A stretch of DNA of 64,000 bases, from positions 1 through 64,000 of the forward strand of contig NZ_JAPNLH010000010.1 in assembly GCF_026627425.1 (NCBI RefSeq), given 5' to 3'. This DNA is from Arthrobacter endolithicus (lineage in GTDB: Bacteria; Actinomycetota; Actinomycetes; Actinomycetales; Micrococcaceae). Of this stretch, positions 1 through 64,000 are shown one piece after another; position 1 is the stretch's first letter, and every line of letters starts with the position of its first letter. A model generated the notes under the pieces. It ran no database searches and was not told where the DNA came from. It saw only the letters and a list, made by a program, of their open reading frames with translations. The position numbers were made by a program, and so were the translations under genes.

Positions 1-369
1 CGGTAGAGGAATCAAGATCTAGATAATCTGATTCTCTCCCAAGGCCCTCACCTCAACCGAAACAACCTCCAGCCGCGGACTCCTCACGCGGCAGCCCCGA
101 CTACACTCTCAATTCTGAAGAGCCATTAAAAGCTCCGAACGGCCAGCCGGAGCCGATAATTGAGCCGATGGCGGCAAAGAGCAAACCGATCGGACCGAGA
201 TGGCGTTTGAGTTTCACTTCCGGACGGCTGGTGGTGGTTGCCGTGTTGTCCTGCATCTTCGGCTCCTGCCTCGGTGAACCCCGATCCCGGCACTCTCACG
301 CGGGATCCGTTTGGCAAGAGCATTGTCGGCGGAAGCCGCTGAGACAAAGAAGCGCTATCGCTAGAACGC
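1..369. other. Leading segment without a recognisable gene
   Basis: Short open frames on both strands here have Ser/Arg/Pro-rich compositions typical of out-of-frame high-GC DNA and no family resemblance. I see no coding gene or RNA gene. It is probably the upstream intergenic region of sigR and the end of whatever lies left of the window. Confidence 0.4.
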
Positions 370-395
370 GGAATACGAGGAGGCGCCTACTGGTT
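370..395 (+). promoter_or_regulatory. SigR-type promoter of sigR
   Basis: GGAAT (370-374), exactly 18 nt, then GTT (393-395) matches the consensus for SigR/SigH-class sigma factors (GGAAT-N18-GTT). Transcription would begin near 402, leaving a leader of about 25 nt with a purine-rich GGGGAAGGA ribosome site before the ATG at 428. It implies positive autoregulation of sigR, as known in Streptomyces and mycobacteria. Confidence 0.75.
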
Positions 396-427
396 GAAGC
401 TAGCAAGACCAACATGGGGAAGGACCA

Positions 428-1330
428 ATGAGCACCTTACTTTTAGCGGCCCCGCCCACCGTCGGCCTGTGGCAGGGACCAATTCGGCAGACAACCGCAC
501 AGCCGGTACCAGTAGACTTGGCCCTGATGAATAGCACCGAGCATGCCGACACGCTGGCCACCGGAGACGATGCGGAAACGGCTCCCGAGCTGACTCCTGC
601 GCAGCTGGCCGAGGGGTCCGTCGATGTCGCCACGGAGACGGCGGCCGCGCGCCGCATCCGGTTCGAACGCGACGCCATGCAGTACGTGGATCAGTTGTAT
701 TCAGCGGCCATGCGGATGGCCCGAAACCCCTCGGACGCCGAGGACCTGGTGCAGGAGGCCTACACCAAAGCGTTTTCCGCGTTCCACCAATACCGCCCCG
801 GGACCAATCTCAAGGCGTGGTTGTACCGTATCCTCACCAACACTTACATCAACCTTTACCGCAAACGCCAGCGGGAGCCATTGCAGTCCAATTCGGACCA
901 GGTGGAGGACTGGCAGCTGGCAAGGGCCGAGTCACATACTTCCCGCGGGCTGCGCTCGGCCGAGGCTGAGGCGATGGACCATCTGCCGGACAATGATGTG
1001 AAACGTGCGCTGCAGTCCATCCCGGAGGAGTTCAGACTGGCAGTCTATTTTGCAGACGTTGAGGGTTTTGCGTACAAAGAGATCTCGGAAATCATGAACA
1101 CGCCGATCGGCACCGTTATGTCCCGGCTGCACCGCGGGCGCAAACTGCTGCGGGACATGCTTGCCGATTATGCGCAGGAGCGCGGCTTCCGTGCAAATGG
1201 TCCCGATTCGGCAGGTAAAACTGCGACCGCGGACGCCCAGAGCGCAAATACCGTTGCGGCCTCACCCGCCGTTGCGCCGGTGAACACCGTCAGCGGTACG
1301 GGAAGTAATGATCAGGAGAAAAGTAAATGA
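428..1330 (+). CDS. sigR: ECF sigma factor SigR/SigH, thiol-oxidative stress response
   Basis: Group IV sigma factor. Region 2 is visible as [20 protein letters not shown] followed by [14 protein letters not shown], then [20 protein letters not shown]; region 4 as [20 protein letters not shown] and [17 protein letters not shown], all close to Streptomyces SigR. About 77 residues precede region 2, against about 30 in ordinary SigR, resembling the long unstable SigR' isoform. The ATG has a strong GGGGAAGGA site; a later in-frame ATG (527) has only a weak one. The stop overlaps the anti-sigma gene by ATGA, so the two are translationally coupled. The C-terminal 50 residues are Ala/Thr/Asn-rich and probably disordered. 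Confidence 0.95.
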
Positions 1331-1587
1331 GCGACTGCCGGAGTTTAGGTGATTGCGACGACTCGCGCATGGTGCGGATCTATGAATATCTGGACGGTGC
1401 GCTGTCCTGTGACGACTTGGCCGAAATCAAGCAGCACCTGGACGGCTGCCCGGACTGTGCTCAGGATTATGACTTGGAGTGTGTGATCCGTACCGTGGTC
1501 AGGCGCTCCTGTAAGGAAGCGGCGCCGGAAAACCTCAAGGCCGCCATCCTGGAAAGAATCCACGGCAGCCGGGCCGCCCAAGTCTAG
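1327..1587 (+). CDS. rsrA: Zinc-binding redox anti-sigma factor RsrA
   Basis: An 86-residue ZAS-family anti-sigma factor. It carries H37-x3-C41-x2-C44 (HLDGCPDC) with an upstream C10 and a downstream C62, closely matching the zinc and disulfide cysteine layout of Streptomyces RsrA (C11, H37, C41, C44, C61/62). In that family oxidation forms a disulfide, releases zinc and frees SigR. Translation is coupled to sigR by the ATGA overlap. Its stop codon shares the palindrome CTAG with the stop of the convergent globin gene. Confidence 0.92.
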
Positions 1588-2075
1588 CGGGCACTGTCCG
1601 GCTCGCCGCTGGAGCCGGAATCTTTGGGACGGGGCTTAGGGGCAGCCGCGGGCTGGAAGGCCGCGGGTTTGATCGAGCCGATGGTCGTGAAATCGCTGGG
1701 ACTTTTTCCGCGGACTCTGCGGTGGATGGAACCGGCTATCCTGGCTGCTTGGAGTTTTGCCAACTCTGCTTTTTCGCCGGCATAGAGATCGTCCACTGTG
1801 CCGGTCCAGAGCTCAAGCCAGCGATCGAAGTGTCCTGCCGTAAGTTCCACCTTGGCATTGAGATCCAGGTGGATCGCCAGCGCGTTCCGTCGGTAGAGGC
1901 CGGCCCGGAACAGGACCGTTTCCCAGAAGTCAGCCATAATTGGCAGGTGCTGCTCCAGTTCCATCCGCGCGACATCCACAAAGACTGGTCCCAGCAGCTG
2001 ATCCGCGAAGGCCCGCTGGTAAAAGGTCCTGACGAGCAGGATGACGTCCGAGCGGTCGTACAGATCAGCCTTCAC
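1584..2075 (-). CDS. Group III truncated haemoglobin
   Basis: A 163-residue globin-like protein. The N-terminal VRTFYQRAFADQLLGPVF and a HFDRWLELW segment containing the likely proximal histidine (H82) are typical of group III (P-type) truncated globins. These bind haem; their physiological ligand and role in actinobacteria are unsettled, with peroxide or NO chemistry suggested for relatives. The last 35 residues are a Pro/Lys-rich tail beyond the globin fold. The ATG overlaps the stop of the short HTH gene upstream (ATGA), so the two are probably co-transcribed. It runs convergently into rsrA, sharing stop-codon bases. Confidence 0.85.
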   Translation of the reverse strand: MKADLYDRSDVILLVRTFYQRAFADQLLGPVFVDVARMELEQHLPIMADFWETVLFRAGLYRRNALAIHLDLNAKVELTAGHFDRWLELWTGTVDDLYAGEKAELAKLQAARIAGSIHRRVRGKSPSDFTTIGSIKPAAFQPAAAPKPRPKDSGSSGEPDSAR

Positions 2076-2281
2076 GGTTGGCTCCTGTCCGGGGCTTGGT
2101 GAAAAGCCCGGTAGCTCAATTGCGGCCGTCCGCGGCGGTGCGGGGCATTCTGGACGACTTCGCTGAGGGCGGCCCGGATCAATTCCTTGAGGTGGAACCG
2201 GATAGTGCTCAACTGCAGGTCCAGCCGGTCGGCAAGTTCGACCGCTGTCGCTGCTGTTCGGGAGGCTTCGGGTTGGGGCAC
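2072..2281 (-). CDS. Short winged-helix DNA-binding protein, apparently C-terminally truncated
   Basis: 69 residues from a GTG start. Residues 10-55 (AVELADRLDLQLSTIRFHLK then APHRRGRPQLSY) form a winged helix like the N-terminus of ArsR-like regulators, which are normally about 200-230 residues with a ligand or Fe-S C-terminal domain. Here the reading frame stops about 15 residues after the wing and overlaps the globin start by ATGA. Either a minimal DNA-binding protein controls the globin, or the C-terminal domain was lost by deletion. No sensor cysteines remain. Confidence 0.6.
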   Translation of the reverse strand: MPQPEASRTAATAVELADRLDLQLSTIRFHLKELIRAALSEVVQNAPHRRGRPQLSYRAFHQAPDRSQP

Positions 2282-2361
2282 GCGGTCAGTCTACGACTAG
2301 AAATGATGGTTCTCGATTCAATTCGGCAAATGGACTCCTCAGCGGCTTCGCGGGAAAAAGG

Positions 2362-2400
2362 AAACCTCCCAAACCAAATGGTTCAGGAGGTCTCTTTCAG
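2362..2400 (-). terminator. Rho-independent terminator behind bL37
   Basis: On the minus strand, ACCTCC and GGAGGT pair, with an inner AACC/GGTT helix, followed by a T-rich tract (CCTTTTTCCC). It lies just after the bL37 stop. Confidence 0.6.
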
Positions 2401-2415
2401 CCTTGAGCACAAGGG

Positions 2416-2490
2416 TTAAGCGTTGGGACGCTTACCGTGGTTTGCGCCGCCACGCTTCCGGTCACGACGCTTGCGTGCACGTTTGGACAT
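2416..2490 (-). CDS. 50S ribosomal protein bL37
   Basis: A 24-residue, highly basic peptide starting MSKRARKRRDRK and ending ANHGKRPNA. It matches the actinobacterial ribosomal protein bL37 first seen in the Mycobacterium smegmatis 50S structure. A GGGAGG ribosome site lies 6-7 nt before the ATG and a terminator follows, so it is a free-standing gene. It is too short for most gene callers. Confidence 0.88.
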   Translation of the reverse strand: MSKRARKRRDRKRGGANHGKRPNA

Positions 2491-2646
2491 AGCTGCCTCC
2501 CATCTTCTAAAACGATTTGGAAAAGATCCGCCCTCTAGTCTCCCACATGCCGTACGCGCTGACCTAACCGGTGTCCGCCGCCGTCGACCGTCCCGCACGG
2601 GGTGAATCGATAAGATCGAGGTACGTCCAGCCAAAGGAGTCCTGTT

Positions 2647-3612
2647 ATGCGTGCTGTGTTTGCCACCGCTATTTCCGCCGACGATCCCCTGTCCGGATTG
2701 GAGGTTGGCGAGCTCGACGACGTGGTCGGTCCGGCCGGCTGGGTCAAGGTCAGGTTAAAGACGTCAGCGCTGAACCATCACGATCTGTTTTCACTCCGAG
2801 GGATGGGACTGAGCGCCGATAAGCTGCCGATGGTTTTGGGATGCGACGGAGCCGGCGTCGACGATGAAGGATACGAGGTAATGGTGCATTCCGTGATCCC
2901 TACCGACGGTTGGCGCGGGGACGAGACGCTGGACCCCAAGCGCAGTCTGCTGTCCGAGCTGCATCCGGGGACGTTTGCCGATTATGTCTGGGTCCCTGCC
3001 GCAAATGTGCTGCCCAAACCGGCCGAATTGAGCTGGGAACAAGCAGGGTGCTTATCAACTGCGTGGCTGACCGCCTTCAAGATGCTCTTTTCGGTCTCGC
3101 CGGCCGGTCCTGGTTCCACCGTTCTGGTTCAAGGCTCCGGGGGCGGCGTGGCAACGGCCCTGATCGCGATGGCTGCGAAAGCGGGCTTCCGGGTCTGGGT
3201 GACCGGACGGACCGAGGCCAAACGGGCCGCAGCCCTGAGCCTGGGCGCGTCGGAAGCCTTCGAGTCCGGAGCGCGATTGCCCGAGCGCGTCGACGTGGTC
3301 TTTGACTCCGTAGGCCAGGCAACTTGGAATCATTCGCTGAAGAGCCTCAAGCCGGGAGGCGCCATTGTTACCTGCGGTGCGACCAGCGGCTCCAATCCGC
3401 CGGCGGAGCTGAGCAGGGTCTTTTTCACGCAGCTGAGGATTTTGGGATCCACCATGGGCAGCCGGTCAGAATTCCAGCGGCTGGCACAGTTCCTGGTCAG
3501 CTCCGGGGCCCGGCCAATGATTGATTCCGTGCTGCCGCTGGAGCGGGCCAGGGAAGGATTTGACCGGATGCTCAGCGGAGAGGTCCACGGAAAGATTGTG
3601 TTCCAACACTGA
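2647..3612 (+). CDS. Zinc-binding-dehydrogenase-like (MDR family) oxidoreductase
   Basis: 321 residues with the MDR superfamily layout: an N-terminal GroES-like domain (SALNHHDLFSLRGMG, VLGCDGAG) and a C-terminal Rossmann domain with the nucleotide motif QGSGGGVATALIAMAAKAG near residue 160. The zinc-ligand cysteines of alcohol dehydrogenases are missing, which points to a quinone-reductase-like NADPH enzyme. Substrate unknown. An AAAGGAG site is 8 nt before the ATG. It stands alone between bL37 and a GNAT gene. Confidence 0.85.
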   Translation: MRAVFATAISADDPLSGLEVGELDDVVGPAGWVKVRLKTSALNHHDLFSLRGMGLSADKLPMVLGCDGAGVDDEGYEVMVHSVIPTDGWRGDETLDPKRSLLSELHPGTFADYVWVPAANVLPKPAELSWEQAGCLSTAWLTAFKMLFSVSPAGPGSTVLVQGSGGGVATALIAMAAKAGFRVWVTGRTEAKRAAALSLGASEAFESGARLPERVDVVFDSVGQATWNHSLKSLKPGGAIVTCGATSGSNPPAELSRVFFTQLRILGSTMGSRSEFQRLAQFLVSSGARPMIDSVLPLERAREGFDRMLSGEVHGKIVFQH

Positions 3613-3693
3613 GAGCGCACGCGCTGGGCGGTTGTCTGCGCCGAGAAGAGCTGGACGGTTGTTTCCCCAGCGAAGAAGTGCAAGGCTCTGGGT

Positions 3694-4008
3694 ATGAGCA
3701 CGGATGCCAGCACGGACGTTTCCATGGACCGCCGGGACGACCGGAAGCACTATGAGGCGCTCGTCGGCGCAGAGCCTGCGGTGACCATCAGCTACTTGGA
3801 GCGCCCGGAAAGCGTCGACTTTGTGTACACGGAAACCGTGGAGAAGTTCCAAGGTCAGGGGCTGGCGACGAAGCTTGCGCTTTTTGCCCTGCAGGATGCC
3901 GTCAGCCGGGGAAAGCGGATCATCCCGCACTGTGCTTTTGTTGCCGATATTGTCAGCAGCCGCGAGGAATATGAAGGCAAGGTCGATTGGCCAGGGACAG
4001 GCGCCTAG
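3694..4008 (+). CDS. YjdJ-type GNAT N-acetyltransferase
   Basis: 104 residues. SVDFVYTETVEKFQGQGLAT holds the acetyl-CoA-binding Q/RxxGxG loop of small GNATs, and the ending IIPHCAFVADIVSSREEY is typical of the single-domain YjdJ/GTLF branch. Acceptor unknown. The ribosome site is weak; a second ATG ten codons in could be used. It lies between an oxidoreductase and the Rieske gene with no overlap. Confidence 0.8.
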   Translation: MSTDASTDVSMDRRDDRKHYEALVGAEPAVTISYLERPESVDFVYTETVEKFQGQGLATKLALFALQDAVSRGKRIIPHCAFVADIVSSREEYEGKVDWPGTGA

Positions 4009-4086
4009 TTCGCATATTCACCGGGTGCAGGCGAAGCTACGCAGCAGGACCAGTAAGTACCGAAGGTAGTAAAGGCAGGAGAAACC

Positions 4087-4965
4087 GTGAAAACGCTTCC
4101 GCTGTTGAACGCCGTTGACCGTCTGGAGAACCTGAAAGCGCTGGACCCGGTGGCCGGAGCCGTCCGGGATCTGGTGAACCGGGCTGTCCGGCCGCGGTGG
4201 TTGCGGGATGTATTGCACGGAGTCCCACTGGGCCACCCGTTACATCCATTGCTGGTGCAGGTACCCATGGGCGCGTGGATCAGCGCGGCCGTGCTCGACT
4301 GCCTGCCCGGTGGTGCTCCTGCTGCTACCTCGTTGGTAGCAGTCGGGCTCAGCACAGCGGGGCCATCAGCGCTGGCAGGTTATGTGGACTTCTCCACGCT
4401 CCATGAACAGCAGCAGCGTGTCGGCGTGCTGCACTCCGCTGCCAATCTGTCCGCCGTCGGCCTCTACACGGGATCCTTGCTGCAACGCCTCCGCGGCAGA
4501 TCGCGAAGCGGGAAGGTGCTCGGGTTTGCCGGTCTTGCCGTCGTGATGGCCGGCGGCTGGCTGGGTGGGCATTTGGCTTTCCGGCAGGCCGCCGGCGCTA
4601 ACCACGCCGAGGATGTTCCGCACCTGGTCCGCCCCGGTTGGCAGCCACTGGTGCGTCTGGACGAACTCACCGAGGGCAAAATGGAGCGCCGGATGCTCAG
4701 CACTGTTCCGTTACTGGTCCTGCGGACAGGGCAGGACGGGGTGCATGTTCTGTCGGACACCTGCAGCCACCTCTCCGGACCGCTAAGCGAAGGGAAGCTG
4801 CAAAACGCTGACGGGGCGGCCTGCGTCGTGTGTCCGTGGCACACGAGCGTTTTTTCCCTTGTTACCGGTGAGGTCGTGCACGGCCCGGCTACCTCACCGC
4901 AACCTGTCTTCCAAACGCGCGTCATTGACGGCACAGTGGAAGTCTGCCTGCCGGAAGCAGGCTAG
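4087..4965 (+). CDS. DUF2231 membrane protein fused to a Rieske [2Fe-2S] domain
   Basis: 292 residues from a GTG with an AGGAG site. The N-terminal half is a DUF2231-type membrane domain (GHPLHPLLVQVPMGAWISAA plus further hydrophobic helices to about residue 170). The C-terminal 105 residues are a Rieske domain: CSH in DTCSHLSGPLSEG and CPWH in VVCPWHTSVF, the two Cys-x-His pairs that bind the cluster. A membrane-anchored electron carrier is implied, partner unknown. The stop shares a CTAG with the stop of the convergent SGNH-like gene. Confidence 0.85.
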   Translation: MKTLPLLNAVDRLENLKALDPVAGAVRDLVNRAVRPRWLRDVLHGVPLGHPLHPLLVQVPMGAWISAAVLDCLPGGAPAATSLVAVGLSTAGPSALAGYVDFSTLHEQQQRVGVLHSAANLSAVGLYTGSLLQRLRGRSRSGKVLGFAGLAVVMAGGWLGGHLAFRQAAGANHAEDVPHLVRPGWQPLVRLDELTEGKMERRMLSTVPLLVLRTGQDGVHVLSDTCSHLSGPLSEGKLQNADGAACVVCPWHTSVFSLVTGEVVHGPATSPQPVFQTRVIDGTVEVCLPEAG

Positions 4966-5561
4966 AGGGCTTCGGGGATGTTAAGCCACTGATACCAGCC
5001 GCGGTGCAGGACCAGCCACGCCATCAGACCGTAGCCGGCCTGCCCTGGCATGCCGCCATTCGCGGCCAGATCGGTGCGCCACTGCTCGTGATTCTGCAGC
5101 GGGGAGAACGTATCCACGTACCGGTGCTTGCGGCGGGTGGTGACGTCTGCAAAGGCCGTGTTGAGCTCCGCCAGTTTCTTGTTCAGGGCCGGGTCAAGGC
5201 TGGGCGGGGGGCCGACGACGAAGGCCGGGATGCTCAGTTGGGCGGCGCCATCGAGAATGTTTGCCAGGTTTAGCCGGCTGCGGGCCGTGGACAGACCAAA
5301 GTCAATGTCGCGGCCGGAGAGTCCGATGACCAGCCGGTTTTCGTGAAAGTCGTCAAAGCGCCGATCGCACTCCTGCCGCCAGCGCGCGGCCAGCGCCTCG
5401 GTGCCTTCCTGCGGGCTCGCCAGCGGATACGCCTCTAGGGAGATCCCCTCCTGCGGGGTGCGGGCCAGCACACGGCCGAGCCAGCCCAGCGCACGGGGAT
5501 CGCCCACGCCCGCAATGAGCTCATCTCCGACCGCGGCAATCCGCAGTTTCCTGTCCTCCAC
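4962..5561 (-). CDS. SGNH/GDSL-hydrolase-like protein lacking catalytic residues
   Basis: 199 residues from the chosen GTG, which follows GAAAGG by about 6 nt; an upstream ATG at 5633 directly abuts a hairpin and has no ribosome site. The fold is suggested by RIAAVGDELIAGVGDPRALG at the N-terminus (block I of GDSL hydrolases), a central IGLSGRDID and a C-terminal PGQAGYGLMAWL. The nucleophile position reads Glu (GDEL, not GDSL), and the usual DxxH near the C-terminus reads NGGM. It may be a non-enzymatic relative. It lies just downstream of kgd on the same strand. Confidence 0.7.
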   Translation of the reverse strand: MEDRKLRIAAVGDELIAGVGDPRALGWLGRVLARTPQEGISLEAYPLASPQEGTEALAARWRQECDRRFDDFHENRLVIGLSGRDIDFGLSTARSRLNLANILDGAAQLSIPAFVVGPPPSLDPALNKKLAELNTAFADVTTRRKHRYVDTFSPLQNHEQWRTDLAANGGMPGQAGYGLMAWLVLHRGWYQWLNIPEAL

Positions 5562-5634
5562 TATTGACCTTTCATGTGCTGCGTTAGGAACTGCCGTGAC
5601 GGTAGATGCCCCGGTGCTGGATGTTACTGCCATA

Positions 5635-5671
5635 GCGGATGTCCGGTCTGCAGTGCAGGCCGGACATCCGC
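5635..5671. terminator. Perfect 12-bp hairpin between kgd and the SGNH-like gene
   Basis: GCGGATGTCCGG (5635-5646) and CCGGACATCCGC (5660-5671) are perfect complements; the 13-nt loop can add a small CTGC/GCAG helix. There is no T-run on either side. It probably marks the 3' end of the kgd transcript or stabilises it. Confidence 0.55.
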
Positions 5672-5679
5672 GGTTGGTA

Positions 5680-8600
5680 CTACTGGCGTTCGAACGCTTT
5701 CTTCAGCAGGAGAGCCTGCTCGACGGCATGTCGCTTTGCTGACCCGGTGGCCGTTGAGGCCGAGGCAGGCCGGGATACCAGACGCAGCTTGCGGTCCAGT
5801 TTCGGCGCCAGGTTCAGACCCATGAACGGCCATGGTCCCTGGTTGGCGGGCTCATCCTGCGCCCAGACAATGTCGGCGTTCGGGTACTTGGCGAGCTCGG
5901 CACGAATCTCTGCCAACGGCAACGGATACAGCTGCTCCACCCGGATAATCGCAGATTTGCTGTCCTGCGCTTTCTGCCGGGCCGACAGCAGATCGTAGTA
6001 CAGCCGCCCGGAGACGAGGACCACGCGTTCGACGGCGTTGCCATCCTGCACTGCCTCGTCACCGATGATCGGGCGGAAGCTGCCCGCAGTGAAGTCCTCC
6101 ACGGCCGATGCGGCTGCCTTCAGGCGCAGCAGCTGCTTGGGGGTAAAGACAATCAGAGGTTTGCGCGGCTTGCTGTATGCCTGGCGGCGCAACAGATGGA
6201 AATGCGAGGCGGGAGTCGTCGGGTTGGCGACGATCATGTTTTCCTCCGCGCACATCTGCAGGTAGCGCTCGATCCTGGCTGACGAGTGGTCCGGACCCTG
6301 ACCTTCGTAGCCGTGCGGCAACAGCAGCACCAGGGAGGAACGCTGGCCCCACTTCTGCTCGGCCGAGGAAATGAATTCGTCCACGACCGTCTGGGCGCCG
6401 TTGGCGAAGTCGCCGAACTGGGCCTCCCAGATGACGAGGGCGTCCGGGCGCTCCACCGAGTAGCCGTATTCAAAGGCCATGGCGGCGTATTCGGACAATA
6501 ACGAATCGTAGATCCACAGTTTCGCCTGTGAATCGCTCAGTTCGGTCAGCGGCGTCCATTCACTGCCGTTGGCGCGGTCGTGGAAGACAGCATGGCGCTG
6601 GACGAACGTGCCGCGGCGGGTGTCCTGACCTGCCATCCTGACAGGAACGCCCTCCATCAGCAGCGAGCCAAGGGCAGCGAGCTCGCCAAAGCCCCAGTCG
6701 ATGTTGCCTTCCCGGGACATCTGATCGCGCTTTTCCAGCAGCGCCTTGAGCTTCGGGTGGACTGTGAAGCCCTCCGGTACGCTCACGTGCGCGTGGCCGA
6801 TCTGCGCCAGTACCTCCGTGGTGATGGCCGTGGACTTCGGCGTGTTCACGCCGCCGTCGGCCTGCTGCGCGGAGGGCCGCTCCAGATCCGAGATTGCCTG
6901 CGAATCGTCGGTGATGATCGGGATGGGGGACGTCTGCGCGGCGTGGGTTTCCGCGAAGACGCGTTCCAGCCGCTCCTGGTAATCCCGCAGTAACTGCTCG
7001 GCCTCTTCCTCGGAAATGTCACCGCGGCCGATCAGGGCTTCGGTGTACAACCGGCGGACCGACCGCTTGGCCTCGATCAGGTTGTACATCAGGGGCTGCG
7101 TCATGGAGGGGTCGTCGCCCTCGTTGTGCCCACGACGCCGGTAGCAGACCATGTCGATGACGACGTCCTTGCGGAATTTCTGCTGGAACTGATAGGCCAG
7201 CTGAGCCACCCGCACGACTGCCTCTGGGTCATCGCCGTTGACGTGGAAAACCGGCGCCTGGATCATTTTCGCCACGTCGGTGGAGTACACCGACGAGCGC
7301 GACGACGACGGCGCGGTGGTGAATCCAACCTGGTTGTTCACCACGATGTGAATGGTTCCGCCGGTGCGGTAACCGCGCAGCTGGGACAAGTTCAGCGTTT
7401 CCGCGACAACGCCCTGCCCGGCGAAGGCGGCGTCTCCGTGCACCATGACCGGCAGCACGGGGAAGGCCTCGCCCCGATCGAGTCGGTCCTGCTTGGCGCG
7501 GACGATGCCTTCTATGACGCCGTCTGCGGCTTCCAAGTGGGACGGGTTCGCGGCCAGGTAGACCTTGGTGGTATTGCCGCTGTCCGAGGTGAAGGTGCCT
7601 TCAGTACCCAAATGGTACTTCACGTCCCCGGAGCCCTGCACACTGCGCGGATCCTGGGTTCCCTCAAATTCACGGAACACCTGCGCGTAGGTTTTGCCCG
7701 CAATGTTGGTGAGCACGTTCAGGCGGCCGCGGTGTGCCATTGCGATCGCCACCTCGTCCAGACCGTCGTCGGCAGCGTCGGAGATGATGCTGTCCAGCAG
7801 CGGAATCAGCGATTCGCCACCCTCCAAGGAGAAACGCTTCTGGCCGACGAACTTGGTCTGCAAAAAGGTCTCAAACGCCTCCGCCGCGTTGAGCTTGGAG
7901 ACAATCCTCAGCTGTTCTTCGCGGCTGGGCTTGGAATACGGGTGCTCCAGCTGGTCCTGGAACCAGTGGCGCTGGGCGGGATCCTGGATGTGCATGTATT
8001 CGATGCCCGTGGTGCGGCAGTAGGCATCGCGGAGCACGCCGAGGATGTCGCGGAATTTCAGCATCGGCTTGCCGCCAAAGCCGCCGGTGGGCCATTCGCG
8101 GTCCAGGTCCCACAGGGTCAGTCCGTAGGTCAGCACGTCCAGATCCGGGTGCTTGCGCTGGACATATTCCAGCGGATCTGTGTCCGCCATGAGGTGTCCG
8201 CGGACCCGGTAGGAGTGAATCAGCTGTTGGATCCGGGCCACCTTGTTGATCTGGTCGGCGGGATCGACCTGCAGGTCGTGGCTCCAGCGGACCGGCTCGT
8301 AGGGGATCCGCAGGGATTCGAAGATTTCGTCGTAGAAGTTCTGCTCACCCAGGAGCAGCTGCTGGACCAGCCGCAGGAACTCCCCGCTGCCGGCCCCCTG
8401 TATTACCCGGTGGTCATAGGTGGAGGTCAGCGTGAGGACTTTGCTGATGGCGTTCTGCGCCAGGATCTTGGCGCTGGTGCCCTGGAACTCGGCGGGGTAG
8501 TCAAGGGCGCCGACGCCGATAATGGCGGCCTGTCCCTTGGATAAGCGCGGCACCGAATGCACCGTGCCGATCCCCCCGGGGTTGGTTAGCGAGACCGTGG

Positions 8601-9621
8601 TGCCCGAGTAGTCATCGGCGGTCAGCTTACCGGTACGCGCACGCTTAATCAGGGCCTCGTAGGTATGCCAGAATTCGGAGAAGTTGAGCGTCTCCGCCTT
8701 CTTGATATTGGGTACAACCAACAGCCGGGAACCATCTGGCTTGGGCATGTCGATGGCGATGCCGAAGTTGACATGCGCGGGCTGGACCGCAACCGGCTTG
8801 CCGTCGGCCTCGTCGTAGTGGACGTTCATGGAAGGGAACTGGGCCAGTGCCCGGACCACGGCGTAGCCGATCAGGTGGGTGAATGAGACCTTCCCGCCCC
8901 TGGCCCGGCCGAGATTAGAGTTCAGCACCACGCGGTTGTCGATCAGCAGCTTGGCAGGGATGGCGCGCACGCTGGTGGCAGTGGGCACCTCCAGGCTGGT
9001 AATCATGTTCGTGGCGATGGCCTTCGCCGGTCCACGCAGAACGGTTTTCGTGTCCTCTTCGGGAACCGAGTTGTCCTTGGCGGTACGGGGGAGTTGGGCA
9101 GGTATCGGTGCGGAACCGTTCCGGGCCGCGTCCTTGGCCGGACCCGGCTGGGGTGCTGGCGTGGGAGCTGCGGCACCGGTGCGGGCAGCGGCGGCGTCAT
9201 TAGCGGGAGCTGCGGAAGGGGCAGCGGGGGTAGGGGTGGCACTGGGCGCGTTGGCAGCGGGTGCGGTTGCCGCTGGAGCGGCTGCGGGAGTGCCAACCGC
9301 AGCGGCTGGTTTTGCTGCTGCCGGCGCGTTCGAAGGCTCGGCTGGGGCGGCTGACGCGACCGGTTTCGCGGGAGCCGACGTTGCACCAGCTGCTGCCGGC
9401 ACGACGGGAAGTTCCCTGGTTATCGGGTTCGCCGTCCCTTCAGTGGACGAGCGGCTTCCATTACCCGTGGTTCCGCCGTCTGAATCGAAGGATTCAAAGA
9501 GCGGCCACCACTTGGTGTCGACAGACTTTTTGTTCTGTTGATACCGCTCATAGAGCTCGTCAACGAGCCACTCGTTTCCGCCAAAGTCCTCGGGTAGACG
9601 GTGGATAGGTTGATCTGGCAC
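5680..9621 (-). CDS. kgd: Multifunctional 2-oxoglutarate dehydrogenase E1/E2 (Kgd/OdhA)
   Basis: 1313 residues in the fused form typical of actinobacteria. Residues 1-45 (FGGNEWLVDELYERY) are the conserved N-terminal helix. Residues 70-190 are an Ala/Pro linker without a lipoyl domain. Residues 190-430 are an E2 acyltransferase core with STYDHRVIQGAGSGEF near 401-415. The rest is the ThDP-dependent E1 (HGDAAFAGQGVVAETLNLSQ near 727, then VVNNQVGFTT) and the transketolase-like C-terminal part. It oxidises and decarboxylates 2-oxoglutarate in the TCA cycle together with separate E2p/E3 subunits. In relatives it is inhibited by the FHA protein GarA/OdhI, which is not in this window. The first gene after the divergent guaB1 spacer. 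Confidence 0.97.
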   Translation of the reverse strand: MPDQPIHRLPEDFGGNEWLVDELYERYQQNKKSVDTKWWPLFESFDSDGGTTGNGSRSSTEGTANPITRELPVVPAAAGATSAPAKPVASAAPAEPSNAPAAAKPAAAVGTPAAAPAATAPAANAPSATPTPAAPSAAPANDAAAARTGAAAPTPAPQPGPAKDAARNGSAPIPAQLPRTAKDNSVPEEDTKTVLRGPAKAIATNMITSLEVPTATSVRAIPAKLLIDNRVVLNSNLGRARGGKVSFTHLIGYAVVRALAQFPSMNVHYDEADGKPVAVQPAHVNFGIAIDMPKPDGSRLLVVPNIKKAETLNFSEFWHTYEALIKRARTGKLTADDYSGTTVSLTNPGGIGTVHSVPRLSKGQAAIIGVGALDYPAEFQGTSAKILAQNAISKVLTLTSTYDHRVIQGAGSGEFLRLVQQLLLGEQNFYDEIFESLRIPYEPVRWSHDLQVDPADQINKVARIQQLIHSYRVRGHLMADTDPLEYVQRKHPDLDVLTYGLTLWDLDREWPTGGFGGKPMLKFRDILGVLRDAYCRTTGIEYMHIQDPAQRHWFQDQLEHPYSKPSREEQLRIVSKLNAAEAFETFLQTKFVGQKRFSLEGGESLIPLLDSIISDAADDGLDEVAIAMAHRGRLNVLTNIAGKTYAQVFREFEGTQDPRSVQGSGDVKYHLGTEGTFTSDSGNTTKVYLAANPSHLEAADGVIEGIVRAKQDRLDRGEAFPVLPVMVHGDAAFAGQGVVAETLNLSQLRGYRTGGTIHIVVNNQVGFTTAPSSSRSSVYSTDVAKMIQAPVFHVNGDDPEAVVRVAQLAYQFQQKFRKDVVIDMVCYRRRGHNEGDDPSMTQPLMYNLIEAKRSVRRLYTEALIGRGDISEEEAEQLLRDYQERLERVFAETHAAQTSPIPIITDDSQAISDLERPSAQQADGGVNTPKSTAITTEVLAQIGHAHVSVPEGFTVHPKLKALLEKRDQMSREGNIDWGFGELAALGSLLMEGVPVRMAGQDTRRGTFVQRHAVFHDRANGSEWTPLTELSDSQAKLWIYDSLLSEYAAMAFEYGYSVERPDALVIWEAQFGDFANGAQTVVDEFISSAEQKWGQRSSLVLLLPHGYEGQGPDHSSARIERYLQMCAEENMIVANPTTPASHFHLLRRQAYSKPRKPLIVFTPKQLLRLKAAASAVEDFTAGSFRPIIGDEAVQDGNAVERVVLVSGRLYYDLLSARQKAQDSKSAIIRVEQLYPLPLAEIRAELAKYPNADIVWAQDEPANQGPWPFMGLNLAPKLDRKLRLVSRPASASTATGSAKRHAVEQALLLKKAFERQ

Positions 9622-11523
<1,902 letters not shown>

Positions 11524-11878
11524 CCGGCTGGCGTCGGGGCCTGTGCGCGGGGCCGATGCTAGCGGTGACGGCGGGAACCCTGAGCGCTTTCGATGGGTCA
11601 GCGTGCGGGAGCAGGACCGGTGGCGAGAAGGCCATAATGTAGACTGAGAGTCTCATGGACAGCAATTCTAGGGGCCGGCACCCGGGTCTGGACTGTGGAA
11701 CCAACCACAGATCCTTGGACCACGCACCTGCCGGCAGACCCCGTACTCGTGCCCATCGTACTTCCGCTGACTCAACCGCCACAGGCTCTACGGCCGGCTG
11801 CGCAACAGGCGCATCCGACCGGCCTCCGCCTGCCGCGTCCGACAGGCGTGCGGAACCCTGGGGCAGGGGGAACGGCTG
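11524..11878 (+). other. Leader region of the CNNM pair with possible upstream ORF
   Basis: 355 nt. It has a CATAAT-like box near 11634 and an AGACT-gag-AGTCT inverted repeat at 11641-11653. One frame from the ATG at 11655 ends in TGATG, its stop sharing a base with the CNNM start. Another frame, from about 11695, is Pro-rich (VLVPIVLPLTQPPQALRP). Either could be a regulatory leader peptide; neither has a convincing ribosome site. Confidence 0.35.
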
Positions 11879-13267
11879 ATGGAATGGCTGCTCTTACTCG
11901 TCGGACTCCTGCTGATCCTGGGCACCGGGTTCTTCGTCGCCGTTGAATTTTCCCTGCTGGCTCTTGACCAATCGACGGTGCAACGGGCCATCGACGGAGG
12001 GGATGGCGCTGCGGTCCCGCTGCTGCACTGCCTGAAATCACTGTCCACCCAGCTCTCCAGCTGCCAGTTGGGCATTACCCTGACCACGCTCTTGACGGGG
12101 TTCGTTATGGAGCCGTCGGTAGGCGTTTTGCTGGCCCGTCCGTTGACTGGTGTTGGGTTGGATCCGTCCGTGGTGCAGCCCGTCGCGCTAACGGCTGCTA
12201 TGATCCTGGCCACCTTGCTGTCAATGCTGATCGGCGAATTGGTGCCCAAAAACATGGCAATCGCCCGCGCTTTTGAGATCGGCCGGGCCTTGGCACGCCC
12301 CCAATTGGTCTTCACTGCCATCTTCAAGCCGGCCATCCTGGCGCTCAATGGCTTTTCCAATCGCGTGCTCCACCTCTTTGGCCTGGAGGCGAAAGAGGAA
12401 ATTTCCGGAGCCCGCTCGCCGGCCGAGCTTGCCTCGCTGGTTCGGCGTTCTGCTGACATGGGCACACTGGACGCACGGACCGCCAGTTTTGTGGCCCGAA
12501 CGCTGAAGTTCGCGGACCGGACGGCCGCGGATGTGATGACGCCGCGGATTCGGTTGGTCAGTATCGAAGCGGATCAGTCCGTGGCGGATATTGTCGAGGC
12601 CGTGCGCCGGACGGGGCATTCGAGGTTCCCGGTGATTGGCGACTCGCCCGACGATGTCCGGGGTGTGGTGCATGTGAAAAAGGCCATCGCCGTCCCGTCC
12701 GGCAAACGGGCGCAGCTGCAGGCCGGTGCCATCATGACGGACGTCCTGCGTGTTCCGGAGACCATCCATCTGGATGCGCTGCTGACCGAACTCCGGGAGG
12801 GGAACCTGCAACTGGCCGTGGTGCTGGACGAGTATGGCGGCACGGCCGGAGTCACCACCTTGGAGGACCTGGTGGAGGAAATTGTCGGCGAGGTCTCCGA
12901 CGAACACGACCGGACCAAGCCGGGTGTACTGCAAAGTGCCGCCGGAGAATGGTTCTTCCCGGGTCTGATGCGTCCGGACGAGGTCTCCGAGCAGGTGCCC
13001 GGACTGAGTGTGCCGGACGAATCGAGCTATGAAACCGTGGGCGGCTTTGTGATGGCGGCCCTGGGCAGGATCCCTCTCGTGGGCGACCTTGTCGACGTGG
13101 GCGGAGGACAGCTGGAGGTGGAACGGATGGACCGGCGAAGGATTGACCGGATCCGCTTCATCCCCGCTGCGGTGATCGAAGATTATCCGGAATCCGCCGG
13201 CGGTGCGCAGATGCCCAGTCGCGATGTGCCCAGTCGCGATGTGCCCAGTCGAGGTGGGGTCGGATGA
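11879..13267 (+). CDS. CNNM/CorC (hemolysin C family) membrane protein with CBS pair
   Basis: 462 residues. Residues 1-195 are the DUF21/CNNM membrane domain (four hydrophobic segments, SSCQLGITLTTLLTGF, IGELVPKNMAIARAFEIG). Residues 210-340 are two CBS motifs (RTAADVMTPR, VVLDEYGGTAGVTTLEDLVE). The C-terminus is a CorC_HlyC domain (YETVGGFVMAALGRIPLVGD). Relatives move or sense Mg2+ and Co2+, with nucleotide binding at the CBS pair. A GGGGGAA site precedes the ATG. The last residues are a 15-bp tandem repeat (PSRDV twice, then PSRGG) at about 13210-13256. The stop overlaps the next gene by ATGA. Confidence 0.88.
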   Translation: MEWLLLLVGLLLILGTGFFVAVEFSLLALDQSTVQRAIDGGDGAAVPLLHCLKSLSTQLSSCQLGITLTTLLTGFVMEPSVGVLLARPLTGVGLDPSVVQPVALTAAMILATLLSMLIGELVPKNMAIARAFEIGRALARPQLVFTAIFKPAILALNGFSNRVLHLFGLEAKEEISGARSPAELASLVRRSADMGTLDARTASFVARTLKFADRTAADVMTPRIRLVSIEADQSVADIVEAVRRTGHSRFPVIGDSPDDVRGVVHVKKAIAVPSGKRAQLQAGAIMTDVLRVPETIHLDALLTELREGNLQLAVVLDEYGGTAGVTTLEDLVEEIVGEVSDEHDRTKPGVLQSAAGEWFFPGLMRPDEVSEQVPGLSVPDESSYETVGGFVMAALGRIPLVGDLVDVGGGQLEVERMDRRRIDRIRFIPAAVIEDYPESAGGAQMPSRDVPSRDVPSRGGVG

Positions 13268-14340
13268 GCGACTGGTCCGGCATCCTCTGGCTGGTGCTGC
13301 TGCTGGCAGGTAATGCTTTTTTTGTGGGTGCTGAATTCGCCATCATGTCAGCACGCCGCAGCCAGATTGAGCCGCGGGCGGACGCGGGATCCGTCCGTGC
13401 CAAGACCACTCTGGCGGCGATGGAGAACGTTTCCTTGATGCTGGCCTGCTCACAGCTGGGGATCACGGTCTGCTCGCTGCTGATTCTCAACGTTTCGGAG
13501 CCGGCGATTCACCACTTACTGGCCGGCCCGTTGTCCGCAGTGGGTATCTCCGATGACATTGCAGCGCCGGCAACCTTTGTGCTGGCCCTGCTGATGGTCA
13601 CCTTTCTGCACGTGACGTTTGGCGAGATGATCCCGAAGAACATTTCCGTTTCGACGGCGGACAAGGCGGCCTTGCTGCTGGCGCCGCCGCTGGTCTTCGT
13701 CGGAAGGCTGGTGAAACCGGTGATCTATTCACTGAACTGGCTGGCAAACCACATTGTGCGGCTGTTCCGGATCGAGCCCAAAGATGAGGTCACCTCAAGC
13801 TTTACCCTGGAGGAAGTCCAGTCGATTGTGCAGGAGTCCACGCGCAGCGGTCTGGTGGATGACCAGACCGGGCTGATCAACGGTGCGCTGGAGTTCTCGG
13901 CCCAAACGGCGGGCAGAATCATGGTCCCGCACGATGCTTTGGTCACCCTGCAGACGACGGCGACGCCGGTGGACTTTGAGCGTGCGGTCCGCCGCACCGG
14001 GTTCTCCCGTTTTGTGCTGGCGGACGATTCGGGGAATCTGACCGGTTATATGCACGTCAAGGACGTTATTTCCATTCCGCAGGAAAGCTATCAGCTGCCC
14101 TTTGCGGAGAGCCGGGTGCGCTCACTGGTCAACATCGGAGTCGACGATGAGATCGAAGATGCGCTGGCAACGATGCAACGCACCGGGTCGCATCTGGCCC
14201 GCGTCATTTCCTCCGACGGCGGCACTGGTGGCGTCCTGTTCCTCGAGGACGTGATCGAAGAACTGGTCGGCGAAATCCGCGACGCCACCCAGGCCACCGG
14301 GTGGCGGCGGTTGGGCGGCCGGGGTAACGGCGAGGACTGA
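13264..14340 (+). CDS. CNNM/CorC family membrane protein, second copy without CorC C-domain
   Basis: 358 residues. DUF21 domain (AGNAFFVGAEFAIMSARRSQ, ACSQLGITVCSLLILNVSEP, GEMIPKNISVSTADKA) followed by a CBS pair (SAQTAGRIMVPHDALV, GTGGVLFLEDVIEELVGEI). Unlike its partner it ends soon after the CBS pair, with no CorC_HlyC domain. Translationally coupled to the partner gene, so the two may form a heteromeric transporter or sensor of divalent cations. Confidence 0.88.
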   Translation: MSDWSGILWLVLLLAGNAFFVGAEFAIMSARRSQIEPRADAGSVRAKTTLAAMENVSLMLACSQLGITVCSLLILNVSEPAIHHLLAGPLSAVGISDDIAAPATFVLALLMVTFLHVTFGEMIPKNISVSTADKAALLLAPPLVFVGRLVKPVIYSLNWLANHIVRLFRIEPKDEVTSSFTLEEVQSIVQESTRSGLVDDQTGLINGALEFSAQTAGRIMVPHDALVTLQTTATPVDFERAVRRTGFSRFVLADDSGNLTGYMHVKDVISIPQESYQLPFAESRVRSLVNIGVDDEIEDALATMQRTGSHLARVISSDGGTGGVLFLEDVIEELVGEIRDATQATGWRRLGGRGNGED

Positions 14341-14436
14341 CGGCACACTCCTGGGCGCGGCGCCTTCTGCGGCGTCGCCCCGCGCCGTCCTTGATGCGAA
14401 TGGTTCCTATTTGCGCTATGCTGAGACAGAGCTTAT

Positions 14437-14451
14437 TCGTAACTATTCTCA
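14437..14451. promoter_or_regulatory. Candidate Zur box upstream of the zinc importer
   Basis: The minus strand reads TGAGAATAGTTACGA, matching 9 of the 12 fixed positions of the actinobacterial Zur/Fur-like palindrome TGANAATNATTNTCA. It lies 28-42 nt before the start of the substrate-binding protein. The right half-site is poor. Confidence 0.45.
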
Positions 14452-14478
14452 TCTAGCTGGAAGTGAAGGGCAACCATA

Positions 14479-15402
14479 GTGCGTCGTCTTTTGGGTATCT
14501 GCGCGGCAGGGGCTGCGGCAGCACTGTTGCTGGCTGGCTGCGGGAACGGGGCAGTAACGCCTGGAGCGCAACCGCCGACGGCGGCGGCCGGCAAGATCCG
14601 CGTGGTCACTTCCACCGATGTTTACGCCAGCATGGTGGAAAGCATTGGGGGCGACCACGTGCAGGTCAGCTCCCTGATCAACAGGCCCAGCCAGGACCCG
14701 CATTCCTACGAGGCCACGGCGCAGGACAAACTTGCCATATCCAAAGCCCAGCTTGGCGTGGAAAACGGCGGGGGCTACGACGGATTCTTCGACCAGCTTG
14801 CCGGCGGGGGAACGCTGGCAGCGGAGAAGATCCTTAATGCCACGGACATCTCCGGGCTGCGGACCGAAGCGAACAAGGATAGTTTTAATGAGCATCTTTG
14901 GTACAGCCTGCCCACCGCCGGCAGGGTTGCCGACGCCGTGGCCGCACGCCTTGCTGAGCTGGATCCGGCGGCAGGCGGCATTTTCAAGGACAACGCCGCA
15001 GCCTTTAAGGATTCCGTGGCGAAGATAAGCGCAATGCTCGCCGGCCTTAAGGCCGAGCACGCCGGGCAGGAAATAGCGGTCACCGAACCAGTCCCGCTGT
15101 ACCTGATCGAGGCGGCGGGCCTGGTGAACAAAACGCCGGCGGCCTACAGCCATGCCATTGAAGAAGGGCAGGATGTCCCACCGGCGGTGTTGCGCGAAAC
15201 CACTGACTTGGTTGGTAAGCACACCATCCGGTTCCTGGCGTACAACGACCAGACGGAAGGCCCGCAGACGCTCATGCTGAAGAAAGCCGCCGACGCCGCC
15301 GGAGTCCCGGTACTCAATTTCAGCGAAACGTTACCCGCAGGCCAGGACTACCTGACGTGGATGGCCGCCAATGCCGAGAGTATTAAGAAGGCGCTCGGCT
15401 AG
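14479..15402 (+). CDS. znuA: Zinc ABC transporter substrate-binding lipoprotein (ZnuA-like)
   Basis: 307 residues from a GTG with AAGGG about 9 nt upstream. A signal peptide with lipobox LLAGC (Cys about residue 21) anchors it outside the membrane. It is a cluster A-I metal-binding protein: RVVTSTDVYASMVESIGGDH, the DPHSYE ligand motif, NEHLWYSLPTAG, and SHAIEEGQDVPP. No His-rich loop is present, unlike many ZnuA. First gene of a znuACB operon; the downstream gene overlaps its stop by one base. Confidence 0.88.
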   Translation: MRRLLGICAAGAAAALLLAGCGNGAVTPGAQPPTAAAGKIRVVTSTDVYASMVESIGGDHVQVSSLINRPSQDPHSYEATAQDKLAISKAQLGVENGGGYDGFFDQLAGGGTLAAEKILNATDISGLRTEANKDSFNEHLWYSLPTAGRVADAVAARLAELDPAAGGIFKDNAAAFKDSVAKISAMLAGLKAEHAGQEIAVTEPVPLYLIEAAGLVNKTPAAYSHAIEEGQDVPPAVLRETTDLVGKHTIRFLAYNDQTEGPQTLMLKKAADAAGVPVLNFSETLPAGQDYLTWMAANAESIKKALG

Positions 15403-16268
15403 TGAGCTCAGTTTCTTCGCCGCGGTCCGCTGCACCAGCCGTCTCGACCCTGTTGGCCGTCCCCACCGCCTCGGCGCCGGTAGTGAGCCTCGCCGAGGCC
15501 AGCTTGAGCTTTGCTGAACGCGTCCTGTGGGATGGACTGGACCTGCAGATCAAGGCGGGGGAGTTCTTCGCCGTGCTGGGACCCAACGGCAGCGGAAAGA
15601 CCAGTTTCCTGAAAGTGCTGCTGGGACTGCAGACCCTCACCGGCGGAAGCGTTCGGTTAGGCGGCGAGGCGCCGCGCCGGGGAAGCAAGCACATTGGCTA
15701 CATTCCTCAGCAAAAGGGCTTCGCCGCGGATACTCCGCTGCGCGCCCGTGATCTTGTCGGTCTCGGGGTGGATGGACACCGCTGGGGAGTGCGGTTGGGC
15801 CTGCGCCGGCATCGACGTCGTGTCGATGAACTGCTGGACCGGGTTGGCGCAGCCGATTACGCCAACGTGCCCGTCGGGCTGCTGTCCGGCGGCGAGCAGC
15901 AGCGCCTTCGGGTAGCCCAGGCCCTGGCCACGGATCCGGAGGTCTTACTCTGCGACGAGGCCCTGCTCTCCTTGGATCTGCATCATCAGCAAGCTGTCAG
16001 CAAGCTGATCAGTGATCAGTCCCGGGACCACGGCAGCGCGGTGGTTTTCGTCACCCACGAGATCAATCCGATCATTGAGTATGTGGACCGCGTGCTCTAT
16101 CTGGCCGACGGAAAATTCCGCATCGGTGCACCGGACGTGGTGATGACCACCGAGGTGCTTTCGGACCTGTACGGCACCCATGTTGAGGTGCTGCACGCCA
16201 ACGGGCGCATCGTCGTCGTCGGACTGCCGGATGCCACGACCCACGGGCACGCAACGGGAGGGCACTGA
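15402..16268 (+). CDS. znuC: Zinc ABC transporter ATP-binding protein (ZnuC-like)
   Basis: 288 residues. Walker A is GPNGSGKT, the signature is LSGGEQQRLRVAQAL, and Walker B is VLLCDEALLSLD, where the usual LLLDEP reads CDEA but keeps the catalytic Glu; the switch His is in FVTHEIN. About 30 Ala/Val/Ser-rich residues precede the ABC domain. The GTG start shares one base with the znuA stop, and the 3' end overlaps znuB by one base. Confidence 0.9.
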   Translation: MSSVSSPRSAAPAVSTLLAVPTASAPVVSLAEASLSFAERVLWDGLDLQIKAGEFFAVLGPNGSGKTSFLKVLLGLQTLTGGSVRLGGEAPRRGSKHIGYIPQQKGFAADTPLRARDLVGLGVDGHRWGVRLGLRRHRRRVDELLDRVGAADYANVPVGLLSGGEQQRLRVAQALATDPEVLLCDEALLSLDLHHQQAVSKLISDQSRDHGSAVVFVTHEINPIIEYVDRVLYLADGKFRIGAPDVVMTTEVLSDLYGTHVEVLHANGRIVVVGLPDATTHGHATGGH

Positions 16269-17182
16269 TGACCTTCCAGGACTTCATGGATGCGGTTTTC
16301 AACTTCCAGAACTACGGAGAACTCCTGCCGCTGTTTCGTGACTCCATTCTGGCCGGAGCCATCTTGGGACTCGTCGGCGGGCTGATCGGCACCTTTGTGA
16401 TGATGCGCGATCTGGCGTTCGCCGTGCACGGTATTGCTGAACTGTCCTTTGCCGGTGCCGCCTTTGCCTTGTTGGTGGGTGCGGACGTCATTCTGGGGTC
16501 TCTGGTCGGTTCGGTGCTGGCCGCGCTGGTGCTCGGAGTGATGGGCGTGCGGGCGCGGGACAAGAACTCCGTCATCGGTGTGATCATGCCGTTTGGCCTG
16601 GGTCTGGGAATTCTATTCCTGGCGCTGTACCAGGGCCGGGCGGCGAACAAATTCGGGCTCTTGACGGGTCAGATAGTGGCGGTAGATTCAACGGCGCTGT
16701 CCATGCTGGCCGGCGCCGCAGTCGTCGTCATTGCCGGCCTGCTCATCCTCTGGCGCCCGCTCACCTTCGCCAGCGCAGATCCGGAAATCGCCTCCGCCCG
16801 CGGGGTACCGGTCCGCATGCTGTCCTTGGTGTTCATGTTCCTGCTGGGCATCTCCGTGGCGCTGTCCATCCAGGTGGTCGGGGCGCTGCTGGTGCTGGCG
16901 CTGCTCATCACCCCCGCAGCGGCGGCGCTGCAGGTGACGTCCTCGCCCAAGCTCGTGGTGCTGCTGAGCATCGGATTCGCCATGCTGTCCACAGTGGGCG
17001 GGATCTTGCTGGCGTTGGGCGGCCGGATCCCGGTCAGCCCCTATGTCACCACGCTGTCATTTTTGGTTTACGTCAGCTGCCGCGGAATCGGCGCCTTCAG
17101 GCGCAAGCGCGGCCGCAACGGGCGGATTGTGCGCCAGGAGTTGGCCGGGCGCATCGCCGTCAGTGAACTTCCCGTTCCGTAG
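16268..17182 (+). CDS. znuB: Zinc ABC transporter permease (ZnuB-like)
   Basis: 304 residues, eight or nine hydrophobic helices of the ABC-3 metal permease family, including FVMMRDLAFAVHGIAELSFA, where the conserved H-x-x-x-E is visible, and VVGALLVLALLITPAAAAL. It completes the operon and is followed within 21 nt by the convergent zur gene, a common arrangement for zinc uptake and its regulator. Confidence 0.9.
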   Translation: MTFQDFMDAVFNFQNYGELLPLFRDSILAGAILGLVGGLIGTFVMMRDLAFAVHGIAELSFAGAAFALLVGADVILGSLVGSVLAALVLGVMGVRARDKNSVIGVIMPFGLGLGILFLALYQGRAANKFGLLTGQIVAVDSTALSMLAGAAVVVIAGLLILWRPLTFASADPEIASARGVPVRMLSLVFMFLLGISVALSIQVVGALLVLALLITPAAAALQVTSSPKLVVLLSIGFAMLSTVGGILLALGGRIPVSPYVTTLSFLVYVSCRGIGAFRRKRGRNGRIVRQELAGRIAVSELPVP

Positions 17183-17202
17183 CAGCCAGCTGTGCTCCCG
17201 GA

Positions 17203-17706
17203 TCACGTCCGCGTGGCCCGAGCCGAGCATTCGGGGCAGAGGCCGACAATCTCCACGGTGTGCTGGACCTCGGTGAAACCATGCGCAGCGGCCGTTGTGG
17301 CCGCCCAACTCTCCACCTCGGGCGCCTCGATCTCCACGGCTTTTCCGCAACTGCGGCACAGCAGGTGATGGTGATGCGCCGCGACCGAACAGCGGCGGTA
17401 AACCGCCTCACCGTCGGCATTGCGCAGGACATCAACCAGACCGTCCTCCGCCATGGACTGCAGGATCCGGTACACCGTGGCCAGCGCCACTGATGACCCA
17501 TCCCCTTGCAGGCTCCGGTGTAGCTCTTGGGTACTGACGAAGTCGTCCAGCTGATCCAACGCCGAACTGACCGCCACACGTTGCTTCGTGACGCGCTGCT
17601 CCCTGCCGGGACGCGACTGCTCACCGCCGGCATCGGCCACCGGCGTGCCCTCGGCGGCCGATGCCGCTTCAGGGGTCGCTGCCTCGGACGTTCTTACCTC
17701 GGACAT
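17203..17706 (-). CDS. zur: Fur-family zinc uptake regulator (Zur)
   Basis: 167 residues. About 38 acidic and Ala-rich residues precede the winged helix (TKQRVAVSSALDQLDDFVST, VALATVYRILQSMAEDGLVD). The dimer/metal domain has AHHHHLLCRSCGKAVEIE and a C-terminal CPEC, giving the structural CxxC...CxxC zinc site. Convergence with znuACB supports Zur rather than Fur. Zn-Zur would repress the importer through the candidate box before znuA. Confidence 0.85.
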   Translation of the reverse strand: MSEVRTSEAATPEAASAAEGTPVADAGGEQSRPGREQRVTKQRVAVSSALDQLDDFVSTQELHRSLQGDGSSVALATVYRILQSMAEDGLVDVLRNADGEAVYRRCSVAAHHHHLLCRSCGKAVEIEAPEVESWAATTAAAHGFTEVQHTVEIVGLCPECSARATRT

Positions 17707-17853
17707 TGCTGCTGCTCACTTCCTTGCGGGGTTATCCGCTCCGCCCCTCCAGATTATCAGTGCACGATTAAGCAGCTGACGGCCCTTCGCCCGTGGTGTG
17801 CAGCTCTTGCAGCATCCCTTGGTGCACGCGCACCCCGGACGTAGGCTGAGGGC

Positions 17854-18510
17854 ATGAAGCTGACGAAGTACACGCATGCCTGTGTCCGGTTGGAAAAAGA
17901 CGGCCACGTCCTGGTGATCGATCCCGGAATCTTCTCCGAAACAGAAACGGCGCTGTCCGGGGCCGGGGCAATTCTCATCACGCATGAGCACGCGGATCAC
18001 CTCGACTCCGACGCGGTCGCGGCGGCGCTGAGGGCAAACTCCGACTTGGTGCTCCATACCCTCGCGGGTATCGCAGAGGAGCTGCGAAAGAAAGTGCCCG
18101 AAGCGGCAGCCCGGGTGCACGAGGTTGCACCCGGTGCGGACTTTTCTGCGGCGGGCTTCGCGATTCGCACCTTTGGCAGTCAGCACGCGCTGATCCACCA
18201 ACTGGTTCCCATCGTTGCCAACATTGGTTTTTTGGTGGACGGGGATGTCTACCACCCGGGGGATTCCTTCACAGTGCCCGACGGCGTCCAAGTACAGACC
18301 CTGCTGGTCCCCATCCACGCGCCGTGGTCCAAGACGGCGGAGGTCATTGACTTCGTCATCTCCGTACGGGCCCCGAAAGCGTTCCAGATTCACGACGCAC
18401 TGCTGAACGAGCAGGGGTTGAGCTTTTCCGAAGGACATGTGGCCAAAGTCGGAGCCAACTACGGCACTGAATTCCGTCACCTCGCATCCGGCGAAAGCGT
18501 CCAGCTCTGA
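17854..18510 (+). CDS. MBL-fold metallo-hydrolase (UlaG-like)
   Basis: 218 residues. The start MKLTKYTHACVRLEKDG, the metal motif ITHEHADHLD near residue 48 (HxHxDH), a later DVYHPGDS and a C-terminal IHDALL are the landmarks of the YhfI/UlaG-like metallo-beta-lactamase branch, which act on phosphodiesters, lactones or nucleotides. Substrate cannot be told. Transcribed divergently from zur and alone. Confidence 0.85.
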   Translation: MKLTKYTHACVRLEKDGHVLVIDPGIFSETETALSGAGAILITHEHADHLDSDAVAAALRANSDLVLHTLAGIAEELRKKVPEAAARVHEVAPGADFSAAGFAIRTFGSQHALIHQLVPIVANIGFLVDGDVYHPGDSFTVPDGVQVQTLLVPIHAPWSKTAEVIDFVISVRAPKAFQIHDALLNEQGLSFSEGHVAKVGANYGTEFRHLASGESVQL

Positions 18511-18846
18511 GAAACTGAGTCATAAAGCGGGGTAGTGAGACTTTGGCGGCTATGAACCGTCTGACCAGGTGGTTTCGCTCACGGCGAGGGATGCAGGGTG
18601 ACCTTGGCCCAGGTCAGGCACGAGTAGACAGTGGTCGGGGCAGGGGTCGTGCCTTCGATGGGGACAATGCACAACGAGTCAGCTCGCTGGCGGTGGCGCC
18701 GCTCGTGACTGACCTGGCCGGCGCCGCAGGCCCCACCAGTGCAGCGGCCACTGGGCAGGGGGACGTCTGGGCGCCTGACCACGCGCGCGGAGGCAAGACA
18801 GTGCGCGGACGGCCGGAACCATTGGCAGAGATCCGCCAACTGAATG
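18511..18846. other. Spacer without a recognisable gene
   Basis: Open frames exist on both strands but have out-of-frame composition and no family likeness. One minus-strand frame ends with a plausible beta-rich stretch (VPIEGTTPAPTTVYSCLTWA) that could be a worn gene end. Nothing firm. Confidence 0.35.
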
Positions 18847-19380
18847 CTATGTGGAGCTCTTCTCCACGAACAGGCACTCCGCGGGCCGGTGGTTGCCGGA
18901 CGACTGGCTGGCAACTTGCCTGCCGTCGATCGTGACGGTGCAGGAGATCTCGCCGGTGGCGCCGGAGGCATATTTGCCCAGCACCAGGACCTTCGTGAAG
19001 GAGGCGTCGGCGGGCAGCGTGAGTTCTTGGTCGAAAGGCAGCTTCACATCCTGCATGTCTCCGCCGTTTTCTTTGCCGTCGCCTGTCACTACGAGGGTCT
19101 TCACGAGTGCATTGGCATGGGCGCCCTCAACATGAAGGCTCACCAGGCGTCCCACCGGTACCGTCGACGGCGTGGGGTCCGTGCTTGGGGTGGTCGTGAC
19201 GTCAGTGGTGGCCTCCGCGGATAACGGCTTTTGGACCGGCGAAACGGCGCTGGGTGATTCGGCGGGGGCAGCGGTTTCAGTCGTGGAGCACCCGGCCAGC
19301 GACAATCCCAGCGCTGCCATGGTGATGCCGGAAAAGGCACTCACGGCGGACTTTCTGAGGGGTGTTATCGTACTGTTCAT
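18847..19380 (-). CDS. MmpS-like secreted lipoprotein
   Basis: 177 residues from the ATG before NSTITPLRK; an earlier in-frame start would put a charged stretch before the signal. A signal peptide ends in lipobox SLAGC (Cys about 31), followed by a Ser/Thr/Pro linker to about 78. The C-terminal domain has the MmpS-type pattern: LVVTGDG, a KLPFDQEL strand, then EISCTVTIDGRQV and a final Cys (AECLF), probably a disulfide. MmpS proteins partner MmpL exporters, but no MmpL gene is nearby. Function here unknown. Confidence 0.65.
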   Translation of the reverse strand: MNSTITPLRKSAVSAFSGITMAALGLSLAGCSTTETAAPAESPSAVSPVQKPLSAEATTDVTTTPSTDPTPSTVPVGRLVSLHVEGAHANALVKTLVVTGDGKENGGDMQDVKLPFDQELTLPADASFTKVLVLGKYASGATGEISCTVTIDGRQVASQSSGNHRPAECLFVEKSST

Positions 19381-20059
19381 ACAGCCATACTTGCCCACGG
19401 GCCGATGGAACGAAAATTGGACGTTGGCGCGCACTGTCTGTACCGGCAGCCAACGCCGACCCGGGCGGCGATGTCAGGGGAGTTCCGTACGGCGCAAAGG
19501 CAGGCGGTGGCCAGAATAGCTGCTCCGGCGTCGCACGTCACCGCGATGCCTGCAGTGAAGTCGCTGCAACTACCGTAGGTATTCGCATCCGTCGTCGCCC
19601 CCACGGGCGCGGGTCTGACTTTTGCTGGATCGATACGGCCGGCTCGTCCGCTGGCTCGAAGTGCGTTCCGAATAGGCTGAACCTTCCGTGTGCTGTACGG
19701 CAATGCGAGGTGGGCCAGCCGACCATGACAACGGTGGCTGAAGTGATGGCTGATCTCGAAACGACTAGCGGAACCATCCACTATTCTGCGGAGCATCAAC
19801 TGGCGGACGCCGTCGTGCGGCGTATCGTCCAGGCCCGGCGAGCTGAGATTGACGCAGAAGCCCGTTAGGCAAGTTTTGCTTTGCTCTCGGGTCCGCACCT
19901 GTTGCTACCTCCGCGGCCCTTGATAGCCGATCAGGTTGAGCTCTGTTCACCACGGAGCCAGCTTGCGTTTCGCGTACTACGGGCCACGTCCAGCTAGCCA
20001 AACCATAAACGCCGCCATTCACTGGATGGACCCAGCCTGTCGGGGTCATTCGTCGATCT
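19381..20059. other. Gene-poor left margin of the accessory region
   Basis: 679 nt with lower coding quality than its surroundings. Apart from one 47-codon frame listed separately, I see no gene, RNA or clear repeat. It marks the change from core genes to the accessory segment that follows. Confidence 0.4.
19725..19868 (+). CDS. Possible 47-residue hypothetical protein or gene remnant
   Basis: It starts MTTVAEVMADLETTSGTIHY and ends in a plausible amphipathic helix (VVRRIVQARRAEIDAEAR). No ribosome site is well placed (an AGGTGGG lies about 12 nt upstream). I do not recognise the family. It may be the end of a decayed gene. Confidence 0.25.
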   Translation: MTTVAEVMADLETTSGTIHYSAEHQLADAVVRRIVQARRAEIDAEAR

Positions 20060-21118
20060 TTAGCCCGCGCGGGTGCCGACGATCTGGGCGAGAAGTGATC
20101 GGCGATTGTGCGTCTGCGACTTTGCGAAGATGGACTTGAGGTGATCCTGCACGGTTAGTTCGGACAGGAACATTCGCTGGGCAATCAGTTTCGTGTCGCT
20201 CCCGTCTGCCAGCATGGCCAGAAGTTCTGCCTCGCGCGCGCTCATACCGTGTGCCAGGGCGAAGACCTCAAGACGTTCCTCGGGCGAGCTCGCCTCAAGC
20301 GACACTGCGATCTGCGAACCCATTCTCGCTGCACGAACGGTGATCCACGTGCCGTCGGTGAGATGCACACGAGCGCGGGCCTCATGTGAATCGACCTTTT
20401 GTTCGACCGCAAGTAGCTGAGCTGCCGCGTTATAAACGCTCGCCGGCACCGGCGGGAAATCACTGGCAGCCGGCAAGAGCGTGCGAAGCCATTCTTCCGC
20501 CGCACCGGTCTGGCTGACCACCTCGAGGTTCTCACTCAGGACAAGTACGACGGGTCCGCTGTCGCGGCGACGGGCCGACGGTACTGTCGAAAAGGTGACC
20601 GACTGACGCACACGAAGCCCACGCGTCAGCACCGGCGCGAGCTGCCGAAGAAACGTAAGCTCATCGTCATCGAACGCGTTCGGGGCGCCCCTGCGCCATA
20701 GGTCGAGAAACCCCCAGCAACCGTAACGATCGGCCATGACTATCGATGCGACGTCCTTCACCCCGTAGTCGTGGAGAACTTCCCTCCAGAGAAGGCTCCT
20801 CGCCAGATCTGCGCCCGTAGCCTCGACAAGGGAGGCAACCTGCACCCTGCGCGCAATCAAATCACTCCATCGATTAACCGCAGTCAGGTACTTGAACTTA
20901 ATTAGGGAAGGCAGCTGACCGAACGCCGGAACATCCGCATGCGGGTCGGAACCGACAGTCGTCACCGGATCAGTGAGCAGCCACACGTGCGCGTCAAAGC
21001 CAACCGCACGATGCAGTTCGCGTAGTACGTCGGTGCGAAACTTCCTGGCATCCGAAGCCGCCCCACTGAGGGACTCGATCCGCTCAAGAACGTTGGCGCG
21101 TGTAAGCTCTCTGGCCAT
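20060..21118 (-). CDS. LuxR-family transcriptional regulator with GAF-like N-terminus
   Basis: 352 residues. The C-terminal 65 form a LuxR helix-turn-helix (MSAREAELLAMLADGSDTKL then FLSELTVQDHLKSIFAKS). The first 180 residues look like a GAF-type sensor (FRTDVLRELHRAVGFDAHVW, GCWGFLDLWRRG). Such regulators usually respond to small aromatic ligands or act as dimers; the ligand is unknown. It diverges from a small gene at 21264 and lies upstream of the ETF operon, so it may control either, but no operator is proven. Confidence 0.82.
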   Translation of the reverse strand: MARELTRANVLERIESLSGAASDARKFRTDVLRELHRAVGFDAHVWLLTDPVTTVGSDPHADVPAFGQLPSLIKFKYLTAVNRWSDLIARRVQVASLVEATGADLARSLLWREVLHDYGVKDVASIVMADRYGCWGFLDLWRRGAPNAFDDDELTFLRQLAPVLTRGLRVRQSVTFSTVPSARRRDSGPVVLVLSENLEVVSQTGAAEEWLRTLLPAASDFPPVPASVYNAAAQLLAVEQKVDSHEARARVHLTDGTWITVRAARMGSQIAVSLEASSPEERLEVFALAHGMSAREAELLAMLADGSDTKLIAQRMFLSELTVQDHLKSIFAKSQTHNRRSLLAQIVGTRAG

Positions 21119-21180
21119 GTCTCGACAGTACGCCCAACAAAACCCCGGCTCGCGCGTTGAGATTGCGGCCGCTCACCGTT

Positions 21181-21210
21181 GAAAACATCCCAGAGGGCTG
21201 GGATGTTTTC
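21181..21210. repeat. Perfect 13-bp hairpin in the LuxR divergent spacer
   Basis: GAAAACATCCCAG and CTGGGATGTTTTC are perfect complements around the tetraloop AGGG. The A- and T-runs at the arm ends give it the shape of a bidirectional terminator, although the flanking genes diverge. It could be an operator or a relic of a rearrangement. Confidence 0.65.
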
Positions 21211-21263
21211 TGTCCGCGACCACACTTACGCTCAGAGAACACCCACTGGAGAAAGTAAGGATC

Positions 21264-21560
21264 ATGCCTATTCTTCGGATTGAACATCCCACTGAAGATT
21301 TCGCCACATGGAAGGCCGCGTTTGACCGGGACCCGGCAGGCCGAGGCACAGCAGGAGTACAGCAATACTCCATCTACCAGCCCGTCGACAACCCGCGTTA
21401 TGTGTTGATCGATCTGGAATTCGAGACGGTCACCCAAGCAGAACGGCTCCTAGCCTCAATGAAACAGGTCTGGAGCTCCGGTGCCGCCGGACCCGCGCTC
21501 GGCGGTGAGCCGCGAACGCAGATTCTTGCGACCAAGGAAGTCACACAAATCCTGGAGTGA
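21264..21560 (+). CDS. Small conserved hypothetical protein, ferredoxin-like dimeric fold suspected
   Basis: 98 residues, starting MPILRIEHPTEDFATWKAAF. The pattern (beta strand, then FATWKAAFDRDP, then YSIYQPVDNPRYVLIDLEF and a helix with a VTQAERLLASM core) resembles dimeric alpha-beta barrel proteins such as antibiotic-biosynthesis monooxygenases. That is only a shape argument. GAGAAAG is about 8 nt before the ATG. It diverges from the LuxR gene. Confidence 0.6.
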   Translation: MPILRIEHPTEDFATWKAAFDRDPAGRGTAGVQQYSIYQPVDNPRYVLIDLEFETVTQAERLLASMKQVWSSGAAGPALGGEPRTQILATKEVTQILE

Positions 21561-21792
21561 CGTCCGACAACCGTATGGCGCGGGACTTCTTCATCGTGGC
21601 CCGACGGCGTCAAAGTACAGATGAGCGCCGCGCACCCGCGACATCTTTGAATGGAAGCGGTTCGTCTTTGAGCTCCGCTCACAGTCAGGCCGGGCGCCGG
21701 GGCTGATCGGCCCGAGCCCGCACTTGCCTGCACGACACGGGCTTTGTCAGCCAGGACGGGCAGCACTTCCGTAGACTCGATGGGGATTCTGG

Positions 21793-21813
21793 ATGTCTCC
21801 TTTAGGGAGACAT
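21793..21813. promoter_or_regulatory. Hairpin just before the etfB ribosome site
   Basis: ATGTCTCC (21793-21800) and GGAGACAT (21806-21813) pair around TTTAG. It ends about 10 nt before the AGGAAGAG ribosome site of etfB. Possible operator, mRNA stabiliser or attenuator. Confidence 0.4.
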
Positions 21814-21836
21814 GCCCGCCACAGGAAGAGCCATCT

Positions 21837-22613
21837 ATGAAGATTGTCGTCCTTGTAAAAGTGGTCCCCGACACGTACGGGGACCGAAAGCTGAACCTCG
21901 AAACAGGCCTCGCCGATCGAGAAGCCAGCGAGGCAGTCGTTGATGAAATTGGTGAGCGAGCTTTGGAGCTGGCACTCACGTACGCCGACGCAAACGAGGG
22001 TACCGAGGTCGCAATTCTCACCTTGGCCCCAGAGAGTGCAACGCCAACGATACGCAAGGGGCTTGCGATGGGCGCGGGGTGCGCTATCCACGTCTCGGAC
22101 CAGGGGCTTAGGGGAGCGGACCTTGGGCTGACGGCTGGAACCCTCGCCGCAGCGATTCGCCGCCACGACTTTGACCTTGTGATCACCGGCAACGTCTCCA
22201 CCGATGGATCCGGCGGCATGATTCCCGCGATGCTTGCGGAATTGCTCGACGTACCGCATGCTACCGGTCTCAGCTCGGTAGAAATCAGCGACGGCGTGGT
22301 TTCTGGCTCCAGGCCGGTTGAATCCGGCGTGCAGCAGGTATCAGCGAACCTGCCCGCAGTGATCTCCATAACCGAGGCGCTTCCCAGCGGGCGCTTCCCG
22401 AACTTCAAGGGAATCATGGCCGCAAAGAAGAAGCCCCTTGAGGTGCTTACCCTCTCAGACCTAGGGATCATCGCCGACGATCCGGAGGCGGCGAGTTCGA
22501 TCATGCTCACGGTTGCAGAGAAGCCCCCGCGTGCGGCGGGCGTGAAGATCATTGACGAGGGTGATGCTGGCGAAAAGCTCGCTGACTTCCTGGTAGAGAA
22601 CCGACTGGCGTAA
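21837..22613 (+). CDS. etfB: Electron transfer flavoprotein subunit beta
   Basis: 258 residues from the ATG that follows AGGAAGAG; an upstream frame extension has no coding look. Landmarks: MKIVVLVKVVPDTYGDRKLN at the N-terminus, the nucleotide-binding VITGNVSTDGSGGMIPAMLA, and the C-terminal RFPNFKGIMAAKKKPLEVLT loop, all typical of FixA/EtfB. It takes electrons from a flavoprotein dehydrogenase as half of the EtfAB dimer. It lies 11 nt before etfA and heads an operon ending in a membrane cytochrome b gene. Confidence 0.92.
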   Translation: MKIVVLVKVVPDTYGDRKLNLETGLADREASEAVVDEIGERALELALTYADANEGTEVAILTLAPESATPTIRKGLAMGAGCAIHVSDQGLRGADLGLTAGTLAAAIRRHDFDLVITGNVSTDGSGGMIPAMLAELLDVPHATGLSSVEISDGVVSGSRPVESGVQQVSANLPAVISITEALPSGRFPNFKGIMAAKKKPLEVLTLSDLGIIADDPEAASSIMLTVAEKPPRAAGVKIIDEGDAGEKLADFLVENRLA

Positions 22614-22624
22614 GGGGCAACGAC

Positions 22625-23611
22625 ATGACTGAATTCCCTCGTGATGCAATCCTGGTTGTCGTAGAAGTCCAAGGCTCCGGTGGGCTCGAGAAGGCTGCGG
22701 CCGGACTCCTCGGTGCTGCCGCTGCAGTTGGCACGCCGGTTGCCCTGGTACTAGCCCCACCCGGCGCCGGAACCGCCGCCGCCGCGAAGGTCGCTGTCCT
22801 TGGTGCTGCGCGCGTACTTATCGCCGAGACTGCCGATCCTTCAGTCCTCGGCGTGCCGAGCGTTGATGCGCTTACCGCCGCTGTGGAGCGGGTCCGGCCA
22901 GACGCGATCCTGATTTCACATTCTTTGGACGGGCGCGACCTTGCTGGCCGTTACGCTGCTCGGTCACGTGCAGCGATTTGTGCCGATGCGATCGGGCTGG
23001 CGCGTGATGAAGAGGGCGTCGTGGCACACCACTCCGTCTACGGCGGTGCCTACAACGTCACGTCGACATCCACGTTTGGGGCGCCGGTGATAACCGTTCG
23101 CTAGGGCTCCATCGATGCCCGTGCCACGGCTCAGCCCGAGGAATCAGAGACCCTGGCAGTGACGCCCTCCGAGAAGCCGGCTGCACGGATCGACTCCTTC
23201 GAGGAGGAAGTCGGAGCCTCCTCGCGGCCGGAACTGCGTGGTGCCGCGAAGGTTGTCGCAGGTGGCCGAGGCTTCGGGTCGGAGGAACAGTTCGCACTCG
23301 TTGGACAGCTCGCCGATACACTCGGCGCTGCCGTTGGCGCCTCGCGTGCCGCGGTGGATGCGGGCTACGTCCCGCAGTCGCATCAGGTCGGCCAGACCGG
23401 GGTTTCCGTATCATCACAGTTGTATGTCGCGCTGGGCATCTCCGGTGCGATCCAGCATCGGGCCGGCATGCAGACCTCGAAGATGATCGTCGCCGTCAAC
23501 AAGGATGCCGACGCACCGATCTTTGAGATCGCCGACTTTGGTGTGGTCGGCGATCTCTTCAAGGTGGTACCCCAGCTGATCAGCGCACTCGAGGCTCGGA
23601 AGAAGCAGTGA
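22625..23611 (+). pseudogene. etfA: Electron transfer flavoprotein subunit alpha, interrupted by an in-frame TAG
   Basis: One reading frame of 327 residues, normal for EtfA, broken by a single TAG at 23102-23104. The N-terminal part (159 residues, starting MTEFPRDAILVVVEVQ) is domain I. After the stop the same frame continues [19 protein letters not shown] and gives the complete FAD domain: [68 protein letters not shown]. No frameshift, no deletion. The stop falls in the linker between domains. A GTG at 23159 could restart but has no ribosome site. So: recent nonsense mutation, read-through, a two-piece protein, or a sequencing error. Confidence 0.85.
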
Positions 23612-25368
23612 TGGTACCTCTATCTCCATCGGTTCGGCGGGGCCTGCCGCGCGTCGAGGGCGGTGCCCCCTGGCCTGCAGCAGGCCAGGCGCCCGCACGC
23701 ATTGTCGCGGAAGAGGCGGGAAACCCGTCGGCGGCTGATTCCAGGGTGGTACCGGTAGCTGACGGGCCACCCTCTGCCCCCGCTGCGCCAACCGCTGCTG
23801 CTGCTTCCGCCCCGGTTGCTGCTGCTACCGCCACCGTTGAGCCCGCCCCTGCTGCCAGTCAGGAGACGGTACCCGCCGCGGCGGTGTCCGCGCCGACGGT
23901 GAACGAAAGCGTCAGGCTGACGCTGCAGCTTCGCCGGGGCCTGCCCCGCGTGCCGGGCGGAGAGCCTTGGCCGCCAGCGGGTGAGGTGTCGGTATTACTG
24001 ACTCTGCCGGAATCGCCGGCCTCAGCAGCAACGCCAACCCCAAATCCAGGTGTTCCTGCGCAATCCGGGTCTGCAACGACGGCACTTGCGGCGGCTCCAA
24101 CCACCGCATCCGTGTCTGCAACGACGGCACCTGCGGCGGCTCCAATGACGCCACCCACCACACAGACAATGGGAAGCGTCCCGCTTCGCCGCGGGCTTCC
24201 CCGTACCGCCGGTGGCGGACCGTGGCCGCCGGAAGGATTCACGCCCGCGGTTATGCCAGCGTCTCTTGCCCAGGCAGCCACTGAAGCTGTTGCTGCAGCG
24301 CCTTCTGCGGTGATGTCCGAAGCCGCGGTGCCAGCTTTTGCCGCTCCCGAAGCACCGGCTGTGGTGAGTGAGGCACCCGCACTGCGTGCCGCCGTCGTGC
24401 CTCCAGCACTGGCTCCTGCCAAAGCGGTTGTCACAGACATGCCAGCGAAGGCCACAGCCGAGGCGAAGCTCTACCGTTCGCGGACCGTGACCCAGTGGAT
24501 CAAGTTGGTCGCGCTGCTCGCGGTCGGCGCTGTCGCTGCAGCAGGGATTCTTGTGCTCGCCGCGCGGGGTGTGACGACACTGCCGGGCGTGCCAGAGTTC
24601 CTCCAGCGGTACCCAGGGTCGTATCAGCTGCCCGATACGACCCAGTCCGGCTTCCCATGGTGGGCGCAGTGGGCACATTTCATGAACATCTTTCTGATCG
24701 TGCTTATAATCCGCTCCGGCTATCAGGTGCGCAGTCAGCAGAAGCCGCCAGCGTTCTGGACGCCGAAGCGCGGTGGCAAGAAAATCAGCATCAACCTGTG
24801 GCTGCATCAGTCGCTGGACATTCTGTGGTTGGTCACCGGATTCATCTTTGTGCTGCTGTTGTTCGCATCCGGTCACTGGATACGAATCGTACCGACCAGT
24901 TGGGAGGCGGTTCCGAACGCGCTCTCCGCGCTCCTGCAATACATGACGCTGGACTGGCCCGTGGAGAGCGGCTGGGTGAACTACAACAGCCTGCAGCAGA
25001 TTATGTACTTCATCGTGGTCTTCATTGCGGCCCCGCTCGCGGCGATCACGGGTGTGCGCATGAGCGAGTTCTGGCCGAAGAACGCGAAGACGGTGAATAA
25101 GATCTACCCGGTGGAGGTCGCGCGCGCGATTCATTTTCCGACAATGTTGTTTTTCGTGCTGTTCATCCTCATCCACGTGTTCCTGGTCTTTGCCACGGGT
25201 GCACTGCGCAACTTGAACCACATGTTCGGCGGCACCGACCTGGTGAACTGGGTGGGGTTCTGGCTCTTCGCGGCCGCAATCGCTATCACTGCGGCTGGGT
25301 GGTATGCCGCCCGCCCGCTCCTGCTCGCGCCAATCGCGAAGCAGTTCGGGCAGGTGAGCAGCCGCTAG
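23611..25368 (+). CDS. Cytochrome b561-like membrane protein with three RRGLPR-GG-PWP repeats
   Basis: 585 residues; the ATG shares a base with the etfA stop (a GTG three bases earlier is possible) and follows GGAAGAAG, so it is coupled to etfA. Residues 1-290 are Ala/Pro-rich and carry [28 protein letters not shown] and [14 protein letters not shown] at about 9, 108 and 192. Residues 294-575 hold about six membrane helices with His in [23 protein letters not shown] and LIHVFLVF, suitable for two b haems as in cytochrome b561 or the formate/thiosulfate dehydrogenase gamma subunit. A membrane acceptor or donor for the adjacent ETF is inferred. Confidence 0.82.
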
Positions 25369-25516
25369 GCTTGGCGACTGCACGGGGGAGGGCCTGGCCA
25401 CGCGCAGCCAGGCGGTCTGGGACGCGAAAGTCATGGCGTGGTTTCGTACCCGTAGGCTCAGGCGCGCGGGTACATCGAGGTGGCAGGTTGTGCTTCGGGC
25501 GGAAGTGGACCCACGA

Positions 25517-25586
25517 CCAAGAGAAACTCAGGACTCTCATGCCAACAGTCTTCGTTGTCCGTAAAAAACCGTGTACTTTCGGGGGG
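25517..25586 (+). repeat. Direct repeat A, left copy
   Basis: About 70 nt beginning CCAAGAGAA and containing CCAACAGTCT and AAAAAACC; roughly three quarters identical to 29945-30014, same orientation. Probably an attachment-site-derived duplication. Confidence 0.7.
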
Positions 25587-25633
25587 ATTCCAGGACGACG
25601 GGGTCCCTTTGGCATGCCAACAATTGGCGTTGG

Positions 25634-25663
25634 TTTTCGTTCAAAAACGTGAGTAAAACGTGA
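25634..25663 (+). repeat. Direct repeat B, left copy
   Basis: Thirty nucleotides identical to 29828-29857, starting TTTTCGTTCAAAAACGTGAG. It contains two AAAACGTGA units 11 nt apart. Such short repeats near element ends resemble the arm-type sites of tyrosine recombinases (inference). Confidence 0.85.
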
Positions 25664-26102
25664 CGAGGCTCTTCAGCGTAGCGCCGGAGCTGCCGTTTGA
25701 TGGCGTTTGCAGGTTCGTCGACATCGTGGACGGCATGCCACCGGGTGTGAAATGACGGATGTCGTGTGTCAATGCACTTCGTTGTTCGGGGGGTGATTTT
25801 GGTCCGGCCGGCAAACGGCCAGCTGCGGTTGTGAAACTTGCAAATGGGTGACCTTTTGTTAGGCGATTGGAGCATTACCTACCTTAAATTGGTGGCTATT
25901 TGCGCTAACTATCCATCTCTCCGGGCCTGAATATGGATGATTTTCCTGAGCCAAACTGCGAACCTTTGAATGACTGCGGGACACGAGAAAGTGCGAGCGT
26001 TTGGTTTGCTAGGGGTCCAACAAGTCGAGGAGGGCACCGGCTTGTTACAACCCTTGAGTTATATGCCTTAGGTGTTGGCGCGGGCCGCAGCTTGGCCGAC
26101 CT

Positions 26103-26333
26103 TTGGTGGACACGGTGGTGCGGTCGCGACACAAGAACATGAAGGAACTACGGCCAGGGTCCAGTGGCCGGTCGGAGCTGCGGGTGTTGTTTGCCTTTGA
26201 TCCGCAGCGCCAGGCGATCTTGCTCGTGGCCGGGGACAAGGCCGGGAACTGGTCAAAGTGGTACATGAAAAACATTCCGATCGCTGATGACCTATTCGAC
26301 GGCCACTTGAATACTTTGAAGGGAGAACCGTGA
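26103..26333 (+). pseudogene. HigB/RelE-type toxin, N-terminally truncated and frameshifted
   Basis: The readable frame gives 76 residues from a TTG: RHKNMKELRPGSSGRSELRV, LFAFDPQRQAILLVAGDKAG and NIPIADDLFDGHL, the C-terminal two thirds of a phage-derived Gp49-like/HigB ribonuclease toxin, normally about 110-120 residues. Upstream, GPQLGRPLVDT continues the family in frame to about 26082, then a stop; a matching VTTLELYAL lies in a neighbouring frame. So the first strands and helices are lost or shifted. The stop overlaps the antitoxin start (TGATG). Confidence 0.75.
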
Positions 26334-26638
26334 TGGCAATGTCCATGGAGGAGATGCTGGCGAAGCGTCCCGTTGACCGGGTGGTCGTGGAGGAACATAA
26401 GAAGCGCATGCTCGATGAAGTCCGCGCCTACCGCCTGCGTGAACTGCGCGAGGCATTCGAGCTGACGCAGGTCCAGCTCGCCGGTCGTCTGCAGGTCACG
26501 CAGAACCGGGTGTCCCGGATTGAGCACGGTGACGTCGACGGTGCCCAGGTCGACACGCTGCGCAAATATGTTGAAGCCATCGGTGGCACGTTGCGCATCG
26601 AAGTCGAGCTCGGCGACGAACGCATCCAAATCGGCTAA
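26333..26638 (+). CDS. XRE-family antitoxin (HigA-like)
   Basis: 101 residues from the ATG after GGGAG. A helix-turn-helix of the XRE type sits at about residues 40-72 (ELTQVQLAGRLQVTQNRVSR then IEHGDVDGAQVDTLRKYVEA), followed by a short IGGTLRIEVEL strand, as in antitoxins paired with Gp49-like toxins. Intact, although its toxin appears inactive. It would repress the pair's promoter and neutralise related toxins. Confidence 0.85.
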   Translation: MAMSMEEMLAKRPVDRVVVEEHKKRMLDEVRAYRLRELREAFELTQVQLAGRLQVTQNRVSRIEHGDVDGAQVDTLRKYVEAIGGTLRIEVELGDERIQIG

Positions 26639-26990
26639 ATTTTCGATTGTCAGGTGCGGGTGAGCCCCAGAGCTGCCGGTGCAACCGGAGCCCGAGCAGT
26701 TTCGTCTGGGACCGTACTCGCTGACAGGGATCGATCCTACCGTGCCCAACGACTGAAACCGTGGCAAGATCCGTCCCATATAGGGTCCGCGGGATTCTAT
26801 CGATCGAAGCAACACCTATTTTAAGGTGATTCGATATGCATTTGAGTTCTTCTTCTCCAACATGCATCAGGTTTTTGGCTTCATTTAAGCATGGACATGG
26901 TCTCAAGCCTTAATGCAATGGCGTTCCGGCAGAACTTATTTATATTTTCGAGATCCAGCGACCCGTGCCCGTGCCGATGAAATATCGAGG
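26639..26990. other. AT-rich spacer between the antitoxin and marR
   Basis: 352 nt with no gene. It is notably AT-rich between about 26810 and 26960, with a small CACCT/GGTG hairpin near 26812, unlike the core chromosome. Confidence 0.45.
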
Positions 26991-27500
26991 TTAGTCAGTG
27001 TCGGAAGAGTGGGTGCTTATTGTCCGCCAACTCTCCTGCTCCCGAATCGCGTGTTGGATCCGAAGACTGATATCGCGCAGCTGACCCCGTTGGGCGGTCG
27101 TGAGAGGCTCTAAGACTAATTTCGTGACGGTCCGAGAATGCACGGGAGTGGCCTTTTCGACCATCGCAAGCCCGGCCTCGGTCAGGGAGGCCAAGGTCGA
27201 CCGCCCATCCAATGGGTCACGACTGCGCTGCACCCAACCGCGACCCTCAATCCGCGATACTGCTCGAGAGAGCCTAGAAAGCGAGCTATTGGCATAGCCG
27301 GCCAGGACAGTCATCCCCAGCGTCTGGTTCGGCGCGTCAGCCAAGGCGAAGAGGATTCCGTACTCGAAGTGCGTGAGGTCGAAATCACGAACCAAAGGCG
27401 CATCGAGTGCGGCAGGCAGCCATTCCAATACCGTCGCAAGAGCTGCCCACGACGTGAGGTTATCTCCCTTGAGGAGGTTTGGGACGCTGGAATAAGTCAT
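26991..27500 (-). CDS. MarR-family transcriptional repressor
   Basis: 169 residues. The winged helix is visible in LTHFEYGILFALADAPNQTL, NSSLSRLSRAVSRIEGRGWV and RDPLDGRSTLASLTEAGLAM. MarR proteins bind palindromes as dimers and release them on binding phenolic or oxidised ligands. It diverges from an SDR gene across a 90-nt spacer containing three palindromes, so it very likely controls itself and the SDR. Confidence 0.88.
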   Translation of the reverse strand: MTYSSVPNLLKGDNLTSWAALATVLEWLPAALDAPLVRDFDLTHFEYGILFALADAPNQTLGMTVLAGYANSSLSRLSRAVSRIEGRGWVQRSRDPLDGRSTLASLTEAGLAMVEKATPVHSRTVTKLVLEPLTTAQRGQLRDISLRIQHAIREQESWRTISTHSSDTD

Positions 27501-27569
27501 GTATACAGGTTACCTGTTTACTTGACTGGGCAAACAACTTTGACTATTCTTACTTGACTGAGCAAGTAA
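27501..27569. promoter_or_regulatory. SDR promoter with MarR operators
   Basis: On the plus strand TTGACT (27522-27527), 17 nt and TATTCT (27545-27550) form a good sigma-A promoter. Three palindromes surround it: GTATACAGGT/ACCTGTTTAC (27501-27521, 9 of 10 pairs), TTTACTTG..CAAACAA (27517-27537, over the -35) and the perfect TTACTTG-N6-CAAGTAA (27550-27569, at the -10 and start). The last two are about 32 bp apart, three helical turns. The first overlaps the marR start. Confidence 0.75.
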
Positions 27570-27590
27570 TAATGAGAGGTTAAAACGACC

Positions 27591-28382
27591 ATGGACATGC
27601 AGCTGTCAACCAAACGCGCCTTTATAAGCGGGTCAACGCAAGGGATTGGGTACTCGATCGCAAAGGCGCTCCTCCAAGAAGGGGCCGAGGTGGTAATCAA
27701 CGGCCGCGACGCCAGCCGCCTACAGCAATCGGTGAAGAACCTTCAAGCCGAAGTATCTGGCGGAGTAGTTACCGGCATTGCGGCGGACTTCACAGACGCC
27801 TCAGCGGTGCAGAGCCTGCTCAGCACGCTCGGGGCCGTCGACATCCTTGTCAATAACGTCGGTCTCTTCGGGCTAAAGCCCTTCACTGAAATATCTGACG
27901 ATGACTGGTCTCGTTATTTCGCGGTAAACGTGATGAGCGGAGTCCGGCTCTCCAGAGAGCTACTACCCGGGATGATCGATGCTGGCTGGGGTCGGATCAT
28001 TTTCGTAGGCAGCGAATCAGGCGTAAACGTACCCGCTGACATGACGCACTACGGCGTGACGAAAGCAGGGATGCTCGCCTTGAGCAACGGTCTCGCCAAA
28101 CTCACCCGTGGAACCGATGTGACGGTCAACACGATCCTCGGCGGCCCGACCTACTCCGACGGCGTTGCCGGTACCATCCATGACATTGCGGAGTCGCAGC
28201 GAATGTCAGCGGATGAGATGAAAGCAATGATCATTGGTGGCAATCAGACATCTCTCCTTGAGCGCTTCATCGAGCCCGCCGAAATCGCGAACCTCGCCGT
28301 GTATCTCTCAAGCCCCCTCTCCTCCGCGACAAACGGAACTGCCGTGCGCGCTGACGGCGGAGTACTGACCGCAATACTCTGA
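27591..28382 (+). CDS. Short-chain dehydrogenase/reductase
   Basis: 263 residues of the classical SDR family: cofactor motif FISGSTQGIGYSIAKAL (TGxxxGIG type), NNVG in DILVNNVGLFG, catalytic Ser in FVGSESG and YxxxK in THYGVTKAGMLAL. The C-terminus GTAVRADGGVLTAIL is usual for the family. Substrate unknown; control by MarR suggests a xenobiotic or reactive carbonyl. Transcribed divergently from marR. Confidence 0.9.
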   Translation: MDMQLSTKRAFISGSTQGIGYSIAKALLQEGAEVVINGRDASRLQQSVKNLQAEVSGGVVTGIAADFTDASAVQSLLSTLGAVDILVNNVGLFGLKPFTEISDDDWSRYFAVNVMSGVRLSRELLPGMIDAGWGRIIFVGSESGVNVPADMTHYGVTKAGMLALSNGLAKLTRGTDVTVNTILGGPTYSDGVAGTIHDIAESQRMSADEMKAMIIGGNQTSLLERFIEPAEIANLAVYLSSPLSSATNGTAVRADGGVLTAIL

Positions 28383-28627
28383 CCGGCGCACTAGAGTTCC
28401 ACCCTCTCAAGCTTTCACCCACACTCACCGGTCCGTATCCGCCTTGCAGCCCGGTAGAGGTTCCCTTGTGGAACACCACCGATGCGAGACTTCAGCACAC
28501 CAGATTAGTTTCAGTGTCCCATCCAGTGTTGGCCATAGGGGTGAAGAGGAAGTCGGTGGATGGACGAGCCATTTCCTGAAGCGCAGAATTAAATCGCGCA
28601 CCAGTTGATACGTGAAAGGTGAGATCT

Positions 28628-29488
28628 ATGAGCGAGACGATCGTTGTTGCGGGTGCCACCGGCTACGTCGGACGACATGTCGTCGAGGCGCTGGACTTGC
28701 GAGGTTATCGGGTGCGTGCGCTGGTCCGTTCGAGGGATCGGGCGGAAGCCAAGGGTGCGTTCGGTGCGCCGTCGTTGCGTGGCCATGTTGCCGAGTGGAG
28801 AATCGTTGACTACACGGATTCCTCGACGCTCATGGATGCCTGCCAGGGCGCCGACCGCGTCGTCTCCGCTCTGGGAGTCACCCGGCAGAACGCGAGTCCG
28901 TGGGATATCGACTTCCTCGGCAACCTGCGTTTACTCGAGGACGCAGAGCGCCACGGGGCAGCATCCTTCCTCTACGTCAACGTCTTGCACTGCGAGAGCG
29001 GCACGTCCCTGACCATGCGTTCCAAGCACGCATTCTCGGAAACGCTGTGCCGCAGCCGTGTAGCAGCTCAGATCGTCAACCCCTCCGGTTACTTCTCGGA
29101 TGTTACCGATTTCCTGCTTATGGCGAGGCGAGGGTTCGGATTCACCCTCGGCGACGGCACCGCGAAAATCAACCCCATCCATGGCGCTGATCTCGCCGAA
29201 TTCATCGTCGAACATCTTGGCGAACCGTCGATGAGCTGGGACGTCGGCGGCCCCGACATCCTCAGCTACCGCGAACTTGCAGAACTTGCGTTCAGGGTCG
29301 CAGGTCGCCGTCAGCGCATTCTGCGCCTCCGGCCGGCGATCGTGCGACCACTCCAATGGGCGGCCGATCGAAGTTCTTTGCGCCTGAGCAATCTCACAAG
29401 GTTCTTCCTCGAATCACTGAAAGTCGATGCCGTCGGCACCCCGACGGGAGAGCGGCGGATCGAACCATTCCTGAAAGCGATTCACTAA
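28628..29488 (+). CDS. NAD(P)-binding atypical SDR (NmrA/UDP-sugar-epimerase-like)
   Basis: 286 residues from the ATG after AAAGGTGAG (a GTG three codons earlier is possible). The Rossmann motif is VVAGATGYVGRHVVEAL; later features are VVSALGVTRQN, FLYVNVLH, PSGYFSDVTDFL and NPIHGADLAEFIVEHL. The active-site Tyr/Lys of classical SDRs is not evident, as in atypical family 5 members that reduce or sense NAD(P)H. Last gene of the repeat-bounded module; no operon partner. Confidence 0.82.
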   Translation: MSETIVVAGATGYVGRHVVEALDLRGYRVRALVRSRDRAEAKGAFGAPSLRGHVAEWRIVDYTDSSTLMDACQGADRVVSALGVTRQNASPWDIDFLGNLRLLEDAERHGAASFLYVNVLHCESGTSLTMRSKHAFSETLCRSRVAAQIVNPSGYFSDVTDFLLMARRGFGFTLGDGTAKINPIHGADLAEFIVEHLGEPSMSWDVGGPDILSYRELAELAFRVAGRRQRILRLRPAIVRPLQWAADRSSLRLSNLTRFFLESLKVDAVGTPTGERRIEPFLKAIH

Positions 29489-29827
29489 CGCCCCGCTGAA
29501 CTCTCCTTACCCCCGGGCTGCTGCCCTGGGCATGGCGACGCGGTTCGTTGGGCTGGTGTGAGGAATAACTGTCGAATGACGTGAGGTGGGGCCAACGCTT
29601 CCGCGGAGGTTCTTCCTGCAGTATTGCAAACAGAATTCCGGCTCACTCAAGGTTCTCAGTGCCGCGAGCTAGGACGATCGGAGGGCCAATAGTTGACAGC
29701 CACGGCCCCCAAACAGTTCGGTCCCGGGAAAACGGCGGATTACCGCGGATTTCCTGCCCACCAGTTGAAAATCGTGACCCCAACCGGCCTTTTAATTGGC
29801 CCTGCACAGGGCAAAAACGTGACCAAC

Positions 29828-29857
29828 TTTTCGTTCAAAAACGTGAGTAAAACGTGA
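29828..29857 (+). repeat. Direct repeat B, right copy
   Basis: Identical over 30 nt to 25634-25663 and in the same orientation, 4194 nt away. Similarity fades to scattered matches just beyond the repeat. Confidence 0.85.
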
Positions 29858-29914
29858 TTTGGCTACTTACGCGTCACTGGTGGAAACAGTAAAACCGAAG
29901 GTCAGCGGCATGTT

Positions 29915-29948
29915 GGGTGCCCCGGGCCGGACTCGAACCGGCGGCCAA
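29915..29948 (-). pseudogene. tRNA 3'-half fragment (T arm and acceptor strand)
   Basis: The minus strand reads CCGG-type T stem with loop TTCGAGT (GCCGGTTCGAGTCCGGC, perfect 5-bp stem and 7-nt loop), then CCGGGGC and ACCC where ACCA is expected. It resembles the 3' half of a Lys-type tRNA; the matching 5' half is absent. tRNA 3' ends are the usual integration targets of tyrosine-recombinase elements. Confidence 0.65.
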
Positions 29949-30014
29949 GAGAATGTCAGGACCCTCATTCCAACAGTCTCTGTTGACTGCCAAAAAACCA
30001 CTAGTTTCCGGGGG
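29945..30014 (+). repeat. Direct repeat A, right copy
   Basis: Second copy of the repeat at 25517-25586, with one small indel. Its left edge joins the tRNA fragment directly, which the left copy does not. Confidence 0.7.
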
Positions 30015-30076
30015 AGTGCGGGACAGGATGCGCGAAGTGGAGAACCGAGGAACGACACGGGGTGACAGGGAGTCCG

Positions 30077-31162
30077 TCAGTCATCCCAACGGCCGGTTTT
30101 GAAGAAGCGTTCGATGGTGGCGGTGTGGGCGCCGGGTTCAAGACCTTTCTCTGCCAGCCACTCGGGATTGTTGTAGCTGCCTGCATACCGTTCGCCGCCG
30201 TCGCACATCAGGGACACGACGCTGCCGCGCTCGCCGTTGGCGATCATCTGGGCGATCAGCTGCCAGACGCCCCAGAGATTGGTCCCGGTCGAGGGACCGG
30301 CGAATAGACCGGTGAGCTTGCGCAGGTGCACCATGGCGGCGACCGATGCGGCGTCCGGGACCTGGATCATGTGGTCGATCACTGAGGGGACAAAGCTCGG
30401 TTCCATCCGGGACCTGCCGATGCCTTCAATGCGGGAGGGCATCCCGGTGGTGTGCTGGGCGTCGCCGGTCTTCCACGCGGGGTAGAACGCGGAGTTCTCC
30501 GGATCAACGACTGCCAGCGATGTTGCGTGGCGGCTGTAGCGCAGGTAGCGCCCGACGGTGGCGCTGGTGCCCCCGGTGCCGGCGCCGACAACGATCCAGC
30601 GCGGGACCGGATGCTCCTCCAGGGCAAGCTGGCCGAAGATGGATTCCGCGATGTTATTGTTGCCGCGCCAGTCGGTGGCCCGTTCCGCGTAGGTGAATTG
30701 GTCCATGTAGTGGCCACCACACTCGGCGGCCAGTCCGGCAGCGACGCTGTAGACCTGGTCGGCACGCTCCACGAAGTGGCAGCGGCCTCCGGATTGCTCG
30801 ATCAGGGCGGTCTTCTCCGGGCTGGTGGTGCTCGCCATGACGGCGATAAAGGGCAGGCCCAGCATCCGCGCGAAATAGGCCTCGGAGACGGCGGTGCTGC
30901 CGGAACTTGCCTCCACGATGGTGGTTCCCTCTTGGATCCAGCCGTTGACCAGGCCAAACAGGAACAGGGAGCGGGCCAGGCGGTGCTTGAGGCTGCCGGA
31001 ATGATGCGTTGACTCATCTTTGAGGTAGAGCTGAACGCCCCAAGACTCCGGCAAGGGTACCGCGTAAAGGTGTGTATCGGCGGAGCGGTTGTTTTCGGCC
31101 ATAATGCGGCGGAGGGCGTCATCCGCCCAGGCGCGCGCGGAAGTATCGCTGACGGTATACAT
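30077..31162 (-). CDS. cds1: PLP-dependent L-cysteine desulfhydrase Cds1
   Basis: 361 residues from the ATG; a GTG 21 nt upstream after AGGAA is an alternative start. Fold-type II PLP enzyme. [20 protein letters not shown] carries the Schiff-base lysine, [20 protein letters not shown] the substrate loop and [16 protein letters not shown] the phosphate loop. It matches mycobacterial Cds1 (Rv3684), which degrades cysteine to pyruvate, ammonia and H2S. Stands alone, divergent from corA. Confidence 0.85.
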
Positions 31163-31248
31163 ACTGGCCAGCTTATTGCACACTTTTTCCTGCACGGCCT
31201 TCGAGCCAGACTTCAAGGCACGGGCGTGTTTAGCGGCCGGTATTGAGG

Positions 31249-31320
31249 CCCGGGCGGGGCACGGGCGGGGCACAGGCTAGGCACGGGCTGGGCACGGGCA
31301 TGGTACGGGCGGGGCAGCCG
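31249..31320. repeat. GC-rich imperfect tandem repeats before corA
   Basis: About six imperfect copies of GGGC(A/G)CGGGCNGG with periods of 10-15 nt lie between cds1 and corA. Probably replication slippage; a regulatory role is not evident. Confidence 0.6.
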
Positions 31321-31373
31321 AGCGGCAGCCGGCAACCCACTGTGGGCTGCTGAATGCTGGCTAGAGTAAGGCA

Positions 31374-32498
31374 ATGCTACGAATCAGGGTGTACCGCAAC
31401 GGCCGGGTTACGAATGAAAAGGTTAAGGTGGATCAGCTTGGCTGGCTTGCAAAGGACCAGAACGCGACGATCTGGGTTGATCTGGATTCCCCAGATCCGG
31501 AGACGATCGAGGCGCTGCGGGATCAGTTGGGCTTCCACAAACTGGCCGTTGAGGACGTGCTGGGGGCGCGGCAGCGGCCCAAATTGGAGACGTACGGGGA
31601 CCGGTTCTTCCTTAACGCGTACGCCACCGAGGTTCGCGCGGTCCGGGAGGACGGGGAGCCCCGCGAGGCCTGCGAGGACGGGGAATCCCGCAAAAATGCA
31701 GGCGCAGCGTCGCCTTCGGCGCTGGGACGTGGTCCGGATGAGGACGCGGGGGAGGACCCGGATGGTGACCCCGGCCAGGCCGCCGACCTGCGGCTGCGAA
31801 CCACCGAAGTTTCCGCTTTCATTACCGACAATATGGTGGTGGTGGTGCCCGGCGGCGGTGGGTTTGACGCCGAAGAGGTTTTAACCCGCGCGGACCAAAA
31901 TGCCGATATTTGCCACAGAGGATCAGGATTTTTGGTGTACAGCCTGCTGGACTACCTGGTGGACCGGCAGCTTGAGGCGGCAGAGGCCCTTGACGGCTCT
32001 GCCGATGATCTGGGCTCGCTGCTTTTTGCCCGCCGCCCACAGGACATCCAATTGCGCAGCTTTCGGCTGCACAAGGAGCTGACTGTTCTGCGCCGGGTGC
32101 TGGTACCCATGCGGGAGGTGCTCAGCGCCGTGCTGCGCCACGCATCCGCCCCGCAGAATGCTCAGGGCGCAGTCAACACGGAATTGCTGCCGTATTTCCA
32201 GGACGTCTATGATCACGTGCTCCGTGCGGTGGACTGGACCGAATCGGCCCGCGACATGGTCAACAACGTGCTGCAGACCTACCTGACCATTCAAAGCAAC
32301 AACATGAACATCATCATGAAAAAAGTGACCAGCTGGGCTGCCATTGTTGCGGTCCCCACGGCGATCACTGGTTTCTATGGCATGAATGTGCCATATCCGG
32401 GCGTCGGCACGCAATGGGGAGTGGCGGTGGCCGTGGTCGTGATGCTTGCGCTGTCAGTACTCCTGTATACGGTGTTTAAACGCAAGAACTGGCTCTAA
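31374..32498 (+). CDS. corA: CorA-family Mg2+/Co2+ channel
   Basis: 374 residues. A cytoplasmic N-terminal domain leads to the long stalk helix (YDHVLRAVDWTESARDMVNN) and two C-terminal membrane helices separated by the hallmark GMN (ITGFYGMNVPYPG), with a basic end (FKRKNWL). Residues about 85-135 are an unusual insertion rich in Glu, Asp, Gly and Ala inside the soluble domain. It would import magnesium; the two CNNM proteins at 11.9-14.3 kb concern related ions. The only gene between the repeats and a sulfurtransferase. Confidence 0.93.
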   Translation: MLRIRVYRNGRVTNEKVKVDQLGWLAKDQNATIWVDLDSPDPETIEALRDQLGFHKLAVEDVLGARQRPKLETYGDRFFLNAYATEVRAVREDGEPREACEDGESRKNAGAASPSALGRGPDEDAGEDPDGDPGQAADLRLRTTEVSAFITDNMVVVVPGGGGFDAEEVLTRADQNADICHRGSGFLVYSLLDYLVDRQLEAAEALDGSADDLGSLLFARRPQDIQLRSFRLHKELTVLRRVLVPMREVLSAVLRHASAPQNAQGAVNTELLPYFQDVYDHVLRAVDWTESARDMVNNVLQTYLTIQSNNMNIIMKKVTSWAAIVAVPTAITGFYGMNVPYPGVGTQWGVAVAVVVMLALSVLLYTVFKRKNWL

Positions 32499-32519
32499 GT
32501 GATGATGAAGGGAGACGCC

Positions 32520-33431
32520 GTGAAGACCCTGATCGATGCAGCCGCGCTGTGGGAACGGATGCAGGCCGGCGCGAGGACGGTGCTGCTGGACGTCCGCTGG
32601 ACGCTGGGGGGTCCGCATGGCCACGAATCCTATACCCGCGGGCATATCCCGGGTGCGGTTTTTGTGGATCTGGAAACGGAGCTTGCCGGGCATGGCACCG
32701 CGCAGCAGGGCAGGCACCCGCTGCCGGAGCCGGCCGCCCTCACGGAGGCAGCGCGAGGCTGGGGGATCAATACCGGGGACACGGTGGTGGCATACGACGA
32801 CGGCGGCAACATGGCTGCGGCGCGCTTGTGGTGGCTGCTGCGCGACGGCGGCTTTGACCGGGTAGCGCTGCTGGACGGCGGTTTGGGTGCCTGGCGTGCC
32901 GCAGACTATCCGATAGCCGACGGCGACGAGAGGCCACCCAGAGGCGACGTCCAGCTCGCCTCGGGCCGGATGCCAACGGTGGGCGCGGACACAGCTGTAA
33001 CGGGGCTTGACGACGTGCGTCGGTGGCCGTCATCGGGCATCCTGCTCGATGCCCGGGCCGGTGAGCGGTACCGGGGCGAGACGGAACCCATGGATCCGCG
33101 GGCTGGTCATGTTCCGGGAGCGCTGAGCGCCCCGACGTCAGCCAATCTGGCAGCTGACAACCGCTTCCTTCCGGCCGCGGAGCTGACCGTGCGGTTCGCC
33201 GCATTGGGCGTCACGCCGTCGTCTGCCGTTGCCGTTTACTGCGGTTCCGGGATCACGGCTGCACACGAAATCGCGGCCCTGGAAGTCGCGGGCATTCGGG
33301 CAGCGCTCTTTCCCGGATCCTTCTCTGCCTGGTCCAATCACCCGGAACTGCCCGTAGCCACCGGGCCAGCAGCCGGCGCCCAGGTGGTGGACCGGCAGCT
33401 CCCAGAATCCCGCGATAAAGTAAACGGATGA
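32520..33431 (+). CDS. sseA: Thiosulfate/3-mercaptopyruvate sulfurtransferase
   Basis: 303 residues from the GTG that follows AAGGGA by 6 nt; the ATG and GTG codons upstream (32499-32507) precede that site. Two rhodanese domains: the first has LLDVRWTL and GHIPGAVFVDLETEL, the second the catalytic loop VYCGSGITAAHEIAAL with the active cysteine. The CGSGIT loop is of the mercaptopyruvate type. Together with nearby cds1 it suggests local sulfur metabolism. Its stop overlaps the next gene by ATGA. Confidence 0.88.
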   Translation: MKTLIDAAALWERMQAGARTVLLDVRWTLGGPHGHESYTRGHIPGAVFVDLETELAGHGTAQQGRHPLPEPAALTEAARGWGINTGDTVVAYDDGGNMAAARLWWLLRDGGFDRVALLDGGLGAWRAADYPIADGDERPPRGDVQLASGRMPTVGADTAVTGLDDVRRWPSSGILLDARAGERYRGETEPMDPRAGHVPGALSAPTSANLAADNRFLPAAELTVRFAALGVTPSSAVAVYCGSGITAAHEIAALEVAGIRAALFPGSFSAWSNHPELPVATGPAAGAQVVDRQLPESRDKVNG

Positions 33432-34477
33432 GTATAACTAAGGCCTATGCATCCGATTCTCCCACCAGTGGTTTTGCCGCCACGGCCCTGGACCGGCGTG
33501 AACCCGGTCCCACCGATGTGGAAATTTCCATCGACTTCTGCGGCCTTTGCCACTCCGATGTGCATTCGGTCCGGGGCGAATGGGGTTCCAACACCTATTC
33601 TCTGACGCCGGGGCATGAAATCGTGGGCACTGTCAGTGCTGTCGGTTCGAAGGTCAGCTCCTTTGCTCCCGGAGACGCCGTAGGGGTTGGCTGCATGGTC
33701 GACTCGTGCCGTGAATGTGACAGCTGCCTCAAAGGGTTCGAGCAGTACTGCGAACGGGGCATGATCGGTACCTATGGGGCCGTGGATAAGCGGCACGGGT
33801 CGGTAATCACGCAGGGCGGGTACTCACAGAGCATTGTGGTGGACCAGAGCTATGTGCTGCGCGTGCCCGGTAACCTGGACCCCGCCGCCGTCGCCCCGTT
33901 GCTGTGCGCCGGCATCACCACTTACTCGCCGCTGCGACGCCTGAACGTCGACAAGGGCGACACAGTTGGCGTGATCGGGCTCGGCGGCCTTGGACACATG
34001 GCCGTGAAGATTGCGAAGGCGATGGGGGCGCGGGTAACCGTCTTCACCAGCTCGCCGGCCAAGGAGGGGGCCGCCCGCGCTTTGGGTGCCGATACGGTGG
34101 TCGTTTCCAGCGACGCGCAGCAGCTGGAAGCGGCGAATGATTCCGTCAACGTCATTATCGACACTGTCGCCGCCGTGCACGATTTGAATCCGTATTTGCG
34201 CACGCTTAAGCGTGACGGCTCACTGGTCCAGCTGGGATTGCCGGCCGGGGCGATGCCTGCGGTGGATCCCGGGCAGCTGATCCGCAAGCGCCTGTCCTAC
34301 AGCGGATCGCTGATCGGCGGGATTGCTGAAACCCAGGAAATGTTGGATTTCTGCGCCAAGCACAATGTGGTTTCCACTATCGAGATGGTCAGTGCAGGCC
34401 AGCTGGACGAGGCATATGACCGCATGGTGGCCGGCGATGTGCAGTACCGGTTCGTCCTGGACACCTCAACCCTCTAA
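33428..34477 (+). CDS. NAD(P)-dependent zinc alcohol dehydrogenase (YahK/cinnamyl type)
   Basis: 349 residues. Catalytic zinc ligands are in CGLCHSDVH and GHEIVGTV; the structural zinc cysteines are in SCRECDSCLKGFEQYC; the Rossmann loop is IGLGGLGHMAVKIAKAMG. This is the arrangement of broad-range NADPH aldehyde reductases such as YahK. Coupled to sseA by overlapping stop and start; a short gap leads to the HIT gene. Confidence 0.9.
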   Translation: MSITKAYASDSPTSGFAATALDRREPGPTDVEISIDFCGLCHSDVHSVRGEWGSNTYSLTPGHEIVGTVSAVGSKVSSFAPGDAVGVGCMVDSCRECDSCLKGFEQYCERGMIGTYGAVDKRHGSVITQGGYSQSIVVDQSYVLRVPGNLDPAAVAPLLCAGITTYSPLRRLNVDKGDTVGVIGLGGLGHMAVKIAKAMGARVTVFTSSPAKEGAARALGADTVVVSSDAQQLEAANDSVNVIIDTVAAVHDLNPYLRTLKRDGSLVQLGLPAGAMPAVDPGQLIRKRLSYSGSLIGGIAETQEMLDFCAKHNVVSTIEMVSAGQLDEAYDRMVAGDVQYRFVLDTSTL

Positions 34478-34486
34478 GGACGCAGC

Positions 34487-34915
34487 ATGGCAACGTTGTT
34501 CAGCCGCATCATCGCAGGCGAAATTCCCGGCCGCTTCGTCTGGAAAGACGAGGACCTGGTGGCATTCCTGACCATCGGCCCGCTCACCGACGGGCACACC
34601 CTAGTGGTGCCGCGGGAGGAAATCGACCGTTGGACGGATGCCCCGGCAGCGCTGATGGCTCGGCTGACTGCCGTGGCGCAGCTGATCGGGCAGGCACAGG
34701 TGCAGGCATTCGAGGTGGAGCGGGCCGGGCTGGTCATTGCCGGCTTCGAGGTGGAACACCTGCATCTGCATGTTTTCCCGACCCGCTCGATGGCGGACTT
34801 CGATTTCAGCCGGGTGGATAATTCTCCGGACCCGGCAGTGATGGATCTGAGCGCGCAGAAGCTGCGGGCGGCGTTGCGCGCCGCCGGGCACGGAGAGTTC
34901 GTCCCGGCAGGGTGA
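34487..34915 (+). CDS. HIT-family nucleotide hydrolase or transferase
   Basis: 142 residues with the histidine triad HLHLHVFP near residue 90 and the N-terminal FSRIIAGEIPGRFVWKDEDL, typical of bacterial Hint-like proteins that hydrolyse adenosine phosphoramidates or dinucleotides. Last gene of the sseA-adh-HIT group, 9 nt after the dehydrogenase. Confidence 0.9.
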   Translation: MATLFSRIIAGEIPGRFVWKDEDLVAFLTIGPLTDGHTLVVPREEIDRWTDAPAALMARLTAVAQLIGQAQVQAFEVERAGLVIAGFEVEHLHLHVFPTRSMADFDFSRVDNSPDPAVMDLSAQKLRAALRAAGHGEFVPAG

Positions 34916-34963
34916 CCGGAGTGGGGGTGCGCTTCACCCAGCCCTTCCCGGGGCCCGTGGGAT

Positions 34964-35611
34964 CTAGTCGGGGAACCTGGTCCACAGTCGCGGACCGGGG
35001 AAATCTTCCACAGCTGCCGCGCTGACTCCGTTTCCGGCTGCCGCGCTGACTCCGTTTCCGGCTGCCGCGCTGAACAGGTCCACACTGGGCACTTCCGCGC
35101 AGCGGAAACCGGCGCGTTCGGCAACCCGCTCGCTGGCATGGTTACCGTCCTGTGTCCATAACGCTACGTACGGCGCGCCGGATTTCAGCGCCCAGCCGGT
35201 CAAGAGGTTGACCGCGGCCGTCGCAGTGCCTTGCCCACGCCCGATGGGCAGCAGCGCATAGAAGATTTCGGGAGCGTCGTCGCTGTTTTTGATCCCCGCC
35301 GTTCCTACGGCGGCTCCGTTGTGCTCCAGCACGTACCGGGCGCTGATCCCGGATGCGGCCGACTCTGCGGACCGCACGATTCGTGCGCAAGCCTGCTCCT
35401 GGGTCAGGTGCGCCGGGTAGTACGTCCAGGTCACCACGTCCGGGCACGAAGAGAGAGCCTGTTCCAGCTGTGCGTCCTGTTCCAGCTGTGCGTCCTGTTC
35501 CAGCTGTGCGTCCGTAAACCCCGAATCCGGACATCCGAGCCGGCGCAGCCGCACGGAACCGGCGGTCAGGACAATCGGTGGTATCTTAATCTGCACGCGC
35601 GGCGTCCTCAC
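34964..35611 (-). CDS. GNAT acetyltransferase with in-frame tandem repeats
   Basis: 215 residues from a GTG overlapping the hrpA stop. The RimJ/RimL-like core shows VGTAGIKNSDDAPEIFYALL, IGRGQGTATAAVNLLTGWAL (acetyl-CoA loop) and ASERVAERAGFRC. Two duplications are present: an 18-nt unit repeated three times (DAQLEQ, about 35461-35512) in the N-terminal helix region and a 24-nt unit (AAAGNGVS, about 35020-35067) in the tail. Acceptor unknown. Possibly coupled to hrpA. Confidence 0.8.
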   Translation of the reverse strand: MRTPRVQIKIPPIVLTAGSVRLRRLGCPDSGFTDAQLEQDAQLEQDAQLEQALSSCPDVVTWTYYPAHLTQEQACARIVRSAESAASGISARYVLEHNGAAVGTAGIKNSDDAPEIFYALLPIGRGQGTATAAVNLLTGWALKSGAPYVALWTQDGNHASERVAERAGFRCAEVPSVDLFSAAAGNGVSAAAGNGVSAAAVEDFPGPRLWTRFPD

Positions 35612-38600
35612 GCTGGCGCCAGGGCCTTATTCAGTGCCAGCCGGATGCGCTTTTCCGACACCGGGTAGGCCGTGCCGAGCTCGACGGCAAACAGGCTCAC
35701 CCGTAGCTCCTCGATCATCCAGCGAACGTGTACAAGGGCGGCGTCCGGCCGCTGATGACGGCCGGGCAGCATAGCCGACACGGCGTCGTCGTACTCATCT
35801 TCCAGGCGCTGGACCACCGCCATATTCAACCCGTCGCGCTGGACGTTGGTGGGAAGTCTTTCGAGACGGCGTTCAATGGCGTTCAGATACCGCGGGAGCA
35901 TGGCCAGCTGTGCGTACCCGGTGCGCGCCACGAATCCGGGATAGACCAGCAACTCCAGCTGGGCCTTAATATCGTTGAGGGCGGAAATCAGGGCAAGACT
36001 GGTGGTCCCCTTCAGCGCCTTCTCAATCCGGCGCGCGCTGGCCAAAATGCGTTCGACGACGGCTGTAACAGTGAATACCGTGTCGATCAGTTCCGCGCGT
36101 ACCACCTCGTAGAGAGCATCGTATTCTGCGGACGACCAGGGGAGCGACTCGGGAGTCAGTTTGTCCACCGCGGCGAGTGTGCAGTCGGCAATCAGGGACG
36201 CGACGCTGCCGTGCGGGTTCTGCGTGAAGGTGAGTTTTTCATTGTTGCTCAGGTGCTCCAGCACGTACCTGTCGGGGGAGGGGACCCGTTGGGCCAGCAG
36301 CTTGATGACGCCACCGCGCATGGCCGTGAGCTGCTCCGGTTCGGTCTGGAAAATACGCAGACCCACGCCGGTTCCTTCATCCACCAGGGCAGGGTAGCCG
36401 GTGACGGTGTGGCCGGCCACGAGCCGCTTGACCTCACGTGGCACGGTGCCGACAGACCAGTCGGTCAGCCCGGAGCGCTCCTGAATAGCGGTACCGGCGG
36501 CACCGGCGGCACCGGCGGCACCGGCGGATGGCGACGGACCCCCTTCGCCGCGCCGGGAATCTGGGCGTTCCACGGACTTGCGCTGCGTCGTTTTGGGCGT
36601 CGCACCCAGGGACTCCGCGATGGCGCGGCGCGTGGCACCGGCCAGTTCGTCCTGCAGCCGGACCAGATCGGTGCCTTCATCGAGGATTCTGCCGTTGCGG
36701 TCCACCACTTGGAACGTCATCCGCAGATGAGTCGGAACCGCCTCCCAGTTCCAGGATCCGGGCGGGATGAGGTGGCCTTTGAGCCGACGCAGCACCAGTT
36801 CGAGGGACGACTCGAGGGCATCGGTCGCGGGGTCGAAATCCGCCGCGAGGGCTGCGGTGACGGCCCGTGCAACGTCCGGAGCAGGGATGAAATTCTTTCT
36901 GATCTGCTTGGGCAGGGACTTGATCAGCGCCGTGACCAGTTCCGCACGGAGTCCGGGGATCTGCCAGCGGAAAGGTGCCTCGGTGAGCTGGTTCAGGAAC
37001 AACACCGGTACCCGAGCGGTCACGCCGTCGGAAGGATTGGGGGCCGAGCCGGGAGCGGTGGGATGGAACTCGTAGGAGAGCGGGAAGTCGAAGCCGCCCT
37101 GGTGCCAGACCTGAGGGAAGGCTCCCTCGTCAAGGCCGGCGGCGTCGTCGGCCAGCAGCACGCCAGGATCGAAGTCCAGCAGCGTGGGGTGCTCCTGGCG
37201 GGTGGCTTTCCACCACTTGTCAAAGTGCCGTTCGGAGACCACCTCGGACCCGACCCGCTCATCATAAAAGACGAACAGGGTCTCGTCATCCACGCGCAGG
37301 TCCCGGCGGCGCATCCGTGTTTCCAGCTCTTCAACCTCGGCCAGCAGCGCCTGATTCCGATGGAAGAACTTATGATGCGTGTTCCAATCCCCCTCCACCA
37401 GCGCATGCCGGATGAACAGTTCCCGGCTGAGTTCGGCATCGATGCGGCCGTAGTTGATCCGGCGCTGCGGGACGATCGGGATGCCGTAGAGCGTCACCTT
37501 CTCGTACGCCATGACGGAGCCCATTTTCTTGGACCAGTGCGGCTCGCTGAAGCTGCGCTTGACTAAATCAGGCGCCACCTGCTCGGCCCAGAGCGGGTCA
37601 AACTTCGCGGCAACGCGGGCCCACAGACGTGAGGTTTCCACCAGCTCGGCAGCCATCACCCAGTCCGGGGACTTCTTGAACAGCGCGGAGCCAGGGAAGA
37701 TGGCGAAACGGGAGCCGCGGGCGCCGGCGTATTCGCGTTTGCGCGGATCGTAGAGACCTATGTGGCTGAGCAGTCCGGCCAGCAGGCTGATGTGGATTTC
37801 GGTGTGCTGTCCCACGGCGTCCACCTCACCTGGGGCCAGCGCAATCCCGAGAGGTTTGGCCAGCTGGCGCAATTGGGCAAAGAGATCCTGCCATTCGCGC
37901 ACGCGCAGGAAATTGATGAACTCGGCCTTACAAAGCCGGCGGAAGGCTGTGGAGGAAAGCTCCTCCTGCTTCGCCTGCAGATAGCGCCAGAGGTTTAGAA
38001 AACCCGTGAAGTCGGAGATTTCGTCGGTAAACCGCTTGTGCTTTTCGGCGGCCAGCTGCTGCTTTCCACTCTCGGCCTGCGGGCGCTCCCGCGGATCCTG
38101 GATGGTCAGTGCGGCGGCGAGAATCATCACCTCGCGTGCACAGCCGCGCTTTCCGGCCTCCACAATCATCCGTCCCAGCCGGGGATCCACCGGTAGCTGT
38201 GCGAGCTGACGGCCGACGGCGGTAATGGCGCCCTGGGCGGTGACGGCGCCGAGCTCGCGCAACAAGGTGACGCCGTCGGCAATGGCCTTCGAATCCGGCG
38301 GTTCCACGAAGGGGAAATCCGCTACGTCCTTAGGGCCTTGGGCAACCCCCATGGAGGTCATCTGCAAAATGACCGCTGCGAGGTTGGTGCGCAAAATCTC
38401 CGGGTCGGTGAATTCGCGCCGGCTGGCGAAATCTTCCTCCGAGTACAGCCGGATGCAGATGCCGTCGGAAACACGGCCGCACCGGCCCGAACGCTGGTTC
38501 GCCGAGGCCTGCGAGACCTTTTCAATCGGCAGCCGCTGGACCTTGGTGCGGTGCGAATAGCGTGAGATCCGCGCCGTGCCGGGATCGATGACGTACTTAA

Positions 38601-39564
38601 TGCCGGGGACCGTCAGGGAAGTTTCTGCCACGTTCGTGGCCAGCACAATCCGGCGTCGGGCCTTGGCACCTTTCCCCGGCGTGAAGACCGCATGCTGCTC
38701 GGCGAGGGAAAGGCGGGCAAAGAGCGGCAGGATCTCCGTCTCCCGCAACCCGGAGTTCAGCGGGGCTGATTTGGCCCGGCCGCGTAGGGCCTCGGCCGCA
38801 TCGCGGATCTCGCGTTCGCCGGAAAAGAAAATCAGGACATCGCCCGGTGTCTCCTTGGCCAGTTCATCCACTGCGTCACAGACGGCGTCCAGCGGGTCGC
38901 GGTCCTCACTGGTGCCCTCATCGGTGGCGTCGCCGTCGTCATCCTCCATCGCCGGACCGCTCAGCGGGCGGTACCGGATTTCCACCGGGTAGGTGCGCCC
39001 GGACACCTCGACGATCGGAGCCGGACCCGCCGCGGTGGCGAAGTGCGCCGCGAAGCGCTGCGGATCAATCGTGGCGGAGGTGATGACGACCTTCAGATCC
39101 GGCCGTTTGGGCAGAATCTGCTTGAGATAGCCCAGGATGAGATCGATGTTCAGGCTGCGCTCGTGCGCCTCATCGATGATCAGGGTCGAATAGCGGCGCA
39201 GCAGCCGGTCGCGCTGGATCTCTGCCAGCAGGATCCCATCCGTCATCAGCTTGATCTTCGTCTGCGGGCCGACATGGCCGGTGAAACGGACCTGAAAACC
39301 TACCTCGGCGCCCAATTCGACGTCGAGTTCGCTCGCGATCCGCTCCGCAACTGTCCGCGCGGCGAGCCGACGCGGCTGCGTATGGCCGATCAGCCCCTTC
39401 TCCGCAAGCCCCAGTTCCAGACACATCTTGGGGATCTGCGTGGTCTTTCCCGACCCGGTTTCCCCGGCGATAATGGTGACCTGATTGGCGGCGATGGCGG
39501 CCATGAGATCCTCGCGGCGCTCCGAGACCGGCAGCTCGGGCGGGTACTGGATAGTCAAAGTCAT
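35608..39564 (-). CDS. hrpA: ATP-dependent RNA helicase HrpA
   Basis: 1318 residues, the usual length. DEAH-box core: GETGSGKTTQIPKM (Walker A, residue 36 on), LIIDEAHERSLNIDLILGYL, VITSATID, then VLATNVAETSLTVPGIKYVI and ANQRSGRCGRV (motifs V and VI). OB-fold and the long HrpA C-terminal domain follow. A GAAGAAGAAG-type Ala/Gly stretch near residue 1028 comes from a 9-nt slippage repeat. HrpA rescues stalled or collided ribosomes in E. coli. Upstream gene of the GNAT enzyme. Confidence 0.95.
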   Translation of the reverse strand: MTLTIQYPPELPVSERREDLMAAIAANQVTIIAGETGSGKTTQIPKMCLELGLAEKGLIGHTQPRRLAARTVAERIASELDVELGAEVGFQVRFTGHVGPQTKIKLMTDGILLAEIQRDRLLRRYSTLIIDEAHERSLNIDLILGYLKQILPKRPDLKVVITSATIDPQRFAAHFATAAGPAPIVEVSGRTYPVEIRYRPLSGPAMEDDDGDATDEGTSEDRDPLDAVCDAVDELAKETPGDVLIFFSGEREIRDAAEALRGRAKSAPLNSGLRETEILPLFARLSLAEQHAVFTPGKGAKARRRIVLATNVAETSLTVPGIKYVIDPGTARISRYSHRTKVQRLPIEKVSQASANQRSGRCGRVSDGICIRLYSEEDFASRREFTDPEILRTNLAAVILQMTSMGVAQGPKDVADFPFVEPPDSKAIADGVTLLRELGAVTAQGAITAVGRQLAQLPVDPRLGRMIVEAGKRGCAREVMILAAALTIQDPRERPQAESGKQQLAAEKHKRFTDEISDFTGFLNLWRYLQAKQEELSSTAFRRLCKAEFINFLRVREWQDLFAQLRQLAKPLGIALAPGEVDAVGQHTEIHISLLAGLLSHIGLYDPRKREYAGARGSRFAIFPGSALFKKSPDWVMAAELVETSRLWARVAAKFDPLWAEQVAPDLVKRSFSEPHWSKKMGSVMAYEKVTLYGIPIVPQRRINYGRIDAELSRELFIRHALVEGDWNTHHKFFHRNQALLAEVEELETRMRRRDLRVDDETLFVFYDERVGSEVVSERHFDKWWKATRQEHPTLLDFDPGVLLADDAAGLDEGAFPQVWHQGGFDFPLSYEFHPTAPGSAPNPSDGVTARVPVLFLNQLTEAPFRWQIPGLRAELVTALIKSLPKQIRKNFIPAPDVARAVTAALAADFDPATDALESSLELVLRRLKGHLIPPGSWNWEAVPTHLRMTFQVVDRNGRILDEGTDLVRLQDELAGATRRAIAESLGATPKTTQRKSVERPDSRRGEGGPSPSAGAAGAAGAAGTAIQERSGLTDWSVGTVPREVKRLVAGHTVTGYPALVDEGTGVGLRIFQTEPEQLTAMRGGVIKLLAQRVPSPDRYVLEHLSNNEKLTFTQNPHGSVASLIADCTLAAVDKLTPESLPWSSAEYDALYEVVRAELIDTVFTVTAVVERILASARRIEKALKGTTSLALISALNDIKAQLELLVYPGFVARTGYAQLAMLPRYLNAIERRLERLPTNVQRDGLNMAVVQRLEDEYDDAVSAMLPGRHQRPDAALVHVRWMIEELRVSLFAVELGTAYPVSEKRIRLALNKALAPA

Positions 39565-39711
39565 TATGCCTCCAGTTTATCGGCCGTCTCCGCCAGTTGA
39601 TGACCCAGCCTCCGACCCGATCCCCAACCTGACCCTTGACCAAACTAAGTAGCAGATAGCGCACTCATTCCGCGTTTTGAGAGCCACAAGTTCTACCTAG
39701 TTGGGGCGGGG

Positions 39712-39747
39712 CGCAAAAAACCCCGCCAATTCGGTGAACTGGCGGGG
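39712..39747 (-). terminator. Rho-independent terminator of tRNA-Arg
   Basis: On the minus strand CCCCGCCA and TGGCGGGG pair around an AT-containing loop, followed by TTTTTT (plus-strand A-run 39715-39720). It sits 20 nt after the tRNA. Confidence 0.85.
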
Positions 39748-39767
39748 CATGCTGACTGGGACTTCTG

Positions 39768-39843
39768 TGGTGCCCTCGATAGGATTCGAACCTACGACCT
39801 TCCGCTCCGGAGGCGGACGCTCTATCCCCTGAGCTACGAAGGC
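39768..39843 (-). tRNA. tRNA-Arg (CCG anticodon)
   Basis: 76 nt including an encoded CCA. The acceptor GCCTTCG pairs with CGAGGGC (one G-U), D arm AGCTC-N-GAGC, anticodon loop CTCCGGA with CCG, T loop TTCGAAT. Promoter-like boxes and a terminator flank it. Confidence 0.95.
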
Positions 39844-39871
39844 AAGGTGACGGCGTGTCACCTGCAGGACT

Positions 39872-39901
39872 TAAATAGCTTATCAGGTGCGGGCGGTGCA
39901 A
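39872..39901 (-). promoter_or_regulatory. Likely promoter of tRNA-Arg
   Basis: On the minus strand TTGCAC, 18 nt, then TATTTA; transcription would start about 20 nt before the mature 5' end. Matches to the sigma-A consensus are moderate. Confidence 0.5.
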
Positions 39902-40012
39902 CGGAAAACGCGTCCGACGGCGGCGTCTCGGGACTTGCGCGTGGCGCATCGCACCTCTTCAAGGGCGGACGCACAGCTCCTGTGCCCGGTATTTCCCGGT
40001 AACGTCTAAGGC

Positions 40013-41320
40013 GTGGTAAAAAAAGGAATTCGCTCCCGCTGGCTGGTGGTGGCCGGCATACTCCTGGTCGCGCTGACCCTTCGCACCACCGTGACGGTCG
40101 TGCCACCGCTGATCTCGACGATCAATCACGATCTCCCGCTGGACCCGTCGGTGGTCGGCGTACTGGGCATGCTGCCCACGGCGGCCTTCGCAGTCTTCGG
40201 CTTCCTGACCCCCTACGTCATTAAGTGGGCGAGCCTGGAACGGCTCACCGTCATCGCGATGCTGGTTGCCGTCGTCGGGCAAATCTGCCGGGTGCTGGTC
40301 CCGAACACCGGGCTGTTCCTGCTGTTTTCCGTGATCGCACTTGCGGGCCTGGGCGCCGGAAACGTGTTGCTGCCGCCGCTGGTCAAACAATACTTTCCGG
40401 ACCGGATCGGTCTGATGACCGCACTGTATGTCACCGTCCTCAGTGCGGGCACGGCCTTGCCTGCCCAGCTGGCGGTCCCGGTAGCAGACGCCGCGGGATG
40501 GCAGACTTCGCTGGCGCTATGGGCCGGCGTTAACATGCTGGCGGCCGTGCCGTGGTTCTTCATGTTAATCGGTTCCCGAAGCCGTGGACGGTCGGCACCG
40601 GGTACCGCGGCGGCCGAAGACGCTGCTGGTCGGGCCGCGATGGGCGTGGCTGTGGCGGCGCCGAAAGCGCCTGTCCCGGAAGCGGCCAAGGCACAAACCA
40701 TCAAGATACGCCCGTGGCGCTCGCCCCTGGCCCTCGGGCTGACGCTGATGTTCGGCTGCACGTCGTTAAATACTTACTCCCTCTTCGCCTGGCTTCCCTC
40801 AATCCTGACCGACGCGGGGCTCGGCAGATCGGAGGCGGGCAGCATGCTGGCCTTGTTTGCCGCCGTCGGCCTGCCGTTGAGCCTATTGGTACCGCTGGTG
40901 GCCTCCCGGCTGAAGAATCCCTTCCCCATGGTGCTGGTGTTTCTGGCTTGCTTCATCGGCGGCTATCTCGGGCTGCTCCTGTCTCCGGCGTCCGGAACCT
41001 GGCTGTGGGTAGTGCTTGCGGGCCTGGGGCCGGGGACCTTCCCGCTGTCCCTGCTGCTGATTAACCACCGCACCAGAACCAGGACCGGTGCCGGGGCGCT
41101 CTCCGGGTTCAGCCAGGGCGCCGGCTATGCCCTCGCCTGTACCGGGCCGCTCTTCTTCGGCCTGCTGCATCAGGGAACGGGGAGCTGGCTTGTTCCGTTT
41201 CTCTTCCTCTTCGCGACGTTGCTGCTGTTGGTCAGCGGCGCGTTCTTTGCCTGTAAGCCGCGGTATCTGGAGGACCACCCCTTCGTAGGCCGGGAATCTC
41301 GAAGAGGGAGCAGTGACTGA
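40013..41320 (+). CDS. MFS transporter, CynX/NimT family
   Basis: 435 residues with about 12 hydrophobic helices and a Pro/Ala-rich central loop near 190-225. The CynX/NimT group is indicated by LRTTVTVVPPLISTINHDLP at the start and LGAGNVLLPPLVKQYFPDRI in the first half. Members export cyanate, nitroimidazoles or other small molecules; the substrate here is unknown. GTG start; a weak TAAGG lies upstream. A long hairpin follows. Confidence 0.87.
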   Translation: MVKKGIRSRWLVVAGILLVALTLRTTVTVVPPLISTINHDLPLDPSVVGVLGMLPTAAFAVFGFLTPYVIKWASLERLTVIAMLVAVVGQICRVLVPNTGLFLLFSVIALAGLGAGNVLLPPLVKQYFPDRIGLMTALYVTVLSAGTALPAQLAVPVADAAGWQTSLALWAGVNMLAAVPWFFMLIGSRSRGRSAPGTAAAEDAAGRAAMGVAVAAPKAPVPEAAKAQTIKIRPWRSPLALGLTLMFGCTSLNTYSLFAWLPSILTDAGLGRSEAGSMLALFAAVGLPLSLLVPLVASRLKNPFPMVLVFLACFIGGYLGLLLSPASGTWLWVVLAGLGPGTFPLSLLLINHRTRTRTGAGALSGFSQGAGYALACTGPLFFGLLHQGTGSWLVPFLFLFATLLLLVSGAFFACKPRYLEDHPFVGRESRRGSSD

Positions 41321-41368
41321 CTCGCCGTGGCTGTGTTCCTTCGCCCTGCCTGTGTTCCCCGACGTGCA

Positions 41369-41400
41369 CGCCCCCGCTCCCATAAAGGGGAGCGGGGGCG
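41369..41400 (+). terminator. Hairpin after the MFS gene
   Basis: CGCCCCCGCTCCC and GGGAGCGGGGGCG pair over 13 bp around ATAAA-G. No T-run follows. Probable transcript end. Confidence 0.6.
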
Positions 41401-41415
41401 GGCATCGTCCGAGGC

Positions 41416-41577
41416 CTAGGGACGATGAAATGGACCTCGGATGAGCAGGTGTCTCTTAACCGCCAGACCACCGTGGAGTTTGCCCATCAGATCCTGGGGA
41501 TTGATACCTAACTTGCTCAGCAGGCCCGAATCCTTGTCTGTGTCGACCTGGTCGGGGAGGTCAGACTGGTTTCCCAA
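41416..41577 (-). pseudogene. Possible small or worn gene at the end of the stress cluster
   Basis: A 53-codon frame from a TTG without a ribosome site. Its composition is protein-like (GNQSDLPDQVDTDKDSGLLS then KLGINPQDLMGKLHGG), similar to small stress-related peptides, and it lies on the strand of the DUF2382 operon. It could be the surviving C-terminus of a lost gene. Not recognised with certainty. Confidence 0.3.
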
Positions 41578-41640
41578 GGAATTATTGAGGGTATACGTTC
41601 AGTGTTGGCGTCCTGCCCGTCCCGTGGGCGGGACAATGCT

Positions 41641-42474
41641 TCAGCGATTTCTGCCCTCGCCGCCCTTGGTGGCGTCGGTGCCGGCGTCGGTGTCGATTTG
41701 TTCCTTGCGGACTTCCTCGTTCACTTCATGATTCTCTGTCACGGTTTCGGTGCCGAGCCGGACCCGTTCCACCGGAACCGTTTCCTTCTCCACAACCGGC
41801 CGTTCTGCGTGGAGCGTGACCTCGTGCTCCTCTTCGCTGATGTCCGGACCGGAAGTCGCAGCTCCACGGTTGGCCTCGGTGATGGGCTCGCGTTCGATCC
41901 GGACCTCCTCATGGCTGACCGGTACCGTCTGGGAGACGTTTTCCGTGACCACGTACTTGCGCAGCCGGACCCTCCCGGACTCGACTTTTTCCGTCCCGAT
42001 ATTCAAGCGCTCCTCCGAACGTGTCATCGCGTCATCGGTGGTGGGGCCGGAGGTGTCGCGCCCCTGAACGCCGGGCTCGCCGCCGCGATCCTGGCGCTGT
42101 CCCTGGGCCGGAGCACCGCCGGCCGGAAGTCCGGAATCCGAGGTCCGTTCCGTATAGGCCATGCTGTAGTACTCATAGAGGGCCGCTTCCTGATCCTTGC
42201 TCAGGTGTCCTTCGGCGTCGTCCATGCGGGGAGCGTTTTTGACCTTGTCCTTGTCGTAGGGGACCCTGATGGTGTCACCGTCAAGGGTTGCTTCGGCCAA
42301 CGGAATGAAGGTCTCGGAACCGCCGAACATTCCGGTCTTGGTAGTAACCCATTCGGGCTTTCCGGTTTCGTCATCCAGGTAGACCTGGCCGATTTTGCCG
42401 ATCTTTTCCCCTTCGCCGCCGACCACGGTGCCACCGCTGCCGAGCAGGTCCTGAATCTGTTCTGTCGTAATCAT
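41641..42474 (-). CDS. PRC-barrel plus DUF2382 protein
   Basis: 277 residues. Residues 1-85 are a PRC-barrel (GEKIGKIGQVYLDDETGKPE then WVTTKTGMFGGSETFIPL). Residues 150-265 are a DUF2382 domain with its repeated hairpin pattern (RSEERLNIGTEKVESGRVRL, VPVSHEEVRIEREPI, HAERPVVEKETVPVERVRLG). A Gly/Gln-rich linker joins them. Such proteins occur in stress-resistant bacteria; molecular role unknown. Last gene of the minus-strand operon in the Asp23 cluster. Confidence 0.88.
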   Translation of the reverse strand: MITTEQIQDLLGSGGTVVGGEGEKIGKIGQVYLDDETGKPEWVTTKTGMFGGSETFIPLAEATLDGDTIRVPYDKDKVKNAPRMDDAEGHLSKDQEAALYEYYSMAYTERTSDSGLPAGGAPAQGQRQDRGGEPGVQGRDTSGPTTDDAMTRSEERLNIGTEKVESGRVRLRKYVVTENVSQTVPVSHEEVRIEREPITEANRGAATSGPDISEEEHEVTLHAERPVVEKETVPVERVRLGTETVTENHEVNEEVRKEQIDTDAGTDATKGGEGRNR

Positions 42475-42579
42475 GAGGATTCTCCTTTATTGTGCGGCCC
42501 CGAGTGGGCTCTGTGTTGTGGCGATGGACTCTGTGTTTTGGGCGCACCTGCGTGAACCGGCGCGTTGTAAAGCGGTCTG

Positions 42580-42981
42580 CTACCTGCTGGTGCCGTCAGA
42601 AAAGTCGGTGGCGATGCGTTCCTTGCGGAGATCGCCTTTGATATCCTGCTCCGCGGTGACGATGACCTTGCGGACTTTTATCCGCTCGATGGGTACGGTT
42701 TCCATCCGGACCACCGGCCGCTCGGCGTAGAGAATGACGTCGTATTCTTCTTCGCTCAGCACAGCATCGTCCGGCACTCGAGTCTGATTTCCCGCTGAAA
42801 TTGGTTCACGGTCAAGACGGAATTCTTCGTGGCTGACCGGGACGGTCAGCGTGACCTCTTCGGTCACGATGTGTTTGCCCAAGCGGATTTTCCCGGTTTC
42901 AAACGTCCCGGTACTCACCCGCATACGCTCCTCTGAGCGGATCACGGAATCCTTGGCGGCCGATGCGAAGCTGTCATTCAT
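42580..42981 (-). CDS. DUF2382 protein
   Basis: 133 residues from the ATG that follows GGAAGG by 7 nt; an upstream ATG lies within that site. A single DUF2382 domain: RSEERMRVSTGTFETGKIRL, VPVSHEEFRLDREPISAG, YAERPVVRMETVPIERIKVR. It parallels the C-terminal half of the neighbouring PRC-barrel protein, so the two are paralogues. Acidic end. Function unknown. Confidence 0.85.
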   Translation of the reverse strand: MNDSFASAAKDSVIRSEERMRVSTGTFETGKIRLGKHIVTEEVTLTVPVSHEEFRLDREPISAGNQTRVPDDAVLSEEEYDVILYAERPVVRMETVPIERIKVRKVIVTAEQDIKGDLRKERIATDFSDGTSR

Positions 42982-42999
42982 GTCAGTGCCTTCCATGAT

Positions 43000-43617
43000 C
43001 TATTGCAGAACGGTGCCGGAGGAATGCACCACCGTTCCGGAGCTTTGCGTACGGCCGCTGACATCAATCTGCAGCCGGCTCTTCTGCAACGTTGTCTCCA
43101 ACGCCTTGGCCAGATCCGGCAGGGTGGACGTACGAATCCGCGCGATGACGTCCTGAACGTCAGCGCGGTCATTGACCGTCACCTTCAGGGTCAGGTCCGG
43201 ATCTGTGGCCGTTCCGCGCAGTAGTGCCGAGGAGGTGACAACGCCCGGCAGTGTATTGATCTGGTTTTCCACGGCCGTGGCCAGGACGGAAGGGTCACAG
43301 ACGGTGAAACCCTGCGCACCGTCGTGGTGCAGCCGGTAGGCATCCGCGGCGTTTTTCCGTGGAATCTGTGCCAGCATCCACAGCAGGCCCAGCAGGCCCA
43401 CAATGACCCCTGCGAGCAATACCACGACCGCTACCCACTGCGGAGACGTGGCTGAGTGCAGGTCTGAGGTAACAACTCGGTCCGAGGAAGGAGCAGTGTT
43501 GGCCAGGCTATGGAGTTCTCCGCTGGCCTGCAGGAGCGCAGCGATGCCGGCAACCAGGACAATGATTCCTAGAATTGTCAGCCAAGTGCGGTTCAGAGTT
43601 CCGGCTGTTTGTCTCAT
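43000..43617 (-). CDS. amaP: AmaP-like (Asp23 membrane anchor) protein
   Basis: 205 residues. Two membrane helices (WLTILGIIVLVAGIAALLQA and VAVVVLLAGVIVGLLGLLWM) form a hairpin, followed by an Asp23-related soluble domain (AVENQINTLPGVVTSSALLR, DPDLTLKVTVNDRADVQDVI). In Staphylococcus AmaP anchors Asp23 at the membrane; the same role is inferred. AAGGAACG precedes the ATG. Only about 20 nt separate it from the DUF2382 gene after it. Confidence 0.75.
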   Translation of the reverse strand: MRQTAGTLNRTWLTILGIIVLVAGIAALLQASGELHSLANTAPSSDRVVTSDLHSATSPQWVAVVVLLAGVIVGLLGLLWMLAQIPRKNAADAYRLHHDGAQGFTVCDPSVLATAVENQINTLPGVVTSSALLRGTATDPDLTLKVTVNDRADVQDVIARIRTSTLPDLAKALETTLQKSRLQIDVSGRTQSSGTVVHSSGTVLQ

Positions 43618-43662
43618 CAGAAACGTTCCTTGCGTAGGTGGTGCGCGGGTTCGGGCATGATG

Positions 43663-44241
43663 TCAGTCCTTGGAGTGGACCGTGGCGCTCACGCGCGGAA
43701 GCGGGTCAAGCCCTGCGGCTTCGAGGCGCTCCCTGACCGATTCTGTGATCCTCGTCTGCAAATCACCGGTTTCGCGCAGATTGGTGCTGACGTTCAGGTG
43801 TACGCGCTTGCTGGTGGCCGTCGCGGTGGCGGAGCTCACGCCGTCGATCCCCCCGCACCGCGCCCTGGCGAGGTGGGCTACCGCACGTCGGGTCATCACG
43901 GTCTCTTGCTCCTGCACCGGCGCTTGGTCAGAACCATCGGAACCGCGGACCGGGAGGGCACTGAAAGCGCCGGGCACGATCGCGCACAACAAAAGAATCA
44001 AGCCCACGACGACGGCGCCGGCTCCTATGCCCCACACCCCGGGACTGTTCCAGGTCAGCCCGGTTAGCAAGTCCCGGGGTCCCTGCAGGACCGTGGGCCA
44101 CGTACCGTTCATCAGTCTGGCGATTGTCAGCCAGACCAGGGTGACGCCGGTGGCCAAGAGTAAAATTCCCACGATCAGTGCCGGGACGGTCCGGCTGGGC
44201 CGGCGCCGCAAACTCGTAGATCGTCCGTCATGCCGACTCAC
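43663..44241 (-). CDS. DUF6286-like membrane protein
   Basis: 192 residues from the GTG that overlaps the Asp23 stop (GTGA) and follows GGAGG by 8 nt; a longer frame from 44286 would overlap by 49 nt. Two hydrophobic helices (VPALIVGILLLATGVTLVWL and GIGAGAVVVGLILLLCAIVP) and a C-terminal Asp23-like soluble domain (RRAVAHLARARCGGIDGVSS, VHLNVSTNLRETGDLQTRIT). Resembles the AmaP-like protein in design, so it may be a second anchor. Confidence 0.75.
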   Translation of the reverse strand: MSRHDGRSTSLRRRPSRTVPALIVGILLLATGVTLVWLTIARLMNGTWPTVLQGPRDLLTGLTWNSPGVWGIGAGAVVVGLILLLCAIVPGAFSALPVRGSDGSDQAPVQEQETVMTRRAVAHLARARCGGIDGVSSATATATSKRVHLNVSTNLRETGDLQTRITESVRERLEAAGLDPLPRVSATVHSKD

Positions 44242-44681
44242 AACAACCGCCTCCGCCCCGGCGCAGCTCCTTCGGTTGTCAACCATGCGACCTTGATATC
44301 GACTTGGCGGACCTCAACACCGGTCAGTTCCGTGACCCTGCCCCTGATCCGCTGCCGCAGATCCTCGGTGGCCTGGCGCAATGGAGTCGGGTACAACAGC
44401 CCGACCTCAACACTCACCGTGGCAATGTTCCCGCTCAGCTCAACGGAAGCTTTAGGCCGGGCAGACAAATCCGCGTGGGCGCCAATTCCGAGAAATCCTC
44501 CGGACGAGCCCCCGGCCGAGGTTTCATCGCTGGCGACCTGGCCGGCAATTTTCTCGATCACCCTGTTTGCCAGCACGGTGTGGCCCCGGGAGCCGAGGTC
44601 GTCACCGCCGCTGCCAAAATCTGCACCGGCGTCGTCGTCGACCGTGGTGAGCGGCGGTGCGTAGGCGCCCTGCAGGTTCAT
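44238..44681 (-). CDS. Asp23/Gls24 family envelope stress protein
   Basis: 147 residues. HTVLANRVIEKIAGQVASDE, then a Gly-rich loop, then ASVELSGNIATVSVEVGLLY and LRQATEDLRQRIRGRVTELT match the Asp23 fold (alkaline shock protein). Soluble, likely peripheral at the membrane. Overlaps the neighbouring genes on both sides by four bases, the mark of a compact operon. Confidence 0.85.
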   Translation of the reverse strand: MNLQGAYAPPLTTVDDDAGADFGSGGDDLGSRGHTVLANRVIEKIAGQVASDETSAGGSSGGFLGIGAHADLSARPKASVELSGNIATVSVEVGLLYPTPLRQATEDLRQRIRGRVTELTGVEVRQVDIKVAWLTTEGAAPGRRRLL

Positions 44682-44857
44682 CGGCTCGTTGCCTTACCGA
44701 ACAGGGCTGCCATGTCGAGTTTGCCCTCCGCAACCCGGCCGACCACCAAACCGATGAAGCCCAGGACGATAGCGGACACCAGCGCCCACCACCCGCCGAA
44801 AGCTAAGACAATTCCCAGCACCAGACCTATTGTCAGGCACCAACGTGTAGTAGACAT
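44678..44857 (-). CDS. Small DUF2273-like membrane peptide
   Basis: 59 residues from the ATG 6 nt after AAAAGG; two earlier ATGs sit in or before that site. One or two hydrophobic segments (CLTIGLVLGIVLAFGGWWAL and VSAIVLGFIGLVVGRVAEGK) and a basic tail. DUF2273 peptides accompany Asp23 and AmaP in Firmicutes operons, supporting the assignment. Confidence 0.75.
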   Translation of the reverse strand: MSTTRWCLTIGLVLGIVLAFGGWWALVSAIVLGFIGLVVGRVAEGKLDMAALFGKATSR

Positions 44858-44889
44858 AGCCATCCTTTTCGTTCTCGGCATTACGGTCA

Positions 44890-44915
44890 CACCGGGCGGG
44901 ATTCCCCGCCCGGTG
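44890..44915. promoter_or_regulatory. Intercistronic hairpin inside the Asp23 operon
   Basis: CACCGGGCGGG and CCCGCCCGGTG pair perfectly around ATTC, between the first Asp23 gene and the DUF2273 gene. No T-run. It could raise expression of the first gene over the rest. Confidence 0.5.
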
Positions 44916-44923
44916 CGGTGGAC

Positions 44924-45427
44924 TTACTGAAGTTCGGTCTTCTGGTCCTGCTGGTCCTGCTGGTCATCGTCGGGGAGGTGCACATCGGTGACATTGATGT
45001 TCACTTCGATGACTTCCAGACCGGTGGCCCGCTCGACTGACTGGATGACGTTGCGGCGGATTCCCTGGCTGACATCCACCACGGAGGCTCCGTATTCCAC
45101 CACGATGGAGACATCGATGGCGGTCTGCCGTTCGCCCTTTTCCACGGATACACCGCCGCTGACGTTGGTCTGGGAACCGGGAATGCGCTCCGCCAGGGCG
45201 CTGAAGGCACGACGCCCGGCACTGCCCATGGCGTAGACGCCGGGAACCTCACGGGTGGCCATGCCGGCAAGCTTTTGCACCACGGTTTCCTCGATCGTGG
45301 TGTCCCCGCGGTCCGTATGCAGTGCGTCGTTCTTTTTCGGCTGTTCCTGCGGAGCGTTTCGCTTCTGCTCCTCAGGCGTGGCCATAACGCCGCTGGAACT
45401 TCCGGGGGTCTTCGTTGCCTCTGACAT
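44924..45427 (-). CDS. Asp23/Gls24 family envelope stress protein, operon head
   Basis: 167 residues from the ATG 9-10 nt after AAGGAGA; a nearer ATG lies only 1 nt from that site. After 45 polar residues comes an Asp23 domain: ETVVQKLAGMATREVPGVYA, ISVVVEYGASVVDVSQGIRR-like strand and helix, and LEVIEVNINVTDVHLPDDD. The tail is Asp/Gln-rich (DDQQDQQDQ). First gene of the minus-strand arm, 98 nt after a predicted ECF promoter start. Confidence 0.87.
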   Translation of the reverse strand: MSEATKTPGSSSGVMATPEEQKRNAPQEQPKKNDALHTDRGDTTIEETVVQKLAGMATREVPGVYAMGSAGRRAFSALAERIPGSQTNVSGGVSVEKGERQTAIDVSIVVEYGASVVDVSQGIRRNVIQSVERATGLEVIEVNINVTDVHLPDDDQQDQQDQKTELQ

Positions 45428-45532
45428 GGAGAACATCTCCTTCTGAAGGGAATAGTAATCGTGCTTACAAAGATAAAGACGAAGCCCACAGCCAAACGTC
45501 ACGCAAAACAGCAGATCTTTTTTTCCATCGGT

Positions 45533-45556
45533 AACGCCGGCGCTCCCACCGGTTCC
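45533..45556 (-). promoter_or_regulatory. ECF-sigma-type promoter of the Asp23 operon
   Basis: On the minus strand GGAAC, 16 nt, GTT (GGAACC...CGTTACC). This fits envelope-stress ECF promoters, and the only ECF sigma gene nearby is divergent from it. A leader of roughly 95 nt would precede the first gene. Confidence 0.5.
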
Positions 45557-45625
45557 ACCCGAGGCGCGGTTGTGGCATATTAGGGGCAATGCGCCGGTAC
45601 GCTGCCGGACGGAAACGGGTGGCCG

Positions 45626-46225
45626 ATGGAGCATTACGGACACGGCTACGAGCCGGAACCGGGCCTGGATGAAGGAAGTATTGTCGCCCGCGCGCAGGAT
45701 GGCGACCTCAGGGCGTTCGAATACCTGGTGAACTCCTATCAGGACCGTCTCTTCCGGCTGGCCTACCGCATGCTCAATGACCGCGGCGATGCCGAGGATG
45801 TGGTGCAGGACGCACTAACGGCCAGCTGGCGCGGCCTGGCAATGCTGCAGGACGTGCAGGCGTTCGGTGGCTGGGTCTATCGGCTGGCCACCAACAGATG
45901 CCTGGATGTTCTACGGAAACGTTCCACTCGAACCGAGCACATAACAGATCCGCAGGATATTCTTTCCATCAGCATGGACGGAGCTGGATCGGACCAGCTT
46001 GCTGACCCCGCCTACGAGGCCGAAAGGACCGCCCGCGACGACAGCCTCACGAGAGTGGTCAACACCCTCCCGCCGGAACAGCGTGCCTGTTGGCTGCTGC
46101 GGGAAATGCATGGTCGCAGCTATGCCGAAATCGGTGTAACACTGAAGATAAGCCCAGCGGCGGTGCGTGGACGGCTTGCCCGGGCACGGATCCAGATAGC
46201 GGAAGGGATGAGCGAATGGCGTTAG
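45626..46225 (+). CDS. ECF sigma factor of the Asp23 cluster
   Basis: 199 residues. Region 2: LVNSYQDRLFRLAYRMLNDR then GDAEDVVQDALTASWRGLAM; WVYRLATNRCLDVLRKRS closes it. Region 4: TLPPEQRACWLLREMHGRSY then AEIGVTLKISPAAVRGRLAR. SigE/SigK-like in layout, distinct from the SigR of this window. Its end overlaps the anti-sigma-like gene by 10 bases. Divergent from the Asp23 operon. Confidence 0.92.
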   Translation: MEHYGHGYEPEPGLDEGSIVARAQDGDLRAFEYLVNSYQDRLFRLAYRMLNDRGDAEDVVQDALTASWRGLAMLQDVQAFGGWVYRLATNRCLDVLRKRSTRTEHITDPQDILSISMDGAGSDQLADPAYEAERTARDDSLTRVVNTLPPEQRACWLLREMHGRSYAEIGVTLKISPAAVRGRLARARIQIAEGMSEWR

Positions 46226-46821
46226 ACGACGAACCGCGCTTGGGCTGCGGACGAAGCATCGACCGGATTTGGACCACCGTTGACCAGCCACCCAATGCGC
46301 ACGAACAAACGTGCGGACAATGCCAGGCGGCCAGGTCGCGGCTGAGAAGCCTCAGGGAGGCAACCCAATCACTGCGCGAAAGCGACGTTCACAATACAGA
46401 CCTGAAGCCGCGCAGCGGCGTCAAATCCAGCATCATGGATGTCGCCCGGGCAGAGATCCGACGCAGCAGGAGGATCCTCCTGGCCAGCAATGGCAACGGC
46501 ACAACGGAGATCAGCGAGCAGGCGTTGAGCGCAGTCATCCGGTTGGCAGCTGCGGAGGTTCACGGGATTCATGCGCGGCGATGCCGTATCGAAATAGCCT
46601 CCGCCAGTTCCGACAGCTCCGCCGGCGATCGTCCCTCCGGATATCCAGGCCTCGTCGGGTCTCACCTCGTCATTGGTCTTCGGGTTGCAGTCGCCCCGGA
46701 CATCAATATCCCCCGAACAGTTGAGTCGTTGCGGCAACGGATCATCACTGCCGTTCCGGCCGGCGTCGGTATCAGCGCCGGGACAGTCAACCTCACAGTG
46801 GAGGATCTTTACGATGTCTGA
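46216..46821 (+). CDS. Zinc anti-sigma motif fused to an Asp23-like domain
   Basis: 201 residues from the ATG inside the end of the sigma gene. Residues 1-60 have H29-x3-C33-x2-C36 (HEQTCGQC) plus C11, the HxxxCxxC signature of ZAS anti-sigma factors. Residues 95-201 are Asp23-like: ISEQALSAVIRLAAAEVHGI, LVIGLRVAVAPDINIPRTVE and GISAGTVNLTVEDLYDV. No membrane helix. It lies where an anti-sigma factor is expected. A link that lets Asp23-type assembly at the envelope control the sigma factor is inferred. The next gene starts inside its 3' end. Confidence 0.75.
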   Translation: MALDDEPRLGCGRSIDRIWTTVDQPPNAHEQTCGQCQAARSRLRSLREATQSLRESDVHNTDLKPRSGVKSSIMDVARAEIRRSRRILLASNGNGTTEISEQALSAVIRLAAAEVHGIHARRCRIEIASASSDSSAGDRPSGYPGLVGSHLVIGLRVAVAPDINIPRTVESLRQRIITAVPAGVGISAGTVNLTVEDLYDV

Positions 46822-47209
46822 AATTCCGCTCCAAAGCCAGGTCATCACGAGCAAACTGGTCGCCTCCCTCGCCGCCCGCACAGCGCTGGAGACCCCCGGT
46901 GTCCTCAGGCTCGAGCCCACCGTCCAAGGATTCCTGGCCCGGCTCGGTCCTGCCGCACTGCAGCGACTCTACAATCCGGCCAGCCAGGACGGCACCTACC
47001 GGGACGACGGCGTTCGAGTCAGCATCAACGACAACGTCGCCCTGGTCCATCTCGATATAGCTACCGACATCGCCTACACGGCCCTGAACGTTGCTGAAAT
47101 AGTGCAGCAACGAGTACGCGAGAACATCGGCCACACCGGTCTGGCCGTGGGCCCGGTCGACGTCACCATTCTGGCAATAGAGCCTCCACCACGGGCACGA
47201 GTCAGGTAG
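46814..47209 (+). CDS. Asp23-like protein of the sigma operon
   Basis: 131 residues from the ATG 8 nt after GGAGGA, overlapping the previous gene by 8 bases; longer upstream frames lack a site. VITSKLVASLAARTALETPG, then VRVSINDNVALVHLDIATDI and LNVAEIVQQRVRENIGHTGL then VDVTILAI match the Asp23 pattern. Unlike typical members, a middle segment around GFLARLGPAALQRLYNP is inserted. Soluble. Confidence 0.78.
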   Translation: MSEIPLQSQVITSKLVASLAARTALETPGVLRLEPTVQGFLARLGPAALQRLYNPASQDGTYRDDGVRVSINDNVALVHLDIATDIAYTALNVAEIVQQRVRENIGHTGLAVGPVDVTILAIEPPPRARVR

Positions 47210-47241
47210 AGCGCTGCCGGGCCCGTGGTGCGCTGACTGCA

Positions 47242-47289
47242 CCGGCAAGCGAGGCTGAACCGGCAAGCGAGACTGCTCCGGCAAGCGAG
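47242..47289 (+). repeat. Three CCGGCAAGCGAG repeats, 18-nt period
   Basis: Copies at 47242, 47260 and 47278 between the Asp23-like gene and the small membrane gene. Likely slippage; within a transcribed spacer. Confidence 0.8.
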
Positions 47290-47336
47290 CACGGGAGTCA
47301 CCCGCCAGCGGTACTGTAGACGAAAGGGAGGAACGC

Positions 47337-47498
47337 ATGTCAGTTGCCCAGATTGTGTGGGTCATCGCGGCGATCATCGTCATAGTCGCGGGGTGCGTTG
47401 CGTTTCTGTCTCTGGGCCGGCGCCGAGGGCTGAAACGGGTCCGGGACGAACACGTTTCCCGGGATTCACAGTCCAAGGAAAATGACGGGCAATCATGA
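47337..47498 (+). CDS. 53-residue single-span membrane peptide
   Basis: Starts MSVAQIVWVIAAIIVIVAGC, one membrane helix to about residue 25, followed by a basic region (GRRRGLKRVRDEH) and a polar tail (QSKENDGQS). A strong GGGAGGA site is 5 nt before the ATG, so it is translated. Last gene of the sigma/Asp23 operon, 128 nt after the Asp23-like gene. Unknown family; could tether Asp23 proteins as DUF2273 peptides do. Confidence 0.7.
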   Translation: MSVAQIVWVIAAIIVIVAGCVAFLSLGRRRGLKRVRDEHVSRDSQSKENDGQS

Positions 47499-47570
47499 AA
47501 TCCACCGACACAAACCATGGAGCGCCAGGGTCCTGGCCCGGGCGATTGGGGGCGCCAGTACGGCCCACCT

Positions 47571-47576
47571 TATGAT
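47571..47576 (+). promoter_or_regulatory. -10 element consistent with a leaderless argS transcript
   Basis: TATGAT ends 6 nt before the GTG that begins ArgS, so transcription would start at or next to the first base of the codon. The -35 region (TTGGGG with a 19-nt spacer) is weak. It explains why no ribosome site is present. Confidence 0.45.
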
Positions 47577-47582
47577 TGGCAG

Positions 47583-49229
47583 GTGACTCCTGACGAACTT
47601 TCTGCCGCCATTACCGCCTGCCTCAATGCCGCCGTCGACGCCGGGGACCTTGCCGTTCCCGCCGACGCCGTTCCCGATCAGGTGCGCGTGGAGCGCCCGA
47701 AGAGCCGCGAACACGGGGACTGGGCGACCAGCATTGCGCTGCAACTGGCCAAGCCTGCCGGTGTTCCGCCGCGGAAGGTAGCCGAGATCCTGAGCACGCG
47801 GCTGGCGGAGATCTCCGGCGTGGCCAAAGTGGATATTGCCGGTCCCGGGTTTTTGAATATCACGGTGGAGGCCGCGGCAGCAGGAGCGCTGGCCCAACAC
47901 ATTGTCGAGGCCGGCAAAGACTACGGGGTCAATGACGCGCTGGACGGACACGTGATCAACATGGAATTTGTCTCCGCCAACCCCACCGGTCCGCTGCACC
48001 TGGCACATACCCGGTGGGCCGCCGTCGGCGATTCCATTGCCCGCGTGCTGGCGGCCAGCGGCGCCCAGGTGACCAAGGAGTACTACGTCAACGATGCAGG
48101 CTCGCAGATGAACAACTTCGGCGCGTCCGTGCTGGCATCGATTCAGGGTAAACCGACGCCGGAGGGCGGCTATCCGGGACGCTATATTGACGATCTGGCC
48201 GCGACCGTGCTGGCCGATCACCCGGATATCCGTGAGCTGACGGATCAGGCGGCGCTTCCCGTGGTGCGTGCGGCCGCCTACCAGGCGCAAATGGCCGACA
48301 TCAGGGAAACGCTGGCGGACTTTGGCGTGGAATTTGATGTTTACTTCACCGAGCAGGGCCTGCACAACGGTGCCATCGAGGCCGCCGTGCGCAGGCTCCG
48401 CGCCCAGGGCCACGTTTTTGACCAGGACGGTGCGGTCTGGCTGCGGACCACGGATTTCGGTGACGACAAGGACAGGGTGCTGATCAGGGCCAACGGCGAA
48501 CCGACGTATTTCGCCGCCGATGCCGCCTATTACCTGTCGAAAAAGGACCGCGGATTCACCGAGAAGATTTACCTGCTGGGCGCCGATCACCACGGCTATA
48601 TTGGCCGGTTGAAGGCCATCGCCGCGTGTGCCGGGGACGATCCGGACGTCAACATTGAGGTGCTGATCGGCCAGATGGTTTCCGTTAATGGAGCCCGGCT
48701 GTCCAAGCGGGCCGGCAACATTGTGGAACTGCGGGATCTGCTGAACTGGCTCGGTGCCGACGCCTTGCGTTACTCTCTGGGCCGGTCGCCGGCCAACTCG
48801 CCGATGTCGCTGGAGCCCGAGGTGCTGCAGAAGAATACGAACGAAAACCCGGTGTTCTACGTGCAGTACGCGCACGCCCGCACCAGCGCGGTGTCCCGCA
48901 ACGCCGCAGCGGCAGGAGTGCAGCGGACGGCATTCGACGCCGGCGCGCTGAACCACGCGAGCGAATCCGAGCTGCTGGCCCAACTGGGCGCTTACCCGTC
49001 GGTGGTTGCCGATGCGGCACGCTTCCGGGAGCCGCACCGGGTGGCACGTCATCTGGAGGTCATTTCCGGCTCGTATCACCGCTGGTATGACTCCTGCCGC
49101 GTGACGCCTGTGGGGGATGCGGAAATTACGGACGTTAACCGCACCCGGCTGTGGCTTAACGACGCCACCGGGCAAGTGCTGGCCAACGGGCTGGGCCTGC
49201 TGGGTGTTTCCGCGCCGGAGAGGATGTAA
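47583..49229 (+). CDS. argS: Arginyl-tRNA synthetase
   Basis: 548 residues from the GTG at MTPDELSAAI, where the family normally begins; an in-frame ATG 66 nt upstream also lacks a ribosome site. Class I synthetase: signature SANPTGPLHLAHTRWAAVGD (HIGH motif as HLAH), SVNGARLSKRAGNIVELRDL (KMSKS as LSKRAGN) and the anticodon-binding helical end (EPHRVARHLEVISGSYHRWY). First gene of the block that continues to lysA, hom, thrC and thrB. Confidence 0.93.
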   Translation: MTPDELSAAITACLNAAVDAGDLAVPADAVPDQVRVERPKSREHGDWATSIALQLAKPAGVPPRKVAEILSTRLAEISGVAKVDIAGPGFLNITVEAAAAGALAQHIVEAGKDYGVNDALDGHVINMEFVSANPTGPLHLAHTRWAAVGDSIARVLAASGAQVTKEYYVNDAGSQMNNFGASVLASIQGKPTPEGGYPGRYIDDLAATVLADHPDIRELTDQAALPVVRAAAYQAQMADIRETLADFGVEFDVYFTEQGLHNGAIEAAVRRLRAQGHVFDQDGAVWLRTTDFGDDKDRVLIRANGEPTYFAADAAYYLSKKDRGFTEKIYLLGADHHGYIGRLKAIAACAGDDPDVNIEVLIGQMVSVNGARLSKRAGNIVELRDLLNWLGADALRYSLGRSPANSPMSLEPEVLQKNTNENPVFYVQYAHARTSAVSRNAAAAGVQRTAFDAGALNHASESELLAQLGAYPSVVADAARFREPHRVARHLEVISGSYHRWYDSCRVTPVGDAEITDVNRTRLWLNDATGQVLANGLGLLGVSAPERM

Positions 49230-49235
49230 CCGGTG

Positions 49236-50843
49236 ATGTCTGACAGGAAATCCGTAACGCCCGCTGTGGACCCTGCCGCGGTTGCCGTTGCCTCGGAGCT
49301 GGCTCCCGGATGGCTGCCGTACCCGGCCGATGTCAACGAGCTCACGTCGGGGATGTGGGCGCACGACGTCGTCCGGGACGCGGCCGGACAGCTCACCGTA
49401 GCCGGGGTCACCGTAGCGGACCTGCACCAGGAATTCGGCACGCCCCTCTTTGTCATCTCCGAGGCGGATTTCCGCCGTCGGGCTCGGGATTTCAAGGACT
49501 CATTTGATGCGGCTTTCGCGGATATCTGCGGCGGCGTAGACGTTTATTACGCGGGCAAGGCCTTTCTCAGCATTGAAATCGCACGCTGGGTGGACAGCGA
49601 GGGCCTGCGCCTTGACACCTGTTCCGGCGGTGAACTGGCCGTGGCCGCGCGGGCCGGGCTGGCCGGAGAGAAGTTGGGTCTGCACGGAAACAATAAGTCC
49701 GACGCCGAGATCAACCGCGCGCTTCAGATGCACCTTGGGCGGATTGTGGTGGACAGCCTCGCCGAACTCGAGCGGGTGGGCAGCATTGCCCGCCAGCGCG
49801 GCGAAACGGCAAACGTATTGCTGCGGCTGACCCCTGGAGTACACGCCCATACGCACGAATTCATCGCCACGGCCCATGAGGATCAGAAGTTCGGCCTCTC
49901 TATGACAGCCGATTTCCCGGCATCGCAGGTACCCTCGACGGGACCGAATCCCGGAAACGGCCTTTCCGCGGACGCCCCACACTCCGGTGGGATAAGCGCG
50001 GCAGAGCAGGCGGTGGCGATGGCTGCGGCGGACCCGGGAATCGAACTGCTCGGACTGCACTGCCATATTGGGTCGCAGATCTTCGAGCCGGAAGGTTTTG
50101 AGCTGGCCGCCCAGCGGCTACTGACCTTCCTGGCACAAATGCGGAGCAAGTATTCCCTCGGACTGCCGGAGCTGGATCTGGGGGGTGGCTACGGCATTGC
50201 CTACACCGCCGCGGATACCCCGCGCCCGGCCGCGCAAATAGCGCGGGCGATGGCCGCCGTCGTCCGTTCCACCTGCGCGGAGCTGGGCATTACGGCGCCG
50301 CGGATCTCGATCGAACCCGGCCGCGCCATCGTCGGCAGCACCACTTTCACCCTCTATAAGACGGGCACGCTCAAGACCGTCAACGTGGAGCTGCCCGCGG
50401 CCGGATCACCAGACGCCGGGTCACACGAGCTCGAATCACACGCCGCCCGGCCGCAGGACGCTGCGCAGGTTACGCGGCCGCGGCGCTATGTGTCGGTGGA
50501 CGGCGGTATGAGTGACAACGCCCGTCCGGTGCTCTACGACGCGGATTATTCGGCGATCCTGGCCGGTCGCAGCTCGACGGCGGTGCCTATGCTGTCCCGC
50601 GTGGTGGGTAAACATTGCGAGAGCGGTGACATTGTTGTTAGAGATGTATATCTGCCCGATGACGTCGCAGCGGGGGATCTGCTCGCAGTTCCCGGCACGG
50701 GCGCGTACTGCTGGGCTTTGGCCAGTAACTACAACTACGTTCCCCGGCCGCCGGTGGTGGCCGTTAGGGAAGGTTCCGCACGGCTGATAGTGCGCGGCGA
50801 AACAGAAGACGATCTACTGGCACGCGATTTAGGGACCGAATAA
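49236..50843 (+). CDS. lysA: Diaminopimelate decarboxylase
   Basis: 535 residues; ATG at 49236, with a GTG one codon earlier. PLP enzyme of the alanine-racemase fold: the lysine is in DVYYAGKAFLSIEIARWV, LGLHGNNKSDAEINRAL and LLGLHCHIGSQIFEPEGF follow, and RYVSVDGGMSDNARPVLYDA closes the active site. It makes lysine from meso-diaminopimelate, last step of the pathway. An Ala/Ser/His-rich insertion of about 25 residues (PDAGSHELESHAA) sits between LKTV and RYVSVDGG, longer than usual. 7 nt after argS. Confidence 0.95.
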   Translation: MSDRKSVTPAVDPAAVAVASELAPGWLPYPADVNELTSGMWAHDVVRDAAGQLTVAGVTVADLHQEFGTPLFVISEADFRRRARDFKDSFDAAFADICGGVDVYYAGKAFLSIEIARWVDSEGLRLDTCSGGELAVAARAGLAGEKLGLHGNNKSDAEINRALQMHLGRIVVDSLAELERVGSIARQRGETANVLLRLTPGVHAHTHEFIATAHEDQKFGLSMTADFPASQVPSTGPNPGNGLSADAPHSGGISAAEQAVAMAAADPGIELLGLHCHIGSQIFEPEGFELAAQRLLTFLAQMRSKYSLGLPELDLGGGYGIAYTAADTPRPAAQIARAMAAVVRSTCAELGITAPRISIEPGRAIVGSTTFTLYKTGTLKTVNVELPAAGSPDAGSHELESHAARPQDAAQVTRPRRYVSVDGGMSDNARPVLYDADYSAILAGRSSTAVPMLSRVVGKHCESGDIVVRDVYLPDDVAAGDLLAVPGTGAYCWALASNYNYVPRPPVVAVREGSARLIVRGETEDDLLARDLGTE

Positions 50844-50844
50844 C

Positions 50845-52332
50845 TTGACGCAGCTCGATACCTCCACGCACTCCGGTGCGGGGACTGAACCATCAAAGCA
50901 CCAACCGACCCAGGCTCCCCAGCAGGCAACGGCGCCAGCCGGATCGGCGGATCAGACGCCCCACGGCAAGACGCTCAGGGTTGCGCTGCTGGGCTGCGGC
51001 AACGTGGGGTCCCAGGTGGCGCGCATTCTGCTCCGCGACGCCGATGCCCTGGCAGCCCGCACCGGCGCGCGCCTGGAACTGTCCGGCATTGCTGTGCGCA
51101 GCCTTGACGCCCCCCGGGATGCCGAGCTGCCACGGGAGCTGTTCACCACGGACGCTTCCGCGCTGGTGACGGAGGCGGATATTGTGATCGAGCTGCTCGG
51201 CGGAATTGAACCCGCACGGACGCTGATTCTGAGCGCCATTGAGCACGGCGCCTGCGTCGTGACGGGAAACAAAGCATTGCTGGCCGCTGATGGCCCCACG
51301 CTGTATGAGAAGGCCGACGCCGCCGGTGTGCAGCTTTCCTACGAGGCAGCGGTGGCCGGCGCCATACCGATCCTGCGCCCCATCCGCGACAGTCTGGCCG
51401 GGGACAAGATCACCCGGGTGCTGGGCATCGTCAACGGCACCACCAACTTCATCCTGGACCAAATGGATTCTACCGGCGCGCAGTTTGACGACGCGCTAAA
51501 GGAGGCGCAGCGGCTCGGCTACGCCGAGGCGGACCCCACGGCGGACGTCGAGGGCCATGACGCGGCGGCCAAGGCCGCGATCCTTGCCTCGCTGTCCTTC
51601 CACACCCGCTTTGCCCTGGAAACTGTGCACTGCGAGGGAATCACCTCGGTCACTGCCGCGGATATTGCGGCGGCCAGGGATGCCGGCTTTGTCATCAAGT
51701 TGCTGGCCATCGCGGAGAAGCTGGCCGTTCCGGCCGGCACTGGAGCGTCCGACGGCGGCACGGAGGGTGTGAGCGTTCGGGTGCACCCGACGCTACTGCC
51801 GCGGGAGCATCCGCTGGCCGCCGTACACGGCGCCTTCAACGCGGTGTTCATCGAGGCCGAATCCGCCGGTGAGCTGATGTTCTACGGCCAAGGCGCCGGC
51901 GGAACACCAACTGCCTCGGCCGTCCTGGGCGATGTGGTCTCCGCCGCCCGCCGGTTGGTCCTCGGCGGCCCGGGCCGCACCGAAACCACAACCGGTCACG
52001 TACCGGCGCTCGGGATCGATGCGGTGCAGACCAGTTACTGCATCGGCCTGGACGTTGCTGATCAGCCGGGGGTACTGGCCAGGATTGCGCAGCTCTTCGC
52101 GGAACACCAGGTATCCATTGAAACGATGAAGCAGACCATCCACCGGGATCTTTCGTTGTCCACTTCCAAAACGGCAGCGGGCACGGAATTGGACTCGCCG
52201 GCACATTCGGCGGAACTGCGAATCGTCACTCACCGTGCTTCCGAAGCCGCGCTCGCGGCCACAGTCCAGGCGATCAGCGCGCTGGATATCATCAATTCCG
52301 TAACAAGTGTCCTAAGGGTGGAGGGAGTCTGA
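50845..52332 (+). CDS. hom: Homoserine dehydrogenase
   Basis: 495 residues from a TTG just after lysA; the first 28 are polar and atypical. NAD-binding [20 protein letters not shown], the [10 protein letters not shown] step, the active-site block [15 protein letters not shown] and [15 protein letters not shown], and a C-terminal ACT domain ([20 protein letters not shown]). Threonine/methionine branch; the ACT domain usually gives threonine feedback. A short insertion ([13 protein letters not shown]) lies in the ACT domain. The stop overlaps thrC (TGATG). Confidence 0.95.
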
Positions 52333-53468
52333 TGGCTCATCAGTGGCGCGGTGTAGTCCGCGAATATGCAGCACGTTTGCCGGTAACCGAGTCAACCCGG
52401 GTGATTACGCTGGGGGAGGGCGGCACCCCGTTGGTGCGGGCGCAGGCGCTGTCTGCGCTCACCGGCTCCGAGGTGTTCCTCAAGGTCGAGGGGATGAACC
52501 CGACGGGCAGCTTCAAGGACCGTGGCATGACCATGGCCATGACGGCTGCCGTTGCGGCCGGGGCCAAGGCCGTGGTCTGCGCCTCCACCGGCAACACCTC
52601 AGCCTCGGCCGCGGCTTATGCGACGGCGGCCGGACTGACCTGCGCCGTGCTGGTGCCGGCCGGGAAAATCTCGATGGGCAAACTCAGCCAGGCGGTGGCC
52701 CATGGCGCCACCTTGCTGCAGGTTGACGGCAACTTCGACAACTGCCTGGACGTGGCGCGCAAGCTGGCTGATTCCTACCCGGTCTTCCTCGTCAACTCGG
52801 TTAATCCGGCCCGGATCGAGGGCCAAAAAACCGGTGCCTTCGAGGTTGTGGACAGTTTGGGGGACGCCCCGGACATTCACGTGCTTCCGGTGGGCAACGC
52901 GGGCAATATCAGCGCGTATTGGAAGGGCTATAAGGAATACTGCGCTCCGTACGACTCGACCACGGGTGGCACACTGCCCGCCGTTTCGACGAAGACCCCG
53001 ATCATGTGGGGCTTCCAGGCCGCGGGAGCGGCTCCGTTCGTTGCCGGTCATCCGATTACCGAACCGGACACCATAGCCACTGCCATTCGGATCGGCAATC
53101 CCGCGTCCTGGGATCTGGCTGTTGCGGCCAGGGATGAGTCCGGCGGACTGATCGACTCCGTTACCGATGAGCAGATCCTGCACGCGCACCGCTGGTTGTC
53201 GGCGAAAGAGGGAGTCTTCGTCGAGCCCGCGTCGGCCGCCGGAGTCGCGGGCCTGCTGAAGAAGCACGAGGCTGGTGAAGTGCCGTCCGGTAAGACCATT
53301 GTTATTACCGTGACAGGTCACGGGCTCAAGGACCCGGACTGGGCCTTGAAGAACGCCGACGGCAGCTCGGTGGAGCCGCAGCGGGTGGGGTTCGACGTCG
53401 TCACCATTGCCACCGCCCTCGGCCTGGAGGACACGGCAGGAGCAGTCGCCGACAATGGCGCTGAATAA
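52332..53468 (+). CDS. thrC: Threonine synthase
   Basis: 378 residues. PLP fold type [22 protein letters not shown] has the Schiff-base lysine, [20 protein letters not shown] the phosphate loop and [20 protein letters not shown] the glycine loop. Converts O-phosphohomoserine to threonine. The start shares a base with the hom stop; the 3' end runs 14 bases into thrB. Confidence 0.96.
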
Positions 53469-54489
53469 CGCGATGGCTGGCGGCACCGCCGGAACCATCG
53501 GGCTAAGCATCGCATCCGGCCAACGGGTCACCGTCCGGGTCCCGGCGACGACGGCCAACCTTGGTCCGGGCTTCGACAGCCTGGGCATGGCGGTCTCGCT
53601 ATATGACTCGCTGACAGTGGAAACGTTCGACGGCGCCGCCGACGCAGGCGGTGAGCGGGAGTTGCTCTTCGAGCTGCGCGGTGAGGGCGCCGCAGCCCTG
53701 CCGCGTGACGCCTCACATCTGGCGGTCCGCGCCATGGACGCGGCGTTCAGCCGGCTGGGGTACCGCAGGTCAGGGCTGAAAATAACGGCCGACAATGCCC
53801 TGCCGCATGGGCGGGGGCTGGGCTCATCCGCCTCGGCGATCGTTGCGGCAGTCACAGCGGCCAACGCGCTGGTTCCGGAAGCGGCCCGGCAGGATGCGCA
53901 ATGGGTACTCCAACTGACCTCGGAGCTGGAGGGTCACCCGGACAACGTGGCGCCGGCGATTTTCGGCGCCGTCGCCATTTCCTGGCAGGAAGGGGGGAGG
54001 TACCGTTCCGCGCGCGTCACGCCGTCCACGCACGTGATCCCGATTGCCGCGATCCCCGCCGTCGAGCTTTCCACCGAGGTTGCCCGTGCCATGTTGCCGG
54101 TGGCCGTTCCGCACGCCGACGCTGCGGCCAACGCCGGACGGACGGCCCTGCTGATTCATGCGCTGAAGGATGATCCAGCGCTCCTGCTGGCCGGAACCGA
54201 GGACTTTCTGCACCAGTCGTTCCGGGCGGCCGCGATGGCCGGCAGTGCTGCCCTGATGGACGGATTGCGCGCCGAGGGGTTCGCGGCGTTCATCTCCGGC
54301 GCCGGTCCGACGGTGATGACCTTGGCCGACGGCGACGCCGAAGCACAGCGGGCCGTGGCCTTCATTACGGCTTTCGGCGCGTCGACGGACCAGCAGGCCC
54401 GACCCGGGGATGAAACCTGCGCCAGCTGGCGCGTCCTGAGACTCAATATTGACGCCGATGGTGCTAAAGTGGAACTGCATCGGTGGTAG
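53455..54489 (+). CDS. thrB: Homoserine kinase
   Basis: 344 residues from the ATG overlapping thrC; a second ATG 18 nt later is also possible. GHMP kinase: [20 protein letters not shown] at the N-terminus, [20 protein letters not shown] (phosphate loop) near residue 115, and [16 protein letters not shown] near the end. Phosphorylates homoserine for ThrC. Last gene of the lysA-hom-thrC-thrB set. Confidence 0.95.
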
Positions 54490-54801
54490 CAACCGCCTAG
54501 CGTAAAACATGCAGCTGTAACGCTAATTTCTAGTGCGTGTGAATTGCCGTTTTTTGCCGATGCCACCTTCACAGGCCTATTGCCGGTATCCACAGAGCAA
54601 ATCTGCAGGAGACTGCACCCGCTGCCGGGTGAAACGATGACAGCCAGAAGGTGTTCCACTACCGGCCCTGCCACTATCTACGGTGACGGGGCACGGAGAC
54701 CAGGCCACACAGCCCGCTGCGCAACAGCTGCAACAGGCGATGGTCAGGGACCAATCACCGCGATCTCAGTGCAGATCGCCCTCGAGGGGGAAGGATCCTT
54801 C
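54490..54801 (+). other. Long leader region of rho
   Basis: 312 nt between thrB and the rho start. A frame open in line with rho continues upstream but has a poor composition and no ribosome site, so it is taken as untranslated. No riboswitch or terminator could be recognised. Autoregulation of rho by its leader is possible but not shown. Confidence 0.45.
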
Positions 54802-57330
54802 GTGACAGACACCACAAACCTGACTGCAGGTTTGAGCGATACCGTCAATTCAGCTGATGCAGCACCCGCAAAGAGCACTGGACTAGCCGGCCTTAAGCTG
54901 GCGCAGCTTCAGACGCTGGCCGGTCAGCTCGGTATCACCGGCGGCTCGCGGATGCGCAAGGGCGACCTTGTGTCCGCAATTTCCGACCACCAGCGCGGCT
55001 CTTCCGTAGCGGACCGCTCCGTCAAGCCCGCCGCCGAGACCGAGTCGGGCAAAAGCCAAATCGGAACAGAGCCAACGGCAGCCTCCGACGGCGAGCCGAC
55101 TAAGCGCGCCGGAACCAGGGGAAGCCGTAACGGTGCTGCCCGCAGCGGTTCCAGCCGAAACGGATCCTCGCAGAACGGATCGTCCGCCAATGGAACCGTG
55201 CAGGACCAGCAGGCGTCCAACGCAGGCGGTCAGTCCGATTCCGGAGCCGAAACCGTGAGCGATGCCGCTCCCGCAGCGGCATCCGAAGCCGCGGCTGAGC
55301 GCCCGGCACGAGGCCGTGGGCGCAGCAGGCGCGCCGTGAGCGACGGCGTTATCGCCTCCGCTGCCGGTGCCGACCAGTCCGGTGCCGACGCTCAGACCGG
55401 CGGTGCCGCGCAGAGCGACCGTGCTGGTCAGAACACTGACTCCGCCACCAAATCGGACGTAGTGGCCAGCTCGGACGCCGGACAAAACGACGCCGGGCAA
55501 AACGACGGCGGACAAAATGACGGGGCGCAAAATGAGGGCGGCAACCGCCGTCCGTCGCGTTCCCGTAACCGACGCAACGGTGAAGCCCGCAATGAACGCT
55601 CTCAGACCGGCGCGGAGGGGCAGGCGGAAACGTCGGCTCCGGCTCAGCAGCAGGTAGCCGCGGACAACACTGCCTCGGGGAACACTGCCTCGGCGAACAC
55701 TGCGGACAACAACGCGGGGGATAACGCTGCCGGGGATTCCACCGACAGCAGCGATCAGCGGAACCAGCAAGCGGACTCCGGCCAGCGGAACCAGGACGGC
55801 CAGGACGGCCAGCGCAATCAGCGCGGCCAGCGCAACCGCAACGACGGCAACCGCGAGCAGCGCAGCGATAACCAGCGCAGCGAAAACCAGCGCAGCGAAA
55901 ACCAGCGCAGCGAAAACCAGCGCAGCGAAAACCAGCGCAGCGATAACCAGCGCAGCGACGATGAAGACGGCTCGCGCAATAGCCGCAACCGTCGCACGCG
56001 CCGGGACAGGAATGACCGCTCCGGCGGCCAGGACAGCAATCCGCGCAATGACCGCTTCCGCGACCGCAACGACCGCAACGACCGCAACGACCGCAATGAG
56101 CGCCGCCGCGGCCGCAACCAGGGACCGGATTTTGACGATGTCGAGGTAACCGACGACGACGTTCTGCTGCCCGTCGCCGGCATCCTGGACCTGCTCGACA
56201 GCTACGCGTTCGTGCGGACCTCCGGCTACCTGCCCGGCTCCAACGACGTGTATGTCTCCCTCGCCCAGGTAAAGAAGTACAACCTGCGCAAGGGTGACGC
56301 CGTCGTCGGCGCTATCCGGGCACCGCGCGACGGCGAGGACCGGAGCCAGAACACGGGAACCAGCGCCCGCCAGAAGTTCAACGCCTTGGTCCGCGTGACC
56401 AGTGTGAACGGCAAGACGCCCGAGGAACTCAAGGACCGGGTGGAATTCTCCAAGCTGGTTCCGCTGTACCCCTCCGAGCGGCTTCGCCTGGAAACGGACC
56501 CCAAGAAGATAGGCCCCCGTGTCATTGACCTGGTGGCCCCGATCGGCAAGGGTCAGCGCGGACTGATCGTGTCCCCGCCGAAGGCCGGAAAGACACTCAT
56601 CCTGCAGGCAATCGCCAATGCCATCACGATTAACAATCCTGAGGTGCACCTCATGATGGTGCTGGTGGACGAACGCCCGGAAGAAGTCACCGACATGCAG
56701 CGCACCGTCAAGGGTGAGGTCATTGCCTCTACCTTCGACCGGCCCGCTGCGGACCATACACAGGTTGCCGAGCTGTCCATCGAGCGCGCCAAGCGCCTGG
56801 TGGAGATGGGCATGGACGTGGTGGTGCTGCTGGATTCGATGACCCGACTGGGCCGCGCGTACAACAACTCCGCTCCTTCCTCCGGACGCATTCTCTCCGG
56901 TGGTGTCGACGCGGCAGCGCTGTACCCGCCTAAGCGATTCTTCGGCGCGGCCCGCAATATTGAAAACGGCGGCTCGCTGACCATTTTGGCCACGGCACTG
57001 GTGGAAACCGGGTCCAAGGCCGACGAGGTCATCTTCGAGGAGTTCAAGGGCACCGGAAATATGGAGCTCCGCCTGTCCCGCCAGCTGGCGGATAAGCGGA
57101 TCTTCCCGGCCGTGGACGTGAACGCGTCGGGTACGCGCCGCGAGGAGAACCTGCTGTCCCCGGATGAGGTCAAGATCATGTGGAAGCTGCGCCGGGTCCT
57201 GTCGGGTCTGGAAATGCAGCAGTCGCTTGAACTGCTGATGACCAAAATGCGTGAGACGGGCTCCAACGTGGAGTTCCTGATGCAGGTGCAGAAGACGACG
57301 CTGGGCGTAAAGTCCGACGACGACAAATAG
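54802..57330 (+). CDS. rho: Transcription termination factor Rho with long disordered N-terminal region
   Basis: 842 residues from the GTG following GGGGGAAGG. After a Rho N-terminal helix domain (LKLAQLQTLAGQLGITGGSR) comes about 380 residues rich in Ser, Asn, Gln, Arg and Gly with tandem repeats: QNDGG-type, NTAS, a five-residue NQRSE/NQRSD run (about 55870-55965) and NDR repeats. Then the RNA-binding domain (VAGILDLLDSYAFVRTSGYL) and the ATPase (IVSPPKAGKTLILQAIANAI, VVVLLDSMTRLGRAYNN). Hexameric helicase ending transcription. Family-wide the actinobacterial insert helps RNA binding and oligomerisation. Confidence 0.95.
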   Translation: MTDTTNLTAGLSDTVNSADAAPAKSTGLAGLKLAQLQTLAGQLGITGGSRMRKGDLVSAISDHQRGSSVADRSVKPAAETESGKSQIGTEPTAASDGEPTKRAGTRGSRNGAARSGSSRNGSSQNGSSANGTVQDQQASNAGGQSDSGAETVSDAAPAAASEAAAERPARGRGRSRRAVSDGVIASAAGADQSGADAQTGGAAQSDRAGQNTDSATKSDVVASSDAGQNDAGQNDGGQNDGAQNEGGNRRPSRSRNRRNGEARNERSQTGAEGQAETSAPAQQQVAADNTASGNTASANTADNNAGDNAAGDSTDSSDQRNQQADSGQRNQDGQDGQRNQRGQRNRNDGNREQRSDNQRSENQRSENQRSENQRSENQRSDNQRSDDEDGSRNSRNRRTRRDRNDRSGGQDSNPRNDRFRDRNDRNDRNDRNERRRGRNQGPDFDDVEVTDDDVLLPVAGILDLLDSYAFVRTSGYLPGSNDVYVSLAQVKKYNLRKGDAVVGAIRAPRDGEDRSQNTGTSARQKFNALVRVTSVNGKTPEELKDRVEFSKLVPLYPSERLRLETDPKKIGPRVIDLVAPIGKGQRGLIVSPPKAGKTLILQAIANAITINNPEVHLMMVLVDERPEEVTDMQRTVKGEVIASTFDRPAADHTQVAELSIERAKRLVEMGMDVVVLLDSMTRLGRAYNNSAPSSGRILSGGVDAAALYPPKRFFGAARNIENGGSLTILATALVETGSKADEVIFEEFKGTGNMELRLSRQLADKRIFPAVDVNASGTRREENLLSPDEVKIMWKLRRVLSGLEMQQSLELLMTKMRETGSNVEFLMQVQKTTLGVKSDDDK

Positions 57331-57339
57331 TTAGTGCCT

Positions 57340-57479
57340 AAGCCGCCTTTGTTGTGATGAGGGCCGTCCGCGTCCCTGACTGCTCCCGATGCCTGCAAGC
57401 CCGCATCGGGTCCGTCGCAGTCAGGGGCCATCGCGGCCCCGTAAGCCGTCCCCCGGCCTCATCACAACTATGGCGGCTT
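57340..57479. repeat. 140-nt nested inverted repeat between rho and prfA
   Basis: Outer arms of 23 nt (57340-57362 and 57457-57479, AAGCCGCC...GTTGTGATGAGG) match at 21 positions. Inside lie CCCTGACTGC/GCAGTCAGGG (57374-57383, 57417-57426) and CCCGATGC/GCATCGGG (57385-57392, 57403-57410), all perfect. RNA of either strand would fold into one long rod. No T-run, so not a standard terminator; it may be a small mobile-type repeat or structured RNA. Confidence 0.85.
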
Positions 57480-57554
57480 TGTCATTCCCGCTGGTGTCCG
57501 GTGATATTCCGTCGTCGTCATTAGACTCAGGTGTGAGTCGAAAGAGGTTTGAAT

Positions 57555-58628
57555 ATGTTTGAATCCATCCAGGGGCTATTGGATGAGCATGCGGAACTTC
57601 AGCTGCGGCTCAGTGATCCCGCGGTGCATGCCGATCAGGGGCTTGCCCGCAAGCTGGGACGGCGCTACGCCGAGCTGAGTGGGATCGTCGAGGGCTACCA
57701 TCAGGTGGAAACGCTCACCGACGATCTGGCGGCTGCGCGAGAGATGGCCGCGGAAGACGCCGAATTCGCTGCCGAGGTTCCCGTGCTGGAGGAGTCGCTG
57801 CTGACCGCTCAGGAGAAACTGCGCCGGCTGCTGATCCCGCGGGATCCCGATGACGCCCGGGACGTGATTCTTGAGGTCAAGGCGGGGGAGGGGGGAGATG
57901 AGTCCGCGCTGTTCGCCGCGGACCTGGTCCGGATGTACACCCGCTACGCGGAAAACCGGGGCTGGAAGACCGAGGTTATTTCCGCCACGGAGTCCGATCT
58001 GGGCGGTTACAAGGATATTTCGATTGCGGTCAAGGGACGCTCCAATGATCCGGCCGAGGGTGTCTTTGCCCGGTTGAAGTTTGAGGGGGGCGTACACCGC
58101 GTCCAGCGGGTGCCGGTCACCGAGTCACAGGGGCGGATCCATACTTCCGCTGCCGGGGTGCTGGTGCTGCCGGAGGTGGATGAGCCTGAAGAGGTCGCGA
58201 TCAGCCAGAATGACCTGAAGATTGATGTCTACCGCTCGTCCGGTCCCGGCGGCCAGTCCGTCAACACGACCGACTCCGCCGTTCGCATTACTCACCTTCC
58301 TACCGGCATCGTGGTGGCGATGCAGAACGAGAAGTCGCAGCTGCAGAACAAGGAGGCCGGGATGCGCGTGCTGCGGGCCCGTATCCTTGCCCACCAGCAG
58401 GCCATCGTCGATGCCGAAAATTCCGCGGTCCGCAAGTCCCAGATCAGGACGATGGACCGGTCCGAACGGATCCGCACCTACAACTATCCGGAAAACCGCA
58501 TTGCCGATCACCGGACGGGCTATAAGGCGTATAACCTGGATCAGGTGATGAACGGCGATCTGGAACCGGTGGTGCAATCCGCCATTGAAATGGACGAGCA
58601 GGCGCGGCTGGACGCCATCGGCGACTAA
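57555..58628 (+). CDS. prfA: Peptide chain release factor 1
   Basis: 357 residues from the ATG after AGAGG (a TTG two codons before is less likely). Class I release factor: [20 protein letters not shown] contains the PxT-type stop-recognition motif of RF1, and [20 protein letters not shown] contains GGQ for peptide release. Recognises UAA and UAG, which matters for the TAG inside etfA. Followed immediately by prmC, which methylates the GGQ glutamine. Confidence 0.96.
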
Positions 58629-59582
58629 GTGGCGCAGCAAACGCTGGCAGAGGCTGTGGCCAACGCCACAGCCGTGCTGAGCGCCGCAGGTGTCCCGTCT
58701 CCCCGGGTCGACGCGGAGTTGCTCGCTGACCACCTGCTGCGGGTGGGGCTGGGCCGGTTGCGCGCCTTAATGCTTGGGGGCACACCCGAACCCACCGGCT
58801 ACGCAGCCCTGGTTGCGCGGCGGGCACAGCGGGTCCCGCTGCAGCATCTGACCGGTGTGGCGTATTTTCGTTATCTGGAACTTGCCGTGGGACCCGGAGT
58901 CTTCATTCCCCGGCCGGAGACGGAATCCGTGGTTCAGCTGGCCGTGGACCGGCTGGCAGAACTGCTGGACGCGGCAGAACAGACTCCGTTCAGTGCCCCA
59001 GCTCCCGTCGTGGTGGATCTCGGTACGGGATCGGGTGCCATTGCCGGCTCGCTGGCACTTGAGGTCCCGCGGGCGCGGGTGTTCGCCGTCGAGCTGGGTG
59101 CGGAAGCCTACTCATTTGCCGAGCGCAATCTGGCGCCGCTCCCGGTCACACTGGTGCAGGGCGATCTGCGGACAGCCTTCCCCGAGCTCGACGGTTCCGC
59201 CGACGTCGTCGTGTCCAATCCGCCCTACATTCCGGCAGGAGCGGTACCGCGTGAGCCGGAAGTGGCCAACTATGATCCTCATCAGGCGCTCTACGGCGGC
59301 GGCGAGGACGGCATGGAACTTCCGACGGCAGCGGCAACGACGGCCGCCAGACTGCTGAAACCTGGCGGATATTTTGTCCTGGAACACGCCGAAGTACAAA
59401 GTCCGCAAATGGCGGCGCTGTTGCGGGAATCCGGCTGCTGGTCCGAGGTCAGGACCCATCCTGACCTCAACGGCCGGGACCGGGCCACCAGCGCGATCCG
59501 TGCCGCTGACGGCAGCCGCGATCACGGGGCGCGGGACGGCGGCGAGGGTGCGGGACCTGATGATGAAAGAATGGCTACGTGA
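58629..59582 (+). CDS. prmC: Release factor glutamine methyltransferase
   Basis: 317 residues from a GTG right at the prfA stop. Helical N-terminal domain, then a SAM-dependent domain: FIPRPETESVVQLAVDRL, VVVDLGTGSGAIAGSLALEV (SAM loop) and VVVSNPPYIPAG (NPPY active site). The C-terminal 35 residues (after DLNGRDRATSAI) are an Asp/Gly-rich tail. Coupled to tsaC by a GTGA overlap. Confidence 0.95.
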   Translation: MAQQTLAEAVANATAVLSAAGVPSPRVDAELLADHLLRVGLGRLRALMLGGTPEPTGYAALVARRAQRVPLQHLTGVAYFRYLELAVGPGVFIPRPETESVVQLAVDRLAELLDAAEQTPFSAPAPVVVDLGTGSGAIAGSLALEVPRARVFAVELGAEAYSFAERNLAPLPVTLVQGDLRTAFPELDGSADVVVSNPPYIPAGAVPREPEVANYDPHQALYGGGEDGMELPTAAATTAARLLKPGGYFVLEHAEVQSPQMAALLRESGCWSEVRTHPDLNGRDRATSAIRAADGSRDHGARDGGEGAGPDDERMAT

Positions 59583-60538
59583 GTACCACATCCTATAACT
59601 GCACGTCCGAGGATCAGCGCGCCGAGGGCCTGGCACATGCACAAAAAGCGATTGCCGCCAAGCAGGTTGTCGTCATGCCCACGGACACCGTCTATGGCAT
59701 AGCGGCAGATGCCTTTTCGCCGCAGGCGGTGGCGACACTGCTGGCTGCCAAGGGCCGCGGCCGATCCATGCCGCCGCCGGTGCTGATTCCCCGGCTCAAC
59801 ACGATGGACGGGCTGGCCACGGACATCACTGACGACGCGCGGAAGCTTGCGCAGCAGTTCTGGCCCGGCGGTCTGACGCTGATTTTCCATGCACAGCCAA
59901 CGCTCACGTGGGACCTTGGCGACACGAAGGGTACCGTCGCCTTGCGGATGCCCGATGACAAACTGGCCCTGGATCTGCTGACCATTACGGGCCCGTTGGC
60001 CGTTTCGTCGGCCAACCGGACGGGTCAGGCGGCTGCGCAGAGCGCGTCCGAGGCACGATCCCAACTGGCGGAGTCGGTGGAGGTTTACCTGGAGGCGGGT
60101 TTTCGGCCATTGGAGGGCACGGATCCGCTGCCATCGACCATCGTTGATGCCACCGGCGGGAGCCTGCGTGTGGTCCGGTCCGGCGCCATCCCGCTGGAAC
60201 GTCTGCGCGACGTCGTTCCATCCATTATGGGCCTGGGCGAGGAACTGCCGGAGACCGACGATCAGGCTGCCTTTACGGAGGCAGCAGCGCCGGCCGTCGC
60301 CAATGCAGCCGTGCCGGCCGTGCCGGAAAGCCCAGTTGGGCTGGATAGTCCCGTTGAACTAGAGGCCTCCGCAGCTACAACAGCGGAGCGGATTTCCGTC
60401 GGTGACGGCGATTCTCCGGACCGTGCAGAGCCGCATGCTGCGCAGCCGCCTGCCGAAGGACTGCCGGAGCGTGCGGATGGGGAAGTAATCCCTCCCGCTC
60501 TGCCCAGCCACGATGTTGCGCCTGGCCAAACCACATAA
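59579..60538 (+). CDS. tsaC: L-threonylcarbamoyladenylate synthase with acidic tail
   Basis: 319 residues. The YrdC/Sua5 core covers about 15-210: VVMPTDTVYGIAADAFSPQA, KGRGRSMPPPVLIPRL, LAQQFWPGGLTLIFHA, TVALRMPDD, PLAVSSANRTGQAAAQS and PSTIVDATGGSLRVVRSGAI. It forms threonylcarbamoyl-AMP for the t6A37 tRNA modification. The last 100 residues are Ala/Pro/Glu-rich, disordered and unlike the Sua5 domain. Their coding region overlaps the convergent epimerase gene by 164 bases. Confidence 0.93.
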   Translation: MSTTSYNCTSEDQRAEGLAHAQKAIAAKQVVVMPTDTVYGIAADAFSPQAVATLLAAKGRGRSMPPPVLIPRLNTMDGLATDITDDARKLAQQFWPGGLTLIFHAQPTLTWDLGDTKGTVALRMPDDKLALDLLTITGPLAVSSANRTGQAAAQSASEARSQLAESVEVYLEAGFRPLEGTDPLPSTIVDATGGSLRVVRSGAIPLERLRDVVPSIMGLGEELPETDDQAAFTEAAAPAVANAAVPAVPESPVGLDSPVELEASAATTAERISVGDGDSPDRAEPHAAQPPAEGLPERADGEVIPPALPSHDVAPGQTT

Positions 60539-61394
60539 GTTCAAGGCGCCGCAGTGAACCATGCAGACGTTCACCGGCGAGCCGGGACAAGAAATACCCG
60601 CTGTACAGCGCCGACCTGCAGAGCCACGCCGGAAGTTGCAGGGGTTTCCTTCCTCCGGCGGCCGCCAAGACGTCGGTGACGCTCAGCCCTTCCCACGGCT
60701 GCAGTACGATCGCCGGCACGGGGCCGGCATGGAGCGCGATTTCTGCGGTAAACCACGCCAACGCGTTGATGGAGCTGACCGGCGTCGGAGCGGTGCCGGG
60801 AGCGGCAACCGAAGCAAGGGGTGAGGCGGCAAGCCTGGCCAGTGCCGCCGTCGTCGGACGTCCCGGTCCCTGAACGGATGTGGCCCGCAGAATTACGGCC
60901 TCGGTTCCGCCATGCTCGACCTTGAGCAAGGCCTCCTCGCCCAAGGATTTGGAGCGCGAATAGGCGGAAAAGGGGACCCGGTCGGTTGATTCATCGAGCA
61001 GCGGCCGGTGCCCCTGCACCGCAGCGCTGCTGAGCTGAACCACGCGGTGGACGCCTGCCTGCGCTGCCGCCGCGGCAACGATACAGGGGAGCAGTGCGTT
61101 GGCTCCGGTCAGGGCAGGTGAACCGGCCTGGCCCGGTGTGGCCAGGCCGGCGGCGTTGACCACCACATCCACCCCGGCAAACCCGGCAGCCAGTTGTGCA
61201 GTCACGGTTGCCGACCCCTGTGAGCCTGCTTCATGGACCAGATCGGCCACCGTGTCCGCGGAAGATTCCAGCCGCGGGGCGTGTACGGGGCGGATAGCCA
61301 GGCCGCGGGCGGCAAGTTCCGCTGCGACGGCCGAGCCAACAAATCCGCCGGCCCCTAGTACTGCAACTAGCACGTCCTGATTCTCCGCCTTCAT
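60375..61394 (-). CDS. NAD-dependent epimerase/dehydratase family protein
   Basis: 339 residues. Extended SDR: LVAVLGAGGFVGSAVAAELA at the N-terminus, VVNAAGLATPGQAG, VVQLSSAAVQG and YSRSKSLGEEALLKVE with the YxxxK pair (Y144 SRSK). Probably acts on a nucleotide-sugar or similar polar substrate for the polysaccharide genes to the right. The last 50 residues are basic and His-rich and lie antisense to the tsaC tail, which makes the exact C-terminus uncertain. Transcribed away from the glycosyltransferase. Confidence 0.85.
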   Translation of the reverse strand: MKAENQDVLVAVLGAGGFVGSAVAAELAARGLAIRPVHAPRLESSADTVADLVHEAGSQGSATVTAQLAAGFAGVDVVVNAAGLATPGQAGSPALTGANALLPCIVAAAAAQAGVHRVVQLSSAAVQGHRPLLDESTDRVPFSAYSRSKSLGEEALLKVEHGGTEAVILRATSVQGPGRPTTAALARLAASPLASVAAPGTAPTPVSSINALAWFTAEIALHAGPVPAIVLQPWEGLSVTDVLAAAGGRKPLQLPAWLCRSALYSGYFLSRLAGERLHGSLRRLELMWFGQAQHRGWAEREGLLPHPHAPAVLRQAAAQHAALHGPENRRHRRKSAPLL

Positions 61395-61500
61395 TAATAC
61401 GGTCCGTGTCCTTGCCCGGATGGCACCTTCGGCCCAGCCCCTAACGCCAAGTTTGCGCAGGGCTATGTCTGCAGCGCCGATCTCCGTGGGCGTAGGGCCC

Positions 61501-61575
61501 CGTTAGACTGATAGCCGGTACCCGTAAAATGAGTCTACCGGCCACTTCACGGCCGGTGGCTGCCGGACAAGAATC
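61501..61575. promoter_or_regulatory. Palindrome-rich promoter region of the glycosyltransferase
   Basis: TAGACT (61504-61509) and AGTCTA (61532-61537) face each other around TAAAAT, a possible -10, and ACCGGCC-N7-GGCCGGT follows at about 61536-61556. A regulatory site is suspected; no factor can be named. Confidence 0.35.
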
Positions 61576-61638
61576 ATGGGGCTTCCCCAAGCAGCCGGAA
61601 TGACCGCCTGCAGACCTCTGGAAGGTATTTGACGAGGA

Positions 61639-63531
61639 ATGAATTCCCCGGATTTTGGCGCGGGCAGCCCGCGAGTCGTTGCTGTTGTGGTCAGCTACAA
61701 CCGGAGGGAGCTCCTCGGGAAAACGCTGCAGGGTATTGCCGGCGGTTCGCTGCTGCCGGATGTGGTGGTGGTGGTGGATAACGCGTCAACGGACGGCTCG
61801 GCCGGCTTCGTCCGGGACACGGAGCTGCCATACCCGGTGGACCTCGTGGAATTGTCGGTGAATCTCGGCGGAGCCGGCGGTTTTGCCGCCGGTATAGAGC
61901 GGGCCGTCCTGCAGCATTCTGCGGACCTGGTCTGGGTAATGGACGACGACACGGAGCCGCAGCGGCAATCTCTGCGCGCCTTGGTGGATGCGTGGCAGAA
62001 CTATTCACCCGCGCCCGAGCGCAGACCCTCCTTGTTGGCCAGCCGCGTGGTCTGGGTTGACGGTAGGGACCACCCGATGAACACCATGGGCCCTCGGATT
62101 GGTGCGACCCGACAGCAGAAGCGCGCGGCGGAGCAGGTCAATGCGATGCCCATCCGGTCGGCTTCCTTTGTTTCCGCGATGATGAGCGGCGCAGCCATTC
62201 GGGAGCACGGACTGCCGCGCGCGGATTACTTTATTTGGAACGATGACTTCGAGTTCACGACCCGGTTGTCGCGCTTTGCCGATGCGATCCAGGTTCCGGC
62301 CTCGGTGGTGACACACCACACGGCCAAGTTTGGCAGTTCGGATGTGGACCCAGGCCCACGGTTCTATTACGACGTGCGGAACAAATTGTGGACGTTCAGC
62401 CGCTCACGTTCGCTGGCCGGCTGGGAAAAATTCCTGTACTCCGGGGCCACCGTGCGGATGTGGATCCGGGCACTGGCCCGTTCCGGCAACCGCCGCGTGC
62501 TGCTGGACGGGCTGGTGCGTGGCGGGCGTGCCGCGCTGCATGCCCCGCGCCCCAATGCGGAGGTCTTTGCCGGTATCTATCCGATCTCCGAGCTGACCCC
62601 CGCGGTAGTGCAACCGGCCGGGGATCAGCCGGAGCCCGCCCGCGCAGGGCCATCCTCCTTAGGCCAGCAGCCCGGACCCGCCGGCGCGGACCTGCCCTTT
62701 AGCGTATTGATGCCCGTTTATGCCAATGACTCGCCGGAGCGGTTCCGCCGCGCCTTTGATTCCGCCTCCTGGCAGCAAAGCGTCCGCCCGCACGAAATCG
62801 TCATTGTCCAGGACGGCCCGGTGGGGCCGGAGCTCGAGAGCGTACTGTCCGGACTATCCGGGAGGACCGCGATTCCGGTCAAGCGCATCACTTTGGCAGA
62901 ACACGCCGGGCTCACTGCCGCACTGTCCATCGGGCTGACCCACTGCAGCTATGACGTCGTGGCACGGGCGGACGCTGACGATGTCTGCCTGCCCTACCGC
63001 TTTGAGCGCCAACTGCCGCTCATAGCGGCCGGTGCTGACCTTGTCGGCGCGGGTATGCAGGAGATCGGGGGAAGCGAATCCGAGCTGCACGCGGTCCGGA
63101 CGGTGCCCGTGGGCGCCAACGCCATCCGCCGGGCATCGGCGATGCGCAACCCGATCAACCACCCCACGGCAGTCTTTCGGGTCTCGGCCGTCCAGCGGGT
63201 CGGCGGGTATCAGCATGTCCCGCAGGCAGAGGATTACTGGCTGTGGATGCGGATGCTGGCGGCAGGGGCGACCGTGGAAAATGTCAACGAGCCGCTGGTC
63301 CTCTACCGGGTCAGCGCCGGATCCTATGAACGGCGCGGCGGGCTGAAGATCTTCCGTGCCGAGCTGACGCTGCAGTCCAGGCTACTGGCCGCCGGCTATA
63401 TCTCCCGGCTGCAGTACCTGCGCAATATCGTTGTCCGCGGGAGCTACCGGTTCCTGCCGACGCCGCTGCGCATGGGCAGCTATCGGACCCTCGTCGCACC
63501 CGCAGGCCGGACGGCCGGCAGTGCTCAGTGA
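61639..63531 (+). CDS. Glycosyltransferase with two fused GT2 domains
   Basis: 630 residues. Domain 1 (about 10-310) is GlfT/rhamnosyl-type: VVAVVVSYNRRELLGKTLQG, NLGGAGGFAAGIERAVLQHS, metal-binding VMDDDTEP near residue 100 and DYFIWNDDFEFTTRLSRFAD. Domain 2 (about 353-600) is a second GT-A: FSVLMPVYANDSPERFRRAF, AEHAGLTAALSIGLTHCSYD, ARADADDVCLPYRFERQLP near 442 and AEDYWLWMRMLAAGA. No membrane helix. Two successive sugar additions to a lipid-linked surface glycan are inferred. Confidence 0.88.
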   Translation: MNSPDFGAGSPRVVAVVVSYNRRELLGKTLQGIAGGSLLPDVVVVVDNASTDGSAGFVRDTELPYPVDLVELSVNLGGAGGFAAGIERAVLQHSADLVWVMDDDTEPQRQSLRALVDAWQNYSPAPERRPSLLASRVVWVDGRDHPMNTMGPRIGATRQQKRAAEQVNAMPIRSASFVSAMMSGAAIREHGLPRADYFIWNDDFEFTTRLSRFADAIQVPASVVTHHTAKFGSSDVDPGPRFYYDVRNKLWTFSRSRSLAGWEKFLYSGATVRMWIRALARSGNRRVLLDGLVRGGRAALHAPRPNAEVFAGIYPISELTPAVVQPAGDQPEPARAGPSSLGQQPGPAGADLPFSVLMPVYANDSPERFRRAFDSASWQQSVRPHEIVIVQDGPVGPELESVLSGLSGRTAIPVKRITLAEHAGLTAALSIGLTHCSYDVVARADADDVCLPYRFERQLPLIAAGADLVGAGMQEIGGSESELHAVRTVPVGANAIRRASAMRNPINHPTAVFRVSAVQRVGGYQHVPQAEDYWLWMRMLAAGATVENVNEPLVLYRVSAGSYERRGGLKIFRAELTLQSRLLAAGYISRLQYLRNIVVRGSYRFLPTPLRMGSYRTLVAPAGRTAGSAQ

Positions 63532-63686
63532 AGGCGCTGCGCGGGAAGTCCGGCCATCCGATGTACTTTTAGAAGGGCAAGCCGTCATTCGAACGGTCCG
63601 CGCACTTTCCCACAAACGGCTGCAGCCCCGTGGTGAACGCGTCAGGGCCGTAGTGTGCAACGGAATTTCTTGAACAGGGTGTGAGT

Positions 63687-64000
63687 GTGGTCAGCGACAA
63701 TAAATCCGATACCAAACCGGCGCTATGGTTGTGGTCCCAGTTTGTGCTCGATTCCTTTGCCTGGGTCGTGGCGATCGCGCTGGCGTTACTGCTGCGCTAT
63801 GAGCTTGATGTCACCCTGATCCACGTTGGCGGGACCGTCCTGCTGATGGTTGTTGCCATCGTGACTCAGCTGATCGCAGGATGGTCCCTGGCGCTGTACC
63901 GCGGAAGATACGCCTTCGGCAGCTTCCATGAAGCCAGGATCCTTGTCGTTGTAACGCTGATCGTGGCGGCCGTGATGTTCGTTTTCCTGTACCTGCTGGT
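63687..64000 (+). CDS. Polysaccharide biosynthesis membrane protein, N-terminal part (cut by window)
   Basis: Incomplete, 104 codons from a GTG 7 nt after AGGG (GTG 63681 also possible). The start VVSDNKSDTKPALWLWSQFV is followed by hydrophobic helices (FAWVVAIALALLLRY, VLLMVVAIVTQLIAGWSLAL, ILVVVTLIVAAVMFVFLYLL), the pattern of the four-helix N-terminus of WbpM/CapD-type UDP-sugar dehydratases or epimerases. The catalytic SDR domain would lie beyond the edge, so this is not confirmed. Confidence 0.6.
   Translation, partial: MVSDNKSDTKPALWLWSQFVLDSFAWVVAIALALLLRYELDVTLIHVGGTVLLMVVAIVTQLIAGWSLALYRGRYAFGSFHEARILVVVTLIVAAVMFVFLYLL

Follow-up and report, generated by a model that had tools for sequence, protein, structure and literature searches.

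What does a protein do that joins a zinc-motif domain to an Asp23 domain, is encoded directly behind an ECF sigma factor gene, and lies beside an operon for Asp23- and AmaP-like proteins? The question is raised by a gene at 46216-46821 of a 64,000-nucleotide stretch of Arthrobacter endolithicus DNA (contig NZ_JAPNLH010000010.1, positions 1 to 64,000), the whole of which is referred to here as the window. The molecular function of Asp23 is called unclear in the sections of PMC6954212 drawn on here, which report that in Staphylococcus aureus Asp23 and its membrane anchor AmaP are encoded in one operon, that AmaP holds Asp23 at the membrane, and that loss of either protein leads to strong induction of the cell wall stress response. 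In Streptomyces venezuelae an Asp23/Gls24 gene, which may or may not belong to a module such as the one described here, is down-regulated after ethanol shock (PMC9769785, in part).

Sigma factors ECF286 (S. rimosus) and ECF292 (Mycolicibacterium cosmeticum) are listed in a 2022 review as adjoining soluble Asp23-family predicted anti-sigma factors, with the mechanism unknown (PMC8999054, in part, citing Casas-Pastor 2021), and in the window too an ECF sigma gene adjoins a soluble protein of this family. This kind of anti-sigma factor is thus already in print as a prediction, and the statement in a preliminary description of the window that anti-sigma factors with Asp23 domains had not been described is partly wrong. 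The parts of the review consulted, however, name no zinc domain, promoter or mechanism for ECF286 and ECF292, and in the literature consulted, short of Casas-Pastor 2021 and its supplement, we found no report of a zinc domain, promoter or regulon for such pairs. The relevant features of the window are as follows.

428-1330 and 1327-1587, plus strand: second ECF sigma factor/zinc anti-sigma factor pair, SigR/RsrA-like; its anti-sigma factor is the comparison family used here
43000-43617, minus strand: AmaP-like protein (47.9 bits, below the NCBIfam cut-off of 55)
43663-44286, minus strand: DUF6286 protein (96.7 bits), with a weak AmaP-like match (23.6 bits against a cut-off of 55)
44238-44681, minus strand: asp23B, which encodes a second Asp23 protein in the operon (32.9 bits)
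44678-44890, minus strand: small membrane-type protein with a weak DUF2273-like match (13.9 bits against a cut-off of 25.4)
44924-45427, minus strand: asp23A, full Asp23 protein and first gene of the divergent operon (Pfam 100.9 bits, scored on 44924-45430; start set by eye from an AAGGAG sequence)
45477-45503, minus strand: CGTGAC-N16-CGTC(T), predicted as the sigma-dependent promoter for the asp23 operon; it lies 76 nt ahead of the asp23A start adopted here
45626-46225, plus strand: ECF sigma factor with regions 2 and 4; its stop overlaps the start of the next gene
46216-46821, plus strand: candidate anti-sigma factor of 201 aa, with a ZAS-like domain at about 1-84 (C11, H29, C33, C36) and an Asp23 domain at 94-198
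46814-47209, plus strand: third gene (P0003), a divergent Asp23-like protein (Pfam 25.8 bits, below the cut-off of 28), its start overlapping the stop of the candidate anti-sigma gene

Two DUF2382 proteins are also part of the divergent asp23 operon. An ORF resembling P0003 stands behind the anti-sigma gene in 16 of 48 loci of the same family, with weak resemblance in four more. A near-copy of asp23A lies elsewhere in the same genome (L001 1315-1884, at C2:117967), has the same promoter motif, and is followed, judged by eye, by DUF2382-like ORFs. Its leader and protein are so close to asp23A that it probably arose by duplication and would not support the motif independently.

Translation of 46216-46821 agrees exactly with the motif H29-x3-C33-x2-C36 that had been placed at its N-terminus, and it holds an extra cysteine at position 11 that was absent from the first description of the motif. 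The C-terminal domain of Asp23 type, also described before, is matched by Pfam PF03780 over residues 94-198 at 28.8 bits, just above the curated cut-off of 28; this family matches 35 of the 48 family members at E 0.1 or better, and the one NCBIfam match of the window protein is to AmaP over residues 83-192, and is weak (14.6 bits). The reported overlap with the sigma gene is found as well, the start codon at 46216 lying inside 45626-46225 with 10 nt shared, and so is the soluble character of the protein, which has no likely membrane span (highest 19-residue Kyte-Doolittle mean 1.37). The same mean exceeds 1.6 in 9 of 148 homologues, with a maximum of 2.14. A further cysteine within the Asp23 domain, C123 (46582-46584), is present in 32/47, 7/8 and 25/25 homologues of three sets, all counted outside the set that was retrieved by a pattern containing C123; it is without counterpart at that place in asp23A.

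An AlphaFold2 model of the full protein (mean pLDDT 82, pTM 0.57) has predicted helices at 15-20, 28-32, 34-58 and 67-83 followed by an alpha/beta domain, and the four-helix N-terminus was also modelled alone. A fold search with the full model matched the Asp23 part, the best matches being MamM C-terminal domains (Foldseek E 3.4e-4); superposition of a MamM C-terminal domain on the predicted fold of 46507-46818 gives Z 9.5 and an rmsd of 1.6 over 77 residues. We read this as similarity of fold and no more.

Class I ZAS proteins are defined by an Hx3Cx2C motif (PMC7406223, in part), which in the model of the window protein spans predicted helices 2 and 3 (28-32 and 34-58). Comparison by hhalign of an N-terminal profile (A3; 31 domains, every row with the motif) with an RsrA-type profile (A4), derived from the RsrA-like gene that the window has at 1327-1587, gave probability 89, E 2.3e-6 and a score of 34.5, with the zinc-motif positions in register; the best control score in 50 column-shuffled profiles was 19.5, and the reversed profile scored 16.4. 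Against all PDB sequences the N-terminal profile returned 10 rows at E up to 10, of which the top three are ECF anti-sigma factors. All of these matches are weak (DdvA, E 0.019; 3hug_B, which we take to be RslA, E 0.023; RsiW, E 0.12), and an unrelated zinc finger follows closely behind at E 0.14. Pfam zf-HC2 matched none of the 48 family members at E 0.1, and with the N-terminal model on its own, fold searching returned no anti-sigma structure and nothing at E <5.

On the profile evidence we regard the N-terminal domain as distantly related to the zinc anti-sigma domains of RsrA type: the motif lies across helices 2 and 3, the domain is related to ZAS domains, and an ECF sigma gene is adjacent. 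The family also has a conserved helix-4-like segment, IMxxxRxExR. The anti-sigma reading given in the preliminary description stands in so far as a ZAS-type domain is fused to Asp23, its claim to novelty not being supported in the form in which it was put, and an anti-sigma role for the protein appears well supported by its sequence. The protein shares with RsrA the order of the zinc motif, the predicted helical layout and the place behind an ECF sigma gene, but RsrA has no Asp23 domain. A parallel in architecture is ChrR of Rhodobacter sphaeroides, in which an N-terminal ZAS domain and a separate C-terminal sensor are joined in one soluble protein (PMC8999054, in part), although the sensor of ChrR is cupin-like and that of the window protein is an Asp23 domain.

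The fusion is also found beside ECF genes elsewhere, a check that had been proposed earlier. Genomes of the same family have 55 matching places in 49 of 149 genomes, of which 50 loci were taken; the five others are weak (E 2.6e-4 to 9.4e-4, matching only about residues 77-199). The matched gene stands directly behind an ECF sigma ORF in 48 of the 50 loci, with overlaps of 10 nt in 41 pairs and 4 nt in seven (starts chosen by script). In the remaining two (L045 and L055) it is an ordinary Asp23 gene that matches; some 2 kb away there is a sigma ORF accompanied by an anti-sigma-like frame, cut by the locus end. A sample of the phylum, with eight candidates scored per genome, gave a match in 166 of 396 genomes, including at least eight places of nearly full length besides the window's own; the motif is missing from two of these eight (L060 and L061). 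Most other matches listed from this sample are of the Asp23 part, and one (G160) is of the N-terminal part only. In a genus of large genomes that we take for Streptomyces, 63 of 81 genomes have a match; of 30 loci, 26 (the query's own included) have a full-length protein with the motif as well as a sigma gene, and four are Asp23 genes without sigma; the sigma gene is directly upstream in 25/25 full-length loci checked. In named genomes, a search pattern taken from the Asp23 part gave 96 relatives, of which 80 loci were kept, 77 of them from Streptomyces. Here the sigma gene is upstream in 77/80, the other three matches starting within 160 nt of the locus end, and Hx3Cx2C is present in 75/80.

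Non-conservation of the Cys/His residues, which had been named as a finding that would count against the anti-sigma reading, did not occur. An alignment with the protein from the window shows all of C11, H29, C33 and C36 in 140 of 148 distinct homologues that lie next to sigma genes in Actinomycetota (L282, L045 and L055 being outside this alignment). By set the four ligands are complete in 42/47, 6/8, 25/25 and 67/68, the last set having been retrieved by the Asp23-part pattern with the zinc motif not used; for Streptomyces-type rows (sets strepG and strepC) the count is 92 of 93 distinct rows. The eight exceptions comprise three H-to-Y changes, one C33-to-R change and four proteins with most or all ligands gone; C33 is lost in L237. 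Sigma genes are retained beside proteins with ligands mostly or wholly lost (L052, L054, L060, L061 and the short proteins of Mycobacterium-like genomes), so the pairing does not require zinc. A rough sigma factor tree (FastTree, 72 rows, several long branches, with the sigma factor of the RsrA-like pair as a distant outgroup) implies four changes of zinc state.

In Mycobacterium-like loci (genus inferred) a sigma gene is followed by a short Asp23 protein lacking the zinc motif, in the same overlap style: L127 5048-5482 (minus), L128 8175-8645 (plus) and L129 5160-5594 (minus). Judged by lineage, the Streptomyces-type pairs with zinc and these three zinc-free pairs may be ECF286 and ECF292, respectively.

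What might the sigma factor transcribe? In each of 15 loci of 18 kb, chosen among loci with an anti-sigma gene, an asp23 operon adjoins the pair, divergent in 11 and co-directional in four. The canonical ECF promoter GGAAC-N-CGT was looked for in 108 rows and set aside, its four occurrences (L008, L026, L062 and the repeat L145) being unconvincing. When spaced words ahead of asp23A were counted without bias, CGTGA-N17-CGTC emerged instead, in 16 of 41 loci, against 4 or 5 for the best word pair in five shuffles. A looser form (spacing of 16-18 nt, YGTC) was counted in the mainly Micrococcaceae-type set, on the very loci of its discovery: it precedes asp23A in 30 of 41 rows and is absent from 11; the 30 include L144, a repeat of L058, without which the count is 29/40. 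Start positions chosen by script place 26 of the 30 sites 70-80 nt before asp23A. The looser motif is also present in 7/23 Streptomyces-type loci, in 0/5 Mycobacterium-type loci, and in 2/18 asp23 genes without an adjacent pair, namely the duplicate L001 and L045, this last class being a loose one in which L045, L055 and L082 have a sigma ORF in the locus. Over all sets, controls gave 24/1740 in shuffles and 5/87 on the opposite strand. Rows removed before these counts were own-genome repeats (L002, L005-L007), a repeat of the query (L087) and further repeats (L117-L125, L131-L136, L138-L141, L143 and L145).

Only a longer pattern is specific. Across the whole genome of the window, CGTGAC-N15-19-CGTCT is not enriched (16 sites against 21 for the reversed control). 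The strict form CGTGASGWWT-N10-13-CGTCTKTA has 13 sites in 20 whole genomes that include the discovery loci, spread over 11 of the 20 and absent from nine; by coordinates 12 of the 13 are at the sigma/asp23 locus and one is elsewhere in genome G001, and the reversed pattern has none. Flanks were viewed for L192, L195, L203 and L199. The G001 site (L199, about 1501-1530, minus strand) is near a dehydrogenase-like ORF in a locus in which no asp23 gene was found, and is either a chance occurrence or a further member of the regulon.

In named genomes, CGTRA-N16-18-YGTC precedes asp23A in 28 of 62 loci, nearly all Streptomyces (shuffled 48/3100, 1.5%), and the sigma gene in 30 of 77 (shuffled 107/3850, 2.8%), with both genes preceded by it in 17/62. 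Counts on the opposite strand are high (33/62 for asp23A and 31/77 for sigma), because the asp23A and sigma promoters face each other in one gap. The A variant in CGTRA was prompted by a plasmid copy, so that this count is partly refinement. That copy is on NZ_CP109253.1, a 358-kb linear plasmid of Streptomyces anulatus typed as mobilizable, which carries an asp23/sigma/zinc-Asp23 module (L285 2723-4561) with CGTAACG-type sites before asp23 and sigma; the annotation of the relative that it encodes says no more than 'Asp23/Gls24 family envelope stress response protein'. The sigma gene of the window has no copy of the motif upstream. Before sigma genes the motif occurs in 7 of 85 loci, all of them L058, L059 or Streptomyces-type, and the sigma genes of the Micrococcaceae-type set show none, so autoregulation looks lineage-dependent.

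We propose that the protein at 46216-46821 is a soluble class I ZAS anti-sigma factor with its Asp23 domain as a sensor or docking part, and that the adjacent asp23/AmaP-like operon is the main target of the sigma factor, a reading to which we give a probability of about 0.8. Support at the sequence level comes from conservation, synteny, gene overlap, distant ZAS homology and the promoter motif; what we infer is that the protein binds zinc and the sigma factor, that the 45626-46225 sigma factor uses the promoter, and that the scaffold is the signal. The N-terminal helices with C11, H29, C33 and C36 would hold the ECF sigma factor, and free sigma factor would, as the promoter suggests, transcribe the asp23 operon and in many Streptomyces the sigma gene too. 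The C-terminal domain would contact an Asp23/AmaP-like scaffold under the membrane, as its shared domain and the synteny suggest, and the amount or state of the scaffold would set how tightly the anti-sigma factor grips the sigma factor. S. aureus likewise has Asp23 and AmaP-type genes together in one operon; the parts of PMC6954212 consulted mention no dedicated ECF pair there, whereas the operon here adjoins its own sigma factor and an anti-sigma factor with an Asp23 domain. The favoured sign is negative feedback, in which an intact scaffold would keep the sigma factor off, by analogy with the stress response that follows loss of Asp23 or AmaP in S. aureus.

In one small alignment judged by eye, the Asp23 domain of the anti-sigma factor departs from the conserved asp23A core in the middle segment, which is either divergent there or absent, and this apparent partial loss would suit a reader of the scaffold over a builder of it. 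An anti-sigma factor whose version of the scaffold protein is divergent and perhaps unable to polymerise could be a product-assembly sensor that reads the Asp23/AmaP-like layer and holds the scaffold at a set level. We advance this tentatively, at somewhat less than even odds.

The preliminary description raised the possibility of titration, in which freshly synthesised Asp23 proteins would occupy the Asp23 domain and strip the anti-sigma factor from the sigma factor. Filaments formed by S. aureus Asp23 in vitro (PMC6954212, in part) and the presence of asp23 genes next to the pair in all 15 loci are in keeping with this. Since Asp23 is itself an apparent product of the sigma factor, however, such titration would be a switch-like positive feedback that locks the system on unless otherwise limited, and co-assembly is not assured for a domain that seems to lack part of the asp23A core. 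We think titration unlikely; co-inhibition, and with it homeostasis, fits at least as well.

RsrA is a thiol switch, and an analogous redox or metal switch is conceivable here, with oxidation or loss of zinc at C11/H29/C33/C36 freeing the sigma factor and the Asp23 domain merely placing or stabilising the protein. The register with the RsrA family and the retention of C123 in 64 of 80 homologues of the three sets counted above agree with it, and soluble ZAS proteins are often tied to redox sensing, but zinc motifs can also be structural, as in RsiW (both PMC7406223, in part). The one clear predicted target is moreover the asp23 operon and not thiol or oxidant genes, and ligand-free homologues persist beside the same kind of sigma factor, which argues against an obligatory zinc signal. 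Zinc in the window protein may be structural or redox-active, and we consider such a switch as the main mode of control rather doubtful. That the protein is no anti-sigma factor at all, and is instead a small zinc-stabilised Asp23 protein, a sigma factor product or an accessory subunit whose co-transcription serves dosage alone, would accord with the empty fold search for the N-terminus. It seems very improbable given the relation of that domain to ZAS domains, the translational overlap with sigma in 48/48 pairs of the first set and the helix-4-like segment.

On the reading that we prefer, an Asp23-bearing anti-sigma factor with the asp23 operon as the clearest target of its sigma factor, the pair would provide a reporter and a genetic handle on what Asp23 responds to in Actinomycetota. 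Predicted systems of the ECF286/ECF292 type gain a concrete candidate for the sigma-binding domain together with a candidate target promoter, and the arrangement hints at how some soil bacteria may tune a poorly understood cell-envelope scaffold.
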